A stretch of 64,000 nt of DNA from Mesostigma viride (lineage: Eukaryota; Streptophyta; Mesostigmatophyceae; Mesostigmatales; Mesostigmataceae). Of this stretch, positions 1 to 64,000 are shown piece by piece. The notes beneath the pieces are model-generated. The model had not been told where the DNA came from and searched no databases. It was given only the letters and a program-made list of their open reading frames with translations. The position numbers were made by a program, and so were the translations under genes. The stretch is from assembly GCA_009746045.1 (NCBI GenBank), contig RPFO01000213.1, forward strand, positions 226,564 to 290,563. Reading direction: 5' to 3'. Position 1 is the first letter of the stretch, and the number at the start of each line of letters is the position of its first letter.

Positions 1-26
1 CGGCCCAGGTCCGGAGCAAGGGTGTC

Positions 27-686
27 TTGAAGCACATGAGTAGCGAATATTTACTCAGCGCAGTTCTGGATGCGCTGGGGCTGACGCCAGAGAGCCGTGC
101 CAATGTCAAGGCCGGTCTCGGCATGAAAATTGCGCTAGCCTCTTCCGTGGTAGTGGGCACCCCAGACGACCAGAAACGGTTCAACGCAGCCATGGCGCAC
201 CTCCGAGAGATGTTCAAGGACCGGGGCGGCCCCAGGCGTAACAACAAGCTGCCGACAGTTGCTCAGGTAAACCCTGTGCCTGCCTCGACCCCGCCAGCAG
301 CTTCTCTGTCGGACTTGACCACTCTTGTTACCCAGCTGTCCACGACGGTGGCCGACAACGTGGTGCGAATGTTGGGTGGCAAACGCCGAGCTCGCGGTGG
401 TCGGCACAACCAGAACGCGTCCAGCAAACGCGGGCCGGGAGGCGGTCAGGGCAAGCAGCCTCGCCAGGAGGGCGGCACTGGCAGGCAGCAACAGCAGCAG
501 GGTGGTGTCCCCAAGGAGAAGGTCGTCTGCGAGCGGTGCACCGGCGTGGGGCACACCGAGGACAACTGCACGCTGCGGCTGGACCTCGGCAAGGCGACTC
601 GAGTGTGCCGGCGCTGCTGGGCGGTTCGGCTTCCTGGACACGACCCCAACACATGCCGCGCCCCACGGCCAGCCATGCCCAAGTGA
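27..686 (+). CDS. gag-like nucleocapsid protein with cysteine/histidine knuckles (retroelement 1)
   Basis: A 219-residue frame, possibly extending upstream of the window. The first 75 residues are helical and unremarkable, followed by a Pro/Thr linker and a strongly basic Gly/Gln/Arg-rich stretch (about 115-160). The C terminus holds one clear knuckle, CERCTGVGHTEDNC, and a second cysteine/histidine cluster beginning CRRCW and continuing GHDPNTC. Such knuckles bind the RNA genome in retroelement Gag. The frame ends in TGA at 684-686. The same frame reopens directly into the integrase region, so gag and pol are separated by one in-frame stop. That could be a readthrough site or simple decay; the sequence cannot decide. 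Confidence 0.75.
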   Translation: MKHMSSEYLLSAVLDALGLTPESRANVKAGLGMKIALASSVVVGTPDDQKRFNAAMAHLREMFKDRGGPRRNNKLPTVAQVNPVPASTPPAASLSDLTTLVTQLSTTVADNVVRMLGGKRRARGGRHNQNASSKRGPGGGQGKQPRQEGGTGRQQQQQGGVPKEKVVCERCTGVGHTEDNCTLRLDLGKATRVCRRCWAVRLPGHDPNTCRAPRPAMPK

Positions 687-701
687 CGTCATAGAGGTGA
701 T

Positions 702-1517
702 GTGTGTCGCGGTGAGTCGGCTAGGCGTGAGGATGCTGTGCCTTGTAGTCCTAATGTTCCCACGTCAGTGGTTCAGAATGGAAGTGCAAGTGCTGCAGCT
801 GATCAGGAGTGCGTGCCCAGCGTGGTCGCAATAGAGCCTGAACACGCCCTTCCGGAGCTCACCCCTTCAGGTGAGATAGTGCCGGCAGATGCCGAGGTAG
901 CCCCTCACGTAGACGTGGAGTTGGGTCGCCGCCTCAGTAAGGCCTCACTAGAGCACATTGCCGACAGGAATGCACATGCAGAGAGCTTGGCGGGGCAGGT
1001 GCCTAGCATAGAAGGGGATGGCACCACCCCCACGGCCATAGGATTGCGGATGCTTGCTCACCAGATTCACCTTGCGGTGGGTCATGTGGCGGGGCAAACG
1101 CTAGACTGGGCGACTCGGCTTATGGGGGCGCCGGGGTTGAAGGTCGCTCAGGCGGAGTTAGAGGAGTGCCACGCATGCGCAAGTGTCAGGAAGAAGCGTA
1201 GGCGCTGGCATGCTAAGACTCCTTCCCCGTACCGGGGGAGGTTAGTGGGGGATGTCATGCATTTGGAGGAGGGGGACTATTATTTGGTCTTGATGGATCG
1301 CTATACCAAGTTCCTAGCCATCGAGCCCCTGCCAAGCATGGTAGAGGAGTCCTTGTGGCGGGGGCTGCGCATTGCCATGTCTCACTTCTTTCCCATTTCT
1401 GAGGTCATGTTGGACCAACAATTTGATTGCATTGTGGGGCGGGAGGGCTGTGAGATGGTGGTTATTGCTGGGCGGCAGGACCATGGCAACTTGGGGCTGA
1501 TTGATAGGCACATCTGA
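702..1517 (+). pseudogene. integrase N-terminal and catalytic region (retroelement 1), damaged
   Basis: In the same frame as the upstream gag. The first 120 residues are an acidic linker without a recognisable domain. Then comes an HHCC zinc module (HLAVGH ... CHACASVRKK), as at the start of copia/retroviral integrases. The DDE core follows: a candidate first Asp in RLVGDVMH, the typical LVLMDRYTKF strand, and a second Asp in VMLDQQFD. Where the catalytic Glu is expected (usually NGxxER) the sequence reads LGLIDRH, so the Glu looks lost. The frame then stops at 1515-1517 just before a 13-bp tandem duplication (GCGTATTACTTTA twice, about 1524-1549), beyond which the continuation is in another frame. 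Probably not functional as it stands. Confidence 0.7.
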
Positions 1518-1555
1518 CAGCAGCGTATTACTTTAGCGTATTACTTTAAAAGGGC

Positions 1556-1875
1556 ATGGCAGCCAAGCAGCAGGCCAGCGGGTTAGGATTCAAGCCCGCA
1601 GGGCAGCCTTATGCACAACGCGCGCTGTGGTGCCGCTTGCTCATGGACAAGTACAACAGCCAGGTGCTTTTCAAGCTGCCCCAGGGACTAGGTCTTATTA
1701 CCGCGCGGGGGCTGCAGTCGGGCATTTACCCTCCGGACGTGGCAGACCATTGGGAGGCCCACCTCGCTACCACCGCTGAGGTTAGGCGGCAGTTAGACCG
1801 CACCCAGCCTGACTTGTCGCAGGAGTGGGAGTTGGGGGAGTTGGTCTTGTTGCACAAGGAGAATTCCTTTGGCAA
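1556..1875 (+). pseudogene. integrase C-terminal region, first part, cut by CACTA-1
   Basis: Continuation of the integrase after the frameshift. It contains an IYPPDVADHWEAHL helix and ends with WELGELVLLHKENSFG, which resembles the beta-rich C-terminal DNA-binding domain of retroelement integrases. The transposon enters after base 1875. The remainder of the domain resumes at 6484 (GPGMVVDLDW ... VKVHWEH). Removing 1876-6481 plus one copy of the AA duplication joins the halves in frame with no lost codon, so the insertion is a clean one into a formerly continuous gene. Confidence 0.75.
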
Positions 1876-1889
1876 CACTAGGAAGTCGG
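1876..1889 (+). repeat. CACTA-1 left terminal inverted repeat
   Basis: CACTAGGAAGTCGG, perfectly complementary to 6468-6481. Flanked on the outside by the AA target duplication. Confidence 0.9.
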
Positions 1890-2240
1890 GTTCTGAGATT
1901 TTTCTCAGGAATCCTGAGATTTCCTGATTTTTTTCTCAGGATTCCTGAGATTTTTTAGGCTTTCCTGAGATTTCCTGATTTTTTTCTCAGGATATCAGGA
2001 GAAATCCTGAAAAACCCTGAGATTTTTCTCAGGATTCCTGATATTATTACACCACTTTCTCCTGAGAATCTTGAGAAGTGCCTGAGATTTTTCTCGCCAC
2101 ACACTGAGAAACACTGAGATTCCTAAAAAAATCCTGAGAAATCCTGAGATCCTGAGAAAACCCGCTGAATCAGAAAAAATCTGGAAAATCAGGACACTTA
2201 GCATGGCACAAAAAATCAGGAAAATCAGGACACTGAGCAT
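1890..2240. repeat. CACTA-1 left subterminal repeat array
   Basis: Many copies, in both orientations, of a short motif around TTTCTCAGGATTCCTGAGA, mixed with AAAATCAGGACA units. The motif is itself close to palindromic. The matching array at the right end reads mainly as its complement. Confidence 0.85.
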
Positions 2241-2668
2241 GACACTTGAGAACTCTCAAGTGCATGAAGACAGGACACTTATGCAATATATGTGGATGCA
2301 GAAATGATGCAGTTGACACACATGTTCATTGGAAATAAAGAAATATAATGCATGGTCCGGATTCTCCCGATTTCTGGCCTGCGCTGGTTGTCTCCTTGAT
2401 AATGCAGTGCGACAAGCACACAACAAGTTACATTACAGGCATCATTGCCAGAAATATAATCAATGCCACTCCTCATCATTGTATGCAGCACTGTCAGAGT
2501 TGTCCGCATAATTTACTACAGCACGCTGCCTCTCACTTCTCCTTTGTGAGGGAATGCATGCCTCACCGTTGCTGCTGAACGACGAAACACTAGCTATGTC
2601 ATCAGGGCTCGATGCGCTGACACTAGCCGCTGCCATGGACTTGCCAGCAGTGCGGCTCTTGCCACGCG
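2241..2668. other. CACTA-1 interior, nothing recognised
   Basis: AT-leaning sequence with short frames only. I see no domain, tRNA or repeat here. Confidence 0.5.
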
Positions 2669-3049
2669 AGCGGTTTGGTAGTGCAGCGGCTGTGTGTGGT
2701 TCTACCAAACGACTTTGAGAAATATGTGCCTACTCCATGGCCCCACGTGAGCACGTGCAAAACTCAAGGTATTGAAGAGGCCGCTATCAGCTCACATCAA
2801 TCGGAGCACTACAGAACAGCATTGGGGCAACTACAGAACAGCAACCCGCGACCTTCAACCATCTTTACGTCATCGCAGCTCCGTCCGGAGTCATGGTTCA
2901 TGGCGGCAAAGACGGGGTTCGGTATAGGCGCAGCATCACTTACATTCTGCAAGCGCCCCGCTACTTGCCCGATGGGGCCATGGAGTAGGCACATACTTCT
3001 GAAAGTCGTTTGGTAGAACCACACACAGCCGCTGCACTACCAAACCGCT
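2669..3049. mobile_element. 381-bp inverted-repeat element (MITE-like) nested in CACTA-1
   Basis: The first ~75 bp (AGCGGTTTGGTAGTGCAGCG onward, through TGGTTCTACCAAACGACTTT and TACTCCATGGCCCC) recur as the reverse complement at 2973-3049 with few mismatches. The centre is about 225 bp and non-coding. This is the structure of a miniature inverted-repeat element. I cannot see a convincing target duplication, so the outer limits are uncertain by a few bases. Confidence 0.75.
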
Positions 3050-3138
3050 TGAAGGCGGGTCAGAGCTAGTGATATACTATCTGAGCAAGTGACTTGACTA
3101 GTGCGAGACCCAAAGTGGAAATGCCGTGTCTATTCCGG

Positions 3139-3258
3139 CCTAACATGGCTGATGAAGGCGTTTATGGAATGGTGCGGCTAGGTGCAGGGTTGTGTTGCCT
3201 AACATGGCTGCTGAAGGCGTTCATGGGTGCGGCTAGGTGCAAGGTCGCGTTGCCTAAT
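3139..3258 (+). repeat. two-copy tandem duplication, unit about 60 bp
   Basis: The unit beginning CCTAACATGGCTG(A/C)TGAAGG and ending GGCTAGGTGCA(G/A)GGT occurs twice in a row with a few substitutions and a short length difference. Confidence 0.75.
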
Positions 3259-4899
3259 CGCAACCTTTCTAAATTTTTCGCTCGTTGGACCAACGGTCTA
3301 CCAGGTAACGGTTAAGAGAGGTAGGGCGCGAAGTTGAAAGTTTGGAACGGCACTGTCGTCATGCGGCTATTTCACGGCACCATAACGGCCTTTATTTCAG
3401 TTATGTTCAGTTCAGTTTATTCCCACGCCGGTTCCCTAGCCTTGCCCGTACCGGCTTCGGAATAAACGGATGCCGGAACCGTATCCTTGTTCCAATTTTT
3501 AACAGGCAGGTACTACTTCTATAAAGCCCGAACTAAGAGCTCTTTTGTAGAATGTTCTCACTGCCTAATTGCTTTAGTGACTTTGCGTTAATAATTGTCG
3601 GCTGTCAGTCTGTCAGCCAACAATCAGAAATCGTTGTCGCACTTTATAACCTGCTCCAATGGTTGTCCGGCAAAGTCAGGACCAAGCGTTTTCTAGGGTC
3701 TGGCAGGACGGCGGTTTTTTAAATGCCTGTGGCTTTCATTGGTGAATACTAGTTACTGTACCTGTAAATTTATCGGCAGTTTGCGGCTCCGACCGTTCTA
3801 AAAGGCTTTGAGACGAGTAGTAACCAGTGGAAAGGTAAGATGTCATGACAATACGGAAGATCGCTTGGCTGGAATCACTCGAGACATTCCGCCTGCCGCT
3901 GGCTACGGATGTGACCTAGTCGCAATCTTTTTTTTTGCGCAAATTCAAAAAAACGCGTTTGACGTAGCCCTAGCCGTTGTTCGCAGTCAAGTCAGTGCTG
4001 GGGCTAGCGGGCAGTGAGGGCACATACACGCTAGCTCGAGCGATGGGGCAACCGATTTCCATACGTAACCAATGAATGCAACCACCGAATAACAAGCGCT
4101 GCAGGTGTGGCAGCAGGGGTGGCAGCGAGAACCGCACTAGAAGCGGTTCTAGTAGCGACGACATGTGAGTGACATAAGTAACGGAGAATAAACAGAGCGA
4201 GATTCTGGAGCTATCCAAAACCTACAAGGCCGTCATGGACAGGCTGTGATCGAAGAGGAATGGAGCCGGGAAAATGAGCAACTGCGTAGCTGAGCAAGGA
4301 TACTTATGAGAATTGCTTGGCAGGTTGCATTGGAAGGCCCATAGACCGCAAAAGCGGCATTCTGAGCAAAAGCTGGTTTCTTAGTATAGCATGAACTCTG
4401 AATACTTGATTTCTTGTCCTCTTACATGCGTGGTCAATTTCATGAAGATGACCATCATGAAGTACCGTCCTTGGGCATTTTTGTGCGTACATGCCCGTTT
4501 GTTGTCAAAGCACGTCCATGCAGACCTGAATCCCATGCAAGCCCCAAGCGTCAATTGCGACTATCTTTGCAAAGGAAAAGCATCTAGACGTGTTCTGATG
4601 AAGCCAGTAAGGTCAAATGTTTCATGGTGCTTCCTCATAAGCCACATAGTAGATTAGATACTAACTTGGTTGGTCCATGCGTGAGTATGTGCATGTTGTC
4701 ATCAGTTTGCTACCTACTTTTTAATTACCTTGCCTACTTACTAGCTTTGTTATTGAAGGTATTTTCCTAATTTTGCACTGGAATTCATTCCTTACATCAC
4801 TACTATTCTTTCTCCCCTTTGCAATCGCAACAGGAGGGACGGAATGTTATCTTCTCCGCGGTCATGAGGTTGTCCCTTCTGCGTGGTAAGTGTCATAAA
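3259..4899. other. CACTA-1 interior, no gene recognised
   Basis: About 1.6 kb with only short frames and no repeat structure that I can see. A decayed, intron-rich gene cannot be excluded by eye. Confidence 0.4.
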
Positions 4900-5500
4900 G
4901 TTGATTAGTCCCTTGGTCCCTCACTTGCTCCTTGCTTCCTTGCATGCTTGCTTGCTGAGTTCGATAAACCCCTTGCTTCCTTGCATGCTTGTTTCCGTCT
5001 TTGCGTGCTTGCTTGCTTCTTTGCGTGGTTGCTTTCTTCCTTGATTAGGCCCTTGCTTGGTTGTTTAGCCGCTTGCTGAATTTGATTAGTTCCTTGCTTT
5101 ATTCCCTTGCTTCCTTGCATGCGTGCTTCCTGAATGTAATTAGTCCCTTGCTTCCTTTCTTAGTCCCATGCTTCCTTTGTAAGCCACTCTTCCTCGCATG
5201 CTTGCTGAATTTAATTAATGCCTTGCTTCCTTTGATATGACCTTGCCTACTTGGTTAGGCCGTTCCTTCCCTGCATGCTTGACCACTTGCTGAATGGAAT
5301 CAGTCCCCTGATTCCTTTGTTAGGCCCTTGCTTCCTTTGTTAGCCCCTCTTCCTTGCATGCTTGCAATTGCTTGCTTGCTGAATCTAATAAGTCCCTTGC
5401 TTCCTTTGTTAGGCCCTTGCTTCCTTATTTAGCCACTCTCGTCCTTGCGCGCATGTACGCTTGCTTGCTGAATTCAATTAGTCCCTTGCCCTGAAGAAAT
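4900..5500 (+). repeat. degenerate minisatellite, about 40-bp units
   Basis: Roughly fifteen imperfect units built from GTCCCTTGCTTCCTTTGTTA, TTGCATGCTTGCTTGCTGAA and TTTAATTAG, with variable spacing. The small frames across it are by-products of the repeat. Confidence 0.8.
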
Positions 5501-6049
5501 TTAGTCTAGTTACCCTGGAGCTTCACAGTTAATAAACGTGTTTTCCCTTTTTCAATGCATCGGTCATATGCAATGTCGTGGTTTCTTGGTCTTGCACATC
5601 TCAATAATGGCGGTGCTAGGCTTTCACTTGGGTCACCCTTTCAATGTTTTGTACCAGTCAGAAGTATCTTTTTTTATGCCGAGCATGATGTTGTTTGCTA
5701 TGCCTTTGGTCTGGTTAGGTGTACATGTGCACATGCTGCAGCCCAGCGTTTCTAATCATGGTCCTGTTTAATGCTGTTTTTCCCCCTTCCTGGTTTATGC
5801 GTGCAGGTAAATGTGCAACGAAGCACAGTTTGGCAGAGTATATGAAGAACCAAATGATCTACAAGATCTGCCAAACGATGAAGAAACAATCCTCTTTTTG
5901 TTGTGATTTATTTTTTGCCTATGAATAAAAGATTTTTTAAATAATATTTATCAATGTAATAAATGCACTGATTGTGAGTCATGCCCCTGTTGTAATCATC
6001 TTGCATTGTCGTATTTCTGACGGTCCCTGATAACACCATTTTTTTGTCC
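5501..6049. other. CACTA-1 interior, AT-rich, nothing recognised
   Basis: Short frames only, ending in an AT-rich stretch (5905-5960) before the right subterminal array. Confidence 0.45.
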
Positions 6050-6467
6050 CAGAATGGCTGGAGAATTCGCCTGTGCATGTTCTTGATTTTCTTGAGATTC
6101 TACTCGTTTTTTTGTCCTGAGATTGTCCTGAGATTTTCTTGAGATTCTACTCGTTTTTTTGTCCTGAGATTGTCCTGAGATTTTGTCCTGAGATTGTCCT
6201 GAGATTGTCCTGAGATTTTCACTACAAAGTCAAAATCTCAAGACCTGAGTTTTTCACCAGAAATCTCAGGACCCGAGGTGTGCACTTACCAGATTTTGTG
6301 AAGACGAAAAAAATCAGGAAAAATCAGGACAATCTCAGGAAAATTTAAGAAAAATCTCAGGACAATCTCAGGACAATCTCAAGATATCTCAGGATTTCTC
6401 AGGATTTCTCAGGATTTCTTAAAAAAAAACTCAGGACAATCTCAAGATATCTCAGGACGAATTTTTT
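6050..6467. repeat. CACTA-1 right subterminal repeat array
   Basis: Repeated GTCCTGAGATT and AATCTCAGGACA units, in one orientation up to about 6230 and mostly the other nearer the end. This is the same motif family as 1890-2240. Confidence 0.85.
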
Positions 6468-6481
6468 CCGACTTCCTAGTG
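6468..6481 (-). repeat. CACTA-1 right terminal inverted repeat
   Basis: CCGACTTCCTAGTG, exact complement of the left terminus, followed by AA. Confidence 0.9.
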
Positions 6482-9070
6482 AAGCGGGGGCAGATGCAAG
6501 GGCCAGGCATGGTGGTGGATTTGGACTGGGTGCATAGGCGGGTGAAGGTGCACTGGGAGCATAGGGACTATCTCATCCCGTGGGATAAGGTGTATCGGTA
6601 CAAGGCGTCCGATGCCCAGGTCCAGGCGGCCAAGGAGCACAGCCGCCAGCTCGGTTGGGATGTGGATAGCCGGCCGGCCAAGCGGGCCCGGCTGGAACCT
6701 GTCCTACCCACCCCACTTGGGGTGGCTGTGCATGATGCGCTTGTTGCCCACCCCCCTGCAGGCGCCGCGCCGGAGCAAGTCCCCGGGGTCGACGCGGGGG
6801 TGCTACCTCCGCCCCTCCCCGCGACCCCAGCAGCGCCCACCGTGGCGGCGCCAGACACATCGTCAGGCGCGGGCGTGGGCTCCCAGCTGGCCCACGTCCT
6901 CCGACAGCTGCTCCAGGCGGACAAGCTCAAGGCGGCGGCAGCGGGGGGTGCGGCACAAGTCAGCTGCGTCATGCCAGATAAGTGCCCCACCGTTGTGGCT
7001 GAAGCTCATGATGTTCCCTCTAGGCATATTGCGGCCATAGATACCATGGCAGGGGTGTCTATCACGAGCCCGGCGGCGGCCGAGGCCTATTACCCTTTGC
7101 TGCCCAGTAGTTGGAAGGAGGTTGCGGGGTTTGACGGGCAGCGGGCCTATAAGGTGGCTGGGCAGGTGCTCATGCCCATCCTAGGGGTAGATGTCCCTGT
7201 GCAAGTGCTAGAGGGTTACAAGGGGATCACCCTCATAGGTAACCCTTTTGTTTCCCTCCCCGGGTTTTCTGTGTCAGCCGGCTTGGTGACCCTCGAGGGG
7301 GTGGGGAGCATAGGATTATACCAATATCACGTAGCGCTTGCAGCCCTCACGGGCCGGGGTTCCCCCGAGGCTATTAATCACCCTGAGGATTATGCCACTG
7401 CAGTAGGGGCCATTCGCGGGGCGGAATATACGGCAGAGCCGCTGGTAGCCGATGTCACGCAGCCGCAGAAGTGTCACCCCAGCAGTCTTGGCATTTTTCC
7501 TTGGAGCATCGCCACTAAATCTCCTATTAGTTATCCGCAGTTTAAGGAGGACTGCCGGGACCCTGTCAAGTTCCATAAGTGGCGCGCGGCTTTCTTGCGC
7601 GCGCAGCTGGAGTGGGCGATGTATGGGGTGTATGGGGAGTTGATGGAGGTGCCGCAAGGGGCGGTAAAGCTGAACTTGAAGTTTGTGCTCAAGTATAAGC
7701 AGGTCCTCCCCACTGACCCTGTCACATTTCATGTACGGCCCTGTGTCACGGAGTTTAGGGGCTCGTCTGAGTTGTCGGAGGAGGAATTGTTTACGCCCGG
7801 GCTGTCGCAGACCACTAGCCGGGTGTTAACATCGGTGTTCTTGGGGCTGTTGGATCGGGGGTTGGACTATGCTATGGCCTGCTCAGATTTTCAGCGGGCC
7901 TTTCTCCATAGCGACCCGGCAGTGGCCGAGGAAGTGTGGCGTGGCACGGTGTATGTGGTCAAGGTCCCTTTGGTGTGGCAGGGGGAGCTGCGGTGTGTGT
8001 ACTTGCGGCTTCTCCTTGGTGTGGAGGGCCTGCAGTCTAGCCCCATCATCTTTCGCAAGACGGCTGAACGCATCTTTGCTAGCATGGGGGCGGTGTTTTC
8101 CCGCATCGATAGCAACCTCTTTCACATCCACACACCCAACCCACACGAGCCCGCGTTCATGCAATGGCATGGGGATGACTGGCGGCTTATTGGACCCCGG
8201 GCGTGGGTCCGGCAGTTCATAACCGCTGTGGCCAAGCTTTTGCCCACTAGCCGCACGTTGTGGCTGGACCCCGACACCCCCGTCCCTTTCTGTGGCCTAA
8301 CCTACACTTTGCGCCGCACACCGGTTGGCTGGTGCATTGACATGGCGGCCAAGCAGGAATACGCCGACAAGCTCGCGCAATCGCTGCCTGAGCGGCTGGA
8401 TGCGTCCGCGGGACCGCACTTGCGCGGCCAGCTGGGGTGGCTCGCGGGCACGGTGCGACCCGACCTGTCCATCTACGCGCGTGCGCCCGACGCCGTGCTT
8501 GCGGGCATGGGAGCGCAGCATCTTCGGACGCAAGTCTTGGCGTCACCGGGCCTGCGGGTGTGGGGGGTTGATATCACCCGCCCGGTGGCAATGACCATTT
8601 ACTCTGACGCGAACGTGGAGTCGCGTACCATCACGCAGCTGCGCGCGCGGGAGGCGGCCATCTTTTTTCTTGATAGCCCCACTGGGCAGCCCACTATTGT
8701 CGACTGGTATAGCCGCATCCATCAGCGGGTAGTGGTAGACAGCAATCGCGCGGAGTGTCGCGCGTTCATTTCCGCTGTCGACCATGCGTGTTATGTGCAG
8801 CATCTTTTGCAATGGATTGCGGATAAGGCCCGCGTGGCGCTGTCGCTCCGCATGCGGCTGTGCACAGATAGCAAGTCAATAATTGAGTTTCTGAATAACC
8901 CGCTCGCCTCCACCACCAAACTCGATTACCTTGTGTTGGCCGAGTCCGCCATGGTGTTGGATGAGCGGCGGTGGATCCCCGAGAGCAAGAATCTTGCCGA
9001 TGCCTTGACCAAGCCAGCGATGCTGTCGGGGCCTCAGTACAAGCTGCTGCGGCAGCTCATGATGACATGA
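6482..9070 (+). CDS. copia pol, 3' part: integrase tail, protease-like domain, reverse transcriptase, RNase H
   Basis: An 862-residue open frame that continues the integrase once CACTA-1 is removed; the upstream codons of the joined gene lie at 1871-1875. Residues 1-45 finish the integrase C-terminal domain. A Pro/Ala linker follows, then a retropepsin-like domain (AAIDTMAGVSI, ending ITLIGNPFV), where the usual DTG/DSG is DTM. The RT has KFVLKYK, ACSDFQRAFLHSDP (first catalytic Asp), LLLGVEGLQS and HGDDW in place of the usual YVDD. RNase H shows MTIYSDANVES, SNRAECRAFISA, LCTDSKSI and ADALTKP. No stop or frameshift is visible. A protease placed between integrase and RT is not the standard copia order. 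Confidence 0.85.
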   Translation, partial: KRGQMQGPGMVVDLDWVHRRVKVHWEHRDYLIPWDKVYRYKASDAQVQAAKEHSRQLGWDVDSRPAKRARLEPVLPTPLGVAVHDALVAHPPAGAAPEQVPGVDAGVLPPPLPATPAAPTVAAPDTSSGAGVGSQLAHVLRQLLQADKLKAAAAGGAAQVSCVMPDKCPTVVAEAHDVPSRHIAAIDTMAGVSITSPAAAEAYYPLLPSSWKEVAGFDGQRAYKVAGQVLMPILGVDVPVQVLEGYKGITLIGNPFVSLPGFSVSAGLVTLEGVGSIGLYQYHVALAALTGRGSPEAINHPEDYATAVGAIRGAEYTAEPLVADVTQPQKCHPSSLGIFPWSIATKSPISYPQFKEDCRDPVKFHKWRAAFLRAQLEWAMYGVYGELMEVPQGAVKLNLKFVLKYKQVLPTDPVTFHVRPCVTEFRGSSELSEEELFTPGLSQTTSRVLTSVFLGLLDRGLDYAMACSDFQRAFLHSDPAVAEEVWRGTVYVVKVPLVWQGELRCVYLRLLLGVEGLQSSPIIFRKTAERIFASMGAVFSRIDSNLFHIHTPNPHEPAFMQWHGDDWRLIGPRAWVRQFITAVAKLLPTSRTLWLDPDTPVPFCGLTYTLRRTPVGWCIDMAAKQEYADKLAQSLPERLDASAGPHLRGQLGWLAGTVRPDLSIYARAPDAVLAGMGAQHLRTQVLASPGLRVWGVDITRPVAMTIYSDANVESRTITQLRAREAAIFFLDSPTGQPTIVDWYSRIHQRVVVDSNRAECRAFISAVDHACYVQHLLQWIADKARVALSLRMRLCTDSKSIIEFLNNPLASTTKLDYLVLAESAMVLDERRWIPESKNLADALTKPAMLSGPQYKLLRQLMMT

Positions 9071-9369
9071 CTTTTTTTTTTACCGTGTGACCTGTCGTCT
9101 TTTTGCATGGGAATGGGCGCTTCTTTCATCTGTGAATACATTTCCCTAGACCTGACAGGCGGCCAGTGTGCCTAATAATGATGCATGTGGTGCAGTTGCA
9201 CCCAAGTAGAAAAGGAGGCCGGGAGCAAAGCCCGGGTGTTTTTGGCGTGCTCAGATCCCAGCGTAGGGCACCCTCCTTGGGGTTTAGGATTTGGGGACGG
9301 TCAGTGTGCCGTTACGTGTTTCTCTACTTGAACGTACGTAGGGTCAGTGCTACCCTATTGCCCCTCGCT
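9071..9369 (+). other. 3' flank of retroelement 1, possible polypurine tract and LTR start
   Basis: T-tract after the stop, then a purine-rich stretch (about 9204-9229, AAGTAGAAAAGGAGGCCGGG) followed near 9237 by a TG dinucleotide that could open the 3' LTR. The stretch is interrupted by the next insertion at a TTAA. No second LTR is present for comparison. Confidence 0.4.
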
Positions 9370-9373
9370 TTAA

Positions 9374-11077
9374 CCCCTAAATGGTCTTGCTGCCGATTTT
9401 CCGCCAAAAAGTGACTTACAGCCGATTTGTCGGCACCTACTCGGGGGACCAGTTTGCAAGAATACTATTGGGAATTAGGAAACGTTTAGCTGAGAAGAAT
9501 GAAAGTTTATAAGTTTCTCCAGAACATGATACTAGGGTTTGCTATATTTTGACCAAGTTTAACAGATGTTCCAGACCGTCAAAGTACAAGGGGTCAGGGT
9601 ACTTTTTCACGTACAACGTGCATTCCGGAAAACGACGACCTGGCCATGGCGGCTTGCGCCCACGCATGGCATTTACGTTTTCGTTCGAAATTTCTGACCA
9701 AACTTAGGATATTGATTTTATACGTCCTAAAGATCATACAGGCCAATTTTTGGTTCGCGGGAATGCCATTTGATAGGTGTCGGCAGCGTTCTTGCTGGAA
9801 AAAACTGCGATCAGGCCGGACGATAGAAACGTTGACAGCAATACCTTCAGTTCCGGCGTATTTTAAAGGATATATCGGTTTCTTTTTACTTTTTATGATA
9901 CATAGTAGTCGTAAACGTGCAAGGGTGGCCAGAAATCGCCGAATCCAGCGACCATGCTGCACAACTTTGGTGTGCCGAAATGCGCCATTTTGCGGCCACC
10001 GCCTGGGCCAAGGTAACGCCATCCATGCCTGGTAAAGCTTTAAGCATCGTTTTCCTATCGATGTTTGACGTTTATATATACGTTCTAGCTTGTGTAGCAC
10101 ATTCTTTTTGCATTATTCATGCTCTTTCTTGACCCTGGCCTGGCCCCTTTCTAAAACACCCTTCTTAGATGCTTCCCTCAGTGAGTTGACCTGCCACAGG
10201 GTGATGGTGATAAGTTTTAGAGGCCGTATGGGTTTGAATACCTCCATATATGTTTGTTATACATTTCCCACACACATATTGCATGAGTGTGAGGCAGTTG
10301 GCTGGTCTCTGTGGCATCATCAAGCATGTAACCGGTGAGTAGAAGCTTCCCATTGTCAGCATGTGCCACCAGGTGTGCTGGCCATCACCTGGAAAGCTAT
10401 AGCAGCTTAGGCCTAGTTTATCCTTGCTAGGGCAGGCTGAAATAGGCTTAAAATCACTAGTTTGTTGGTGGCTGCCTCCTAGAATGCATGCCTTGCGTAG
10501 GGTATCCGTACCACGTTACCTACGTGCATGGACAAGGTGGCACCTGCACATAGGTGCCATGTAAGGGCAGTGTGATGATGCAGTTATGTTTCCCCATCAT
10601 TGTGGAAGGGAAATGTATTGTTTGGCATGGTTGGGGGCCATATTAGTAGGTATTAGTAGGTAGTATGCCCACTCCTACCCCCTTGGTTGCTTTTTACCAA
10701 CGGTACCCCTATGGGCTGTACTGGGTGTAACTGCTGGTATACCCACCCAAATGATGACCCCAATGGCTCAAACTGTTCAGCAACTAATTGTTTATCATCC
10801 CTGAAGTGGTAGGTGCCTAGCTCTTACAACATAATTCAAAATGCACATTCTACCAAAAATGAAAACGCTCGTCTTGACCCCCCTGACTTTGACGGCAGTT
10901 ATACATGGCCTACGATGAATATATGTGAGGTTGTGATATATCATGGCTTAGGGCAACTCATGGACATGCTTGCCCCCCAAGGACAGCCATTGGATATTGC
11001 TAGGTTGTACAGGGGCTGGTTTACAAAATAGGTGAGTTACTGCCGATTTATCGGCAGCATTTCCGCCCATTTAGGGG
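9374..11077. mobile_element. piggyBac-like non-autonomous DNA element, copy 1 (1704 bp)
   Basis: Ends CCCCTAAATGG ... CCATTTAGGGG are inverted repeats, each directly flanked by TTAA (9370-9373 and 11078-11081). That duplication and CCC-type termini are the hallmarks of the piggyBac superfamily. A second inner inverted repeat around TGCCGATTTTCCGCC / GCCGATTTATCGGC lies just inside. The whole 1.7 kb recurs in reverse orientation at 50594-52291 with only small differences. The frames inside are short and not conserved as proteins between the copies, so it is non-coding. It needs a transposase from elsewhere. Confidence 0.88.
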
Positions 11078-11081
11078 TTAA

Positions 11082-11637
11082 ATAATTTATGATAATTATT
11101 TAAAAAGAAAGTATGGGAGTTGTGCTCCCGAGTGGCATCTATCCGCTGGCCGGTAGTCGCCGGCCTGGGCGCCTAGTCAGGTGGGCATCAAAGATTGGTG
11201 TCTAGATGCTAGTCGGTGCCTAAGCAAGGTACGGAAGCCAGTGCGCGCCGGGACGGTCAGAGAACCGTCGCCCTCGGTAGCACAGATCCGCTGAGTGCCG
11301 GTAGTCTCGGGTTAGAGGCTCGAGCATGCACTATCGGGTAGCCTACCGGTAGTCTCGGGTTAGAGGCTCGAGCATGCCTTATCGGTTAGCGCCGCGCCGC
11401 TGAGCTCCTTGTGGCCTGGCCAGCTGCAAGGGTTCAATAGCAATCAGTGGCGGCTGCGGGCTCAGCCTCCCACAGTCGGTTCCCCAAACAACAAAAATCC
11501 CGTCTCCATCGCCGGCGTGCTAGTCAGCGGTGAAGGGCGTTCAACTGAAGCAACGACCGACAACAAGCAGCTGGAATTACGGCATGGCCTGGAGGCAACC
11601 GCTGGCCCTTCCATTGCAGTTACGCCGCACCTGTTGT
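11082..11637. other. flank of piggyBac-like copy 1, possibly the rest of the retroelement 1 LTR
   Basis: Moderately GC-rich, no gene recognised. It ends at a (TAAT)n run. It could be the remainder of the 3' LTR broken by the piggyBac-like insertion, but there is no partner copy to test this. Confidence 0.35.
11298..11392 (+). repeat. two-copy tandem repeat, 48-bp unit
   Basis: CCGGTAGTCTCGGGTTAGAG ... CTCGAGCATGC occurs at 11298 and again at 11346 with a few changes at the unit end. Confidence 0.85.
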
Positions 11638-11664
11638 TAAATTAATTAATTAATTAATTAATAA
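11638..11664. repeat. (TAAT)n run, LINE-tail-like
   Basis: Six TTAA/TAAT units. The same microsatellite ends the LINE fragments at 22636 and 26060, so this may be a LINE 3' tail, though no LINE body is recognisable next to it. Confidence 0.6.
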
Positions 11665-12015
11665 CCCTTAGTCCGCTGACCCATTTTTGGCACTTTCATA
11701 CCCCTGAAAATGAAAAAAATCATAACTCACAGGCCACAACTCCAAATACCCCCAACCAAGATGCTAGGAGTATCTACACTTCAAGGGCTTTCAGAATATG
11801 CAATAATACCACGGCTTTATCAAAGCATGTGGATGATAGCTCTACTCAAAGTTGGCCAAAAGATGATCTTTTTTCCCCAAGGAAAAGTCTACCCCCCCCT
11901 AACTTTCCAGGTAGGGTAGGGAATCTCAATATCAACATTGGACAACTTAGTTGGATAGTCCAATGGTGGTTTCCTTGGGTCAGACCGCCCGGATAACCCA
12001 TTAGACCTATATAAG

Positions 12016-12591
12016 GTGCTCATATACGTGGTCATCACCACCTGGGCGGACATGCTTAAGCAACATACCACCTCCACCACCTCCGCCGTCGCAGCCCAGC
12101 TTCAACAGCAGACGCTTGACCTCCGCGAGGAGGCCGAGCTCGCCAAGCGCAGCCTCAACGTCATTGTCAAGAACTTCAAGATGGAGGAAGGTGAGAATTC
12201 CGAGAAGCTTGCGCGTGCGTTTGAGAGAGAAATCCTTGGTCGCATGGGCCTTAACGGTGAGATCGAGCTGGCCGCCCACCGCCTTCCCCGCGCGCGGGGT
12301 AAGGCAGGGCCGCCCCCGCTCCTTCTCACCTTTAAGACCCCGGCGGACAAGATTTCTTTTCTCAGACGCCGCAAGCGGCTCGAGAAGACTCTCTTCACCC
12401 TTGATGACGACTTGACCCTGGCGCAGCAACAACGGCGACGGGAGCTATGGCCGACCTACCTCCAGCTCCGGCAGACCAAGGCGGGACAGCCGGTGTACTG
12501 GAAGGGGGCGGCCATCTACGTCGGCCATAAGCCTTGGCAGGCGACCCCCCCCCCCCCCGCGGCCCCAGCGACTCCAGACGCCCCAGCTTAG
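12016..12591 (+). CDS. LINE-1 ORF1p-like RNA-binding protein (Transposase_22-like)
   Basis: 191 residues. The first 45 form a short amphipathic, probably coiled-coil segment (QLQQQTLDLREEAELAKRSL). An RRM-like part follows (NVIVKNFKMEEGENSEKLARAF), then the family signature IELAAHRLPRARGK, PPLLLTFKTPADKISFLRRR and a C-terminal DDLTLAQQQRRRELWPTYLQ, which match the conserved elements of L1 ORF1p: the 'aHRlG', 'prpiivkF' and 'Dlt..rr..l.p' motifs. ORF1p is a trimeric RNA chaperone that packages LINE RNA. The protein ends in a Pro/Ala tail next to a C-run (12546-12558) where indels are likely. An upstream start is possible; the first Met is at 12016 and another at 12052. Confidence 0.72.
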   Translation: MLIYVVITTWADMLKQHTTSTTSAVAAQLQQQTLDLREEAELAKRSLNVIVKNFKMEEGENSEKLARAFEREILGRMGLNGEIELAAHRLPRARGKAGPPPLLLTFKTPADKISFLRRRKRLEKTLFTLDDDLTLAQQQRRRELWPTYLQLRQTKAGQPVYWKGAAIYVGHKPWQATPPPPAAPATPDAPA

Positions 12592-13024
12592 GGGAATATA
12601 GCAGTAGTAGTGTAGAATAGATAGACCGTGGCCATGTACATGTACGCCTCCTAGAGGCACTATCCCAGCTAAGCCACGCGCTTTACTTAATCATGTACAT
12701 GTGTGCCTATGATGAGCCACACCCCAGATGATGCCTAGCTTTATTTAGTTCTGTTGTGCCTATGCAGGGAATAACTCTCTGCTGAGACGCCATGCCCTAG
12801 CTTCTTTGTATAGCTATGCTGATCTTCCCCCCCATGACAGGCTCCCCCTTCGCTGGGCATAGCTTGAAGATCATGGGGATGCCAGTGCCCTAACTGGTGC
12901 ACCTAGAGCAAGGGTCCTTTACATCCCCACCCTTGCAGGAAGTAGCTTAGGATGTATGATAGGCCATACATACGCCCCCTCTCAAGGGCTATGTGCTACA
13001 TATACTCCCAACGGAGTTATGTTA

Positions 13025-13048
13025 CAATTCAATTCAATTCAATTCAAT
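13025..13048 (+). repeat. (ATTCA)n tail of LINE-D
   Basis: Four to five AATTC units at the end of the 3' UTR, in the place of a poly(A) tail. Confidence 0.75.
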
Positions 13049-13609
13049 ATACGTGTGTGGGTTACGCGCGCGTAAACAGCCATCTATGACATGCAATACA
13101 AGAATGCATTATAACAAGCTATAAAAGATTGCCAAAGGTGCTGGAATACAAACACGTTGCCTACCTGCATTAACGAAATGATATGCTCCAAAGAAATGCC
13201 ATAAACTGGTCACTTTCAGGGCTAATACCGCTCTTTACAGCAGGCATGGAAGCTTGCTGAAAGGTGCACAAAAAATCTCGTCAAATATAATGCATGGGAG
13301 ACGTATTCCGCTGCAAAAGACACGCAAACACGTTGCCGTACCTGGCTCGTTCACGTCCTGACCGGATTCCAGTGGCCGGGACCCTCATATCTCACACATA
13401 CCATTGCTTTACAGGCATAGGTCGCCATAGCCGCATCATGCATGCATCCTTTATGATTACCAGTTGATGCTGCGTTCAAAGATTACCTATAAACGCGTCC
13501 GCATTCCCATCAAACGCATCAGCGGACATCCCGTACCTAATCTGGATGCTTGGGCTGGCGCAGACTGCCCGGCCATGAGGATAAAATGAAAATGTGATAA
13601 GCGATTACT
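13049..13609. other. unassigned, no gene seen
   Basis: Short frames only, no repeat partner recognised within the window. Confidence 0.4.
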
Positions 13610-13846
13610 CATCTGGCACTGACGACCAAGAAGGCAGTATTTTTCCACCTGAATGTTCCCAATCCTACAAGTTTGGCCATGCCTGACCTACGAAAATCAC
13701 GCATCATCATTCTGAGCAACATTCTAAACCGTTTCTAGCCGCGAGACGCAAAATTTTCCTAATAACGGCACGTTGGCAGCCATATCTCGTCACGCGCGCG
13801 CGCGAGTGAAAATTTCTCGCCAAAGTCACGTGACCCCCTATGATTA
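13610..13846. repeat. left arm, part 1, of a dispersed inverted repeat
   Basis: Matches the reverse complement of about 34600-34820, including GCATCATCATTCTGAGCAAC and TAGCCGCGAGACGCAAAATT. The arm continues at 16454-16570 on the other side of the LTR element inserted into it. Confidence 0.8.
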
Positions 13847-14445
13847 TGTCAACAATCCTAATAATGCGTCAACGAATGAGCTCAAATGTTGCGGCACAAC
13901 TCATTTCATTAATACAATAAAAGACGCATATATAGAATTTAAGGACCGTGACCGGTGTCCATTGCCAAGCCACAAGGCAACTGGCCCACCATCAGGTAAC
14001 GTGAAAAGGTGCACGCCGACCTCTTAAACAATGTCCAATGTCGGCTGCACACATTATCCCTACGTTAACTTAACACATAAAGTGTCTCGACTTGAACAAC
14101 TGGCACACAAAATCCACTAGGCAATGATGCGAATATTCGGCACCAATATTCGAACCCACTATTGCGCGGCGCTAGGAGTTAGCCACCGCCAAATGGCACG
14201 AGATACTCACGCCCTACAAGTCGTACCATGCAACCACAAGGTAGAGCCGAATTAATCCTAACTTCGGCACCTAATATCTTTGTGCATACTCAACTGTCCG
14301 TCATAAGAAAAGTACCGCCGGAAAGAACACGGCAAGCCCTACTCAGCCCTAATAATATCCTTGGCCAGAAAATACAGAAGATTGGCCACAACATAACATA
14401 GGCTGGCAAACGGGCACATCCAGGGTTTATACTAAAACCCTGACA
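13847..14445. repeat. left LTR of the non-autonomous LTR element
   Basis: TG...CA termini, 599 bp, virtually identical to 15850-16448. Confidence 0.92.
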
Positions 14446-15849
14446 CCCCCCTTGCACGTTGCCAGTGCAGGGTCCAATGAACGTCAAGTCCCCCCTCAAC
14501 TAGGGTAGGGCTTGCCGGGTACAACATACCCCAGCAACCCCCCTTACCCGGGAAGCCCCTCCCAAGGAACCATCCAGCAACAAATTCACTGGAAAAATGC
14601 CATCCTGGGCATAACAACAAAGGTGCTACATGCCTGTGTCTCTTCCAAAATACATCCAGGCGTCCCTAGAGGTATAAACTGACAGCCCCAGCGTCCCAGG
14701 TCTGATGCAGAAACACAGCAATAAGTCACAACAACTACACTTGCCAGGAATAGCACACATGGGCAAACACTGCCCCATCAGGCTACCACTAGCCCTAAAA
14801 TGGACCACCACGGTCCCAAGGCCTCCACGGCCCCACGCTGGCACGCCGTCGTGCCAACAAACTCCCGGGAGTGATCAGGTCCCGAGCATGGAAAGTCAAC
14901 CAAGAACTTCCCCCAGAGCGCTCCCATAACAGGTTGGACTGATCCCAACCTCCAGACTGGCCAAAACACTAGGCTGCACATGCTAGTTTGCCTCGTCCAT
15001 TCAAAAACACAGCTGACCACCAAGTTTGCATGCAGAGCAGACGCGTACATCCCAAAGTAGGTCAATACAGACCACAGGCCACGTTAGGCCCCACAAATGT
15101 CGTCGCGAGCCAGTCTCATGCCACCCCCCCCCTCAAGAAATAAGTGGGGGCAAATATTTTTGTCAGCTTTAAAATGTCACAAGCTCCCTTGGCTTAGAGC
15201 TTCTAAATTAACATGCAGCTCACTGGTACTCCTGACCAGCTTCAAAATCAAAAACCCACTGGCATAGCCAGCTTCAAAAGAGAGGCCATGCTGGCACTCC
15301 TGGCCAACATCTTCATCGCCAACAAAAAGCCGGCAGGCAGGCAGTCCTCGTCGACAAAAAATGCTGGAAATTCCGCAGGCTGCGCCACCAAAAATGGCGA
15401 CAATCCGTTGCGCTGGTCGCTCGCAAAATTCCAACCGACGTCCGCTCCGAGCCGCATGTTGATGCACAGGTCACTGGTACAGAAAAAGAGAAAAGTCTGC
15501 ACCCAGCTGGAACCAGAGCCTTGACCTCGCCATGCGGGGCTCAACGCCAGGCGGCGCCAGCCCACAGCAAACCCGAAACATGAAAGTTCCGCTGGCTTTG
15601 ACACATATAACAACTCGCCTGCGTGGCTGCGCTGGCCCAGGCCTGTCGACCCATGAAATTTCTGCCCGTTCCGCCGAACTTCGAATTCAAATGCTGCGAC
15701 GTATGAATCCTCACGACATTGCTCACGAAATTACGTAACAACGCTGCCGCCATCGATTATATGCGCCGGCAGGGTAAAATGGCTTCATCATGGCCACAAG
15801 AATGTCGTTCAAAGTCGCCTCAAAGGTGTGGAACTTTCCTCCGATACCA
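14446..15849. other. internal region of the non-autonomous LTR element
   Basis: C-rich start, no protein domain in any frame that I can recognise. Confidence 0.6.
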
Positions 15850-16448
15850 TGTCAACAATCCTAATAATGCGTCAACGAATGAGCTCAAATGTTGCGGCAC
15901 AACTCATTTCATTAATACAATAAAAGACGCATATATAGAATTTAAGGACCGTGACCGGTGTCCATTGCCAAGCCACAAGGCAACTGGCCCACCATCAGGT
16001 AACGTGAAAAGGTGCACGCCGACCTCTTAAACAATGTCCAATGTCGGCTGCACACATTATCCCTACGTTAACTTAACACATAAAGTGTCTCGACTTGAAC
16101 AACTGGCACACAAAATCCACTAGGCAATGATGCGAATATTCGGCACCAATATTCGAACCCACTATTGCGCGGCGCTAGGAGTTAGCCACCGCCAAATGGC
16201 ACAAGATACTCACGCCCTACAAGTCGTACCATGCAACCACAAGGTAGAGCCGAATTAATCCTAACTTCGGCACCTAATATCTTTGTGCATACTCAACTGT
16301 CCGTCATAAGAAAAGTACCGCCGGAAAGAACACGGCAAGCCCTACTCAGCCCTAATAATATCCTTGGCCAGAAAATACAGAAGATTGGCCACAACATAAC
16401 ATAGGCTGGCAAACGGGCACATCCAGGGTTTATACTAAAACCCTGACA
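15850..16448. repeat. right LTR of the non-autonomous LTR element
   Basis: Same length and termini as the left LTR, followed by GATTA. Confidence 0.92.
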
Positions 16449-16453
16449 GATTA

Positions 16454-16570
16454 CAGCCCTATAATTACCAGGCTATGGCGGATATTACCCCCAAACCTAT
16501 GCATCACCTTCGTCCCTATTCCCTAAGTGTTCCCGGACCCACCGGACAACTGTCCTCCGTCACAAGTGGC
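16454..16570. repeat. left arm, part 2, of the dispersed inverted repeat
   Basis: Continues the arm at 13610-13846; CCCAAACCTATGCATCACCT and ACCCACCGGACAACT recur as reverse complement at about 34470-34560. Confidence 0.78.
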
Positions 16571-16610
16571 GCGGCGCTCTCGGCGCGGCGCGAAATTCGA
16601 CCGTTAGTCA

Positions 16611-16634
16611 AACCCCCCGACAGGTCGGGGGGTT
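16611..16634. repeat. short GC hairpin
   Basis: AACCCCCCGAC followed after two bases by GTCGGGGGGTT. No function assigned. Confidence 0.7.
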
Positions 16635-16652
16635 AGCGGACGAAGGGTTAAG

Positions 16653-16798
16653 AGACACGTGACTGCGTCACGTGAGCATAAGTCCTCAGTGGGAGGGGAA
16701 CATGGGATGGAATGGATGGTATAAGCTATCTAGGTCCTGGTTACAGGGGTGTGGGCACCGCGGCCCGAATCGCTATGAACGCCATACTTGGTCACACG
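16653..16798 (-). mobile_element. short 3' fragment of LINE-C
   Basis: AGACACGTGACTGCGTCACG to GGTCACACG is nearly identical to 26076-26220, which is the 3' UTR of the LINE fragment at 26060-26956. It is therefore a strongly 5'-truncated LINE copy on the minus strand. Confidence 0.75.
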
Positions 16799-16993
16799 CT
16801 GTTGTTAAATATTCTGGTCATTTCAAACCAAATTGCGCAAAATCCTGGGGGTGGGGGGTGGGGGGGGGAGTCCAGCTAGGGGCACGGGTGGCCCTTAGCG
16901 GGTGTGGCCCTTAACCGGGTGCCGGATTACTTTACACCTATTTATCTGGAAAACTGCATGTGATCGCATGCACTTTGCCTTAACGTAATAAAC
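16799..16993. other. unassigned spacer with a G-run, ending at the copia-2 insertion site
   Basis: Includes a G-rich stretch at 16850-16868. The last five bases, TAAAC (16989-16993), are the target duplication of copia-2. Confidence 0.5.
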
Positions 16994-17431
16994 TGTCAGA
17001 AGTATCGACACACCTGCCTGAAACTAGTACTTATAGTTTAGTGCTAGCTCTGGACTGCATGGACAGGCATGCGCCGCATGTTTAAGTTCTGTTCCATAAG
17101 TGACCCAGTCATTCTGTGACTGACCTTGAACTTTGGTCATGAATGGTTGACTTGAGATCACGTTATGATTGTAACTGCCACACAGTCAGAAAAGACCCGG
17201 TTTGGTGTGGCCACGTTGTAGGTAGATCATAACTGCTACCCAGTAGCTGAGCCTGGAATTGTTTTTAAAAGGGGAAGCTACGCACCTTGTTTGCTCTCTC
17301 AGTACCTCACACCTCACACACTCCTGTGGTGGAACTAGCAGCCGGCCAGCTGCCGACTGAGACTTATTTTTATCTGAGTGAAATAAAGTAAAACTTTGTG
17401 GCAAACATTGTTTTCTCACTGAGTCCTAACA
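16994..17431 (+). repeat. copia-2 5' LTR
   Basis: 438 bp, TG...CA termini. An AATAAA at 17382-17387 could serve as polyadenylation signal. A TTTTTAAAAGGGG stretch about 125 bp upstream is a possible promoter core. Nearly identical to 34016-34451. Confidence 0.92.
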
Positions 17432-17449
17432 TGGCATCGGAGTGCGGTT
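17432..17449 (+). other. copia-2 primer-binding site
   Basis: TGGCATCGGAGTGCGG follows the LTR directly and resembles the TGGTATCAGAGC sites of many copia elements, which pair with the 3' end of initiator methionine tRNA. Confidence 0.6.
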
Positions 17450-17551
17450 CGCACGCCTTTCGACCTGCTTACCGCTGGTAAAAGTCGTTTCCCGAGGCTC
17501 TGCTCGCGTACGACTTCAGATTTGTGTATTTCGGTGAGATTTGCATGACTC

Positions 17552-17830
17552 CACCGGGAAGGGGTCTGTGACATTTTGTGATATTTTTTTATCACAAAAT
17601 GTCACTTTTGTGACATTTTGTGATTAAAAAATTATAAAATGTGACAAAATGTGATAAAACTGTGACAAATTGTGATCGAGACATGTCATGATTGTGACAA
17701 AACGTGACAAACGTGATAAAACCAGCATATTTTGTGATAACGTCACTATCACAAAATGTCAAAGTGTCACAAAATGTCACAAACCCACAGAAAAACAAAA
17801 TGTGACAAGGTGATAAATCACGACCACTCA
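17552..17830. repeat. CACTA-2 left terminal and subterminal repeats
   Basis: TIR followed by about 20 copies, in both orientations, of TGTGACAAAATGTGATAA-like units. Confidence 0.87.
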
Positions 17831-18490
17831 GGGGAAGTGATATATCACAAAGCACACATAATGCACATCCGCAGCAAGGAAGTGCGTGCCGCAGCAGAGA
17901 CGGAGAAGGAAAAGGCCAAGGTGGGACACGACAAGGTGGCAATGCCAGGAGAGACAACACGTGCAGCGGTACGGGGCAAGCGTACTGAAAGGAACTGACA
18001 AAACAAGCTGGAAACACTCTCAGGTGCATGATAAAATGCACCACAATGTCATGAGCCGTGGGAGACATGGTTTATTGCAAAAATATCGACTGGGATGTTA
18101 AGAAAAACACCAATATTGAACATTCAGGGCAATGATCATCACGGTCATCAAGTGTCAACCTCCGACCCATCGCTGGCCAAGCATCCATCATGCTGATCAA
18201 AGGTAAAATCGTCAATATCTACACTGAATCACAACACTGCATCATGCATCCATTGCTCTGAGCTCACAACACTAGTATGATAAAAATGGCAACGGGGAGT
18301 GAACATATTCAGATGGCATGCAACAACCCGATGAAATGGCACAACTGATCAAATACGAACACAAACTGTATTGATACACACACAAGGAACGGTGCACTCA
18401 AGCATGGCTGTGGGTGGTGTGCAAAATGGACACCCACAATCATCTCACAAATGCAATATAAAATCTGTTGACCGACAAGCACAACGGGGC

Positions 18491-18610
18491 TCAACAGTCC
18501 TCGTCATCAAAGTCATCATCCTCATCATCACCGAAACCATCACGAGGGCTGTCCCAGCCACCATTGCTGAAGTTACTGGATGACTCTCTATAGAAACAAT
18601 CACAGGACAT
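18491..18610 (-). other. possible C-terminal exon with an acidic tail
   Basis: On the minus strand this reads SSNFSNGGWDSPRDGFGD followed by a run of Asp/Glu (DEDDDFDDEDC) and a stop at 18491-18493. Codons look natural and the frame is closed upstream, so if real it is a last exon behind an intron. It lies near the left end of CACTA-2, where a transposon gene could end. Product not recognised. Confidence 0.3.
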
Positions 18611-19689
18611 TGTCGAGTGCTACGGCAATGTGACCAAGGCTCAGAGCCTACAAAATCTGCATCCGCATGTGGCCTCTTGCCGTGTTGGACTGACGGATGT
18701 GCCCGGCCCGACTGTGTTAGGTATATTGCCTGCATGCAAGACAAAAATACATCATCCGGCAAAGCACGCATCGGTACACACAAAAATTTGTTAGTGAGAT
18801 GAACGCTACGCGCTGGACGTGCCAACAACTTTGCATGACTTCAGTTCACTTGTATGTAAGGATGCGGGGGAGATCGCAGCAGTTGCGTGGCTATCTATGA
18901 GTACCGGCCTAATTTTAGGACAAAGAAAGGTGAGATACTGGGCCAAGAGAGAGACAGGGGTGCTCGAGAAAAAAAATTGGTGGGATGTTCACCTAAATTG
19001 TATCTACATGCCTCACAAGTTGTAGGGAACTGCACACCCAGAAATCCTGGAGTCGCAAAGGTTCCCTAACATGCCAAGAGGCCTCACACTTGTTACTAAT
19101 ATATTGTTGACTCATGAGGAAACAATTGATACCAGACACAGGTCTTAGATTAGGCTCAAATTCCAATTGGAGAAAGTTATATTGGATGGATTAATCATAT
19201 TGAGGAGACCTTTTCTTTTGAAAATAAGTACTTCATAGCAATCTCTGTATGGTTAATACGGCAATAAGAAAGAAACGCCTGAATAGTGCCAAGAAAACGC
19301 AAGGCCAATCAACCAACAATATGCCCCGTTACAGGTAGGATGAACTCTATAACGACGCTGAAGGCTCTACGTCTGCAGTTGACACTAGCAGGAGTCGTTC
19401 AGGGTGGGGAGCGGGGGGGAGGGAATGACAAAAGCTGTGATCTGAGCAAAAAGGATAAATATGCAAAGATGCTACCCATGCAAGGAAGCGAGATATAGTC
19501 CAGCAATGCCACGAATGTCAACCAAGGCTACTGGATTGCAAAGAAGATTCTACCGACAGCGAAGGAATTGGTACAAATAATGCCAACTATTTGTAGCTCA
19601 GAGCATCACCAGCGGGCTACAAAAAAATCATGCACAGAAGCTGGAAGAACAAGGCCAATGGTGGCTGACACGCACAGCACGTTGATAAT

Positions 19690-20430
19690 TTGAGGAATGA
19701 GCACTATATAAAGAATGATCACCGTTGCTCACCATCAAGAATTCGCCGCGCTGGACAGGCGACCAAGAGCTTGTGGCTGCCACATGCGATGGGGCCGCGT
19801 GCAAGTCCAACGGTATCAGGCATCACAAGTACACGCGCAAAATTGACACCACAATGGCAACACAGATGCACACATACGAATGTATATCGACAGAAAGCAT
19901 AAACAGAGAATCAGTTGGTTAAGACAAGGAAAGTGGCGCAAGAGCAGCCCATGTCATGCAACTCTCAATCTGAACAAGGTTATGCCCTTCATGAAAACTA
20001 AATCGGATGTCGTTTGCATAGTCTATTGACCTTGTACAAATGAGATAGTGAAACTGCTGCAGCATTCATGGCAAGCACGGCAAACTTGGCATGAAACCGA
20101 GCGGCCCATAGCAGCCTTGGCCCTAGGGCGATACGTGAGAATGCCACGTGCGTACGGCATGCATGTTAAAGTCGATGCAAACTTATTAGTATTTCAGGCG
20201 AGGAATTCCTTGCTCACCTCAACTGGTAAAGAGTGGGCAGCTTCTGGATATCCGAATGTGCTGTGCCTACCACTGAGCCAACAGATCATTCCAGACCATG
20301 CCTATGTTTCTCCCCCGATGGCTGCTTGTAGCCTTGTCCGAGCTCGCTCCTGAATTTATTTAAGACGACGCCCTAATGGCTACATAAATCACGACGGTCA
20401 TCCGTGAGCCTATGCTCCTATTCCAACCAC
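19690..20430 (+). pseudogene. exon-like segments of an unrecognised gene shared with CACTA-3 (copy 1)
   Basis: Two blocks match the minus strand at 63600-62780 in the same order and at similar spacing. Block 1 (about 19710-19890) encodes ATCDGAACKSNGIRHHKYTR, then KIDTTMATQMHTYE. Block 2 (about 20150-20350) encodes KEWAASGYPN and HAYVSPPMA, followed by a third matched stretch (about 20385-20420) around ITTVIREPML. Conservation follows codons (CDGAxCKSNGIRHHKYTR identical in both), which argues for a protein. The blocks are in different frames and separated by non-matching DNA, consistent with exons and introns or with decay. I do not recognise the family. Its presence in two CACTA-type elements makes a transposon-encoded protein likely, by inference. 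Confidence 0.5.
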
Positions 20431-22080
20431 CACGTGCGTTCATACAGAAGCGACATTGCTGGAAATCAAAAGGCACATAATCCCGCCTTGGCTGCGAGCC
20501 GATCGCAGCTCCCTTCCACCTTTCCCACCTGTGCAGCGTGAATAGATGTTCAAGTCAAGTAATTTTTTTTTCGCGTCGTCTTCAACTTCAACGGTAACAC
20601 CCGCGCAACCACTGGAATGAGGGCTCGCAATTCGCTAAGTCTCATCAACGTCGCAAAGTCTGGTAACTTGGGGTCATCGCTCTTCCTGTCATCACTCATC
20701 AGTGCCAAATACTATCGTCATCACTGTCGTCATTAGAGGCCCTTTACTATCGTCAGTCACTCGCTTTGTGACGATAACTAACGTACGGTATATTGCATCA
20801 GTCGTACTTCCCGCCCCCCCCCCCTGCCCACGTCCCCTTCTGATTTCGCCGCTACTACATATCTACCCAAGTAGAAGTAGTTTGACATACATGAGGAATA
20901 ACTGACTGACGAAACCAGTAAAAAGACGACTGACATGACTCTCTAGTATCGCTTGGTTTTGACCGCTTGCTGCTGGCCTGGCATCGTAACTGTTAGCCGT
21001 ACCGTTCAGACTACAGTCGACGGCGGCCCCTAGCTTGGGAGTCTGGAATGAATGGACAATAAATCAATAATCTTTCGCAACAAGCGCAAGTCTGGAATCA
21101 ACCCGTCAGGATCCTTGCGCAAAATTCAAATATTGCGCCGAAACCGATGGCGAACGACTAGGTGCATGGACTGAGGCGCACGCAAATCCATTTGGCTACT
21201 GTAAGGCTAGGCAGTATATCCCATGGAAAGCGGGAAAATTTTTTAAATGGCGGCTATGGCGGATTTACGATTTTCACCCGCCTAATCTTCGAGGACTGAG
21301 AAAAATTTTAGCCTATCGAAACCTCCTGCGCGAGACCTTCCTAATGAGCTCTCATTGCGCCACCCATGCGCAGCTTTGACAGACTTATCGTCGCCCTGCC
21401 AACTGAGCCGACGCCTCGACTCCTTCTGAGGCCCAGCACTGTAAACAGGCCTTCTTTCCTCAACCGCTGGCGCAATGTTTCCCTCTTTTACCTCGCCTGC
21501 CCATGCCCGCGATTCGAGCTTTCTTGGGTCAATTCTGTGCAGTTACCAGAATTCTAGCCCCACCGCCAATGCAGCCGCCCCTTTGGCTGTTGAGTGATGT
21601 CCAACTGGCACGATGGAAAGGCCTCCATCACATTGGCGCCCTCACCAGTGGCCCACATGTACCGACGAGACCTGCATCTCGAGCTCCTCGGCCCACACGC
21701 TGCAGCTGTCACCACGCGAGACGCCCTGAGACTCTCGGCATCATTTTCCCATGCAATATCACGCCCTCGATTCGCAGCAAGGTCTTCACCTACCGGCTAC
21801 CACCATACCGGCCATGAGCCCTTGCTGCACCACTGCACCACACGAAGTGTGCGGCCCTGAATTAAGTTAAGTACACGGCAGGACTAGGAACCCCCCGAAA
21901 TTACATCAGGATCTCCAATGGCCTTGGCGTCACATCTTGCGAACGTTGTCACTGTTGGCAGTTGCCGGTTGCTGTTGGTTGTTGCATGGTGAGGGTTGCA
22001 GATGTTCTCGGAACAGCTGGTCCCATGTTGCTATGCATGCAGTTACTCTTGCCATTATGTGTGTCCATGTGCCTCCAACC
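20431..22080. other. CACTA-2 interior, nothing recognised
   Basis: Short frames only. It includes a C-run at 20814-20824 that may be error-prone. Confidence 0.4.
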
Positions 22081-22635
22081 ATCCCGCCACAATGCCAGCA
22101 CCCTCCACCCTGCTAACCCCCACTCGCCCCACTCCCTGCCTGTTCCATACCCACCCCACCCACAAAGATACATTACGGACATCCACATGCCGCTATCCAT
22201 CCCCCCCTGACTACGGACCACTCTCGCCCCCACCCTGAGGTCCCCCACAACACCGTAACACCGCCCTCCTCCCCAAACCATACACTGCCCTCCTCCCCAA
22301 ACCATACGCTGACCCACCCGACCATCCACCTTGAGTCCCCCTAGCCAACCTATGTGACTACCACCCTTCCGTATTACCTCCACCACATTCCACACCAACA
22401 TCGCAAACCATCCACTAAACCACCCTACCGCCCCACAACGAGGTTCCCCTACACCACTGCACCCCGCCCAGTGACCCCACCCCCCGCTGCCCTAATATAC
22501 GATGACTCCACCCCACCATCCACGTGAACCATAACCAACCCCGCCCACCCCGGCCTCCGGGGCAACCAACCCCTTGTCCACTCAACCATAACTGACCCTG
22601 CTGCATAGACCATCGCCAAGCCCGCCTACGTACCA
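22081..22635. repeat. C-rich low-complexity region (CCACCC-type)
   Basis: Strong strand asymmetry, mainly CCACCC, CCCCAACC and ACCCACC runs. The long minus-strand frame over it (Gly/Trp/Val-rich) is a composition artefact. Confidence 0.7.
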
Positions 22636-22830
22636 TTAATTAATTAATTAATTAGGAACATAACTCCGTTGGGAGTATATGTAGCACATAGCCCTGAGAA
22701 GGGGCATATGGCCTTTAATACACTCTTGGCTACTTCTTGCAGGTGGGGGAATGTAAACTGCCACCTGCTCTGGGTGCACGAAGTGCACCTGCCCACCACT
22801 GTATTCAGGCACCTACGTACCATAGGCAAG
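22636..22830 (-). mobile_element. LINE-D 3' fragment with (TAAT)n tail
   Basis: Read on the minus strand, the fragment ends GGGCTATGTGCTACATATAC ... GGAGTTATGTT and then (TAAT)n. The same 3' UTR ends LINE-D at 12976-13024. The copy is truncated at its 5' side near 22830. The tail repeat differs from the (ATTCA)n of the other copy. Confidence 0.75.
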
Positions 22831-23094
22831 CCACCACGGCAACCCAAGCATCCCCACCCCTCACACGAACCTGTGACCTACGCACGAGCTACCCACATTT
22901 ACAACTGCGTTCCACAACTACTAAATCATCAACCCCTACCAATGTCCCCCTTGACACCCGCCAAAGGAGGGGGAACCCCCCCCCTTCCCCCCCACCCCCC
23001 ACCCACCCACCCCACTACACTACATCGGACCGGTATTGTAGTCTAGCGCCGCACCGGCTGTGACTGACCTGACTGACCCCAGGTTGCGCGGTCT
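22831..23094. other. CACTA-2 interior, C-rich, unassigned
   Basis: C-rich runs around 22965-23025, no gene. Confidence 0.4.
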
Positions 23095-23330
23095 CCCAGG
23101 TGACTGTGGGAAACTGGGCTTATTCATGAGAGGGGGTGTCTAAACTGGGGTGGTTTATGTCAGAGTGGGCTGAGTGGGGGCTGTGGGAAACTGGGATAGT
23201 GTATGAGTGGGGGGGTCTAAACTGGGTTGTTCATGAGTGGGCTGAGCGGGGGCTGTCAGAAACTGGGATTATTTATGAGTGGGCAGTGTGTGAAACTGGG
23301 ATTTTTTTTTTTTTAATGACTGATTGCAAT
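23095..23330 (+). repeat. degenerate tandem repeat, GAAACTGGGAT units
   Basis: About four imperfect 45-65-bp units with GTGGGAAACTGGG(A/C)T, TATGAGTGGG and GCTGAG(T/C)GGGGGCTGT. Confidence 0.75.
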
Positions 23331-23360
23331 TTTACAACCCCCTCATGAGGGGGTTGTAAA
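23331..23360. repeat. perfect 30-bp palindrome
   Basis: TTTACAACCCCCTCA and its exact complement TGAGGGGGTTGTAAA, no spacer. It ends the tandem repeat above. Confidence 0.9.
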
Positions 23361-23720
23361 CACTGGGATTATGAGTTTGCGGGCGGGGGAGGCCGCCTTG
23401 CTGTTCTTGAAACCCATTCAAGGATGTTCTAGGCAACACATTGATTTTGATGTGCAACATTTCTATTGATCGAGGCTGTGAAAGGCTATGACAAATCTTG
23501 AGTGTTCAAACTTGCCTTTTTTTTTCTGCTCACAGGGAGACAAGGTGCCGGCCTCCTCGTCGTCGTCCACTTAACATCGTCATCTAGGCGCCACGGCTGC
23601 GCAGGTTTGTTTTTGTTTCCTTGATATATATCGAGCGCTTTCTTGTTCATGAATTGGTTTTCTAGGGTGCGGTGGCAGATGAGACAACTGACACCAACCA
23701 TCCGTTCATGTTTCTTGCGT

Positions 23721-24133
23721 ATCGGATTTCTTTGAAAAGAGTTTCTCGAAGTGAGGCGGGGAATAAGGCCGCTCACGGGAGCCGCCTGGATGGTCGGCTG
23801 AACCGGGCGGGTTTGGCAGATGTAACCGGATTTGGCTAATGGCTGGCGACCTGGAATTGTTAGTAGGGGCAGTGGCCCTATTGTGCTACAATCTCGAAAC
23901 AATCTTATGCTTAAAGTTTGACAGGGCCGGGTTTGTTGAACCGGTTTGTTGAATGATAATTAGAACCTTTCGGAAAGGGTATTTGATTGGTTGTTGTTTT
24001 TGTGGTACGGTAGGTGTCGCTACATTCTCAGGTTGGCGTGTTAAGTTAAGCTCGGTTGCTGATGTCAGCCCCGTGCTAGGGCAGTTTGACTACTTTGGCG
24101 GCGTAGTGACATTGTTGTGGTCTTTTTTCTTGT
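23721..24133 (+). repeat. 413-bp direct repeat, copy 1
   Basis: Nearly identical to 25149-25561 (for example AGGAATTG/AGGAGTTG type single changes). The ends are not TG...CA, so these are not LTRs. A second shared block (25027-25103, copy at 25602-25678) follows each, giving a tandem duplication in which the second copy lacks about 0.9 kb. Confidence 0.88.
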
Positions 24134-25148
24134 AAACGTTGGCTGAGCGCCGACGGCTGAGGCTATGGCGGTACAAGAAGTGCCTCACCAGCCTTGCGCT
24201 CAGCATGGGTGCGGGGCTAAAATTTGTTAACCAAATTTCCGGCATCCATGATCCCTGGCTGCTTAATTAAGGCGGTTGGGATTCATGGCTGCCACTGGCC
24301 CGGAATTAATGTCCGGGTGATCGGGGTTTAAATGCGAAGCGGGGGCTGATGCATTATTTAATGGCTGGTTTGTTTGAAAGAAACGGCCAGCTGGCCGGGT
24401 TGGGCAAGGGCTAGCTTGCTTGATGGTTCCGTACCTGGGGATGCTTGCGCCTCGGGTTGGGCTGTCGGCAGGCTGGCCTGCCTTTGAGTTGTCTCGTACC
24501 TGGAAATGCTTGCATTCCGGGTTGGGCTTGGCTTGAGGGCCGCCGCGGCTCGGGGGGGTAAAAAATTTAAGTCACCGTTGTGGGACACGGAGCCTCGGCG
24601 CAGGAGGCAAGGGCTGAAAACCAACTTGATTTCGTATTCAGTGGTATTTCCACTTTTTTGTACGGAAGGAGTGTTTATGTGCTCGGCACTAGGTTGGTTG
24701 CTCTTCAAAAAAGTTGTAAACTGGGCGTCGGCTGGAATCAGCGGTGCCAGTCAGCAGCTTTTGCTTTGACTTTGTGTTCCGCGACAGCACCCCTTCTTAG
24801 CGGACCAGAGAAGAGGTCGGCAACGAGGTCAGCGGGGGCCCCCGAGTGGGGTCAAAAATGCGAGCTGTGTCGATCGACAGTGCATGAGTTTTTGTGCATT
24901 CACAGTCGCTGGGAATTAAATCTGTTTTCTGGCAACGGAGAGCGCCCATCGCGACAGGACGGCTTTTGACGGGAAAGGAAATGGTGCTTCTTTAGCGGAC
25001 CGGAGGGCCAGGAAGGGGAGGTTGGGTAATCGCGAGCCATGCCTAAGGAGTTCTTAATAGCGGTTCTGTAACCGCTACCTGTCTGTATGCATCTACTTAT
25101 TGTTTTAACAAAGATGCTGGTGACTATGGTGAGCAAACGGGTGTATGA
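24134..25148. other. region between the 413-bp repeats, unassigned
   Basis: Present in the first copy of the duplication and absent from the second, which instead has about 40 bp of C-rich filler (25562-25601). No gene recognised. Confidence 0.5.
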
Positions 25149-25561
25149 ATCGGATTTCTTTGAAAAGAGTTTCTCGAAGTGAGGCGGGGAATAAGGCCGC
25201 TCACGGGAGCCGCCTGGATGGTCGGCTGAACCGGGCGGGTTTGGCAGATGTAACCGGATTTGGCTAATGGCTGGCGACCTGGAGTTGTTAGTAGGGGCAG
25301 TGGCCCTATTGTGCTACAATCTCGAAACAATCTTATGCTTAAAGTTTGACAGGGCCGGGTTTGTTGAACCGGTTTGTTGAATGATAATTAGAACCTTTCG
25401 GAAAGGGTATTTGATTGGTTGTTGTTTTTGTGGTACGGTAGGTGTCGCTACATTCTCAGGTTGGCGTGTTAAGTTAAGCTCGGTTGCTGATGTCAGCCCC
25501 GTGCTAGGGCAGTTTGACTACTTTGGCGGCGTAGTGACATTGTTGTGGTCTTTTTTCTTGT
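25149..25561 (+). repeat. 413-bp direct repeat, copy 2
   Basis: See the partner at 23721-24133. Confidence 0.88.
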
Positions 25562-25879
25562 CCCACCCACCCACCCTCTTTGGTGGCCTGGTCTGCGCGG
25601 GTAATCGCGAGCCATGCCTAAGGAGTTCTTAATAGCGGTTCTGTAACCGCTACCTGTCTGTATGCATCTACTTATTGTGCGTTTTTTAATGCAGTCCAGG
25701 AACATTCTGAGATTTCTGTCACGCAACGACAATCGCCAAGCCGGCGTTTGCAAATTGTCACTGATCGATAATAACTGTTGAAGAATGAAGAATGAAGATC
25801 TGTTACATTTATCTTTATATTTGTAATAAAGAAATCGCGAGGTGTGCTTTTCATCCGTTTTGCTTTGGAATGTGTTCTG

Positions 25880-26054
25880 ATATTATATCTGTGTGATATG
25901 TCACGATATATCTGTGTGATATGTCATGATCGCCCGTGGTTTTATGTCACTGTTTTCTCCCTATATTTATCAGTGACATTGTCACGGCTTTGTCACCCTT
26001 TTTTTCCTGATATATCAGTGACAATGTCACGGATTTCGTCACCCTTTTTTTCCT
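25880..26054. repeat. CACTA-2 right subterminal array, outer-left part
   Basis: TGTGATATGTCA and ATATCAGTGACA(A/T)TGTCACGG units, continued at 26957 after the LINE-C insertion. Confidence 0.8.
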
Positions 26055-26059
26055 GATAT

Positions 26060-26956
26060 TAATTAATTAATTAATAGACACGTGACTGCGTCACGTGAGC
26101 ATAAGTCCTCAGTGGGAGGGGAACATGGGATGGAATGGATGGTATAAGCTATCTAGGTCCTAGTTACAGGGGTGTGGGCACCGCGGCCCGAATCGCTATG
26201 ACTGCCATACTTGGTCACACGTACGCGGAGCCCCCACAGGCTTGGGGGTGGTCTCCTTCATCACTACTTGCCATCTATCCTTGCGCACCATCTGCCTCCA
26301 TATTACAGACAAACCAGGAGGCTGCCCGGGGGTGAGCCCGTCACGTCTAGTGTAGCACATGTCCATGCCGAGTCTATCACGAAAAGTCCACGGGTGGCGG
26401 CCCTGCCGCGCGCGGCCGGGGGCACGCCAGGTGAGGACATAGCGCCCAGGCTGGGCGGGCTTGGTGCCAGCTAGTCTATCTGATCAATGTATCTACCTGA
26501 TCTGTGCGGGCCAGGTGCCCGGCTAGGCCCAGGCGCCTGTGCCTAATAATGTGGGAAACATAGGGCAAATCAGCGTACAAATCCTCATTACTAATGTGCA
26601 AACCAAAGGGGATGTTAAGGGCCTTGCGCAGCATCTTGGTGACGGCGCCGTCGAGTCGTTGCTCCAGCTCCTGCATCAGTGTCCACGTCTCAGCGCCGTA
26701 GGTCAGGATCGTCAGAATGACGACCTTGAAGAGGTCACGCTTGACGATCCGGGGTAGGGCGGGGTTGCTCCACCAGCGGCGGTGGTCATGGAGGTGCGCC
26801 CACGCCATGCCGATCCGTGTCGTCATGTCGTCCTCGCAGTCGGGAAGCCAACTGCCGAGCAGCTTGAAGCGGCCTGAAGGAGGGTAGTTGACCTCGGCAT
26901 CGTCTAAGAGGCGGAGTGTGGGTGGGGGCCCTGCCATGCCGAGGGCCAGGGCCTCC
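26060..26956 (-). mobile_element. LINE-C, 5'-truncated insertion, 897 bp
   Basis: Minus-strand LINE end: a reverse-transcriptase C-terminal frame, about 400 bp of 3' UTR and a (TAAT)n tail at 26060-26075. The flanks are GATAT (26055-26059) and GATAT (26957-26961), a target duplication that also restores the interrupted subterminal repeat of CACTA-2. Its 3' UTR end recurs at 16653-16798. Confidence 0.85.
26476..26937 (-). pseudogene. LINE reverse transcriptase, C-terminal fragment
   Basis: 153 residues with the post-RT pattern of L1-like and related LINE ORF2 proteins: FKLLGSWLPDCEDDMTTRIG, the AWAHLHDHRRWW helix, LTILTYGAETWTLM (the 'LLYGaETW' motif), then TKMLRKALNIPF, ISNEDLYADL and IIRHRRLGLAGHLAR. 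The catalytic fingers/palm with the YxDD box would lie upstream and are missing because of 5' truncation. It is a dead fragment, and its protein differs from the RT of LINE-A and LINE-B. Confidence 0.85.
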
Positions 26957-27378
26957 GATATATCAGTGATAATGTCACGGATTTGTCACCCTTTTTTCCC
27001 TGTTATATCAGTGATAATGTCACGGATTTGTCACCCTTTTTTCGTGATAATGTCACGGATTTGTCACCCTTTTTTTCGTGATAATGTCACGGATTTGTCA
27101 CCCTTTTTTCGTGATATATCAGTGATAATGTCACGGATTTTGTCAGTGCGTTTTGTCAAGTCGTGACATTGATATTTTGTGATAATTTCCTTGTTTTTGT
27201 CACAAAGATAATCACAGAATATGCTGGTTTTATCACATGATTTGTCACGAAATGTCACAGAATATCACAGTTTTGTCACAAAAAATCACAAAGTGTCACA
27301 TTTTGTCACATCCACATCACAAAATGTCACGTGATATGTCACAAAATATCACAAAATGTCACACACCCCTTCCTGGTG
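26957..27378. repeat. CACTA-2 right subterminal array and terminal repeat
   Basis: Five ~35-bp units GTGATAATGTCACGGATTTG + TCACCCTTTTTT, then dense TGTCACAAAA motifs up to the TIR. Confidence 0.87.
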
Positions 27379-27508
27379 TCGACAGCGTAGGCGGAGGTTT
27401 GATTCCCGTCTGGCGCGGAATTCAAAAGGTGCTTGATTCGATTCCTGGCCGGAATCTCTTTGTCAACGTTACCTTGTTTTTCGGAGTTTTCTGCTGTTTT
27501 TTGCTGGA

Positions 27509-28376
27509 ATGGCTTCCGGCACTCGTAGCCAGGTCGCTTCCGCGAGTCGCGCTGCTGGCAGTATAACGATTTTGATGCCGACGACGCTGCCGGTCTGGCC
27601 GCTCTGACTGCATCGTCCGTAACCGTTACCGATTCGGGTCTCCCAGGCGAAGTATTTTTTGATGCCGCAGCTGGGCTGGCTGCCCTGGCCTTGCACCCGC
27701 CAGGTGGTGACGGAGACGCCGCCCTCGGTGCTCTCGACGGTGAGAATCCGGCTGCTGATGGTGGTGGTTTGAGCCGCGGTACGGCGGGGGGGGGCCCCGC
27801 CCGAGCCTCCTTTGTGGCTTGCAAGGAGCTTTTGAAGGATGTTCGTGGGGTCAAGGTTTTTACCGGCTCAGATTGGACGCTGTGGATCCCTTTTAAGGAC
27901 CATTTTTTGGGCCTCGTCTCCCTTTATGCTGGCCTCCTTGGAGTGCTGGCAGGTGTTGTCCAGAACGTGCAACTGGATCGGCTCCTTTACGTTGCCTTGT
28001 TGGCCGTCGTCGATGGGCCTGCGCGTGCCTTGATGCAGACGCTCCCCCTGGATCGTCGCCTGGGCAGTCTGGCCATCACCAAGCTCATCCAGGTCTATGA
28101 GCATGGCAAGCTCACCAAGTCCATGCGTCTGGACTTGTGGAAACAAATGGCCCAGCTTCGTCAATTTACTGCTCGCGAGACTGTGGAGCCGTATGTGAAC
28201 CGCTCGGAACTGCTGTACGCCAAGCTCCAGGCTGCAGGCATTACGTTCCCAGTCGCTGCCTTCATCGCCAGCGTCCTCAGCGGTCTGCGCGCGGAGTACC
28301 GGCCTGCGCTGATCTCCCTCCGTCTTGACGAGGTCGAGACTGTTCCTGTCCTGCGGCAGCGCCTGATGGAAGTTGA
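27509..28376 (+). pseudogene. copia-2 gag, 5' part, with a frameshift and cut by the palindrome
   Basis: The first ATG (27509) opens a frame MASGTRSQVASASRAAG that shifts by one base near 27560-27575 into the main gag frame (DFDADDAAGLAALTAS ...). The conserved part encodes a copia-type Gag (UBN2/Retrotran_gag-like): FTGSDWTLWIPFKDHFLGL, YEHGKLTKSMRLDLWKQMAQ, then FIASVLSGLRAEYRPAL. Gag builds the virus-like particle in the cytoplasm. The palindrome enters after GTTGA at 28376. Because insertion plus one duplication is 1251 bp, a multiple of three, removal keeps the frame into 29628. Confidence 0.8.
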
Positions 28377-28454
28377 AGTTATATACAACGATTCCTGACG
28401 GAATCGATACTAAGCGCTTAGTACCGATTCCGCAAGGAATCGTTGTATATAACT
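28377..28454. repeat. 78-bp palindromic unit, left end
   Basis: Starts AGTTATATACAACGATTCC, centre TAAGCGCTTA, ends GTTGTATATAACT. About three mismatches between its halves. Identical, in the same orientation, to the right-end unit. Confidence 0.92.
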
Positions 28455-28960
28455 AAAACTTTTGCTTGCGCCGGCAAGGCTAAGGCCGATACTAGTCGGG
28501 TCATCGAATTGGCTATTCGATTATCGAAGTTGCCTATTCGACCATCGAACTTTCCTATTCGATTATCGAATTTTCCTTATTCGATTGTCGAAATTTCCTA
28601 TTCGACAGGGGGTCAGAGGCCAGCGGCCTATCATACTCGGTGCCCAGCGAGCCACCGAACTAGGCCTAGTCGATTATAGCGAGACATCGCGTGGAACTTA
28701 GCCGATTTCGGGGACTTAGCCGATTTTCGGAGCGACGTCGAACAACACAGATGATTAGCCGGTTGAGCACATCATATCAGTCGAATAGCTAGCGCTGGTA
28801 CTCCGCCTAGTAAGCGGAGAGCACTTGCCTATTTCGATTAACATATTAGGCCGAACGATTAGCGTCCGCAACGTTATTCGCATTACTAGGCGAAAAATCC
28901 ACCCCCGGAACGATCCTAGCGGGATTCGAACCCGGGATGCCGGCGTGTCGCAACAGTCTT
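28455..28960. repeat. 506-bp arm, left
   Basis: Contains four to five ~25-bp units CCTATTCGATTATCGAA (28498-28602) and, near the centre, a tRNA-T-arm-like GGTTCGAATCCCG on the complementary strand (28918-28934). Short frames only. Confidence 0.88.
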
Positions 28961-29038
28961 AGTTATATACAACGATTCCTGACGGAATCGATACTAAGCG
29001 CTTAGTATCGATTCCGTCAGGAATCGTTGTATATAACT
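28961..29038. repeat. 78-bp palindromic unit, centre
   Basis: Perfect palindrome: both halves carry GATTCCTGACGGAATCGATAC, unlike the outer units whose right half carries ACCGATTCCGCAAGG. Confidence 0.92.
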
Positions 29039-29544
29039 AAGACTGTTGCGACACGCCGGCATCCCGGGTTCGAATCCCGCTAGGATCGTTCCGGGGGTGG
29101 ATTTTTCGCCTAGTAATGCGAATAACGTTGCGGACGCTAATCGTTCGGCCTAATATGTCAATCGAAATAGGCAAGTGCCCTCCGCTTACTAGGCGGAGTA
29201 CCAGCGCTAGCTATTCGACTGATATGATGTGCTCAACCGGCTAATCATCTGTGTTGTTCGACGTCGCTCCGAAAATCGGCTAAGTCCCCGAAATCGGCTA
29301 AGTTCCACGCGATGTCTCGCTATAATCGACTAGGCCTAGTTCGGTGGCTCGCTGGGCACCGAGTATGATAGGCCGCTGGCCTCTGACCCCCCGTCGAATA
29401 GGAAATTTCGACAATCGAATAAGGAAAATTCGATAATCGAATAGGAAAGTTCGATGGTCGAATAGGCAACTTCGATAATCGAATAGCCAATTCGATGACC
29501 CGACTAGTATCGGCCTTAGCCTTGCCGGCGCAAGCAAAAGTTTT
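29039..29544. repeat. 506-bp arm, right
   Basis: Reverse complement of 28455-28960 with isolated differences (around 28612, 28819 and 28843 in left-arm coordinates). Confidence 0.88.
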
Positions 29545-29622
29545 AGTTATATACAACGATTCCTGACGGAATCGATACTAAGCGCTTAGTACCGATTCCG
29601 CAAGGAATCGTTGTATATAACT
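29545..29622. repeat. 78-bp palindromic unit, right end
   Basis: Same sequence and same orientation as the left-end unit, followed by GTTGA. Confidence 0.92.
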
Positions 29623-29627
29623 GTTGA

Positions 29628-29768
29628 AGATCTGCTGACGGGTGGCCTCCCGTCCCCTGCAGATTCTGGCTCTGCCTCCAACGCGTACCACACCCCTGGC
29701 CGGGGGCGTGGCCCACGGAATGGCGGTGCCCGCGGCAACGGCAACGGCAACAGCAACGGCACCGGAAG

Positions 29769-29814
<46 letters not shown>

Positions 29815-32800
29815 CACGGCCACGGCAACGGCCGCGCCCACGGCAATGGCCACGGCAACGGCCACGGCCATGACGGCAGCAGCGGGGGGCGCGGCGGGCG
29901 CGGTGGTGGTCGCGGTGGTGGCGCAGGGGTCGGGCGTGGTCGCGGGCCGCCCTGCTCCGTCTGCGCCAAGCCTGGACATGACGCCGCCACCTGCTGGACT
30001 GCCCATCCCGCCCAGCGCCCTGCTCACCTCCGCGGTGACGGCGCCGGGCACGCCCATCAAACCGACGCAGGCCTGCCTCCCTTGGAGACGACGTACGCGT
30101 TCCACGTGGGTCGAGGCCCTTTGTGTGCTTCCCTGCGCGCCAACCCTTTGGGTGCTTCCCTGCGCGACGGTGTGCAGACTTCCCACGGGCAGGCCTCGCT
30201 TCGTCCAGTGCACGGCCTTGCGCCTTCCCCGTCCCGCTCGGGCAGTCGTCTCTCGGCACCCCGCCCCAGCACCTCCTCGGACTCGACGGCTGGTTCCTCA
30301 ACCACCGCTCCTGCTGTGCTTCACACGGCCGCAACGGCCTCGGCTAGGTGTGCCCCGGAGTGGGTGGTTGACACGGGTGCCACGTACCACATGACGCCTC
30401 ACCGGGCGGACTTTGGCGATGGATTTGATCCCGCCTTCCGGCTGCGCATCACCGGCTCGGGCGGCAATCTGCATGCGGGCGGCAGGGGCCCTCTGCTTCT
30501 CCGGCTCGGCACCCCGGACGTGCACCTCGGCCCAGCTTTGTATGTCCCAGGCCTTCAGGCCCGCCTACTCTCGGTGAGCCAGCTCTTTAAAGCCGGCCAT
30601 GATGTGGACTTTAAGCACCTGCGCCTCACTTTGGGGACCCGCACGTTCCCCCTCGTGGAGTGTGACGGCATTTACTTGCTCCGCGGGGTGGCGCCCCATG
30701 CCCTCGCCACATCAGCCGCCCCCGTGGACCTGATGCAGTGGCACCTGCGCCTCGGACACGCTGGCGCGGATCGTATTGCTCGGCTAGCCGCCGACCCCGC
30801 CTCAAACATGGTGACCCACGGTCCCAAGGCTCCCACGTGTCCTTCCTGCCCTGCCGGTCACTTGCGGCGGAGCAGCTTTCCCCCCAGCACGACGCCACGC
30901 TGCGCGACCCCTCGCCGTCGCCTGCACTGCGACCTGCTTGGTCCCATGCGGACCCCTGCCGTGTTGGGGGACTGGCGGTATGTCCTGGGCATCACGGATG
31001 AAGCCACTCGTTTTCACTGGGTTTACTTCTTGAAGACGAAGGACGCTGCCGTTGGGAGCCTGCGTCACTTCCTGGCCACGGAGATCAAGCCGTTCCGGGC
31101 GTCCGCGGCCACGGCGCCTGTGGAGCTTCGCTCCGACCAAGACGCGGTTTTCACTGGCCAGGACTGGCGCGCCGTCTGCGCCGAGTATGGCGTGCGGCAA
31201 GAGTTCTCGTCCCCCTATACGCCGGAGCAGAACGGCGTGGCGGAGCGATTCTGGGGCGTCGCAGTTAGCATGACCAGGAGCATGCTGGCGCATGCTGGCC
31301 TCGGCAAGGAGTTCTGGGCTCTAGCCTTTGCATGCGCCATCTACATCATCAACAGGCTGCCCTGCCGCAGCAACCCGGAGCACGCAACGCCCTACTTCCT
31401 CATGTATGGGCGCCCTGCGGATTTATCCGGCATGCGTGTGTTTGGCTGCCCCTCCCACGTCTTGGTTGAGGGGGCAGCCCGTGAGAAGTTTGATTCTCGC
31501 GCTGAGGATGGCCTCTTCGTGGGATACAAGCTTGACTCCCCGGCCTACCTCGTGTGGGTGCCCGACAAGGCGACGGGCGGCGGGCGTGTCATCGAGCGCA
31601 AGCACGTGCAGTTCGACGAGACGTGGCGCAACCGGGCCCCGCAGGCTGCGCAGTGGCTCCCGGCGGCCCCCTTTGCGGAGGCCGACCTCTTTCCCGCCGA
31701 CATGCTGACTCCTGCCCCTTTGCAGTTACCCTCTGCCTCTGCCGAGGACTCTGGGGGGCCGGCAACGCCCTCCACTGCCTTGCCCGCAGGCCGTGAGGAC
31801 AGCTATGTCAGCATCGGGGGGACTCCTGAGCGTTTCGTTCTCCCCCCGGCCGCCGCTGCGGCCATCCAGGCACTTGTGCGGAACGGCCCTGCTCCGACGG
31901 CTCCGGCTCCTGCCTCGGCGCCGACATCTTACCTCACCGTGTCAGATGCTCGACAGCATGCCCCTCTGTTGCGCGGGCAGGCCTCTGGCCACTCGCGTTC
32001 TGCGGCGTCATATGAACACGCCGGGGCGGGGATGCCTCCGCCGCATTTGAGTACCTCGGTTGACCTGGAGAGCACGGCTGACAGCACCGGCTATTCTCCT
32101 CCGGCGTCCCCTGGTGCCTCTGCAGGTCTCCTCCCCGTGTGGGGTTCCCGTGGTGCTGCCTTGTGTGGCGACCTTTCTCATGGCAGTAACACCCCCGCTC
32201 CCCCTGGTTTCGGGGGCGATGATGTATTGGATGACGCGCTTTCTTCCTGGCCGGATCAACCTGTCACCAAGGCTGCACGGATCCACGCGCATCACTCACT
32301 TGTCGCTGACCTGTGCTTCGCTGCTGCTTTTCATAGCCAGCCTGCGTCCGTGCCCTCCTCTCCCGCTGCCGCCCTTGCCTCGCCGGAATGGCGCACGGCC
32401 ATGGAGAGTGAGCTGGCCAGCCTCCAGGAGCACCAGGTTTACGAGCTTCTGCATGTGCGTGATCTTCCGCGCGGTGCCAAGCTCCTGCCCACCAAGTGGG
32501 TCTTCGCCCAGAAAGCTGATGGGCGGTGCAAGGCCCGGTTTGTGTGCAAGGGGTTTGCACAGCGCGAGGGCATTGATTTCGGTGAGACTTTTGCTCCCAC
32601 CGTCCGTGCTGCCACCGTGCGCCTGGGCTTGGCTCGTGCTGGCACTGCTGGCCACCCCATCCGGCAGCTGGATGTCCGCACCGCGTTCCTCTATGCTGAG
32701 TTGGAGGAGGACGTGTATGTCCTTCCCCCCAAGGGCTTTGAGGAGCGCGACCCCACTGGCCAAACGTACCTCTGGCGCCTCCGGCGGAGCCTCTATGGGC

Positions 32801-33246
32801 TCAAACAGGCGCCCCGGAACTGGCACCACACGCTCCGGGACTACCTCATCCATGAGACTGGCGCTGTCCAGAGCACCACGGACACGTGTCTGTTCCTGTA
32901 TGTTGGTGGTTTTGCCTTCGTCCATGTCGACGATCTCCTGGTCTCCCACTCCTCGGCGGAGTGGCTATCGCAGTGGACCCAACGGGTGTCCCAGCGCTTC
33001 CAGATCACCGAGACGGATGCCCCCTCCCTCTTTCTGGGGGTCTCCCTGGTCCTCGACCCGCCGGCGCGCACAGTTTTTCTGCACCAAGGCCCGTACCTGG
33101 AGGCCCTCGCTGAGCGCTTTGGGGTCTCCCCACGGGTGGTGAAGACGCCCATTGTCCCCAACACCCCCCGTGGTGAGGGGGGGCTTCTCAATGCGGACGA
33201 CACTCGCGTCTACCAAGCGATCACCGGGGCACTCCTGTATGCGATG
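29628..33246 (+). CDS. copia-2 gag 3' part and pol: zinc knuckle, protease, integrase, reverse transcriptase
   Basis: One open frame of about 1200 residues continuing gag after the palindrome. A Gly/Asn/His hexamer-repeat stretch precedes the knuckle CSVCAKPGHDAATC (29953). Protease: WVVDTGATYHMT, catalytic Asp at 30370. Integrase: HHCC module (WHLRLGHAG ... CPSCPAGH), catalytic Asp in LHCDLLG (30931), Asp in LRSDQD (about 31136), Glu in NGVAERFWG (31242), so the DDE triad is complete. RT: LPTKWVFAQKADG, RQLDVRTAFLYAEL, SLYGLKQAPRNW, FVHVDDLL (32925-32933) with both Asp. Gene order is standard copia. The frame fails at about 33246 (LLYAMGCCHSA then stop), just at the RT/RNase H connection. 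Confidence 0.9.
29728..29872 (+). repeat. GGCAAC/GGCCAC hexamer repeat inside gag
   Basis: Encodes alternating Gly-Asn and Gly-His just before the zinc knuckle. It makes long spurious Arg/Cys or Ala/Val frames on the other strand. Confidence 0.9.
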
Positions 33247-33874
33247 GGATGCTGCCACTCAGCCTGACCTGGCATTCGCAGTCAACCTGCTGACTCAGAA
33301 TATGAAAAATCCTACTGTAATTAAGCGACCTTGGGCTGGCACGCCGGGTGCTTCAGTACGCGGTACACACCAAGGACCTGGGTCTGTCCTATACTCGGGG
33401 CAGGGGGGCTGGTGGCCGGCCTACTCGGATGCCGACTGGGCAAACGATCCTGTGGACCGCAAGTCAATCACTGGCAGCGTGGTCATGTACCGCGGTGCTG
33501 CGGTGGAGTGGACCAGTCGCAAGCAGCCCACTCCAGCCCTGTCCACCTGTGAGGCCGAGTACATGGCCCTGTGTGGTGTCACGCAGCAAGTGGTTCCCCT
33601 TCTCACCATCACCAAGGAGTTGGGTGACCCGGCCTCAGGGCCAATTCAGGTGTTTTGCGACAACACTGGTGCTGTGGCTCTGTCACGAGACCCTGTTCAC
33701 CCTCGGCGTACCAAGCACATCGACGTCAAGTACCACTACATTCGCGCGAAGGTCGCGGATGGCACCGTTCAGGTGTCTCACCTTCCTGGGGCAGCGATGA
33801 TCGCCGACATGCTCACCAAGGCACTACCTGAGACACGTTTTGTGGAGCTCAGACACAAGTTGTTGGGTATTTGA
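33247..33874 (+). pseudogene. copia-2 connection and RNase H, frameshifted
   Basis: After the stop the gene continues in another frame (ATQPDLAFAVNLLTQNM), briefly in a third (VLQYAVHTKDLGLSYTRGRG, about 33345-33405), then back (YSDADWANDPVDRKSITG). RNase H then reads through to the stop: SRKQPTPALSTCEAEYMAL, VFCDNTGAVALS, RTKHIDVKYHYIR, ADMLTKALP. All catalytic motifs of copia RNase H are visible. Three single-base frameshifts within 160 bp leave the fusion broken, by real mutation or by sequence error. Confidence 0.85.
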
Positions 33875-34015
33875 GTTACTGGCAATTAGTGATGAGACAA
33901 CATAAGGACACACTTGCTAGCCTGTGACACTGGTCCCATACTACAGTTCTTTTAGTGAACATTTGTTCTGGCTTGCTTGAGTTTGTTTTCCGGCCTGTGT
34001 GCCGAGTAAGGGGGG
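33875..34015 (+). other. copia-2 3' untranslated part and polypurine tract
   Basis: The tract GAGTAAGGGGGG ends directly at the 3' LTR (34016) and would prime plus-strand DNA synthesis. Confidence 0.7.
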
Positions 34016-34451
34016 TGTCAGAAGTATCGACACACCTGCCTGAAACTAGTACTTATAGTTTAGTGCTAGCTCTGGACTGCATGGACAGGCATGTGCCGCA
34101 TGTTTAAGTTCTGTTCCATAATTAAGTGACCCAGTCATTCTGTGACTGACCTTGAACTTTGGTCATGAATGGTTGACTTGAGATCACGTTATGATTGTAA
34201 CTGCCACACAGTCAGAAAAGACCCGGTTTGGTGTGGCCACGTTGTAGGTAGATCATAACTGCTACCCAGTAGCTGAGCCTGGAATTGTTTAAAAGGCGAA
34301 GCTACGCACCTTGTTTGCTCTCTCAGTACCTCACACCTCACACACTCCTGTGGTGGAACTAGCAGCCGGCCAGCTGCCGACTGAGACTTATTTTTATCTG
34401 AGTGAAATAAAGTAAAACTTTGTGGCAAACAGTGTTTTCTCACTCCTAACA
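34016..34451 (+). repeat. copia-2 3' LTR
   Basis: 436 bp, TG...CA, AATAAA at 34406-34411, followed by the TAAAC duplication. Versus the 5' LTR it has a 4-bp insertion (ATTA near 34121), a 4-bp deletion near the end and a few substitutions. Confidence 0.92.
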
Positions 34452-34456
34452 TAAAC

Positions 34457-34820
34457 CACGTAATTCCTGGAGCGCCGCGCCACCCGTGACGGAGGGAAGT
34501 TGTCCGGTGGGTCTGGGAACACTTAGACGAAGGTGATGCATAGGTTTGGGGGGTACATGTATTCGCCATAGCCTGGTAAATGCAACGTGCATTGAGAAAG
34601 TATCACGTGACTTTGGCGGGAAATTTTCACTCGCGCGCGCGCGTAGCGAGATACGGCTGTCAACGTGCCGTTATCAGGGAAATTTTGCGTCTCGCGGCTA
34701 GAAACAGGTTAGAATGTTGCTCAGAATGATGATGCGTGAGTTTTGTATGTCAGGCATGGCCAGATTTTTTGGATTGGGAAAATACAGGTAGGAAAATACT
34801 GCCTTCATGTCCCACGTAGC
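34457..34820. repeat. right arm of the dispersed inverted repeat
   Basis: Reverse complement of 13610-13846 plus 16454-16570, without the LTR element. Together with the left arm and the 16571-16993 spacer this outlines an older inverted-repeat element of about 1.1-1.2 kb into which copia-2 and the LTR element jumped. Confidence 0.75.
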
Positions 34821-34874
34821 TCCCACAAAAACCAGCATCTTCATTAAAACAATAAGTGGAAGCATATATATATA
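34821..34874. other. AT tract that received LINE-A copy 1
   Basis: Ends GCATATATATATATA immediately before the first 231-bp monomer. Confidence 0.7.
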
Positions 34875-37719
34875 TTCCTGGATTGAGACACGTTTTTTTC
34901 TCCATGCACAGCTGAAAAAACCTGCGCCGAGGTGCGGCACCGCGGCCTACGGTAGTGATTACTGTCTGCGACACGCCCGGGGCTGGCTGCATCTACCTGT
35001 CGGCCAATTGTGACCCGTGGGCTAGGCGAATTTGAATGCGGCTTTCCCGTTAGTTGTGGCTCCACCGCTCCAGTTTTCTAGGCTGACATGATGAACCGAC
35101 GGGGGTTCCTGGATTGAGACACGTTTTTTTCTCCATGCACAGCTGAAAAAACCTGCGCCGAGGTGCGGCACCGCGGCCTACGGTAGTGATTACTGTCTGC
35201 GACACGCCCGGGGCTGGCTGCATCTACCTGTCGGCCAATTGTGACCCGTGGGCTAGGCGAATTTGAATGCGGCTTTCCCGTTAGTTGTGGCTCCACCGCT
35301 CCAGTTTTCTAGGCTGACATGATGAACCGACGGGGGTTCCTGGATTGAGACACGTTTTTTTCTCCATGCACAGCTGAAAAAACCTGCGCCGAGGTGCGGC
35401 ACCGCGGCCTACGGTAGTGATTACTGTCTGCGACACGCCCGGGGCTGGCTGCATCTACCTGTCGGCCAATTGTGACCCGTGGGCTAGGCGAATTTGAATG
35501 CGGCTTTCCCGTTAGTTGTGGCTCCACCGCTCCAGTTTTCTAGGCTGACATGATGAACCGACGGGGGTTCCTGGATTGAGACACGTTTTTTTCTCCATGC
35601 ACAGCTGAAAAAACCTGCGCCGAGGTGCGGCACCGCGGCCTACGGTAGTGATTACTGTCTGCGACACGCCCGGGGCTGGCTGCATCTACCTGTCGGCCAA
35701 TTGTGACCCGTGGGCTAGGCGAATTTGAATGCGGCTTTCCCGTTAGTTGTGGCTCCACCGCTCCAGTTTTCTAGGCTGACATGATGAACCGACGGGGGTT
35801 CCTGGATTGAGACACGTTTTTTTCTCCATGCACAGCTGAAAAAACCTGCGCCGAGGTGCGGCACCGCGGCCTACGGTAGTGATTACTGTCTGCGACACGC
35901 CCGGGGCTGGCTGCATCTACCTGTCGGCCAATTGTGACCCGTGGGCTAGGCGAATTTGAATGCGGCTTTCCCGTTAGTTGTGGCTCCACCGCTCCAGTTT
36001 TCTAGGCTGACATGATGAACCGACGGGGGTTCCTGGATTGAGACACGTTTTTTTCTCCATGCACAGCTGAAAAAACCTGCGCCGAGGTGCGGCACCGCGG
36101 CCTACGGTAGTGATTACTGTCTGCGACACGCCCGGGGCTGGCTGCATCTACCTGTCGGCCAATTGTGACCCGTGGGCTAGGCGAATTTGAATGCGGCTTT
36201 CCCGTTAGTTGTGGCTCCACCGCTCCAGTTTTCTAGGCTGACATGATGAACCGACGGGGGTTCCTGGATTGAGACACGTTTTTTTCTCCATGCACAGCTG
36301 AAAAAACCTGCGCCGAGGTGCGGCACCGCGGCCTACGGTAGTGATTACTGTCTGCGACACGCCCGGGGCTGGCTGCATCTACCTGTCGGCCAATTGTGAC
36401 CCGTGGGCTAGGCGAATTTGAATGCGGCTTTCCCGTTAGTTGTGGCTCCACCGCTCCAGTTTTCTAGGCTGACATGATGAACCGACGGGGGTTCCTGGAT
36501 TGAGACACGTTTTTTTCTCCATGCACAGCTGAAAAAACCTGCGCCGAGGTGCGGCACCGCGGCCTACGGTAGTGATTACTGTCTGCGACACGCCCGGGGC
36601 TGGCTGCATCTACCTGTCGGCCAATTGTGACCCGTGGGCTAGGCGAATTTGAATGCGGCTTTCCCGTTAGTTGTGGCTCCACCGCTCCAGTTTTCTAGGC
36701 TGACATGATGAACCGACGGGGGTTCCTGGATTGAGACACGTTTTTTTCTCCATGCACAGCTGAAAAAACCTGCGCCGAGGTGCGGCACCGCGGCCTACGG
36801 TAGTGATTACTGTCTGCGACACGCCCGGGGCTGGCTGCATCTACCTGTCGGCCAATTGTGACCCGTGGGCTAGGCGAATTTGAATGCGGCTTTCCCGTTA
36901 GTTGTGGCTCCACCGCTCCAGTTTTCTAGGCTGACATGATGAACCGACGGGGGTTCCTGGATTGAGACACGTTTTTTTCTCCATGCACAGCTGAAAAAAC
37001 CTGCGCCGAGGTGCGGCACCGCGGCCTACGGTAGTGATTACTGTCTGCGACACGCCCGGGGCTGGCTGCATCTACCTGTCGGCCAATTGTGACCCGTGGG
37101 CTAGGCGAATTTGAATGCGGCTTTCCCGTTAGTTGTGGCTCCACCGCTCCAGTTTTCTAGGCTGACATGATGAACCGACGGGGGTTCCTGGATTGAGACA
37201 CGTTTTTTTCTCCATGCACAGCTGAAAAAACCTGCGCCGAGGTGCGGCACCGCGGCCTACGGTAGTGATTACTGTCTGCGACACGCCCGGGGCTGGCTGC
37301 ATCTACCTGTCGGCCAATTGTGACCCGTGGGCTAGGCGAATTTGAATGCGGCTTTCCCGTTAGTTGTGGCTCCACCGCTCCAGTTTTCTAGGCTGACATG
37401 ATGAACCGACGGGGGTTCCTGGATTGAGACACGTTTTTTTCTCCATGCACAGCTGAAAAAACCTGCGCCGAGGTGCGGCACCGCGGCCTACGGTAGTGAT
37501 TACTGTCTGCGACACGCCCGGGGCTGGCTGCATCTACCTGTCGGCCAATTGTGACCCGTGGGCTAGGCGAATTTGAATGCGGCTTTCCCGTTAGTTGTGG
37601 CTCCACCGCTCCAGTTTTCTAGGCTGACATGATGAACCGACGGGGGTTCCTGGATTGAGACACGTTTTTTTCTCCATGCACAGCTGAAAAAACCTGCGCC
37701 GAGGTGCGGCACCGCGGCC
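34875..37719 (+). repeat. tandem 231-bp 5' monomers of LINE-A (12 full, 1 partial)
   Basis: Period exactly 231 (unit starts 34875, 35106, ... 37647), each beginning TTCCTGGATTGAGACACG. The units look identical to one another. The last, partial unit stops at GCACCGCGGCC and runs straight into the LINE leader. The same monomers precede the other two LINE-A plus-strand copies, so they belong to the LINE rather than being an unrelated satellite. The 72-residue frames in each unit are repeat by-products. Confidence 0.95.
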
Positions 37720-37844
37720 GCCCCGCGTTGGGGGGCTGCCGCCCCCCAAACCCCCCGCTTGGGGGGCACGCCCCCCAAACCCCCCGCGTCCGCATCTCGC
37801 TCTCCCCCCGCGCTTCCGGTTCCGTTGTTTTACGCACCTCCCCC
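37720..37844 (+). promoter_or_regulatory. LINE-A 5' leader, GC-rich with inverted C/G runs
   Basis: CCCCGCGTTGGGGGGCTGCC and repeated CCCCCCAAACCCCCCGC blocks can fold into strong hairpins just upstream of the ORF1 start. LINE-B has a closely similar leader at 45116-45190, so this piece is conserved between the families. Confidence 0.55.
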
Positions 37845-39116
37845 ATGCCTCCTTCACGACGCCGCACCTCCCGGGCGCGGGATGCGCTGCCTAGTGGCGC
37901 CCCTGCGCCGCGTCGGTCCTTACGCATCGCGGCGCACCTGCAGGAGATGGGCGACCTGGACGACGGCGGTCGTGGCGCCCCTGTGCCACTCTCGCTTGTG
38001 TGCGAGGTCTGCCACAGTGGTGAGGATGCCCCCCGTCTCCTTGTGTGTGATTCGTGCCAATGCGGCTGGCACACGCGCTGCTTGGTCCCGCCCCTCTTCC
38101 GGCTGCCTCCCCCGGGTCCTTGGGCGTGCCCTCATTGCGTGGCCCCGCCTCGGCCGTCCCTAGGCTCCCGACGCGCGGCCGTGTCGACCCCGGGATCCCA
38201 TTCGGCCCGCGCCCCCTCCCGCAGCCCCTCGCTGGACCCTCTCCTGGGCCTTGCGGACCTCGTGGAGGGTTCCACACCGTGCTCCCGCTCTCCCCGCGCC
38301 GTCACGTCCGGCCCCTCCGCGGGGTCCCCTGGCCCTGCCCCGCCTAGCTCTGGGGATCCACCTCCGGCCAGCACGGCGGTGGCCACTGACCTGCGTCCTC
38401 CTGTGCTTGAGGGGTCCCTGGCGGCTCTCCTCCCTGAGGCTGTGGGACACCCTGCGGCGACTCCTGTGGTGGGCCCCTGGTCGGCCGCGCTTGGGTCCCA
38501 CGACTTCTCCGTTTGGCCCCCCACCAACATTGCGGGCGTCAGCGCGCTCCGGCACGCCACGTTCTCTTGGCTGTATTGCCCCTTGCTGTTGGACGCTGTC
38601 GGCTTGCACGCGGCGTTTCCTACGCTCCCACGGCCCCCTGAATTTAGTGCCCTTGTGGTTCGTGTCCGGCACATGCTGCAGGCAGCCTCCCCCCCTGTCC
38701 TTGCCTCCACGCTTTGGGGGTTTGTCCTCGAGGACTACCATGCCGGCGGCCGCCTGCCTTGGCACCTGCCCGCGGTGCGCCAAGAATGGCTCCTGAATCT
38801 GGACGCTCAAGTGGCGCAGGCGGTGGTGCTCTTTGCTACAGGGCTTGCCGTGCAGGCCCAGCAGGCCGCCCGTGCGACATATCTCGCTGGGGGGGCCACC
38901 GACCACGCCTTGCTCGATCGCCCTCAGCTGCACACGTTTCTTGCCTCTGCCGGGCCCGGCTCGGCCGGCCTTGTTGCGCAGGCCCACGGGCGCTTGACTA
39001 CGGCGGTCACCCCAGCGCAAGCCGCCCGCCTGCGCGTTGACTTCGGGGCTCCTGTCACCGTGCACGCCGGCGACCTGGTTCTGTACGATGCGGGGGGGGG
39101 CGTGTTCTTGAGCTGA
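37845..39116 (+). CDS. LINE-A ORF1: PHD-finger protein
   Basis: 423 residues from MPPSRRRTSRARD; the frame is open further upstream but this Met is shared with copy 2. A basic N terminus is followed by a PHD finger (about residues 50-95: CEVC, CDSCQCGWHTRC, WACPHC; Cys4-His-Cys3), a Pro/Ser-rich linker and a C-terminal region (about 220-420) with WPPTNIAGVSALRHATFSW, LEDYHAGGRLPWHLP and a helical ARATYLAGG segment, conserved in LINE-B. PHD fingers read histone H3 tails, so a chromatin-targeting role is plausible but inferred. The frame ends 14 bp before ORF2. An eight-G run at about 39091 lies near the end, and a one-base change there would fuse ORF1 with ORF2. Confidence 0.82.
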   Translation: MPPSRRRTSRARDALPSGAPAPRRSLRIAAHLQEMGDLDDGGRGAPVPLSLVCEVCHSGEDAPRLLVCDSCQCGWHTRCLVPPLFRLPPPGPWACPHCVAPPRPSLGSRRAAVSTPGSHSARAPSRSPSLDPLLGLADLVEGSTPCSRSPRAVTSGPSAGSPGPAPPSSGDPPPASTAVATDLRPPVLEGSLAALLPEAVGHPAATPVVGPWSAALGSHDFSVWPPTNIAGVSALRHATFSWLYCPLLLDAVGLHAAFPTLPRPPEFSALVVRVRHMLQAASPPVLASTLWGFVLEDYHAGGRLPWHLPAVRQEWLLNLDAQVAQAVVLFATGLAVQAQQAARATYLAGGATDHALLDRPQLHTFLASAGPGSAGLVAQAHGRLTTAVTPAQAARLRVDFGAPVTVHAGDLVLYDAGGGVFLS

Positions 39117-39130
39117 GCGCGGGTGCGGCC

Positions 39131-42100
39131 GTGCCCGCCATCTTGCACGATGTGCTCGAGCTTGCGGGCATCCCCCATGTCTGGCACCCTGCTGGTCCGC
39201 GCCGCCGTCTTCTCTCCGCCGATGAGATCGCCCGACTGCCGAGCTGGGAGCTGGGGTGGGACGCGGCGCCCGCCCACTACGGGCCGGCCCACTTGGTGGA
39301 TGTCACTGCCAGCGGCCCCTCCTGCCCCATCTGCTTGGACCTGCCTCGCCCTGGTGACGGTCTCTGCCGCCTCCCTGCTTGCGGCCACGTCTTCCATCAA
39401 GCTTGCATCGCCACGAGCTTGCACGCGACCTCCGCCACCTGCCCCCTTTGCCGGGCCGCGGTCCTTTCCCCCTTGCCTCCTGGCGTTCTCCCGCTGGGGC
39501 CCTCGCCCGTGTCCGTGCGCCGCCAGTCCCACGCGCCTGCCCCGACACCTGCCTCCCCTGTGCGTGGTCGTGGGTCGCGCGCCGGCTTGGCTGCCTCCTC
39601 CAGCGCCCCCCTCCCGGCCGTGGGGGCCGTCCCCGCGCCGGTCTTGTCCTCGGCTGCCACGAGCCCTGCTGACCGCCCGGCGGCCGGCCCCGCCCTGGGT
39701 TCCGCTGCAGCTGTAGTTCCTCTGGCTGAGGGTGCTCCCGACCCCTCCCCCTCTCGACCCGGGCCGGCCCAACCGGGTGGGCGCACCCCCTCAGATGGCT
39801 TCCATTATTGCCAAGTCGATGGTCCCCTTGGTGACCCGTGTGGCGCGCGCCTGCCCAACCGGAATTCGTTGCTGGTGCACATTCGGGCTTCCCACCCCCA
39901 CATCACGGAGGCCGCCATGCGCGCCATGGACTGCTACCGCTGCCCGGCAGCCCATTGCCAGCGGATTTTTTCGATCCACGGGCGGTACCAGCATGAGCGG
40001 CAGTGCCGCCGCCAAACCCCCCAGAACGGCCTGCCCGGCGGCCCGGCGGCCGCACCGGCCTCCCGGTCCGGGGCGGCCCCTCGGTCGGCCCCTGCCCCTC
40101 CACCGGCATCGCAGGGTACGAGCGATCCGGGGGACCTCTCGGCAGGCTGGGCATTCCTGGCCACGCTCCCTTTTGCCGCCTGTGCGCGCAACCCTTGCAT
40201 GACGCTCCCGGACGTCCCTCACCGCGCCCGGAGCTTGTTTACGCGCTGCGCCCTGCTTTCCCTGGCCCGGATGCATAGTCACCCTCTCGACGAACTCGGC
40301 CACAAGCTGTTTCTCGTCACCCCCCGGCTCCTCTTAGCGCCGTTGGAGCGGGGCGTGCGTGGCGTACAGGGTGCGGTCATCGCTCGCTGCCGGCGGTTCC
40401 TCCTCGGGGATTGGGAAGGGCTGTGGGCGCTGCAGCCTCCGGCCTCCACCCGGGTGTCGGGGGCCGCCTCCTTTGCCCGGGTGGAAGCTGACGTCATGCG
40501 GTTGGTGAAGGTAGGTGAATTGAGCCGGGCCATGCAAAAGCTTGAACTGACCGCGTTGGCTCCCTCCACTCCCCCGACCCTGCAGGCTTTGCGCGACCTT
40601 CACCCCGACGAACCGGCCTTTGCGGTGCCCGCCCCGGCCACCCCCCCGCCCCCGCCTATTGTCCTGGACCTGGACATCTTCACGGCTGTGCTGAAGGATC
40701 TGCCGAACGCCTCCTCCACCGGCCCCTCAGGCTGGCGCTACGAGCACCTCTCCGTGATGGCGGGCCATGGCGGGGCGACCGCACTCTTTGAGGCTGCCGC
40801 CGACTTGGCCGCGGGGTCCCTGGCCCCCGCGGCGCGCCCTTGGCTGGCTGGGGCACGCCTCATTGCCCTCCTGAAAGACGACGTCCCCCCGCCTGCTGGC
40901 CGCGTTCGTCCCATTGCTTGCGGCGAGGTCCTACGCAAGCTGGTGAGTAAGGTCATTTGTCGCCAAAAGGCCCCCGAGTTTCGCGCCTACTTCTGCCCCA
41001 ACCGGAGTGATACTGAGGAGTCCGTCGCGGCCCAGCTTGGCGTCGCCACCAAAGGGGGCAGCGACATCATCGTGCACACAGTTCAGGCCTACCTCGAGAC
41101 GCATCCGACCCATGTGGCGCTGAAGGTGGATTGCCACAATGCGTTCAATGCTGTCACCAAGGCTAGCATCTTTGAGGCCGTCGGCGAGGCGTTCCCTGAC
41201 CTTCTTGCGTGGACAGCAGCCTGCTACGGCGAACCCACTCAACTCTCCTTCCTCATGGAGGATGGGACGTTCGCCGACATCGCTTCCCGCACGGGAACCC
41301 AGCAAGGTGACCCCCTCGGCCCCTTTTACCTGTCTGCCCCGCTGCACAAGGCTCTCCAAGGTGTCCACGCTGCGCACCCGGATGTCGTGCTCCTCGCCTA
41401 TATGGACGATATCCATGCCCTTGGCCCGGCCGACGCTGTGGTTGCCGCCCTGGCTGCCCTTGAAGTGGCCATGGCGGCCATCAACCTTCGGCTCACCCTC
41501 CCCAAGTGTGCAGTCTTTTCGCCCCAGGGGGACTGCTCTGGCTTCCCCGCGGCTATCCCGGGGGCATTGGCGCGGGCGCGTGGTTTCTCGTGCCTGGGCG
41601 TCCCTGTGGGTGACCCTGACTACGTCGAAGAGGAGCTCCGGGCCACCGTGGAACAGCGCACCCATGTCCTCGAGACTTGGGCGCGCCTCAAGGACCCCCA
41701 GACCAAAGGGCTCCTCCTGTGGTTTTGCGCCCACCCGCGGGTGGTTCACTGGCTCCGTGGCGCTCCCCCCCACTTGGTGCGGCTTGCCGCGGAAGGCCAT
41801 GACGAGCGCATTCAGGCCGCCTTGCAGGTGCTCCTCCCCGGCCCTAGCCTGCCAGCTCACTCCATGCGCTTGGCCACCCTCCCCTGCCGCATGGGCGGGT
41901 GTGGGCTCACCCGCGCCGCCCGCCTCGCCCCCGCCGCCTTCCTTGGCTCTGTTGCTCAGGCCTGGGCGGAGATCCGCCGGTTGGTCCCCAGCGCCGTCAG
42001 CGCCATTCCCGACTTGGTCACCCCATCCCCCTTCCCCTTTGTGCAGGCTGTGCAGGATTCTTACCTCGGGATCCAGCAGGCTTGCGACCTCGTCCGCCCC

Positions 42101-43051
42101 GCTCAGGCCGTCCACCGTCGCCTGCCCCGGGGCACGCCCGGCGTGTCCACTGTCGTCAGTCCTAGTGTCTTCCCTGCCTGCGTTCATGAAAAACAACAAA
42201 AGACCTACGCGGGTATACTACACTGTGCCGACTGGATGGGTCTGCATGCGAGCTTGAACGATCAGGGGAAGGCTTGGCTTCACTCCGTTTCCCTTGAGGG
42301 GAGCGTGGGGTCCGCATTCCTGCGCGCCCTCCCCATGAGCCCTTTGTTCACACTGGTTCCGGCCCTTTACGCCATCGCTCTCCGCCACCAGCTCTTTGCC
42401 CCGCAACCTCTCATCACGGCGGGTGCGTCCTGCGGCAGCTGCGGGCTTGCTCTGGATACTACTGGGACGCACTACATCGCGTGCATGGGTGGCCAGCAGA
42501 ACCAGAACTGGTTCCTCTATCTCCATACCGCTCTCCTCCGGGTGGTGTGTGCCATGGTTCGGTCGGTCTTTCCCCACTCCACCATCAAGTGCGAGGACGC
42601 GGATGGGGCCGCCCTCTACTCACCCAACCACCGCCCCGACATTACCGTGCTTGACTACGACGGGCAGGGTTGCCACCTGCTCATCGATGTCTCCGTGGCT
42701 CGGCCGCTTTCCGGTCGCCACATCCTCCGGGCGGCTGTGGATGCCGGCGCTGCTGCCGCTGTGGCTGAGCGCGACAAGTTTGCCTCCTACGGCAATGTGG
42801 GGCCCCACCGGGTCATCCCCTTTGTCCTTGAGGAGTTCGGGGCCATGGGCCCCAAGACAGCGGAGTTTTTCCACGAGTGCTGCCAGCGCCGTGAAGACCG
42901 CCTCGACCTCGAGGGTCAGACCGCCCCGTGGTCGGCCCGCACGTGGTCCTCGTATTGGCGGCAGCGTCTGTCACTCGCCCTCACTCGCACCGTGGCTGAT
43001 GTGTTATTCCGCCGCACCCGGGCCGACTTTGTCGCGACCCATGCGGTCTAG
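39131..43051 (+). CDS. LINE-A ORF2: RING, C2H2 fingers, reverse transcriptase, restriction-like endonuclease
   Basis: 1306 residues. RING-H2 finger at about 65-107 (CPICLDLP ... CGHVFHQAC ... CPLC). Pro/Ala linker. C2H2-type fingers at about 225-295 (CQVDGPLGDPC ... HIRASH; CYRCPAAHC ... HGRYQHERQC). RT at about 525-830: STGPSGWRYEHL, IACGEVLRKLVSKVICRQ, LKVDCHNAFNAV (first Asp), RTGTQQGDPLGPF, YMDD at 757-760. Thumb region with RMGGCGLTRAARLAPAAFLG. CCHC knuckle at about 1100-1118 (CGSC ... THYIAC). Endonuclease at about 1165-1230: NHRPDITVLDYD, HLLIDVSVARP, RDKFASYG, matching the PD...D...K...Y pattern of LINE restriction-like nucleases. All catalytic residues look present. The first codon is uncertain (GTG at 39131 or fusion with ORF1). 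Confidence 0.9.
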   Translation: MPAILHDVLELAGIPHVWHPAGPRRRLLSADEIARLPSWELGWDAAPAHYGPAHLVDVTASGPSCPICLDLPRPGDGLCRLPACGHVFHQACIATSLHATSATCPLCRAAVLSPLPPGVLPLGPSPVSVRRQSHAPAPTPASPVRGRGSRAGLAASSSAPLPAVGAVPAPVLSSAATSPADRPAAGPALGSAAAVVPLAEGAPDPSPSRPGPAQPGGRTPSDGFHYCQVDGPLGDPCGARLPNRNSLLVHIRASHPHITEAAMRAMDCYRCPAAHCQRIFSIHGRYQHERQCRRQTPQNGLPGGPAAAPASRSGAAPRSAPAPPPASQGTSDPGDLSAGWAFLATLPFAACARNPCMTLPDVPHRARSLFTRCALLSLARMHSHPLDELGHKLFLVTPRLLLAPLERGVRGVQGAVIARCRRFLLGDWEGLWALQPPASTRVSGAASFARVEADVMRLVKVGELSRAMQKLELTALAPSTPPTLQALRDLHPDEPAFAVPAPATPPPPPIVLDLDIFTAVLKDLPNASSTGPSGWRYEHLSVMAGHGGATALFEAAADLAAGSLAPAARPWLAGARLIALLKDDVPPPAGRVRPIACGEVLRKLVSKVICRQKAPEFRAYFCPNRSDTEESVAAQLGVATKGGSDIIVHTVQAYLETHPTHVALKVDCHNAFNAVTKASIFEAVGEAFPDLLAWTAACYGEPTQLSFLMEDGTFADIASRTGTQQGDPLGPFYLSAPLHKALQGVHAAHPDVVLLAYMDDIHALGPADAVVAALAALEVAMAAINLRLTLPKCAVFSPQGDCSGFPAAIPGALARARGFSCLGVPVGDPDYVEEELRATVEQRTHVLETWARLKDPQTKGLLLWFCAHPRVVHWLRGAPPHLVRLAAEGHDERIQAALQVLLPGPSLPAHSMRLATLPCRMGGCGLTRAARLAPAAFLGSVAQAWAEIRRLVPSAVSAIPDLVTPSPFPFVQAVQDSYLGIQQACDLVRPAQAVHRRLPRGTPGVSTVVSPSVFPACVHEKQQKTYAGILHCADWMGLHASLNDQGKAWLHSVSLEGSVGSAFLRALPMSPLFTLVPALYAIALRHQLFAPQPLITAGASCGSCGLALDTTGTHYIACMGGQQNQNWFLYLHTALLRVVCAMVRSVFPHSTIKCEDADGAALYSPNHRPDITVLDYDGQGCHLLIDVSVARPLSGRHILRAAVDAGAAAAVAERDKFASYGNVGPHRVIPFVLEEFGAMGPKTAEFFHECCQRREDRLDLEGQTAPWSARTWSSYWRQRLSLALTRTVADVLFRRTRADFVATHAV

Positions 43052-43260
43052 ATCCCTTCCAGGCCTGCATGGTGGGCCGGCAGCGCTGTTGCTGCGTGTA
43101 GTTTTGTGATGTATAGTTAGTTGTACCTTGTGCCGCTGGCGTGATCCTTGGATGTCTGTGTCAGATTACTATTAATTTCTTCAGGGTTATTCTCCCAGTT
43201 ATCGGGTTTTTCCTTATGTTGCATGCCTATCTCACCTCCGTAATCTATCATTCTCAATGA
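43052..43260 (+). other. LINE-A 3' UTR
   Basis: Shared by all LINE-A 3' ends here, with TATCGGGTTTTTCCTTATGT and CTATCATTCTCAATGA at its end. The site at 43214-43217 (TTAT) corresponds to the uninterrupted position where piggyBac-like copy 2 inserted in another LINE-A copy. Confidence 0.85.
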
Positions 43261-43268
43261 ATATATAT

Positions 43269-44315
43269 TAATAATATAATTACTTACAGCAGAGTGAAAT
43301 CACTCAAACCAAAGCAAACGCCCAGCTATAAACCTATATACAGAGCCATGTCAAAGCTCTATACTACGATAAGACCAATGGAAACGCCTAACGGGAGGAA
43401 CCTAATAGCCCTGCTGCACCGCAAAATCAGCCCGCGTACGGCGGAGCATGATGTCAGCCATGGCCCGAGTCAGCGCCACCGACAAGCGCTGACGCCAATA
43501 TGACGTCCAGGTCCGCGCCGACCATGGGGCCCGCTGGCCCTCCAGGTCCAGCCGGTCCTCCCGGAGCCGGCAACACTCCTTGAAGAAGGCGGAGGTCAGG
43601 GGCCCCATGGCCCCAAACTCCTCCAGGACAAAGGGCACCACACGATGGTGCCCGACGTCGCCGTAGGCCAGGAGCTTGGCCCGCTCCGCCCGGTCCGCCG
43701 TGTAACCTGCCGTGAGGGAGGCCCCAGCCACGTGGCTAAGAGCCAAGGGCCGCGCCACCGAAACGTCAATAAGCAGATGCCGGCCACCCCCCTCAAAGTC
43801 CAGCACCACGATGTCAGGCCGGTGGTTGGGGGAATAGAAGGCAGCGCCATCCGCATCCTCGGACCGGATGTTCGCGTGGGGGAAAACCGACCGATCATGG
43901 CGAGCACCACCGTCAGGAGGACAGTGTGCAAATACAAATACCAATTCTGATTCTGTTGGCCCCCCATGCAGGCAAGGTAGTGAGTCCCCGTGGGATCCAG
44001 CGGCTGCCCACAGCTACCACAAGGCCGCCCGGCCGGAACAAGAGGCTGCGGGGCAAATAGCTGGTGCCGGAGCGCCACCGAGTAGTGGCTGGGAGCCAAG
44101 GCGAATGGGGGGGCCATGGGAAGAGCACGAAGGTACGCCGAGCCCACACTCCGCAAGGAAAGCGAGAACAGCCACGCACGTCCCTGGGCGTTGAGGTCCG
44201 CGAAAAGAGCAATCCAATCAGCCGTGTGCAGAATACCCGCGTAGGTTTTCTGGTGTTTATCGATGACGCGAGCAGGGAATGCGGCGGGAGATTGAACGGA
44301 GGCGACCGAGGGAGT
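43269..44315 (-). mobile_element. LINE-B 3' fragment 1, 5'-truncated
   Basis: Minus-strand copy of the LINE-B ORF2 end and 3' UTR, starting at the position matching 49485 of the full LINE-B and ending CTCTGCTGTAAGTAATTATA. It abuts LINE-A copy 1 tail-to-tail across AATATATATTAATA and on the other side ends in GTATAAATAAATATATATG. Confidence 0.88.
43402..44313 (-). pseudogene. LINE-B ORF2 C-terminal fragment (copy 1)
   Basis: Read leftward: AFPARVIDKHQKTYAGI, then (other frame) FALAPSHYSVALRHQLF, the CCHC knuckle GRPCGSCGQPLDPTGTHYLAC, the endonuclease block NHRPDIVVLDFEGGGRHLL and SVARP, and the conserved end TRADFAVQQGY. Two short shifts, including a small deletion around 43905 (ATGATCGGTCG versus ATGATTCGGTCG), break it. 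Confidence 0.82.
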
Positions 44316-44337
44316 ATAAATAAATATATATGTTAAA

Positions 44338-44977
44338 AATATAATTACTTACAGCAGAGTGAAATCACTCAAACCAAAGCAAACGCCCAGCTATAAACCT
44401 ATATACAGAGCCATGTCAAAGCTCTATACTACGATAAGACCAATGGAAACGCCTAACGGGAGGAACCTAATAGCCCTGCTGCACCGCAAAATCAGCCCGC
44501 GTACGGCGGAGCATGATGTCCGCCATGGCCCGAGTCAGCGCCACCGACAAGCGCTGACGCCAATATGACGTCCAGGTCCGCGCCGACCATGGGGCCCGCT
44601 GGCCCTCCAGGTCCAGCCGGTCCTCCCGGAGCCGGCAACACTCCTTGAAGAAGGCGGAGGTCAGGGGCCCCATGGCCCCAAACTCCTCCAGGACAAAGGG
44701 CACCACACGATGGTGCCCGACGTCGCCGTAGGCCAGGAGCTTGGCCCGCTCCGCCCGGTCCGCCGTGTAACCTGCCGTGAGGGAGGCCCCAGCCACGTGG
44801 CTAAGAGCCAAGGGCCGCGCCACCGAAACGTCAATAAGCAGATGCCGGCCACCCCCCTCAAAGTCCAGCACCACGATGTCAGGCCGGTGGTTGGGGGAAT
44901 AGAAGGCAGCGCCATCCGCATCCTCGGACCGGATGTTCGCGTGGGGGAAAACCGACCGAATCATGGCGAGCACCACC
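44338..44977 (-). mobile_element. LINE-B 3' fragment 2, 5'-truncated
   Basis: Nearly identical to the 3' end of fragment 1, but truncated at CATGGCGAGCACCACC. Bounded by AT tracts on both sides (44316-44337 and about 44980-45010). Confidence 0.88.
44467..44977 (-). pseudogene. LINE-B ORF2 endonuclease fragment (copy 2)
   Basis: Continuous frame from VLAMIRSVFPHANIRSEDAD through NHRPDIVVLDFEGG, HLLIDVSVARP, FVLEEFGAMGPL to TRADFAVQQGY and stop. Includes the nuclease residues but no RT. The frame also runs on into flanking DNA, which is not LINE-B. Confidence 0.85.
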
Positions 44978-45222
44978 CAGTATAAATATATATACTGTGC
45001 AATGAATATATATACTGGCAACGTGCGGTTTGAGGCAGGGGAAAACATGCGTGGACGATAGGAATTATAGCACCGGCGGGCTTCAAAGTGCCGGACGGCA
45101 GGCGGTACCGCGACCGCAGCGCGTTGGGGGCTGCCGCCCCCCAAACCCCCCGCGTGGGGGGCTCCGCCCTCCACACCCCCCGCCCCCCCCCTCGGTGGCT
45201 GCCACGCCTGCCCTGATTGTTC

Positions 45223-46478
45223 ATGGACGACCCACGACCCCCTTCGCCCAACGGCTCCCCCGCTCCCCGGTTGGCACCTCGGCGGTCCTCTCGGCTTGCG
45301 GCCCTTCTTGCGGATGTGGGCGACCCGGCTGCGGGGGGCTCGGGCGCCCCGGTCTCCCCCTCCTTGGTCTGCGAGGTCTGCCGGAGCGGGCACCGCGGGC
45401 ACCACATGTTAGTTTGTGATGCTTGCAATTCCGGGTGGCACTTGCAGTGTCTTACTCCCCGGCTCTACCGGGTCCCGCCGGGCTGAGTCCTGGACGTGCC
45501 CGCGCTGTCCCCCCCCGCGGGCCCCCGGGCTGCCCTCCCCGCCGGGTGCTCCGGCCCCCTGCCCCGTGCGCCCCCCTGCCGAGGCCCTCGGGGCGGGCCG
45601 TGGCCTGCCCGATGGGGCCGCCGTTGCTCGGGCCCTGGCGCCCTCGGCCCCGGGGCCCCACCCGTCGCCTGGCCCCGCCGACGGGGGCGCGGCGCTGTCG
45701 CCTGGGCTGGGCCCGGCCGACCCCCCGGCGGGCCTGGCGACCCCGGCCCCCGCCCCGGGCCCTCGCTCCCCGACGCTCTGGCCTCCCTTCCCCCGGCCGC
45801 GGTTGGCCACCCAGCCGCCACCCCCGTCCTTGCCGCGTGGGACGGCGGCCCCAGGGCCCACTCGTTCACCTCGTGGCCGCCCTCGCACATTGTCGGCGTG
45901 GTGGGCCGAGCCACCTTTTCTTGGGCGTACTGCCCTTTATTGCTGGACGCGGTCGGGTTGCAGGCCGCCTTTCCCTCGCTCCCTCGGCCCCCGGCCTTCC
46001 TGGCCCTAGTGGCTCGCGTGCGGGCGACATTTCTTTCCGCCGCCCCCCGGTGACGGCCTCGACTCTTTGGGGGTATGTCTTGGAAGGATATCACGCCGGC
46101 TGCCGGCTGCCGTGGCATCTCCCGGCCGCCCGGCAGGAAGAGCTGCTTTCCCTGGACGAGCGGGTGGGTCAGGAGGTGGTCGAGTTCGTCACGGCGGTGG
46201 CTCGAGACGCTCAGGTCTCGGTGCGGGCGGCCTACCTCGCGGGCGGCGCCGACCTGGGCCTCATGTCCCCGCGGCAGCTTCGCCTCTTCTTGGACGCCCA
46301 GGCCCCGCCTCCCGGCCCGGTTGCCAGTGGGGCTTTCTCATCACCTCCCTCAGCCTGGCGCAGGCCGCCATGCTGCGTGTGGAGTTCGGGGCCCCCATCG
46401 CGGTTCAGGGCGGCCAGGCCATCTTGGTGGACTCGGCCGGCGCGCCCAGCCCTAACCGCGGGGACGCCTGTTTCTGCC
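45223..46478 (+). pseudogene. LINE-B ORF1: PHD-finger protein, frameshifted
   Basis: Starts MDDPRPPSPNGSPAPR. PHD finger: CEVCRSGHRGHHMLVCDACN, GWHLQC, then after a frameshift near 45483 WTCPRC. The Pro-rich linker and the conserved C-terminal part follow in shifting frames (SHIVGVVGRATFSWAYCPLL, LEGYHAGCRLPWHLPAARQE, AAYLAGGADLGLMSPRQL). Homologous along its whole length to LINE-A ORF1. Confidence 0.8.
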
Positions 46479-49400
46479 TTCCTCCACGACATCCTGGAGT
46501 TGGCAGGCATCCCGCACGAATGGCACCCGCGGCTGCCCAACCGGTCGGCATCCTCTCGCGCGCTCAGATTGCTGCTCTCCCGGGTTGCTGGGAGGCCGGC
46601 TGGGACCCGCCCCCCCTCATGTCCGGTCCCTTCTGGAGGGGACGACCCCGAGTCGGGCTCCTGTGCCATCTGCCTTGAGCCCTTCCGGCCGGGGGATGGC
46701 TTGTGTCGCCTGCCCGCGTGCGGCCACACATTCCATCAAGCGTGCATCGCGCGCAGCTTGCTCCACTCCGCGCCGCGCTGCCCGTTGTGCCGGGCTGTTG
46801 TGCCGCCCCCTGGGACTGCGCTTCCTCTCGGCCCGCCCCGGTCTCGCTGGGTCCCCTGCCGGGTCCCCACCGGGCCCCGGGGCCAGCTGCCTCCCCGACC
46901 CCTCGGCCGCAGCCCCCGGCCTCGTTGCCGGGGCCTGGGGTGGTCGCGGGCGCGCTGGCGAGTCCCCCGGGGAGGGGCGCCGGCGTTCTCGATCCCCCTC
47001 CGCTGGGGGTCTCCCCGGTGGGCACTGCCTCCTCCGTGGCCCCGGCGGGCAGGCCGGGCGCTGGTCGGGTCGTGGTGCGCGCGCCTGCCGGCCCGGCTGG
47101 GGAGACGCCGCAGGCCCCACGTCCTGCCTTTGCTGGCGCCGCTCCCGCCACTCAGCGCCCGCCGACGGCCTTCACCGGTGTGCCGTGCTGCTTCCCACGG
47201 GGTCCCCGTGTGCTGGTGTGTTCCACAACGTAACCTCCTCTGCCAGCACCTTCGCGCTGTGCACCCCGATCTCGACGCGGCGGATCTGCAGGCCATGAGC
47301 TGTTACCGGTGCCCGGAAGCTCACTGCCAGCGGGTGTACTCCATTCACGGGCGCGCTCAGCACGCGCGCGCCTGTGTTGCTCAACGGCCCCTCAACCGGC
47401 CAGCAGTCCCGGCCCCCTCCCCCCCTCCCGCCTCGGCTCCCACCGGCTCCCAGCCCCCGCCGCCCGACTACTCGGCCAGTTGGCGTTGGCTTGACACGGT
47501 TCCCTGGGATGCATGCGCCATCAACCCGACGTCTACCCTGACCGACCTCCCCACCGCGCGCGTAGCCTTTTCGCGCAATGTGCAATCGTTTCTCTCCGGC
47601 GCATGCACGCCGCTCCGGACGACCCGCTGGGCTTTAAACTGCACATGGTGACCCCCCGCCTGCTCCTCACCCCTCTCGGGCGTGGTGTGCGCGGCCTCCA
47701 GGGTGCGGTTATTGCCCGTTGCCGACGCTTTCTGTAGGGGGACTGGGAGGGGCTGTTTGGCGTGCCGCCCCCGCGCACGGCCCGGCTGTCGGGGGAGGTC
47801 AACTTCGAGCGGGTGGCCGCCGACGTCATCCGCCTCGTCCGCGAGGGGCAGCTCAGCCGGGCCATGACCCGCTTGGAAAATTATGGCCAAGCTGGCCCCC
47901 GCCAATGCGGCTACCCTGGCGGCCTTGGAGGCTCTTCACCCTGCGGAGCCCGGCTTCCAGCTGCCCGTGCCGGACCCCCTGCCGGCCCCCCTCCGGCTGG
48001 ACCGCGACTGCTTCCTGGAGGTGATGCGTGCGGTCCCGCGGGCTTCCTCTACCGGGCCGTCGGGCTGGCGCTACGAGCACTTGGAGGTCCTGGTGCATGG
48101 GCATGGGGGCGAGGACATTCTCTTTGACACCCTCATTGACCTGGCGGCTGGTCGCGTTCCTCCCGCTGCGCGCGAGTGGTTAGCGGGCGCTCGCCTCCTC
48201 GCTCTGCTCAAGGGTGTCTTGCCCCCCCCCGAGGGCAAGGTGCGCCCGATCGCCTGCGGTGAGGTGCTCCGCAAGCTCGTGGGCAAAGTGATCTGCCGCC
48301 AAAAGGCGCCCGAGCTCCGTGCCTTTTTCTGCCCGCCCCTCGCAGCGGGTGAGACCTCGGTGGCGGCCCAGCTGCATGGGGGTGACGACTCCAGGCGGGG
48401 CGGATATCCTCATCCATTCGGTGCAGGCCTACCTCGAGGCCCACCCCACCCACGCTGTCGTCAAGGTCGACTGCCACAACGCGTTCAACAGTCTGTCCCG
48501 CGCCAGCATGTTTGCGGCCGTCATGGAGTCCTTCGAGGACTTGTACGCTTGGACAGCCGTGTGCTACGGCCAGCCCGGCCAACTGGTTCACATCATGGAG
48601 GACGGCACTCGCGGCGGCCTGCTGTCGCGGTCGGGCACCCAGCAAGGGGACCCCCTGGGACCCCTGTACTTTGCCGCCCCCCTCCAGGGTTGCCTCCAAG
48701 CGGTCCATGCTGCCCACCCGGCGGTCGCTATTCAGGCCTACTTGGATGATATCTACCTTCTGGGCCCTGTGCCGGACACCACCGCGGCTCTGCTGGCACT
48801 GCAGACCGCGGTGGCCGACATCATTGAACCTCCAGTTGACCCTGGCCAAGTGCGCGGTGTACTCGCCCCAGGTGATTGCTCCGGCTTCCCGCCCCAGCTC
48901 TTGGGCCGGGACGAGCGCCTCCATGGGTTGGATGTCCTCGGCGTTCCGGTTGGCGACCCCGCGTTTGTCATCGATGCTCTGCGGGCCGCCCTCGAGGCAC
49001 GCACTGAGGTACTGCCCTTGATTGCGCGCCTTCATGATTCGCAGACCAAGGGTCTGCTTCTGTGGTTTTGCGCTCACCCTCGCGTCGTTCACTGGCTCCG
49101 GGGCGCTCTTCCGGCTCAGGTCCGGCTGGCCGCTGAGGGCCACGACGAACGCATCCAGTCGGCATTGGCGCAGCTGGTCCCGGGCCCCGACCTCCCGCCA
49201 CATGCTATTCGCATTGCCTCCCTGCCTGCACGGATGGGTGGCTGTGGTCTGACTCGTGCCGCCCGGCTGGCCCCAGCAGCATTTTTGGGCTCCGTCGCTC
49301 ATGCAGTCGTGGGCGGAAAGCTGCCGGCTCCTGCCCCTTTTGGCAACGGCAGCGCCTGACCTCCTGGACCCCAGCAGCCCTTTGCCCTTCGTCACCGCCA

Positions 49401-50403
49401 TCCAGGAGGCCTATGCTGAGATCCAGCAGGCCTGTTCTCCCGTCCGTGCCGCTCAGGCGGTACAGCGCCACCTCCCTCGCGGCACTCCCTCGGTCGCCTC
49501 CGTTCAATCTCCCGCCGCATTCCCTGCTCGCGTCATCGATAAACACCAGAAAACCTACGCGGGTATTCTGCACACGGCTGATTGGATTGCTCTTTTCGCG
49601 GACCTCAACGCCCAGGGACGTGCGTGGCTGTTCTCGCTTTCCTTGCGGAGTGTGGGCTCGGCGTACCTTCGTGCTCTTCCCATGGCCCCCCATTCGCCTT
49701 GGCTCCCAGCCACTACTCGGTGGCGCTCCGGCACCAGCTATTTGCCCCGCAGCCTCTTGTTCCGGCCGGGCGGCCTTGTGGTAGCTGTGGGCAGCCGCTG
49801 GATCCCACGGGGACTCACTACCTTGCCTGCATGGGGGGCCAACAGAATCAGAATTGGTATTTGTATTTGCACACTGTCCTCCTGACGGTGGTGCTCGCCA
49901 TGATTCGGTCGGTTTTCCCCCACGCGAACATCCGGTCCGAGGATGCGGATGGCGCTGCCTTCTATTCCCCCCAACCACCGGCCTGACATCGTGGTGCTGG
50001 ACTTTGAGGGGGGTGGCCGGCATCTGCTTATCGACGTTTCGGTGGCCCGGCCCTTGGCTCTTAGCCACGTGGCTGGGGCCTCCCTCACGGCAGGTTACAC
50101 GGCGGACCGGGCGGAGCGGGCCAAGCTCCTGGCCTATACGGCGACGTCGGGCACCATCGTGTGGTGCCCTTTGTCCTGGAGGAGTTTGGGGCCATGGGGC
50201 CCCTGACCTCCGCCTTCTTCAAGGAGTGTTGCCGGCTCCGGGAGGACCGGCTGGACCTGGAGGGCCAGCGGGCCCCATGGTCGGCGAGGACCTGGACGTC
50301 ATATTGGCGTCAGCGCTTGTCGGTGGCGCTGACTCGGGCCATGGCTGACATCATGCTCCGCCGTACGCGGGCTGATTTTGCGGTGCAGCAGGGCTATTAT
50401 TAG
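46479..50403 (+). pseudogene. LINE-B ORF2: RING, C2H2, RT, restriction-like endonuclease, frameshifted
   Basis: Pieces in order: FLHDILELAGIPHEWHP; RING CAICLEPF ... CGHTFHQAC ... CPLC (about 46660-46800); C2H2 CYRCPEAHC ... HGRAQHARAC (about 47300-47380); a TAG at about 47736; RT from SSTGPSGWRYEHLEV through IACGEVLRKLVGKVICRQ, a shift near 48390, VKVDCHNAFNSL, RSGTQQGDPLGPL and YLDD (about 48740); thumb RMGGCGLTRAARLAPA; shift near 49310; CGSCGQPLDPTGTHYLAC; shift at about 49970 in a C-run; NHRPDIVVLDFEGGG, IDVSVARP; shift near 50140; end TRADFAVQQGYY. Catalytic residues of RT and nuclease are all there, but the gene is not continuous as written. Confidence 0.85.
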
Positions 50404-50593
50404 GTTCCTACCGTTAGGAGTTTCCATTGGTCTTATCGTAGTATAGAGATTTTACATGGCTCTGTATAGAGGTTTATAGCTGGGCGTTTGCTTTGGTTTG
50501 AGTGATTTCACTCTGCTGTAAGTAATTATATTATTAATATATATATTCATTGAGAATGATAGATTACGGAGGTGAGAGAGGCATGCAACATAA

Positions 50594-52291
50594 CCCCTAA
50601 ATGGGCAGAAATACTGCCGATGCATCGGCTGTAACTTCACAATTTTGCAAACCAGATGCCATCCAACCCACCCATATCCAATGGCTGTCCTTGGGGGCCA
50701 AGCATGTCCATGAGTTGCCCTTCGGGTTGGTATATCACAACCTTACATATATGCAGGGTAGGCCATGTATAACTGCCGTCAAAGTCAGGGGGGTCAAGAC
50801 GAGCGTTTTCATTTTTGGTAGAATGTGCATTTTGAATTATGTTGTAAGAGCTAGGCACCTACCACTTCAGGGATGATAAACAATTAGTTGCTGAACAGTT
50901 TGAGCCATTGGGGTCATCATTTGGGTGGGTATACCAGCAGTTACACCCAGTACAGCCCATAGGGGTACCAGTGGTAAAAAGCAACCAAGGGGTTAGGAGT
51001 GGGCATACTACCTACTAATACCTACTAATATGGCCCCCAACCATGCCACACAATACATTTCCCTTCCACAATGATGGGGAAACATAACTGCATCATCACA
51101 CTGCCCTTACATGGCACCTATGTGCAGGTGCCACCTTGTCCATGCACGTAGGTAACGTGGTACGGATACCCTACGCAAGGCATGCGTTCTAGGAGGCAGC
51201 CACCAACAAACTAGTGGTTTTAAGCCTATTTCAGCTTGCCCTAGCAAGGATAAACTAGGCCTAAGCTGCTATAGCTTGCCAGGTGATGGCCAGCACACCT
51301 GGTGGCACATGCTGACAATGGGAAGCTTCTACTCACCGGTTACATGCTTGATGATGCCACAGAGACCAGCCAACTGCCTCACACTCATGCAATATGTGTG
51401 TGGGAAATGTATAACAAACATATATGGAGGTATTCAAACCCATACAGCCTCTAAAACTTTTCACCATCACCTGTGGCAGGTCAACTGACTGAGGGAAGCA
51501 TCTAAGAAGGGTGTTTTAGAAAGGGGCCAGGCCAGGGTCAAGAAAGAGCATGAATAATGCAAAAAGAATGTGCTACACAAGCTAGAACGTATATATAAAC
51601 GTCAAACATCGATAGGAAAACGATAACTCAGCTTTACCAGGCATGGATGGCGTTACCTTGGCCCAGGCGGTGGCCGCAAAATGGCGCATTTCGGCACACC
51701 AAAGTTGTGCAGCATGGTCGCTGGATTCGGCGATTTCTGGCCACCCTTGCACGTTTACGACTACTAGGTATCATAACAAGTACAAAGAAACCAATATATC
51801 CTTTAAAATACGCCGGAAAGTTATTGCTGTCAACGTTTCTATCGTCCGGCCTGATCGCAGTTTTTTCCAGCAAGAACGCTGCCGACACCTATCAAATGGC
51901 ATTCCGCGAACCAAAAATTGGCCTGTATCATCTTTAGGACGTATAAAATCAATTTCCTGAGTTTGGTCAGAAAATTCGAACGAAAACGTAAATGCCATGC
52001 GTGGGGCGCAAGCCGCCATGGCCAGGTCGTCGTTTTCCGGAATGCACGTTGTACGTGAAAAAGTACCCTGACCCCTAGTACTTTGACCGGCCAGAACACC
52101 TCTATAACTTTGTCAGAAGTATGCAAACCCTAGTACCATGCTGTGAGGAAATTATAAACTTTCGATCTTCTCAGCTAAACGTTTCCTAATTCTCAATAGT
52201 TTTCGCGCGCATTTGGTCCCCCGAGAAGGGGCCGACGTGTCGGCTGTAACTCAGTTTTAGGCGGAAAATCGGCAGCCAGACCATTTAGGGG
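50594..52291. mobile_element. piggyBac-like non-autonomous element, copy 2 (1698 bp, inverted relative to copy 1)
   Basis: Same CCCCTAAATGG termini, flanked by ATAA (50590-50593 and 52292-52295) instead of TTAA. Uninterrupted LINE-A 3' UTRs at 43214-43217 and 54520-54523 show a single ATAA (complement TTAT) at this position, proving the boundaries and the duplication. Confidence 0.92.
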
Positions 52292-52457
52292 ATAAGGAAA
52301 AACCCGATAACTGGGAGAATAACCCTGAAGAAATTAATAGTAATCTGACACAGACATCCAAGGATCACGCCAGCGGCACAAGGTACAACTAACTATACAT
52401 CACAAAACTACACGCAGCAACAGCGCTGCCGGCCCACCATGCAGGCCTGGAAGGAAT

Positions 52458-52660
52458 CTAGACCGCATGGGTCGCGACAAAGTCGGCCCGGGTGCGGCGG
52501 AATAACACATCAGCCACGGTGCGAGTGAGGGCGAGTGACAGACGCTGCCGCCAATACGAGGACCACGTGCGGGCCGACCACGGGGCGGTCTGACCCTCGA
52601 GGTCGAGGCGGTCTTCACGGCGCTGGCAGCACTCGTGGAAAAACTCCTCTCTTACTCGTG
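52458..52660 (-). pseudogene. LINE-A ORF2 extreme C terminus
   Basis: EECCQRREDRLDLEGQ-type end (HECCQRREDRLDLEGQ ... ALTRTVADVLFRRTRADFV ATHAV), identical to the end of copy 1. No catalytic residues remain. Confidence 0.85.
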
Positions 52661-52683
52661 GAAAAACTCTTAATATATATATA

Positions 52684-53094
52684 CTGACATGATGAACCGA
52701 CGGGGGTTCCTGGATTGAGACACGTTTTTTTCCATGCACAGCTGAAAAAACCTGCGCCGAGGTGCGGCACCGCGGCCTACAGTAGTGATTACTGTCTGCG
52801 ACACGCCCGGGGCTGGCTGCATCTACCTGTCGGCCAATTGTGACCCGTGGGCTAGGCGAATTTGAATGCGGCTTTCCCGTTAGTTGTGGCTCCACCGCTC
52901 CAGCTTTCTAGGCTGACATGATGAACCGACGGGGGTTCCTGGATTGAGACACGTTTTTTTCTCCATGCACAGCTGAAAAAACCTGCGCCGAGGTGCGGCA
53001 CCGCGGCCTACAGTAGTGATTACTGTCTGCGACACGCCCGGGGCTGGCTGCATCTACCTGTCGGCCAATTGTGACCCGTGGGCTAGGCGAATTT
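52684..53094 (+). repeat. LINE-A monomers of copy 3
   Basis: Unit starts at 52707 and 52936, the first preceded by a short partial unit. Ends GCGAATTT at the deletion junction. Confidence 0.92.
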
Positions 53095-53097
53095 CGT

Positions 53098-54352
53098 GGC
53101 CATGACGAGCGCATTCAGGCCGCCTTGCAGGTGCTCCTCCCCGGCCCTAGCCTGCCAGCTCACTCCATGCGCTTGGCCACCCTCCCCTGCCGCATGGGCG
53201 GGTGTGGGCTCACCCGCGCCGCCCGCCTCGCCCCCGCCGCCTTCCTTGGCTCTGTTGCTCAGGCCTGGGCGGAGATCCGCCGGTTGGTCCCCAGCGCCGT
53301 CAGCGCCATTCCCGACTTGGTCACCCCATCCCCCTTCCCCTTTGTGCAGGCTGTGCAGGATTCTTACCTCGGGATCCAGCAGGCTTGCGACCTCGTCCGC
53401 CCCGCTCAGGCCGTCCACCGTCGCCTGCCCCGGGGCACGCCCGGCGTGTCCACTGTCGTCAGTCCTAGTGTCTTCCCTGCCTGCGTTCATGAAAAACAAC
53501 AAAAGACCTACGCGGGTATACTACACTGTGCCGACTGGATGGGTCTGCATGCGAGCTTGAACGATCAGGGGAAGGCTTGGCTTCACTCCGTTTCCCTTGA
53601 GGGGAGCGTGGGGTCCGCATTCCTGCGCGCCCTCCCCATGAGCCCTTTGTTCACACTGGTTCCGGCCCTTTACGCCATCGCTCTCCGCCACCAGCTCTTT
53701 GCCCCGCAACCCCTCATCACGGCGGGTGCGTCCTGCGGCAGCTGCGGGCTTGCTCTGGATACTACTGGGACGCACTACATCGCGTGCATGGGTGGCCAGC
53801 AGAACCAGAACTGGTTCCTCTATCTCCATACCGCTCTCCTCCGGGTGGTGTGTGCCATGGTTCGGTCGGTCTTTCCCCACTCCACCATCAAGTGCGAGGA
53901 CGCGGATGGGGCCGCCCTCTACTCACCCAACCACCGCCCCGACATTACCGTGCTTGACTACGACGGGCAGGGTTGCCACCTGCTCATCGATGTCTCCGTG
54001 GCTCGGCCGCTTTCCGGTCGCCACATCCTCCGGGCGGCTGTGGATGCCGGCGCTGCTGCCGCTGTGGCTGAGCGCGACAAGTTTGCCTCCTACGGCAATG
54101 TGGGGCCCCACCGGGTCATCCCCTTTGTCCTTGAGGAGTTCGGGGCCATGGGCCCCAAGACAGCGGAGTTTTCCACGAGTGCTGCCAGCGCCGTGAAGAC
54201 CGCCTCGACCTCGAGGGTCAGACCGCCCCGTGGTCGGCCCGCACGTGGTCCTCGTATTGGCGGCAGCGCCTGTCACTCGCCCTCACTCGCACCGTGGCTG
54301 ATGTGTTATTCCGCCGCACCCGGGCCGACTTTGTCGCGACCCATGCGGTCTA
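53098..54352 (+). pseudogene. LINE-A ORF2 C-terminal half (copy 3)
   Basis: Begins GHDERIQAALQVLLPG and continues through RMGGCGLTRAARLAPA, the CCHC knuckle, NHRPDITVLDYD, DVSVARP and RDKFASYG, all as in copy 1. The frame is open from within the monomer (53071), so a short fusion protein with an intact nuclease could in theory be read. One missing T near 54170 (GAGTTTTTCC in copy 1, GAGTTTTCC here) shifts the last ~60 codons. Confidence 0.85.
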
Positions 54353-54574
54353 GATCCCTTCCAGGCCTGCATGGTGGGCCGGCAAGCGCTGTTGCTGCGT
54401 GTAGTTTTGTGATGTATAGTTAGTTGTACCTTGTGCCGCTGGCGTGATCCTTGGATGTCTGTGTCAGATTACTATTAATTTCTTCTTCAGGGTTATTCTC
54501 CCAGTTATCGGGTTTTTCCTTATGTTGCATGCCTATCTCACCTCCGTAATCTATCATTCTCAATGAATATATAT

Positions 54575-54890
54575 TAATAATATAATTACTTACAGCAGAG
54601 TGAAATCAATGAATATATATTTTAAAAATATAATTACTTACAGCAGAGTGAAATCACTCAAACCAAAGCAAACGCCCAGCTATAACCTATATACAGAGCC
54701 ATGTCAAAGCTCTATACTACGATAAGACCAATGGAAACGCCTAACGGGAGGAACCTAATAGCCCTGCTGCACCGCAAAATCAGCCCGCGTACGGCGGAGC
54801 ATGATGTCAGCCATGGCCCGAGTCAGCGCCACCGACAAGCGCTGACGCCAATATGACGTCCAGGTCCGCGCCGACCATGGGGCCCCCAAT
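54575..54890 (-). mobile_element. LINE-B 3' fragment 3, 5'-truncated, with a small 3' duplication
   Basis: 3' UTR and the last ~45 codons of LINE-B ORF2 on the minus strand, truncated at CATGGGGCCC. The terminal ~40 bp (TAATTACTTACAGCAGAGTG) occurs twice, at 54585 and 54633, separated by ATGAATATATATTTTAAAAA, so two successive insertions or a slippage happened here. Confidence 0.85.
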
Positions 54891-54903
54891 GAATATATAT
54901 ACA

Positions 54904-57036
54904 TTCCTGGATTGAGACACGTTTTTTTCTTCATGCACAGCTGAAAAACCTGCGCCGAGGTGCGGCACCGCGGCCTACGGTAGTGATTACTGTCTGCGAC
55001 ACGCCCGGGGCTGGCTGCATCTACCTGTCGGCCAATTGTGACCCGTGGGCTAGGCGAATTTGAATGCGGCTTTCCCGTTAGTTGTGGCTCCACCGCTCCA
55101 GTTTTCTAGGCTGACATGATGAACCGACGGGGGTTCCTGGATTGAGACACGTTTTTTTCTCCATGCACAGCTGAAAAACCTGCGCCGAGGTGCGGCACCG
55201 CGGCCTACGGTTGTGATTACTGTCTGCGACACGCCCGGGCTGGCTGCATCTACCTGTCGGCCAATTGTGACCCGTGGGCTAGGCGAATTTGAATGCGGCT
55301 TTCCCGTTAGTTGTGGCTCCACCGCTCCAGTTTTCTAGGCTGACATGATGAACCGACGGGGGTTCCTGGATTGAGACACGTTTTTTTCTCCATGCACAGC
55401 TGAAAAAACCTGCGCCGAGGTGCGGCACCGCGGCCTACGGTAGTGATTACTGTCTGCGACACGCCCGGGGCTGGCTGCATCTACCTGTCGGCCAATTGTG
55501 ACCCGTGGGCTAGGCGAATTTGAATGCGGCTTTCCCGTTAGTTGTGGCTCCACCGCTCCAGTTTTCTAGGCTGACATGATGAACCGACGGGGGTTCCTGG
55601 ATTGAGACACGTTTTTTTCTCCATGCACAGCTGAAAAAACCTGCGCCGAGGTGCGGCAACCGCGGCCTACGGTAGTGATTACTGTCTGCGACACGCCCGG
55701 GGCTGGCTGCATCTACCTGTCGGCCAATTGTGACCCGTGGGCTAGGCGAATTTGAATGCGGCTTTCCCGTTAGTTGTGGCTCCACCGCTCCAGTTTTCTA
55801 GGCTGACATGATGAACCGACGGGGGTTCCTGGATTGAGACACGTTTTTTTCTCCATGCACAGCTGAAAAAACCTGCGCCGAGGTGCGGCACCGCGGCCTA
55901 CGGTAGTGATTACTGTCTGCGACACGCCCGGGGCTGGCTGCATCTACCTGTCGGCCAATTGTGACCCGTGGGCTAGGCGAATTTGAATGCGGCTTTCCCG
56001 TTAGTTGTGGCTCCACCGCTCCAGTTTTCTAGGCTGACATGATGAACCGACGGGGGTTCCTGGATTGAGACACGTTTTTTTCTTCATGCACAGCTGAAAA
56101 AACCTGCGCCGAGGTGCGGCACCGCGGCCTACAGTAGTGATTACTGTCTGCGACACGCCGGGGCTGGCTGCATCTACCTGTCGGCCAATTGTGACCCGTG
56201 GGCTAGGCGAATTTGAATGCGGCTTTCCCGTTAGTTGTGGCTCCACCGCTCCAGTTTTCTAGGCTGACATGATGAACCGACGGGGGTTCCTGGATTGAGA
56301 CACGTTTTTTTCTTCATGCACAGCTGAAAAAACCTGCGCCGAGGTGCGGCAAGCGGCCTACGGTTGTGATTACTGTCTGCGACACGCCCGGGGCTGGCTG
56401 CATCTACCTGTCGGCCAATTGTGACCCGTGGGCTAGGCGAATTTGAATGCGGCTTTTCCCGTTAGTTGTGGCTCCACCGCTCCAGTTTCTAGGCTGACAT
56501 GATGAACCGACGGGGGTTCCTGGATTGAGACACGTTTTTTTTCTCCATGCACAGCTGAAAAAACCTCGCGAGGTGCAGCACCGCTACGTTAATTACTGTC
56601 GGCGAACGCCGGGGCTGGCTGCATTTACTGTCGCCAACTTGTTGGTACCGTGGGCTAGGCGAATTGAATGCGGCTTTCCCGTTAGTTTGTGGCTCACCGC
56701 TCCAGTTTTCTAGGCTGACATGATGAACCGACGGGGTTCCTGGATTGAGACACGTTTTTTTCTCCATGCACAGCTGAAAAACCTGCGCCGAGGTGCGGCA
56801 CCGCGGCCCCTACGGTAGTGATTACTGTCTGCGACGCCCGGGGCTGGCTGCATCTACCTGTCGGCCAAATTGTGACCCGTGGGCTAGGCGAATTTGAATG
56901 CGGCTTTCCCGTTAGTTGTGGCTCCCCGCTCCAGTTTTCTAGGCTGACATGATGAACCGACGGGGGTTCCTGGATTGAGACACGTTTTTTTCTCCATGCA
57001 CAGCTGAAAAACTGCGCCGAGGTGCGGCACCGCGCC
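54904..57036 (+). repeat. LINE-A monomers of copy 2 (nine full, one partial)
   Basis: Unit starts near 54904, 55134, 55363, 55594, 55826, 56057, 56287, 56517, 56737 and 56967. Spacing varies from about 220 to 232 because of single-base indels, especially in 56540-57036. Copy 1 shows no such variation. Confidence 0.92.
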
Positions 57037-57127
57037 GCCGCGTTGGGGGCTGCCGCCCCCAAACCCCCCGCGTCCGCATCTCGCTCTTCCCCCGCGCTTC
57101 CGGTTCCGTTGTTTTACGCACCTTCCC

Positions 57128-58330
57128 ATGCCTCCTTCACGACGACGCACCTCCCGGGCGCGGGATGCGCTGCCTAGCGGCGCACCTGCGCGCGTCGGTC
57201 CTTACGCATCGCGGCGCACCTGCAGGAGATGGGCGACCTGGACGACGGCGGTCGTGGCGCCCCTGTGCCACTCTCGCTTGTGTGCGAGGTCTGCCACAGT
57301 GGTGAGGATGCCCCCCGTCTCCTTGTGTGTTGATTCGTGCCAATGCGGCTGGCACACGCCTGCTTGGTCCGCCCCTCTTCCGCTGCCCTCCCGGGTCCTT
57401 GGCGTGCCCTCATTGCGTGGCCCCGCCTCGGCCGTCCCTAGGCTCCCGACGCGCGCCGTGTCGACCCCGGGATCCCATTCGGCCGCGCCCCCTCCCGCAG
57501 CCCCTCGCTGGACCCTCTCCTGGGCCTTGCGGCCCTCGTGGAGGGTTCACACGTGCTCCCGCTCTCCCGCGCGTCACGTCCGGCCCCTCCGCGGGGTCCC
57601 CTGGCCCTGCCCCGCCTAGCTCTGGGGATCCACCTCCGGCCAGCCCGGCGGTGGCCACTGACCTGCGTCCTCCTGTGCTTGAGGGGTCCCTGGCGGCTCT
57701 CCTCCCTGAGGCTGTGGGACACCCTGCGGCGACTCCTGTGGTGGGCCCCTGGTCGGCCGCGCTTGGGTCCCACGACTTCTCCGTTTGGCCCCCACCAACA
57801 TTGCGGGCGTCAGCGCGCTCGGCACGCCACGTTCTCTTGGCTGTATTGCCCCTTGCTGTTGGAACGCTGTCGGCTTGCACGCGGCGTTTCCTACGCTCCC
57901 ACGGCCCCTGAATTTAGTGCCCTTGTGGTTCGTGTCCGGCACATGCTGCAGGCAGCCTCCCCCCTGTCCTTGCCTCCACGCTTTGGGGGTTTGTCCTCGA
58001 GGACTACCATGCCGGCGGCCGCCTGCCTTGGCACCTGCCCGCGGTGCGCCAAGAATGGCTCCTGAATCTGGACGCTCAAGTGGCGCAGGCGGTGGTGCTC
58101 TTTGCTACAGGGCTTGCCGTGCAGGCCAGCAGGCCGCCCGTGGACATATCTCGCTGGGGGGCCACCGACCACGCCTTGCTCGATCGCCCTCAGCTGCACA
58201 CGTTTCTTGCCTCTGCCGGGCCCGGCTCGGCCGGCCTTGTTGCGCAGGCCCACGGGCGCTTGACTACGGCGGTCACCCCAGCGCAAGCCGCCCGCCTGCG
58301 CGTTGACTTCGGGGCTCCTGTCACCGTGCA
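57128..58330 (+). pseudogene. LINE-A ORF1 (copy 2), frameshifted and truncated
   Basis: Same start MPPSRRRTSRARDALPSGAP and PHD finger as copy 1, but with about a dozen one-base indels, mostly losses from G or C runs, that move the frame repeatedly. Nucleotide identity to copy 1 outside the indels is very high. Ends inside the ORF at the CACTA-3 boundary. Confidence 0.82.
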
Positions 58331-58332
58331 AC

Positions 58333-58760
58333 CACTAGGAGCCGGGTGTTGACAAAGTGTGACAATGCTTGACATGTCAGGTTGATAAAGTGTGACAAAG
58401 TGTGACAAAGTGTGACATGTGGTGTGACAAAGTGTGACAAAAGCTATACAAATGTTGACAAAACCATGACATATCAGGTCGATTTTACAAGACAATTCTT
58501 GACAAATTATCAAGGTGAAAGTGTCAAAAAATGTCACACATTGTCAACGTCACGCATTGTCAACATGAGAGTGAGATTTTATCACATTTTATCACACCAC
58601 AATTAGTGACATTTGTGCACATTTATCACAACACAAACGTTGATATATCACAGACAATCCTGAAAATTTATCAGGACTATAAAACAGACAAAAAGTGACA
58701 AAAAGTGACAAAAAGTGACAAAAAGTGACAAAAACCAGTGAAATTTTTCTTTTTATTACA
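58333..58760. repeat. CACTA-3 left terminal and subterminal repeats
   Basis: TGTGACAAAG(T) units, then TTATCACA-type units in the other orientation, and five AAAAAGTGACA units at 58680-58735. Confidence 0.82.
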
Positions 58761-59304
58761 AAATAAGCATTACTTAATGCTGACAGCAACAACGATTGTC
58801 TCGTAGGCAAAGTTCGGACGGCAGCCCATTGCGTTGCGTGCAGCCCGTTGTGAGCATGACTTCCACGGAAAGCTCTAAATGCTTGCAAAGAATTTGCAGG
58901 CAGCCGCCCGTTGGGTATATTGTGTGCAGCCGTCATTTGCGGATGTCATTTTGATTAAAAGCTCTCGACTCTCCTGTAAAACACAGAAAAAAGATGCAGA
59001 GGTGGAAATAACATCAATGTATACATGGTTGTTGTCAGTTGTGCAACATTAAAGAGGCAGATTACGTTAAAAAACCTGTACAAAAACTTCCCTCTCTTGC
59101 TGCAAATGCAAAGAAGAAAGCACTGATCTATTTGGAACAAAAAAGGTAGCTGCAGGCAAACATACACTGCGCAAAGAAAACACCTCATCACACAGATTCA
59201 AAGACAAACCTGAGCAACCCGTGCATGGACCCTAGACGAGTCCGCCGGCTACGTCGATGACGACGATGGTGAGGATGCATATGGCACCAGAACAGCCGAG
59301 ACTT
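58761..59304. other. CACTA-3 interior, two faint exon-like stretches
   Basis: Minus strand 58772-58870 reads SCSQRAARNAMGCRPNFAYE followed by TIVVAVSIK and a stop; plus strand 59235-59310 reads LDESAGYVDDDDGEDAYG. Both have natural codons but no recognised family or partner, so they are weak candidates only. Confidence 0.25.
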
Positions 59305-59490
59305 CCTGCAGAAGAAAAACAAAAATTATGAATGTTTATTCGTAGTCAATAACAAATTTATTACGGTATCCATTGTGTACGAAATTTGGAGCATATGTTA
59401 TGTTAATCGATTAGCTGCGCAAGCACACTTCCTTAAGAGGGCATAACGATTGCAAGGTGCTTAAAACCCACCACAAGGAATTATAAAGCT
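59305..59490 (+). repeat. ~185-bp segment preceding the minisatellite, copy 1
   Basis: Shares AAAACAAAAAT(T/G)ATGAATGTTT, TCCATTG, GAGCATATG and AAGGTGCTT-like landmarks with 60361-60555, so segment plus minisatellite is duplicated as a larger unit. Confidence 0.65.
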
Positions 59491-60360
59491 GCCCCACCTG
59501 CCCCCCATGACAAGGAAAAACTAACCCATTTGCCTACCCCCATGACGCGGAATAATCTCCCCCCCATACCTGTCCCCCATGACAAGGAACAAGCCCCCCT
59601 GCCTGCCCCCCATGACAAGGATTAAACCCCCCTGCCTGCCCCCCATGACAACGATTAACGCCCCCCGCCTGGCCCCCAATACAAGGAATAATTACGCCCC
59701 CTACCTGCCCCGGGCATGACAAGGAATCATTGACCCCCCCTGCCTGCCCCCCACGACAAGGAACAACTAACCCCCGCTACCTGCCCCCCACGACAAGGAA
59801 TCATTGCCCCCCCCTGTCTGCCCCCCGTGACAAGGAATAATTAACACTCCCTGCCTGCCCCCCACGACAAGAATCATCCCCTCCCCTGCCTGCCCCCCAC
59901 GACAAGAATCATCCCCCCCCTGCCTGCCCCACATAACAAGGAACACTTGACGCCCCCTACATGCCCCCCACGACAAGGAATCATTGCCCCCCCCTGCATG
60001 TCCCCCATGACAAGGATCAACTACCCCCCCTGCCTGCCCCTAATTACAAGGAAAAATTACCCACGCAGCCTGCCCCCCATGTGACAAGGATTAGCCCCCT
60101 CTGCCTGAACCCCCATGACAAGGGATAATTACCCCCCCCCGCCTGCCCCCCATGACAAGGAGTTACCCCCCCCCTGCCTGCCCCCCATGACAATGAATCA
60201 TTACCCCCCCTGCCTGCACCACATTACAAGGAATAATTAAGCCCCGGCCCCTGCCTGCCCCCCATGAAAAGGCAATCAACCCCCCCTGCCTGCCCCCCAT
60301 GACAAGGAGTAACCCCCACCCCTGCCTGCCCCCCATGAAAAGGCAATCAACCCTCCCTGT
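59491..60360 (+). repeat. minisatellite, CCTGCCCCCCATGACAAGGA units, block 1
   Basis: About 22 units of 35-45 bp: CCTGCCTGCCCCCCATGACA AGGAATAATTA CCCCC. The Gly/Trp-rich minus-strand frames across it are repeat artefacts. Confidence 0.9.
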
Positions 60361-60555
60361 CCGCAACAAGACAAATGTAAAAGAAAAACAAAAATGATGA
60401 ATGTTTGAAAGTAGTCGCCAACAGAAATATAACGCGGTCCATTGCTACAAGATTTAGAGCATATGCTCTGTTAATCATGTAGCTACAAAATCGCCATTTC
60501 GTAAGGGAGGACAACTGACTGTGAGGTGCTTTCAATCCCATGACAAGAAATTTTT
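60361..60555 (+). repeat. ~185-bp segment, copy 2
   Basis: See 59305-59490. Confidence 0.65.
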
Positions 60556-61380
60556 AAGCTTTTCTGCATGCCCCCATGACAAGGAATAATTAACCTGTCC
60601 TGCCTGCCCCCATGGCAAGGAAAAATTATTACCCCCGCCTTCTCCCACCCCACGACAGGAAATCATTTACCTCCCCTGCCTTCCCCTCATGACAAGGAAT
60701 AAGAAACCCGTCCTGCCTGCCCCCCATGGACACAAGGAATCGTTAACCCCCCCTGCCTTCCCCCACCCCATGACAGGGAATCATTAACCCCCCCTGCCTT
60801 CGCCCACCCCACTACAGGGTATCATGAGCCCCCCCTGCCGTCCCCTCATGACAAGAACAATTAACCCGTCCTGCCTGCCCCCCATGACAAGGAATAAATG
60901 TATATGCAATGCGCCTGCCCCCCATGACAAGGAATAAGTAACCCGTCCTGCCTGCCTCCCATGACAAGGAGTGATTAACCCGTTCTGCCTGTCACCATAA
61001 AAAGGAATAATTCACCCGCCCTGCCTGCCCCCAAGACAAGGAATTACTAACCCGTCCCGCCTGCCCCCATGACAAGGAATAATTAACAGGTCCAGCCTGC
61101 CCCCATGACACGGAATAATTGACCCGTCCTGCCTGCCCCCATGACAAGGAATAAGTGACCCGTCCTGCCTGCCCCCATGACAAGGAATTATTAACCCGTC
61201 CTGCCTGCCCCTAATGACAAGGAATAATTAACCCGCCCTGCCTGCCCCCATGAAAAGGAACAATTAACCCGTCCTGCCTGCCCCCCATGACAAGGAATAA
61301 TTAACTTGTCCTGCCTGCCCCCATGACAAGGAATAAGTAACCCGTCCTGTATGCCCCCATGACAAGGAATAATCCTCACC
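60556..61380 (+). repeat. minisatellite, block 2
   Basis: Same family as block 1 but with more regular CCCGTCCTGCCTGCCCCCAT units of about 36 bp in its right half. Confidence 0.9.
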
Positions 61381-61565
61381 CCTCGGCAAAAATGCCAGGT
61401 AAAGGGAGTTAAAAACAACAGGAGGCACTGCATGCGATTCCACCTACAGCACGGTGATATCCTTAGTATAGACCCTATGTATGGGATCGTAACCACTACT
61501 CACCACAAGTCTCAAGCAGGAGCCAGTCTCAGCCATTCGCGGGTAGGCCGCATGCCCGTCCGACG
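61381..61565. other. CACTA-3 interior, unassigned
   Basis: No repeat or gene recognised. Confidence 0.4.
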
Positions 61566-61760
61566 GTGTCAGTCACCCGCAAGTACACGCGCAAAATGGA
61601 AGAGGAAACGGCAACACAAATGTATACATATGATGACGAGCACGGAAAGCACCATGGTAATGAAAGCATTCAGAGAATACACATTAAAATCTCTGAAATA
61701 CGTGGCAAGCTTTACCCGCAACGAAACGGCCCTACACATTCGAGCACGGGATGCTAACTA
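61566..61760 (+). pseudogene. exon-like fragment of the gene shared with CACTA-2 (copy 3)
   Basis: RKYTRKMEEETATQMYTYDD aligns with HKYTRKIDTTMATQMHTYE of the copy at 19.8 kb; the nucleotide match (AGTACACGCGCAAAAT, ACGGCAACACAAATG) confirms it. The upstream CDGAxCKSNGIRH part is missing. The reading continues as ESIQRIHIKISEIRGKLYPQ, unsupported elsewhere. Confidence 0.4.
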
Positions 61761-62779
61761 TATTCGTGTTGTTAGTTAAACCGTACGACAAAAATTCGCT
61801 GACCGTGGTGCCGTTGAAGGAGCTTGGCGCGCTCCAGACGTCCTGTTCGAGCTGCGTTACAGCGTAAAGAGCTGCTTGGCTCAGGACTGCACACGTTTCT
61901 CCCTCAATGGCTACCACCATGTCCTAGCTCAGCATACATACATCGACAGTGCACCTACATCGTTACTGATAGCGGTTGCTGAAGAAATCACATCACTTCG
62001 AGGGCCTGCAACATCTCTTATTGCACAATCTTGGATGGCGCTCACTGCTTACATAGAACTTCGGTGAGTGGCCCCGTTGCTCGAGCCCTCTCTGCCCGGC
62101 GGCCGGCGCTAGCCCCAAGCACTAACCGTAGACATGGTTTTTCCTGCGCGCAACACCTACTTCTGCCTTCGTTGAACGCTGGCCTTTGGCGCAAACTTTG
62201 AATTTTGGGAAAGGATGCTGACGGGCAACTGTTGCGCAATGCAGTTTTTCCGGGTACGGCCGCTCCCTGAATGGTACGGCGATCAAGGACGCGATTACGC
62301 CAGCAGCAAGCGATCCCAACCAAGCGATACTGTAGAGTGACGACTGTTTCTCTACCACTGGTAAATACTCGTCATAAGTACTTTTACTTAATTTACTGGA
62401 CGTCATCTGATGGCTGTCGGATGACTGGCATGGCCAGGGCATGGCCACAAACTTACGGACCGCCGATAAGAGTCAGCAGACTGACAGACGGCCGCAAATG
62501 CGTGGACAATACTAATAGACGACGCCAACTATCGTCTTGCGCAAAGTCTTGCAAGCTTGTGCAAGTGATTCCCGTGGTGGCGACTTGCGACTTGCGCGGG
62601 TGTTCCCGTTGAAGCTAAACGATGACAAACGAAAGACGTGCTTGTGCTCCAAGGAAAAGCTTGTGGCCGGGGAAGGTGGAAGACGGAAGCTACGCCAAGG
62701 CTCGCAGCCAAGGTGGGAATTACATGCTGTGACTTTTTCAGCAATGGCGGTATGGTAGGAACGAATAACTACATATAAG
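61761..62779. other. CACTA-3 interior, unassigned
   Basis: Short frames on both strands, no repeat partner found within the window. Confidence 0.35.
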
Positions 62780-63600
62780 GAATAGGATCATAGACTCACT
62801 GATGACCGTCATGATTTTCTTAGCAATTAAATCGCCGTCCTTGATGAAATTTATCTAGCTAGCTCGGAGGGCCAGAAGAAGCCATCGGGGGAGAAACACA
62901 GCCAGGATCTAGAATTAAGTTGTCATCGATCTGTTCGCTGGTAGGCACAGCGCCATTCGGACATCCAGAAGCTAACCCACTCTTAACCGTTTGAGGTGAG
63001 TAAGTAATTCTTCGTCCGAAATACTGACAGTCTTGCATCGACTTGAACACGCCGTACGCACGTGACATTCTCGTGCATTGCCCTAGGGCCCACCGCCCAT
63101 GATGCTACATGGGCCGCCCAGAGTTTCCCGCCAAGTTAGCCATGCTCGCAGTACATTCATTTTCTCCTAGATACACAAGGTCAATTGTACTATTCAAACC
63201 AAATCTGGTTCAATTCTTATGAAAGGCATCGATATCAAGGAGACAACCAGCGCATGGGAGAATCCGGACCATGGTAACTCGAGCCTGCCGATGTGTACAG
63301 GTTGCGTCACGTGCTTATGAATTAGGTATTTAAATAATGTACAGGTTGAGCGTATCATGTATGCCACGGTCTGCTATTGCGTCACTTTCCTTCTTTTCAC
63401 AAACTTCCGTTGTTTAAGCTAACGGTTCTCCATACATTCGTATGTTGCATCTGTGCTGCCATTTCGATGTCAATTTCGCGCGTGTACTTGTGATGCCTGA
63501 TACCGTTGGACTTGCACGTGGCCCCATCGCATGTGGCAGCGGCGTGGTCGGCTGTCCAGCGCGGCCAATTTTTTTATGGTGAGCAACTGTCATCATTCTT
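62780..63600 (-). pseudogene. exon-like segments of the gene shared with CACTA-2 (copy 2)
   Basis: Reading leftward: 63600-63430 encodes WTADHAAATCDGATCKSNGI and RHHKYTREIDIEMAAQM; 63070-62860 encodes MSRAYGVFKSMQDCQYFGRR, then KSGLASGCPNGAVPTSEQI and VSPPMASS; 62820-62780 encodes IMTVISESMILF. These match 19710-19890, 20150-20350 and 20385-20420 in order. Spacing between blocks is about 0.5 kb in both places. The middle block has a 69-residue open frame. Product unrecognised. CDGAxCKSxGIRHH may be a metal-binding motif, but that is a guess from two Cys and two His. Confidence 0.5.
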
Positions 63601-64000
63601 CATCTAGTGTCCATTCACGAAGCTGTAAACATGCTGTGCGTTGCAGCCACCATTGGATGTCCGCATTGTAATTCAGTCCAGGGGCACCCAAAGGCCTTCG
63701 GGACTTGATAATGATGTTTTATCGGTTGCAATTCCCTCATGGGAACGCCTTCTTTATTTGAATATTCAACTCCGGTTTGTTTGTTTGTTCGTTTGTTTAG
63801 TACTTTACAACGGTTCTACTGACTGTGCCGTTTAATAGTTCTTTGTGTTCTGGTATAGCCCAGCCGGCAGCACTGTTGTTACCGCCAATGAAGCACAATT
63901 GTGAGCCGAAGAATTGTATTTCTTTGTTTTTAACGCTAAAGAGGCACATTGGAGAGCCAAAGAATGTACACTTTCTTTGTTTGTTTGGTAGCTAGAAAGC
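63601..64000. other. right end of window, unassigned
   Basis: AT-leaning, with GTTTGTTTGTTCGTTTGTTT runs. A short tandem duplication (AGCACAATTGTGAGCCGAAG / AGGCACATTGGAGAGCCAAAG) spans about 63890-63965. No gene seen. Confidence 0.4.

Follow-up and report, generated by a model that had tools for sequence, protein, structure and literature searches.

Directly identical outer units in inverted dimers of a small palindromic mobile element from Mesostigma viride

In a family of small mobile elements from Mesostigma viride, commonly built as inverted dimers that start, end and turn around on a 78-bp palindrome, the two outer palindromes of a dimer are often directly identical, and among 15 dimers with an asymmetric outer palindrome seven show direct and none inverse identity. 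This relation is what is new in the present analysis. We put at about even the chance that these are copies of a non-autonomous element, that an integrase-type enzyme inserts from an inverted dimer in circular or concatemeric form, each insertion duplicating one palindromic unit. Our starting point was a 64,000-nucleotide stretch of contig RPFO01000213.1 (positions 226,564 to 290,563; hereafter, the window), from which the analysis was extended to related loci in the genome (numbers prefixed by L).

The copy in the window, at 28377-29622, is a 1246-bp inverted repeat in which two arms (A) of 506 bp are joined and bordered by three palindromic units (U) of 78 bp. The second half, 29000-29622, repeats the first, 28377-28999, in inverted orientation with nine mismatches over 623 nt, in agreement with the earlier note, which had described a 1.25-kb near-perfect palindrome with the 78-bp unit at both ends and in the center; the 506-bp inverted arms and the GTTGA on both flanks that it had listed are likewise borne out by the window sequence. 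The direct-orientation identity of the two outer units is a detail absent from that note. A motif covering half of the unit has six matches in the window, where none is expected from 100 shuffles, and the terminal palindromes of the element fold into hairpins. All features are collected in Table 1.

Table 1 Features of the palindromic insertion in the window (TSD, target site duplication; positions are those of the window)
Feature	Position	Strand	Remark
TSD left copy, GTTGA	28372..28376		single copy at the empty site in L095-L097
Left outer U, 78 bp	28377..28454		self-complementary at 72/78
Arm A+, 506 bp	28455..28960	+	B-box end faces the center
~21-bp repeat (TATTCGATTATCGAA-type), 4 copies	28509..28605		near outer end of arm A+ (repeat family D3)
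T5 run of arm A+	28893..28897	-	downstream of B box, reading outward from the center
B-box motif GGTTCGAATCC of arm A+	28922..28932	-	reading outward from the center
Central U, 78 bp	28961..29038		perfect palindrome (78/78)
Arm A-, 506 bp	29039..29544	-	A+ in inverted orientation, with 3 differences
B-box motif GGTTCGAATCC of arm A-	29067..29077	+	from the arm alignment
T5 run of arm A-	29102..29106	+	downstream of B box; possible Pol III terminator
~21-bp repeat, 4 copies	29394..29490		near outer end of arm A- (repeat family D4)
Right outer U, 78 bp	29545..29622		identical to left outer U in direct orientation; self-complementary at 72/78
TSD right copy, GTTGA	29623..29627		from the sequence and the empty site

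The insertion lies in a Copia element, whose RVT_2, rve and related domains fall within 29611-33267. Searching the genome with the left flank yielded at least 40 matches (40 of 96 candidate places were scored), from which four loci were fetched, and all three of the fetched host paralogues other than the locus itself carry the site empty and uninterrupted, with one GTTGA. The open reading frames that flank the insert, 27691-28398 and 29611-33267, share the same frame, and 1246 + 5 = 1251 is divisible by three; the remark that the gag frame becomes continuous once the insert and one GTTGA are removed is thus consistent, as a matter of arithmetic. In the gag region of this Copia element, at 29733-29870, a low-complexity GGCAAC/GGCCAC repeat encodes Gly-Asn and Gly-His runs.

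Several other repeats of the window should be mentioned. An element of about 1.4 kb at 23721-25561 has 413-bp direct repeats of 99.8% identity, and its edge sequences also bound an insertion nested in an arm of L081, so that the two probably belong to one family. Paired 600-bp direct repeats, 99.8% identical, span 2.6 kb at 13846-16448 and probably represent a young LTR-type element. At 34875-37719, about 12 head-to-tail copies of a 231-bp unit, 100% identical by BLAST, precede an open reading frame at 39131-43051, and a second, similar array is found at 54904-57034. The 1306-residue product of that frame has a RING finger followed by a reverse transcriptase domain, and two relatives were found, the better being a Closterium protein of 28% identity; its C-terminus might, at a guess, be a putative R2/NeSL-like restriction-type endonuclease.

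A 584-bp query found at least 218 matches of the element in the genome (40 of 204 candidate places were scored). We read the loci of the 40 scored places (L009-L048), 15 stretches obtained by motif search (L079-L093), L098 and L099. As the first 40 loci are the best-scoring of the 204, they are biased towards young and long copies, and this should be considered when referring to the counts below. The half-unit motif has 237 exact matches genome-wide (120 + 117), with none for the backwards control, and the unit core occurs 313 times. Parsing of these loci gave 61 chains. The inverted two-arm form (U A+ U A- U) accounts for 28 of them, 21 have a single arm and seven have no usable arm, while the rest read +-- (two), +-+ (one), -- (one) and ++ (one). 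Three chains of the 61 thus contain three arm pieces, the alternating trimer +-+ being L012, and direct dimers number two (L016 and L046) versus the 28 inverted two-arm chains. In every one of these 28, the B-box end of the arm lies at the center and the end with the 21-bp repeats lies outside; the order A- then A+ was found in no two-arm chain among the 61. One of the 21 single-arm rows is the second part of L081, which is split by a nested insertion, and others are remnants that keep a few bases of a second arm (L011, first chain; L024; L040; L086). Monomers, inverted dimers and 5-bp duplications, which the earlier note had proposed to tabulate, were all found among the loci read, and copies with unrelated ends, which it had named as a refuting result, were not seen.

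Shorter and altered forms were also encountered. Solo units are present at L088, L090 and L101; of ten isolated unit cores, sampled from the first 50 of the 313, one is a solo unit with a target site duplication (L101) and nine adjoin an arm. Internal deletions with intact duplications are found in L021, L031, L045, L084 and L091. Some 4-30 bp of arm lie between two units in L011 (969-1016), L024 (983-1016), L040, L086 and L110, the target site duplication being intact in L011, L040 and L110, not intact in L024 and unreadable in L086; such remnants look like an arm that was copied briefly and then dropped. Among L029, L019 and L098, the central unit is expanded to 98 bp (and still a perfect palindrome in L029) or doubled, which suggests repeated copying or slippage at the palindrome center.

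The 5-bp target duplication flanks a chain as a whole and, truncated ends apart, the chain ends displayed read AGTTAT...ATAACT. For scoring, unit edges were snapped to these termini, and a lenient parse gave 62 chains, including three spurious 16-20-bp matches. An exact 5-bp duplication is present in 43 of the 62, only one of which also matches at 6 bp. Further duplications were seen by eye in L081 (GGCGC, split by the nested insertion), L085 (CTAGC), L098 and L099, and the solo units L090 and L101 are flanked by CCAGG and GTGGC, respectively. Chains with no exact 5-bp duplication include L010, which lies inside a minisatellite, L024, L093 and truncated chains. At L021, L048, L081, L092 and the solo unit L088, paralogous empty sites were found, the flank matches overlapping by exactly five bases. 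The claim of the earlier note that this is a real mobile unit with a 5-bp duplication is hence upheld by the genome-wide copies, their duplications and the empty sites.

As many units carry asymmetric bases, the orientation of each can be read. We considered the 22 inverted two-arm chains in which both outer units are at least 67 bp long; L026 was excluded from this count for an extra 41-bp partial unit at its right end, and its outer units are also directly identical. The outer units are directly identical in 14 of the 22; seven of these pairs are symmetric, so that direct and inverted identity coincide. Where at least one outer unit is asymmetric (15 pairs), seven are directly identical and none is inversely identical; in 100,000 shuffles that re-paired the right ends at random, direct identities averaged 0.73 and never exceeded 6. 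In five of the eight non-identical asymmetric pairs, a single change or a slightly truncated end makes the difference (L018, L037, L045, L084, L085), and in the other three it is one whole half of the unit (L011, L021, L023). An earlier count on 15 asymmetric chains with at least two arms gave nine closer in direct orientation, one closer in inverted orientation (L044) and five ties, and in the three-arm L012 the outer units are non-identical with the target site duplication intact. The central unit of a dimer may differ from the outer ones, and it is perfectly palindromic in L009, L013, L022, L023, L029, L030 and L041. Since half-unit variants are shuffled between arms and between loci, the outer-unit identity seems to be re-made rather than merely inherited, and we infer that the terminal repeats were directly identical at the moment of insertion. 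According to the part of an AAV2 study referred to here, terminal repeats that share one orientation within a molecule point to a circle copied by the rolling-circle mode, and randomly oriented ones to the rolling-hairpin mode (PMC11575299); this rule may be applied to the palindromic element as an analogy only.

The arms provide a second record of descent. Of the two arms of L017, one matches arms in L024 and L026 exactly and the other does so with arms in L009, L010, L012, L015 and L021, and the two arms of one chain differ at 12 alignment columns in L017, 14 in L026 and 28 in L043; identical arm pairs are found in L011 (second chain), L030 and L046. Both pure and chimeric arm pairs thus exist. 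The description of the element as monomers (U-A-U) and inverted dimers sharing a unit holds for the genome, where both are present, whereas the simple inverted dimer of a single hairpin-ended monomer does not stand as it was put, both because outer units agree directly (7/15) and not inversely (0/15) and because the arms of a dimer may differ in lineage (L017, L026, L043). Of 16 monomer rows, five have identical symmetric units and are uninformative, and none of the other 11 has a directly identical unit pair. Five of these 11 (L015, L027, L028, L036, L093) could derive from dimers in which recombination between the central and an outer unit removed an arm. L099 could be a primary monomer insertion, as its near-identical units share a rare variant common to both halves. 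On balance, the data point to the inverted dimer as the main inserting form.

The arm is non-coding: in its consensus, none of the six frames stays open for more than 81 codons. It ends with AAAAGTTTT before the outer unit in all 61 aligned arms. Reading outward from the center, the B-box motif is found in 60 of these 61 arms and is followed by the T5 run. As a test for a SINE-type head, the window was searched for tRNAs, and none was found by ARAGORN or by Rfam up to E = 1. The T5 run after the B box in the arm alignment led us to drop a Pol III reading of the entire arm; a short transcript made by Pol III is possible. Rfam miRNA hairpin families (E ≤ 1) that hit the palindrome all fell below their gathering scores and were set aside as probable generic hairpin matches. 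From their outside position in 28 of 28 chains, the four 21-bp repeats near the outer arm end may bind a mobilizing protein.

In the reading to which we give an even chance, the mobile intermediate would be circular or concatemeric, with units and arms in the order U A+ U' A-. U, which there links the outer ends of the two arms, would be cut or copied, so as to be present at both ends of the inserted DNA, either by replicative insertion, where the palindrome acts as a 78-bp transposon that carries along the rest of the circle (a cointegrate), or by staggered cutting of both unit edges and subsequent fill-in. The 5-bp staggered cut in the target would be the work of an integrase or transposase of the DDE type, supplied in trans. 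Two outward arm ends with 21-bp repeats are probably required, which would explain the inverted dimer as the successful form. Chimeric dimers would come from different copies joined or recombined at the palindromic unit, and monomers and solo units would at least partly be later products of recombination between units. Such a circle or concatemer would explain why outer units are directly identical and central ones independent, why the arms have one polarity, why a single target site duplication surrounds the chain, and why solo units occur. Against this reading stand the eight of 15 asymmetric chains that are not exactly identical at both ends, together with L044, the monomer L099 and the three-arm chain L012, and gene conversion between units after insertion could have produced part of the pattern and part of the chimerism. 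We know of no cointegrate formation by eukaryotic DDE transposons. A bolder version, which we offer tentatively and consider somewhat doubtful, takes the 78-bp palindrome itself as the real transposon: jumping from a circular inverted dimer, it would drag the circle into the target and leave a palindrome on each side with a 5-bp duplication, and circles of inverted dimers would be favored as two outward ends with 21-bp repeats are needed, so that copies must pair before jumping, often with a different parent.

Other routes to the same structures should be weighed against insertion from a circle or concatemer. It is rather unlikely that U is the 78-bp LTR of a TRIM-like retroelement, with its ends made by strand transfer, its 5-bp duplication by an LTR integrase and its inverted dimers and chimeras by template switching. 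LTR retrotransposon repeats terminate as a rule in TG...CA, whereas the unit ends in AG...CT; by inspection, no primer-binding-like sequence adjoins the unit, the next bases being AAAACTTTTGC, and the RNA of the main form would fold into a near-perfect hairpin of 0.6 kb. The TRIM arrays described in the portions of the literature cited here are tandem, whereas inverted and direct two-arm chains stand at 28:2 in this family. The termini, the primer-like sequence not seen by inspection and this ratio are why we rank the DNA routes above the LTR route, even though directly identical terminal repeats, 5-bp duplications and the three solo units do fit a TRIM, the direct dimers L016 and L046 are comparable to tandem TRIM arrays as far as these are covered in PMC4717578, and Copia copies are numerous in the genome, as given by the flank search above. 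Ordinary cut-and-paste of a foldback or TIR element whose inverted ends start with a palindrome, the direct identity being due to few source copies and gene conversion, is unlikely as well. The foldback shape of the inverted dimer, the fixed length of the duplication, the arm end that faces strictly outward (28/28) and the five internal deletions that keep their duplications all agree with it. Inheritance, however, does not readily explain direct identity across many combinations of half-units, and conversion through a cruciform would be expected to favor inverted rather than direct identity.

A parvovirus-like rolling-hairpin mode, in which hairpin-ended monomers give alternating inverted multimers that share terminal palindromes, seems very improbable. 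While terminal palindromes that can fold, inverted dimers together with an alternating trimer (L012) and the perfectly palindromic central units of several dimers would all be in place, random or inverted ends are predicted, the random ones by analogy with AAV2, in so far as that system is set out in the cited part of PMC11575299, as opposed to the seven direct and zero inverse identities among 15. The different lineages of arms within a dimer and the presence of direct dimers also speak against it. Finally, perfect inverted repeats are a known class of artefact from chimeric or hairpin reads. Here, however, separate loci have their own flanks, their own 5-bp duplications, mostly non-identical arms and, in several cases, empty paralogous sites, and with 313 unit cores in the genome and exact duplications in 43 of 62 chains, an accident of assembly is barely credible.

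No autonomous relative or enzyme was seen among 82 matches of one exact outer-edge motif, in which outward pairs lie within about 1.4 kb; the exceptions are pairs hundreds of kb apart and a 28.7-kb pair on C1579. Any autonomous partner should thus have somewhat different edges or lie outside this assembly. The C1579 pair was considered as one element and proved to be two separate insertions, the left one combining a unit with four remaining arm bases and a partial unit between two copies of ATTGG, and the right being the end of an arm-bearing copy. Similarly, C113:3268121-3282387, considered as a unit-bounded 14-kb element, resolves into three pieces, namely a fragment of a unit, the monomer L020, and a deletion derivative that has a target site duplication of its own. 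The exact unit-edge motif has no match in IMG/VR viral contigs, and among the titles and abstract openings that a limited set of word combinations retrieved from an open-access library, none describes such an element.

The asymmetric bases inside the palindrome serve as a built-in tracer of which template made which end, and this allows hairpin, circular, LTR-type and cut-and-paste models to be distinguished from sequence, something that palindromic elements seldom readily permit. Should the circular or cointegrate reading hold, eukaryotic nuclear transposons would gain a replicative mode of insertion; if the LTR reading is true, the family would represent an LTR element with a palindromic repeat and an inverted architecture unlike the tandem arrays of TRIMs, as these are depicted in the parts of the literature cited. 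Under either reading, the findings bear on how non-autonomous palindromic elements are amplified.

Known systems share some of these properties. FB transposons and MITEs are non-autonomous, with an inverted-repeat body, a target site duplication of fixed length and short subterminal repeats, and the palindromic element has all of these; unlike in those, the outermost 78 bp tend to be direct copies, the unit is also found in the center, and monomers and solo units occur. In bacterial cointegrates of the Tn3/Mu type, the donor circle comes to lie between two direct copies of the mobile unit. Direct unit copies that flank the donor and a 5-bp duplication are shared with these, a pattern that also fits LTR-type ends, whereas the duplicated unit is here a palindrome of 78 bp with no gene, and an enzyme was not found in the edge-motif search. 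In SINEs derived from tRNA, the duplication varies in length and the 3' tail is A-rich or simple, unlike the fixed 5-bp duplication and palindromic ends seen here. Polinton and virophage elements have AG as terminal bases, as does the palindromic element. An integrase-type duplication of 5-6 bp is also shared with them, while these elements are long and rich in genes, as portrayed in the sections cited (PMC8547959, PMC10045372), and ours is about 1.2 kb without genes. With multimers of parvoviruses and AAV, as partly covered in PMC11575299, the element shares terminal palindromes and alternating inverted multimers, and it differs in its correlated direct end orientation, chimeric dimers, 5-bp duplication and lack of coding sequence.

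A further likeness in outcome is that to plant TRIMs, for which the passages cited give duplications of 4-6 bp and tandem arrays of, for example, three LTRs with two internal regions (PMC4717578), and among which Cassandra has a Pol III promoter in its LTR (PMC4717578, PMC7215508). Within the scope of these passages, TRIMs and their tandem arrays share with the element a small, non-coding body, directly identical terminal repeats, the 5-bp duplication and arrays with shared terminal repeats. The element differs from them in its palindromic 78-bp repeat, its AG...CT ends, the lack, by inspection, of an adjoining primer-like sequence, and arrays that are mostly inverted with one polarity. As judged by its sequence organization, the element appears TRIM-like or cointegrate-like in its outcome, with a shape resembling that of a foldback transposon.
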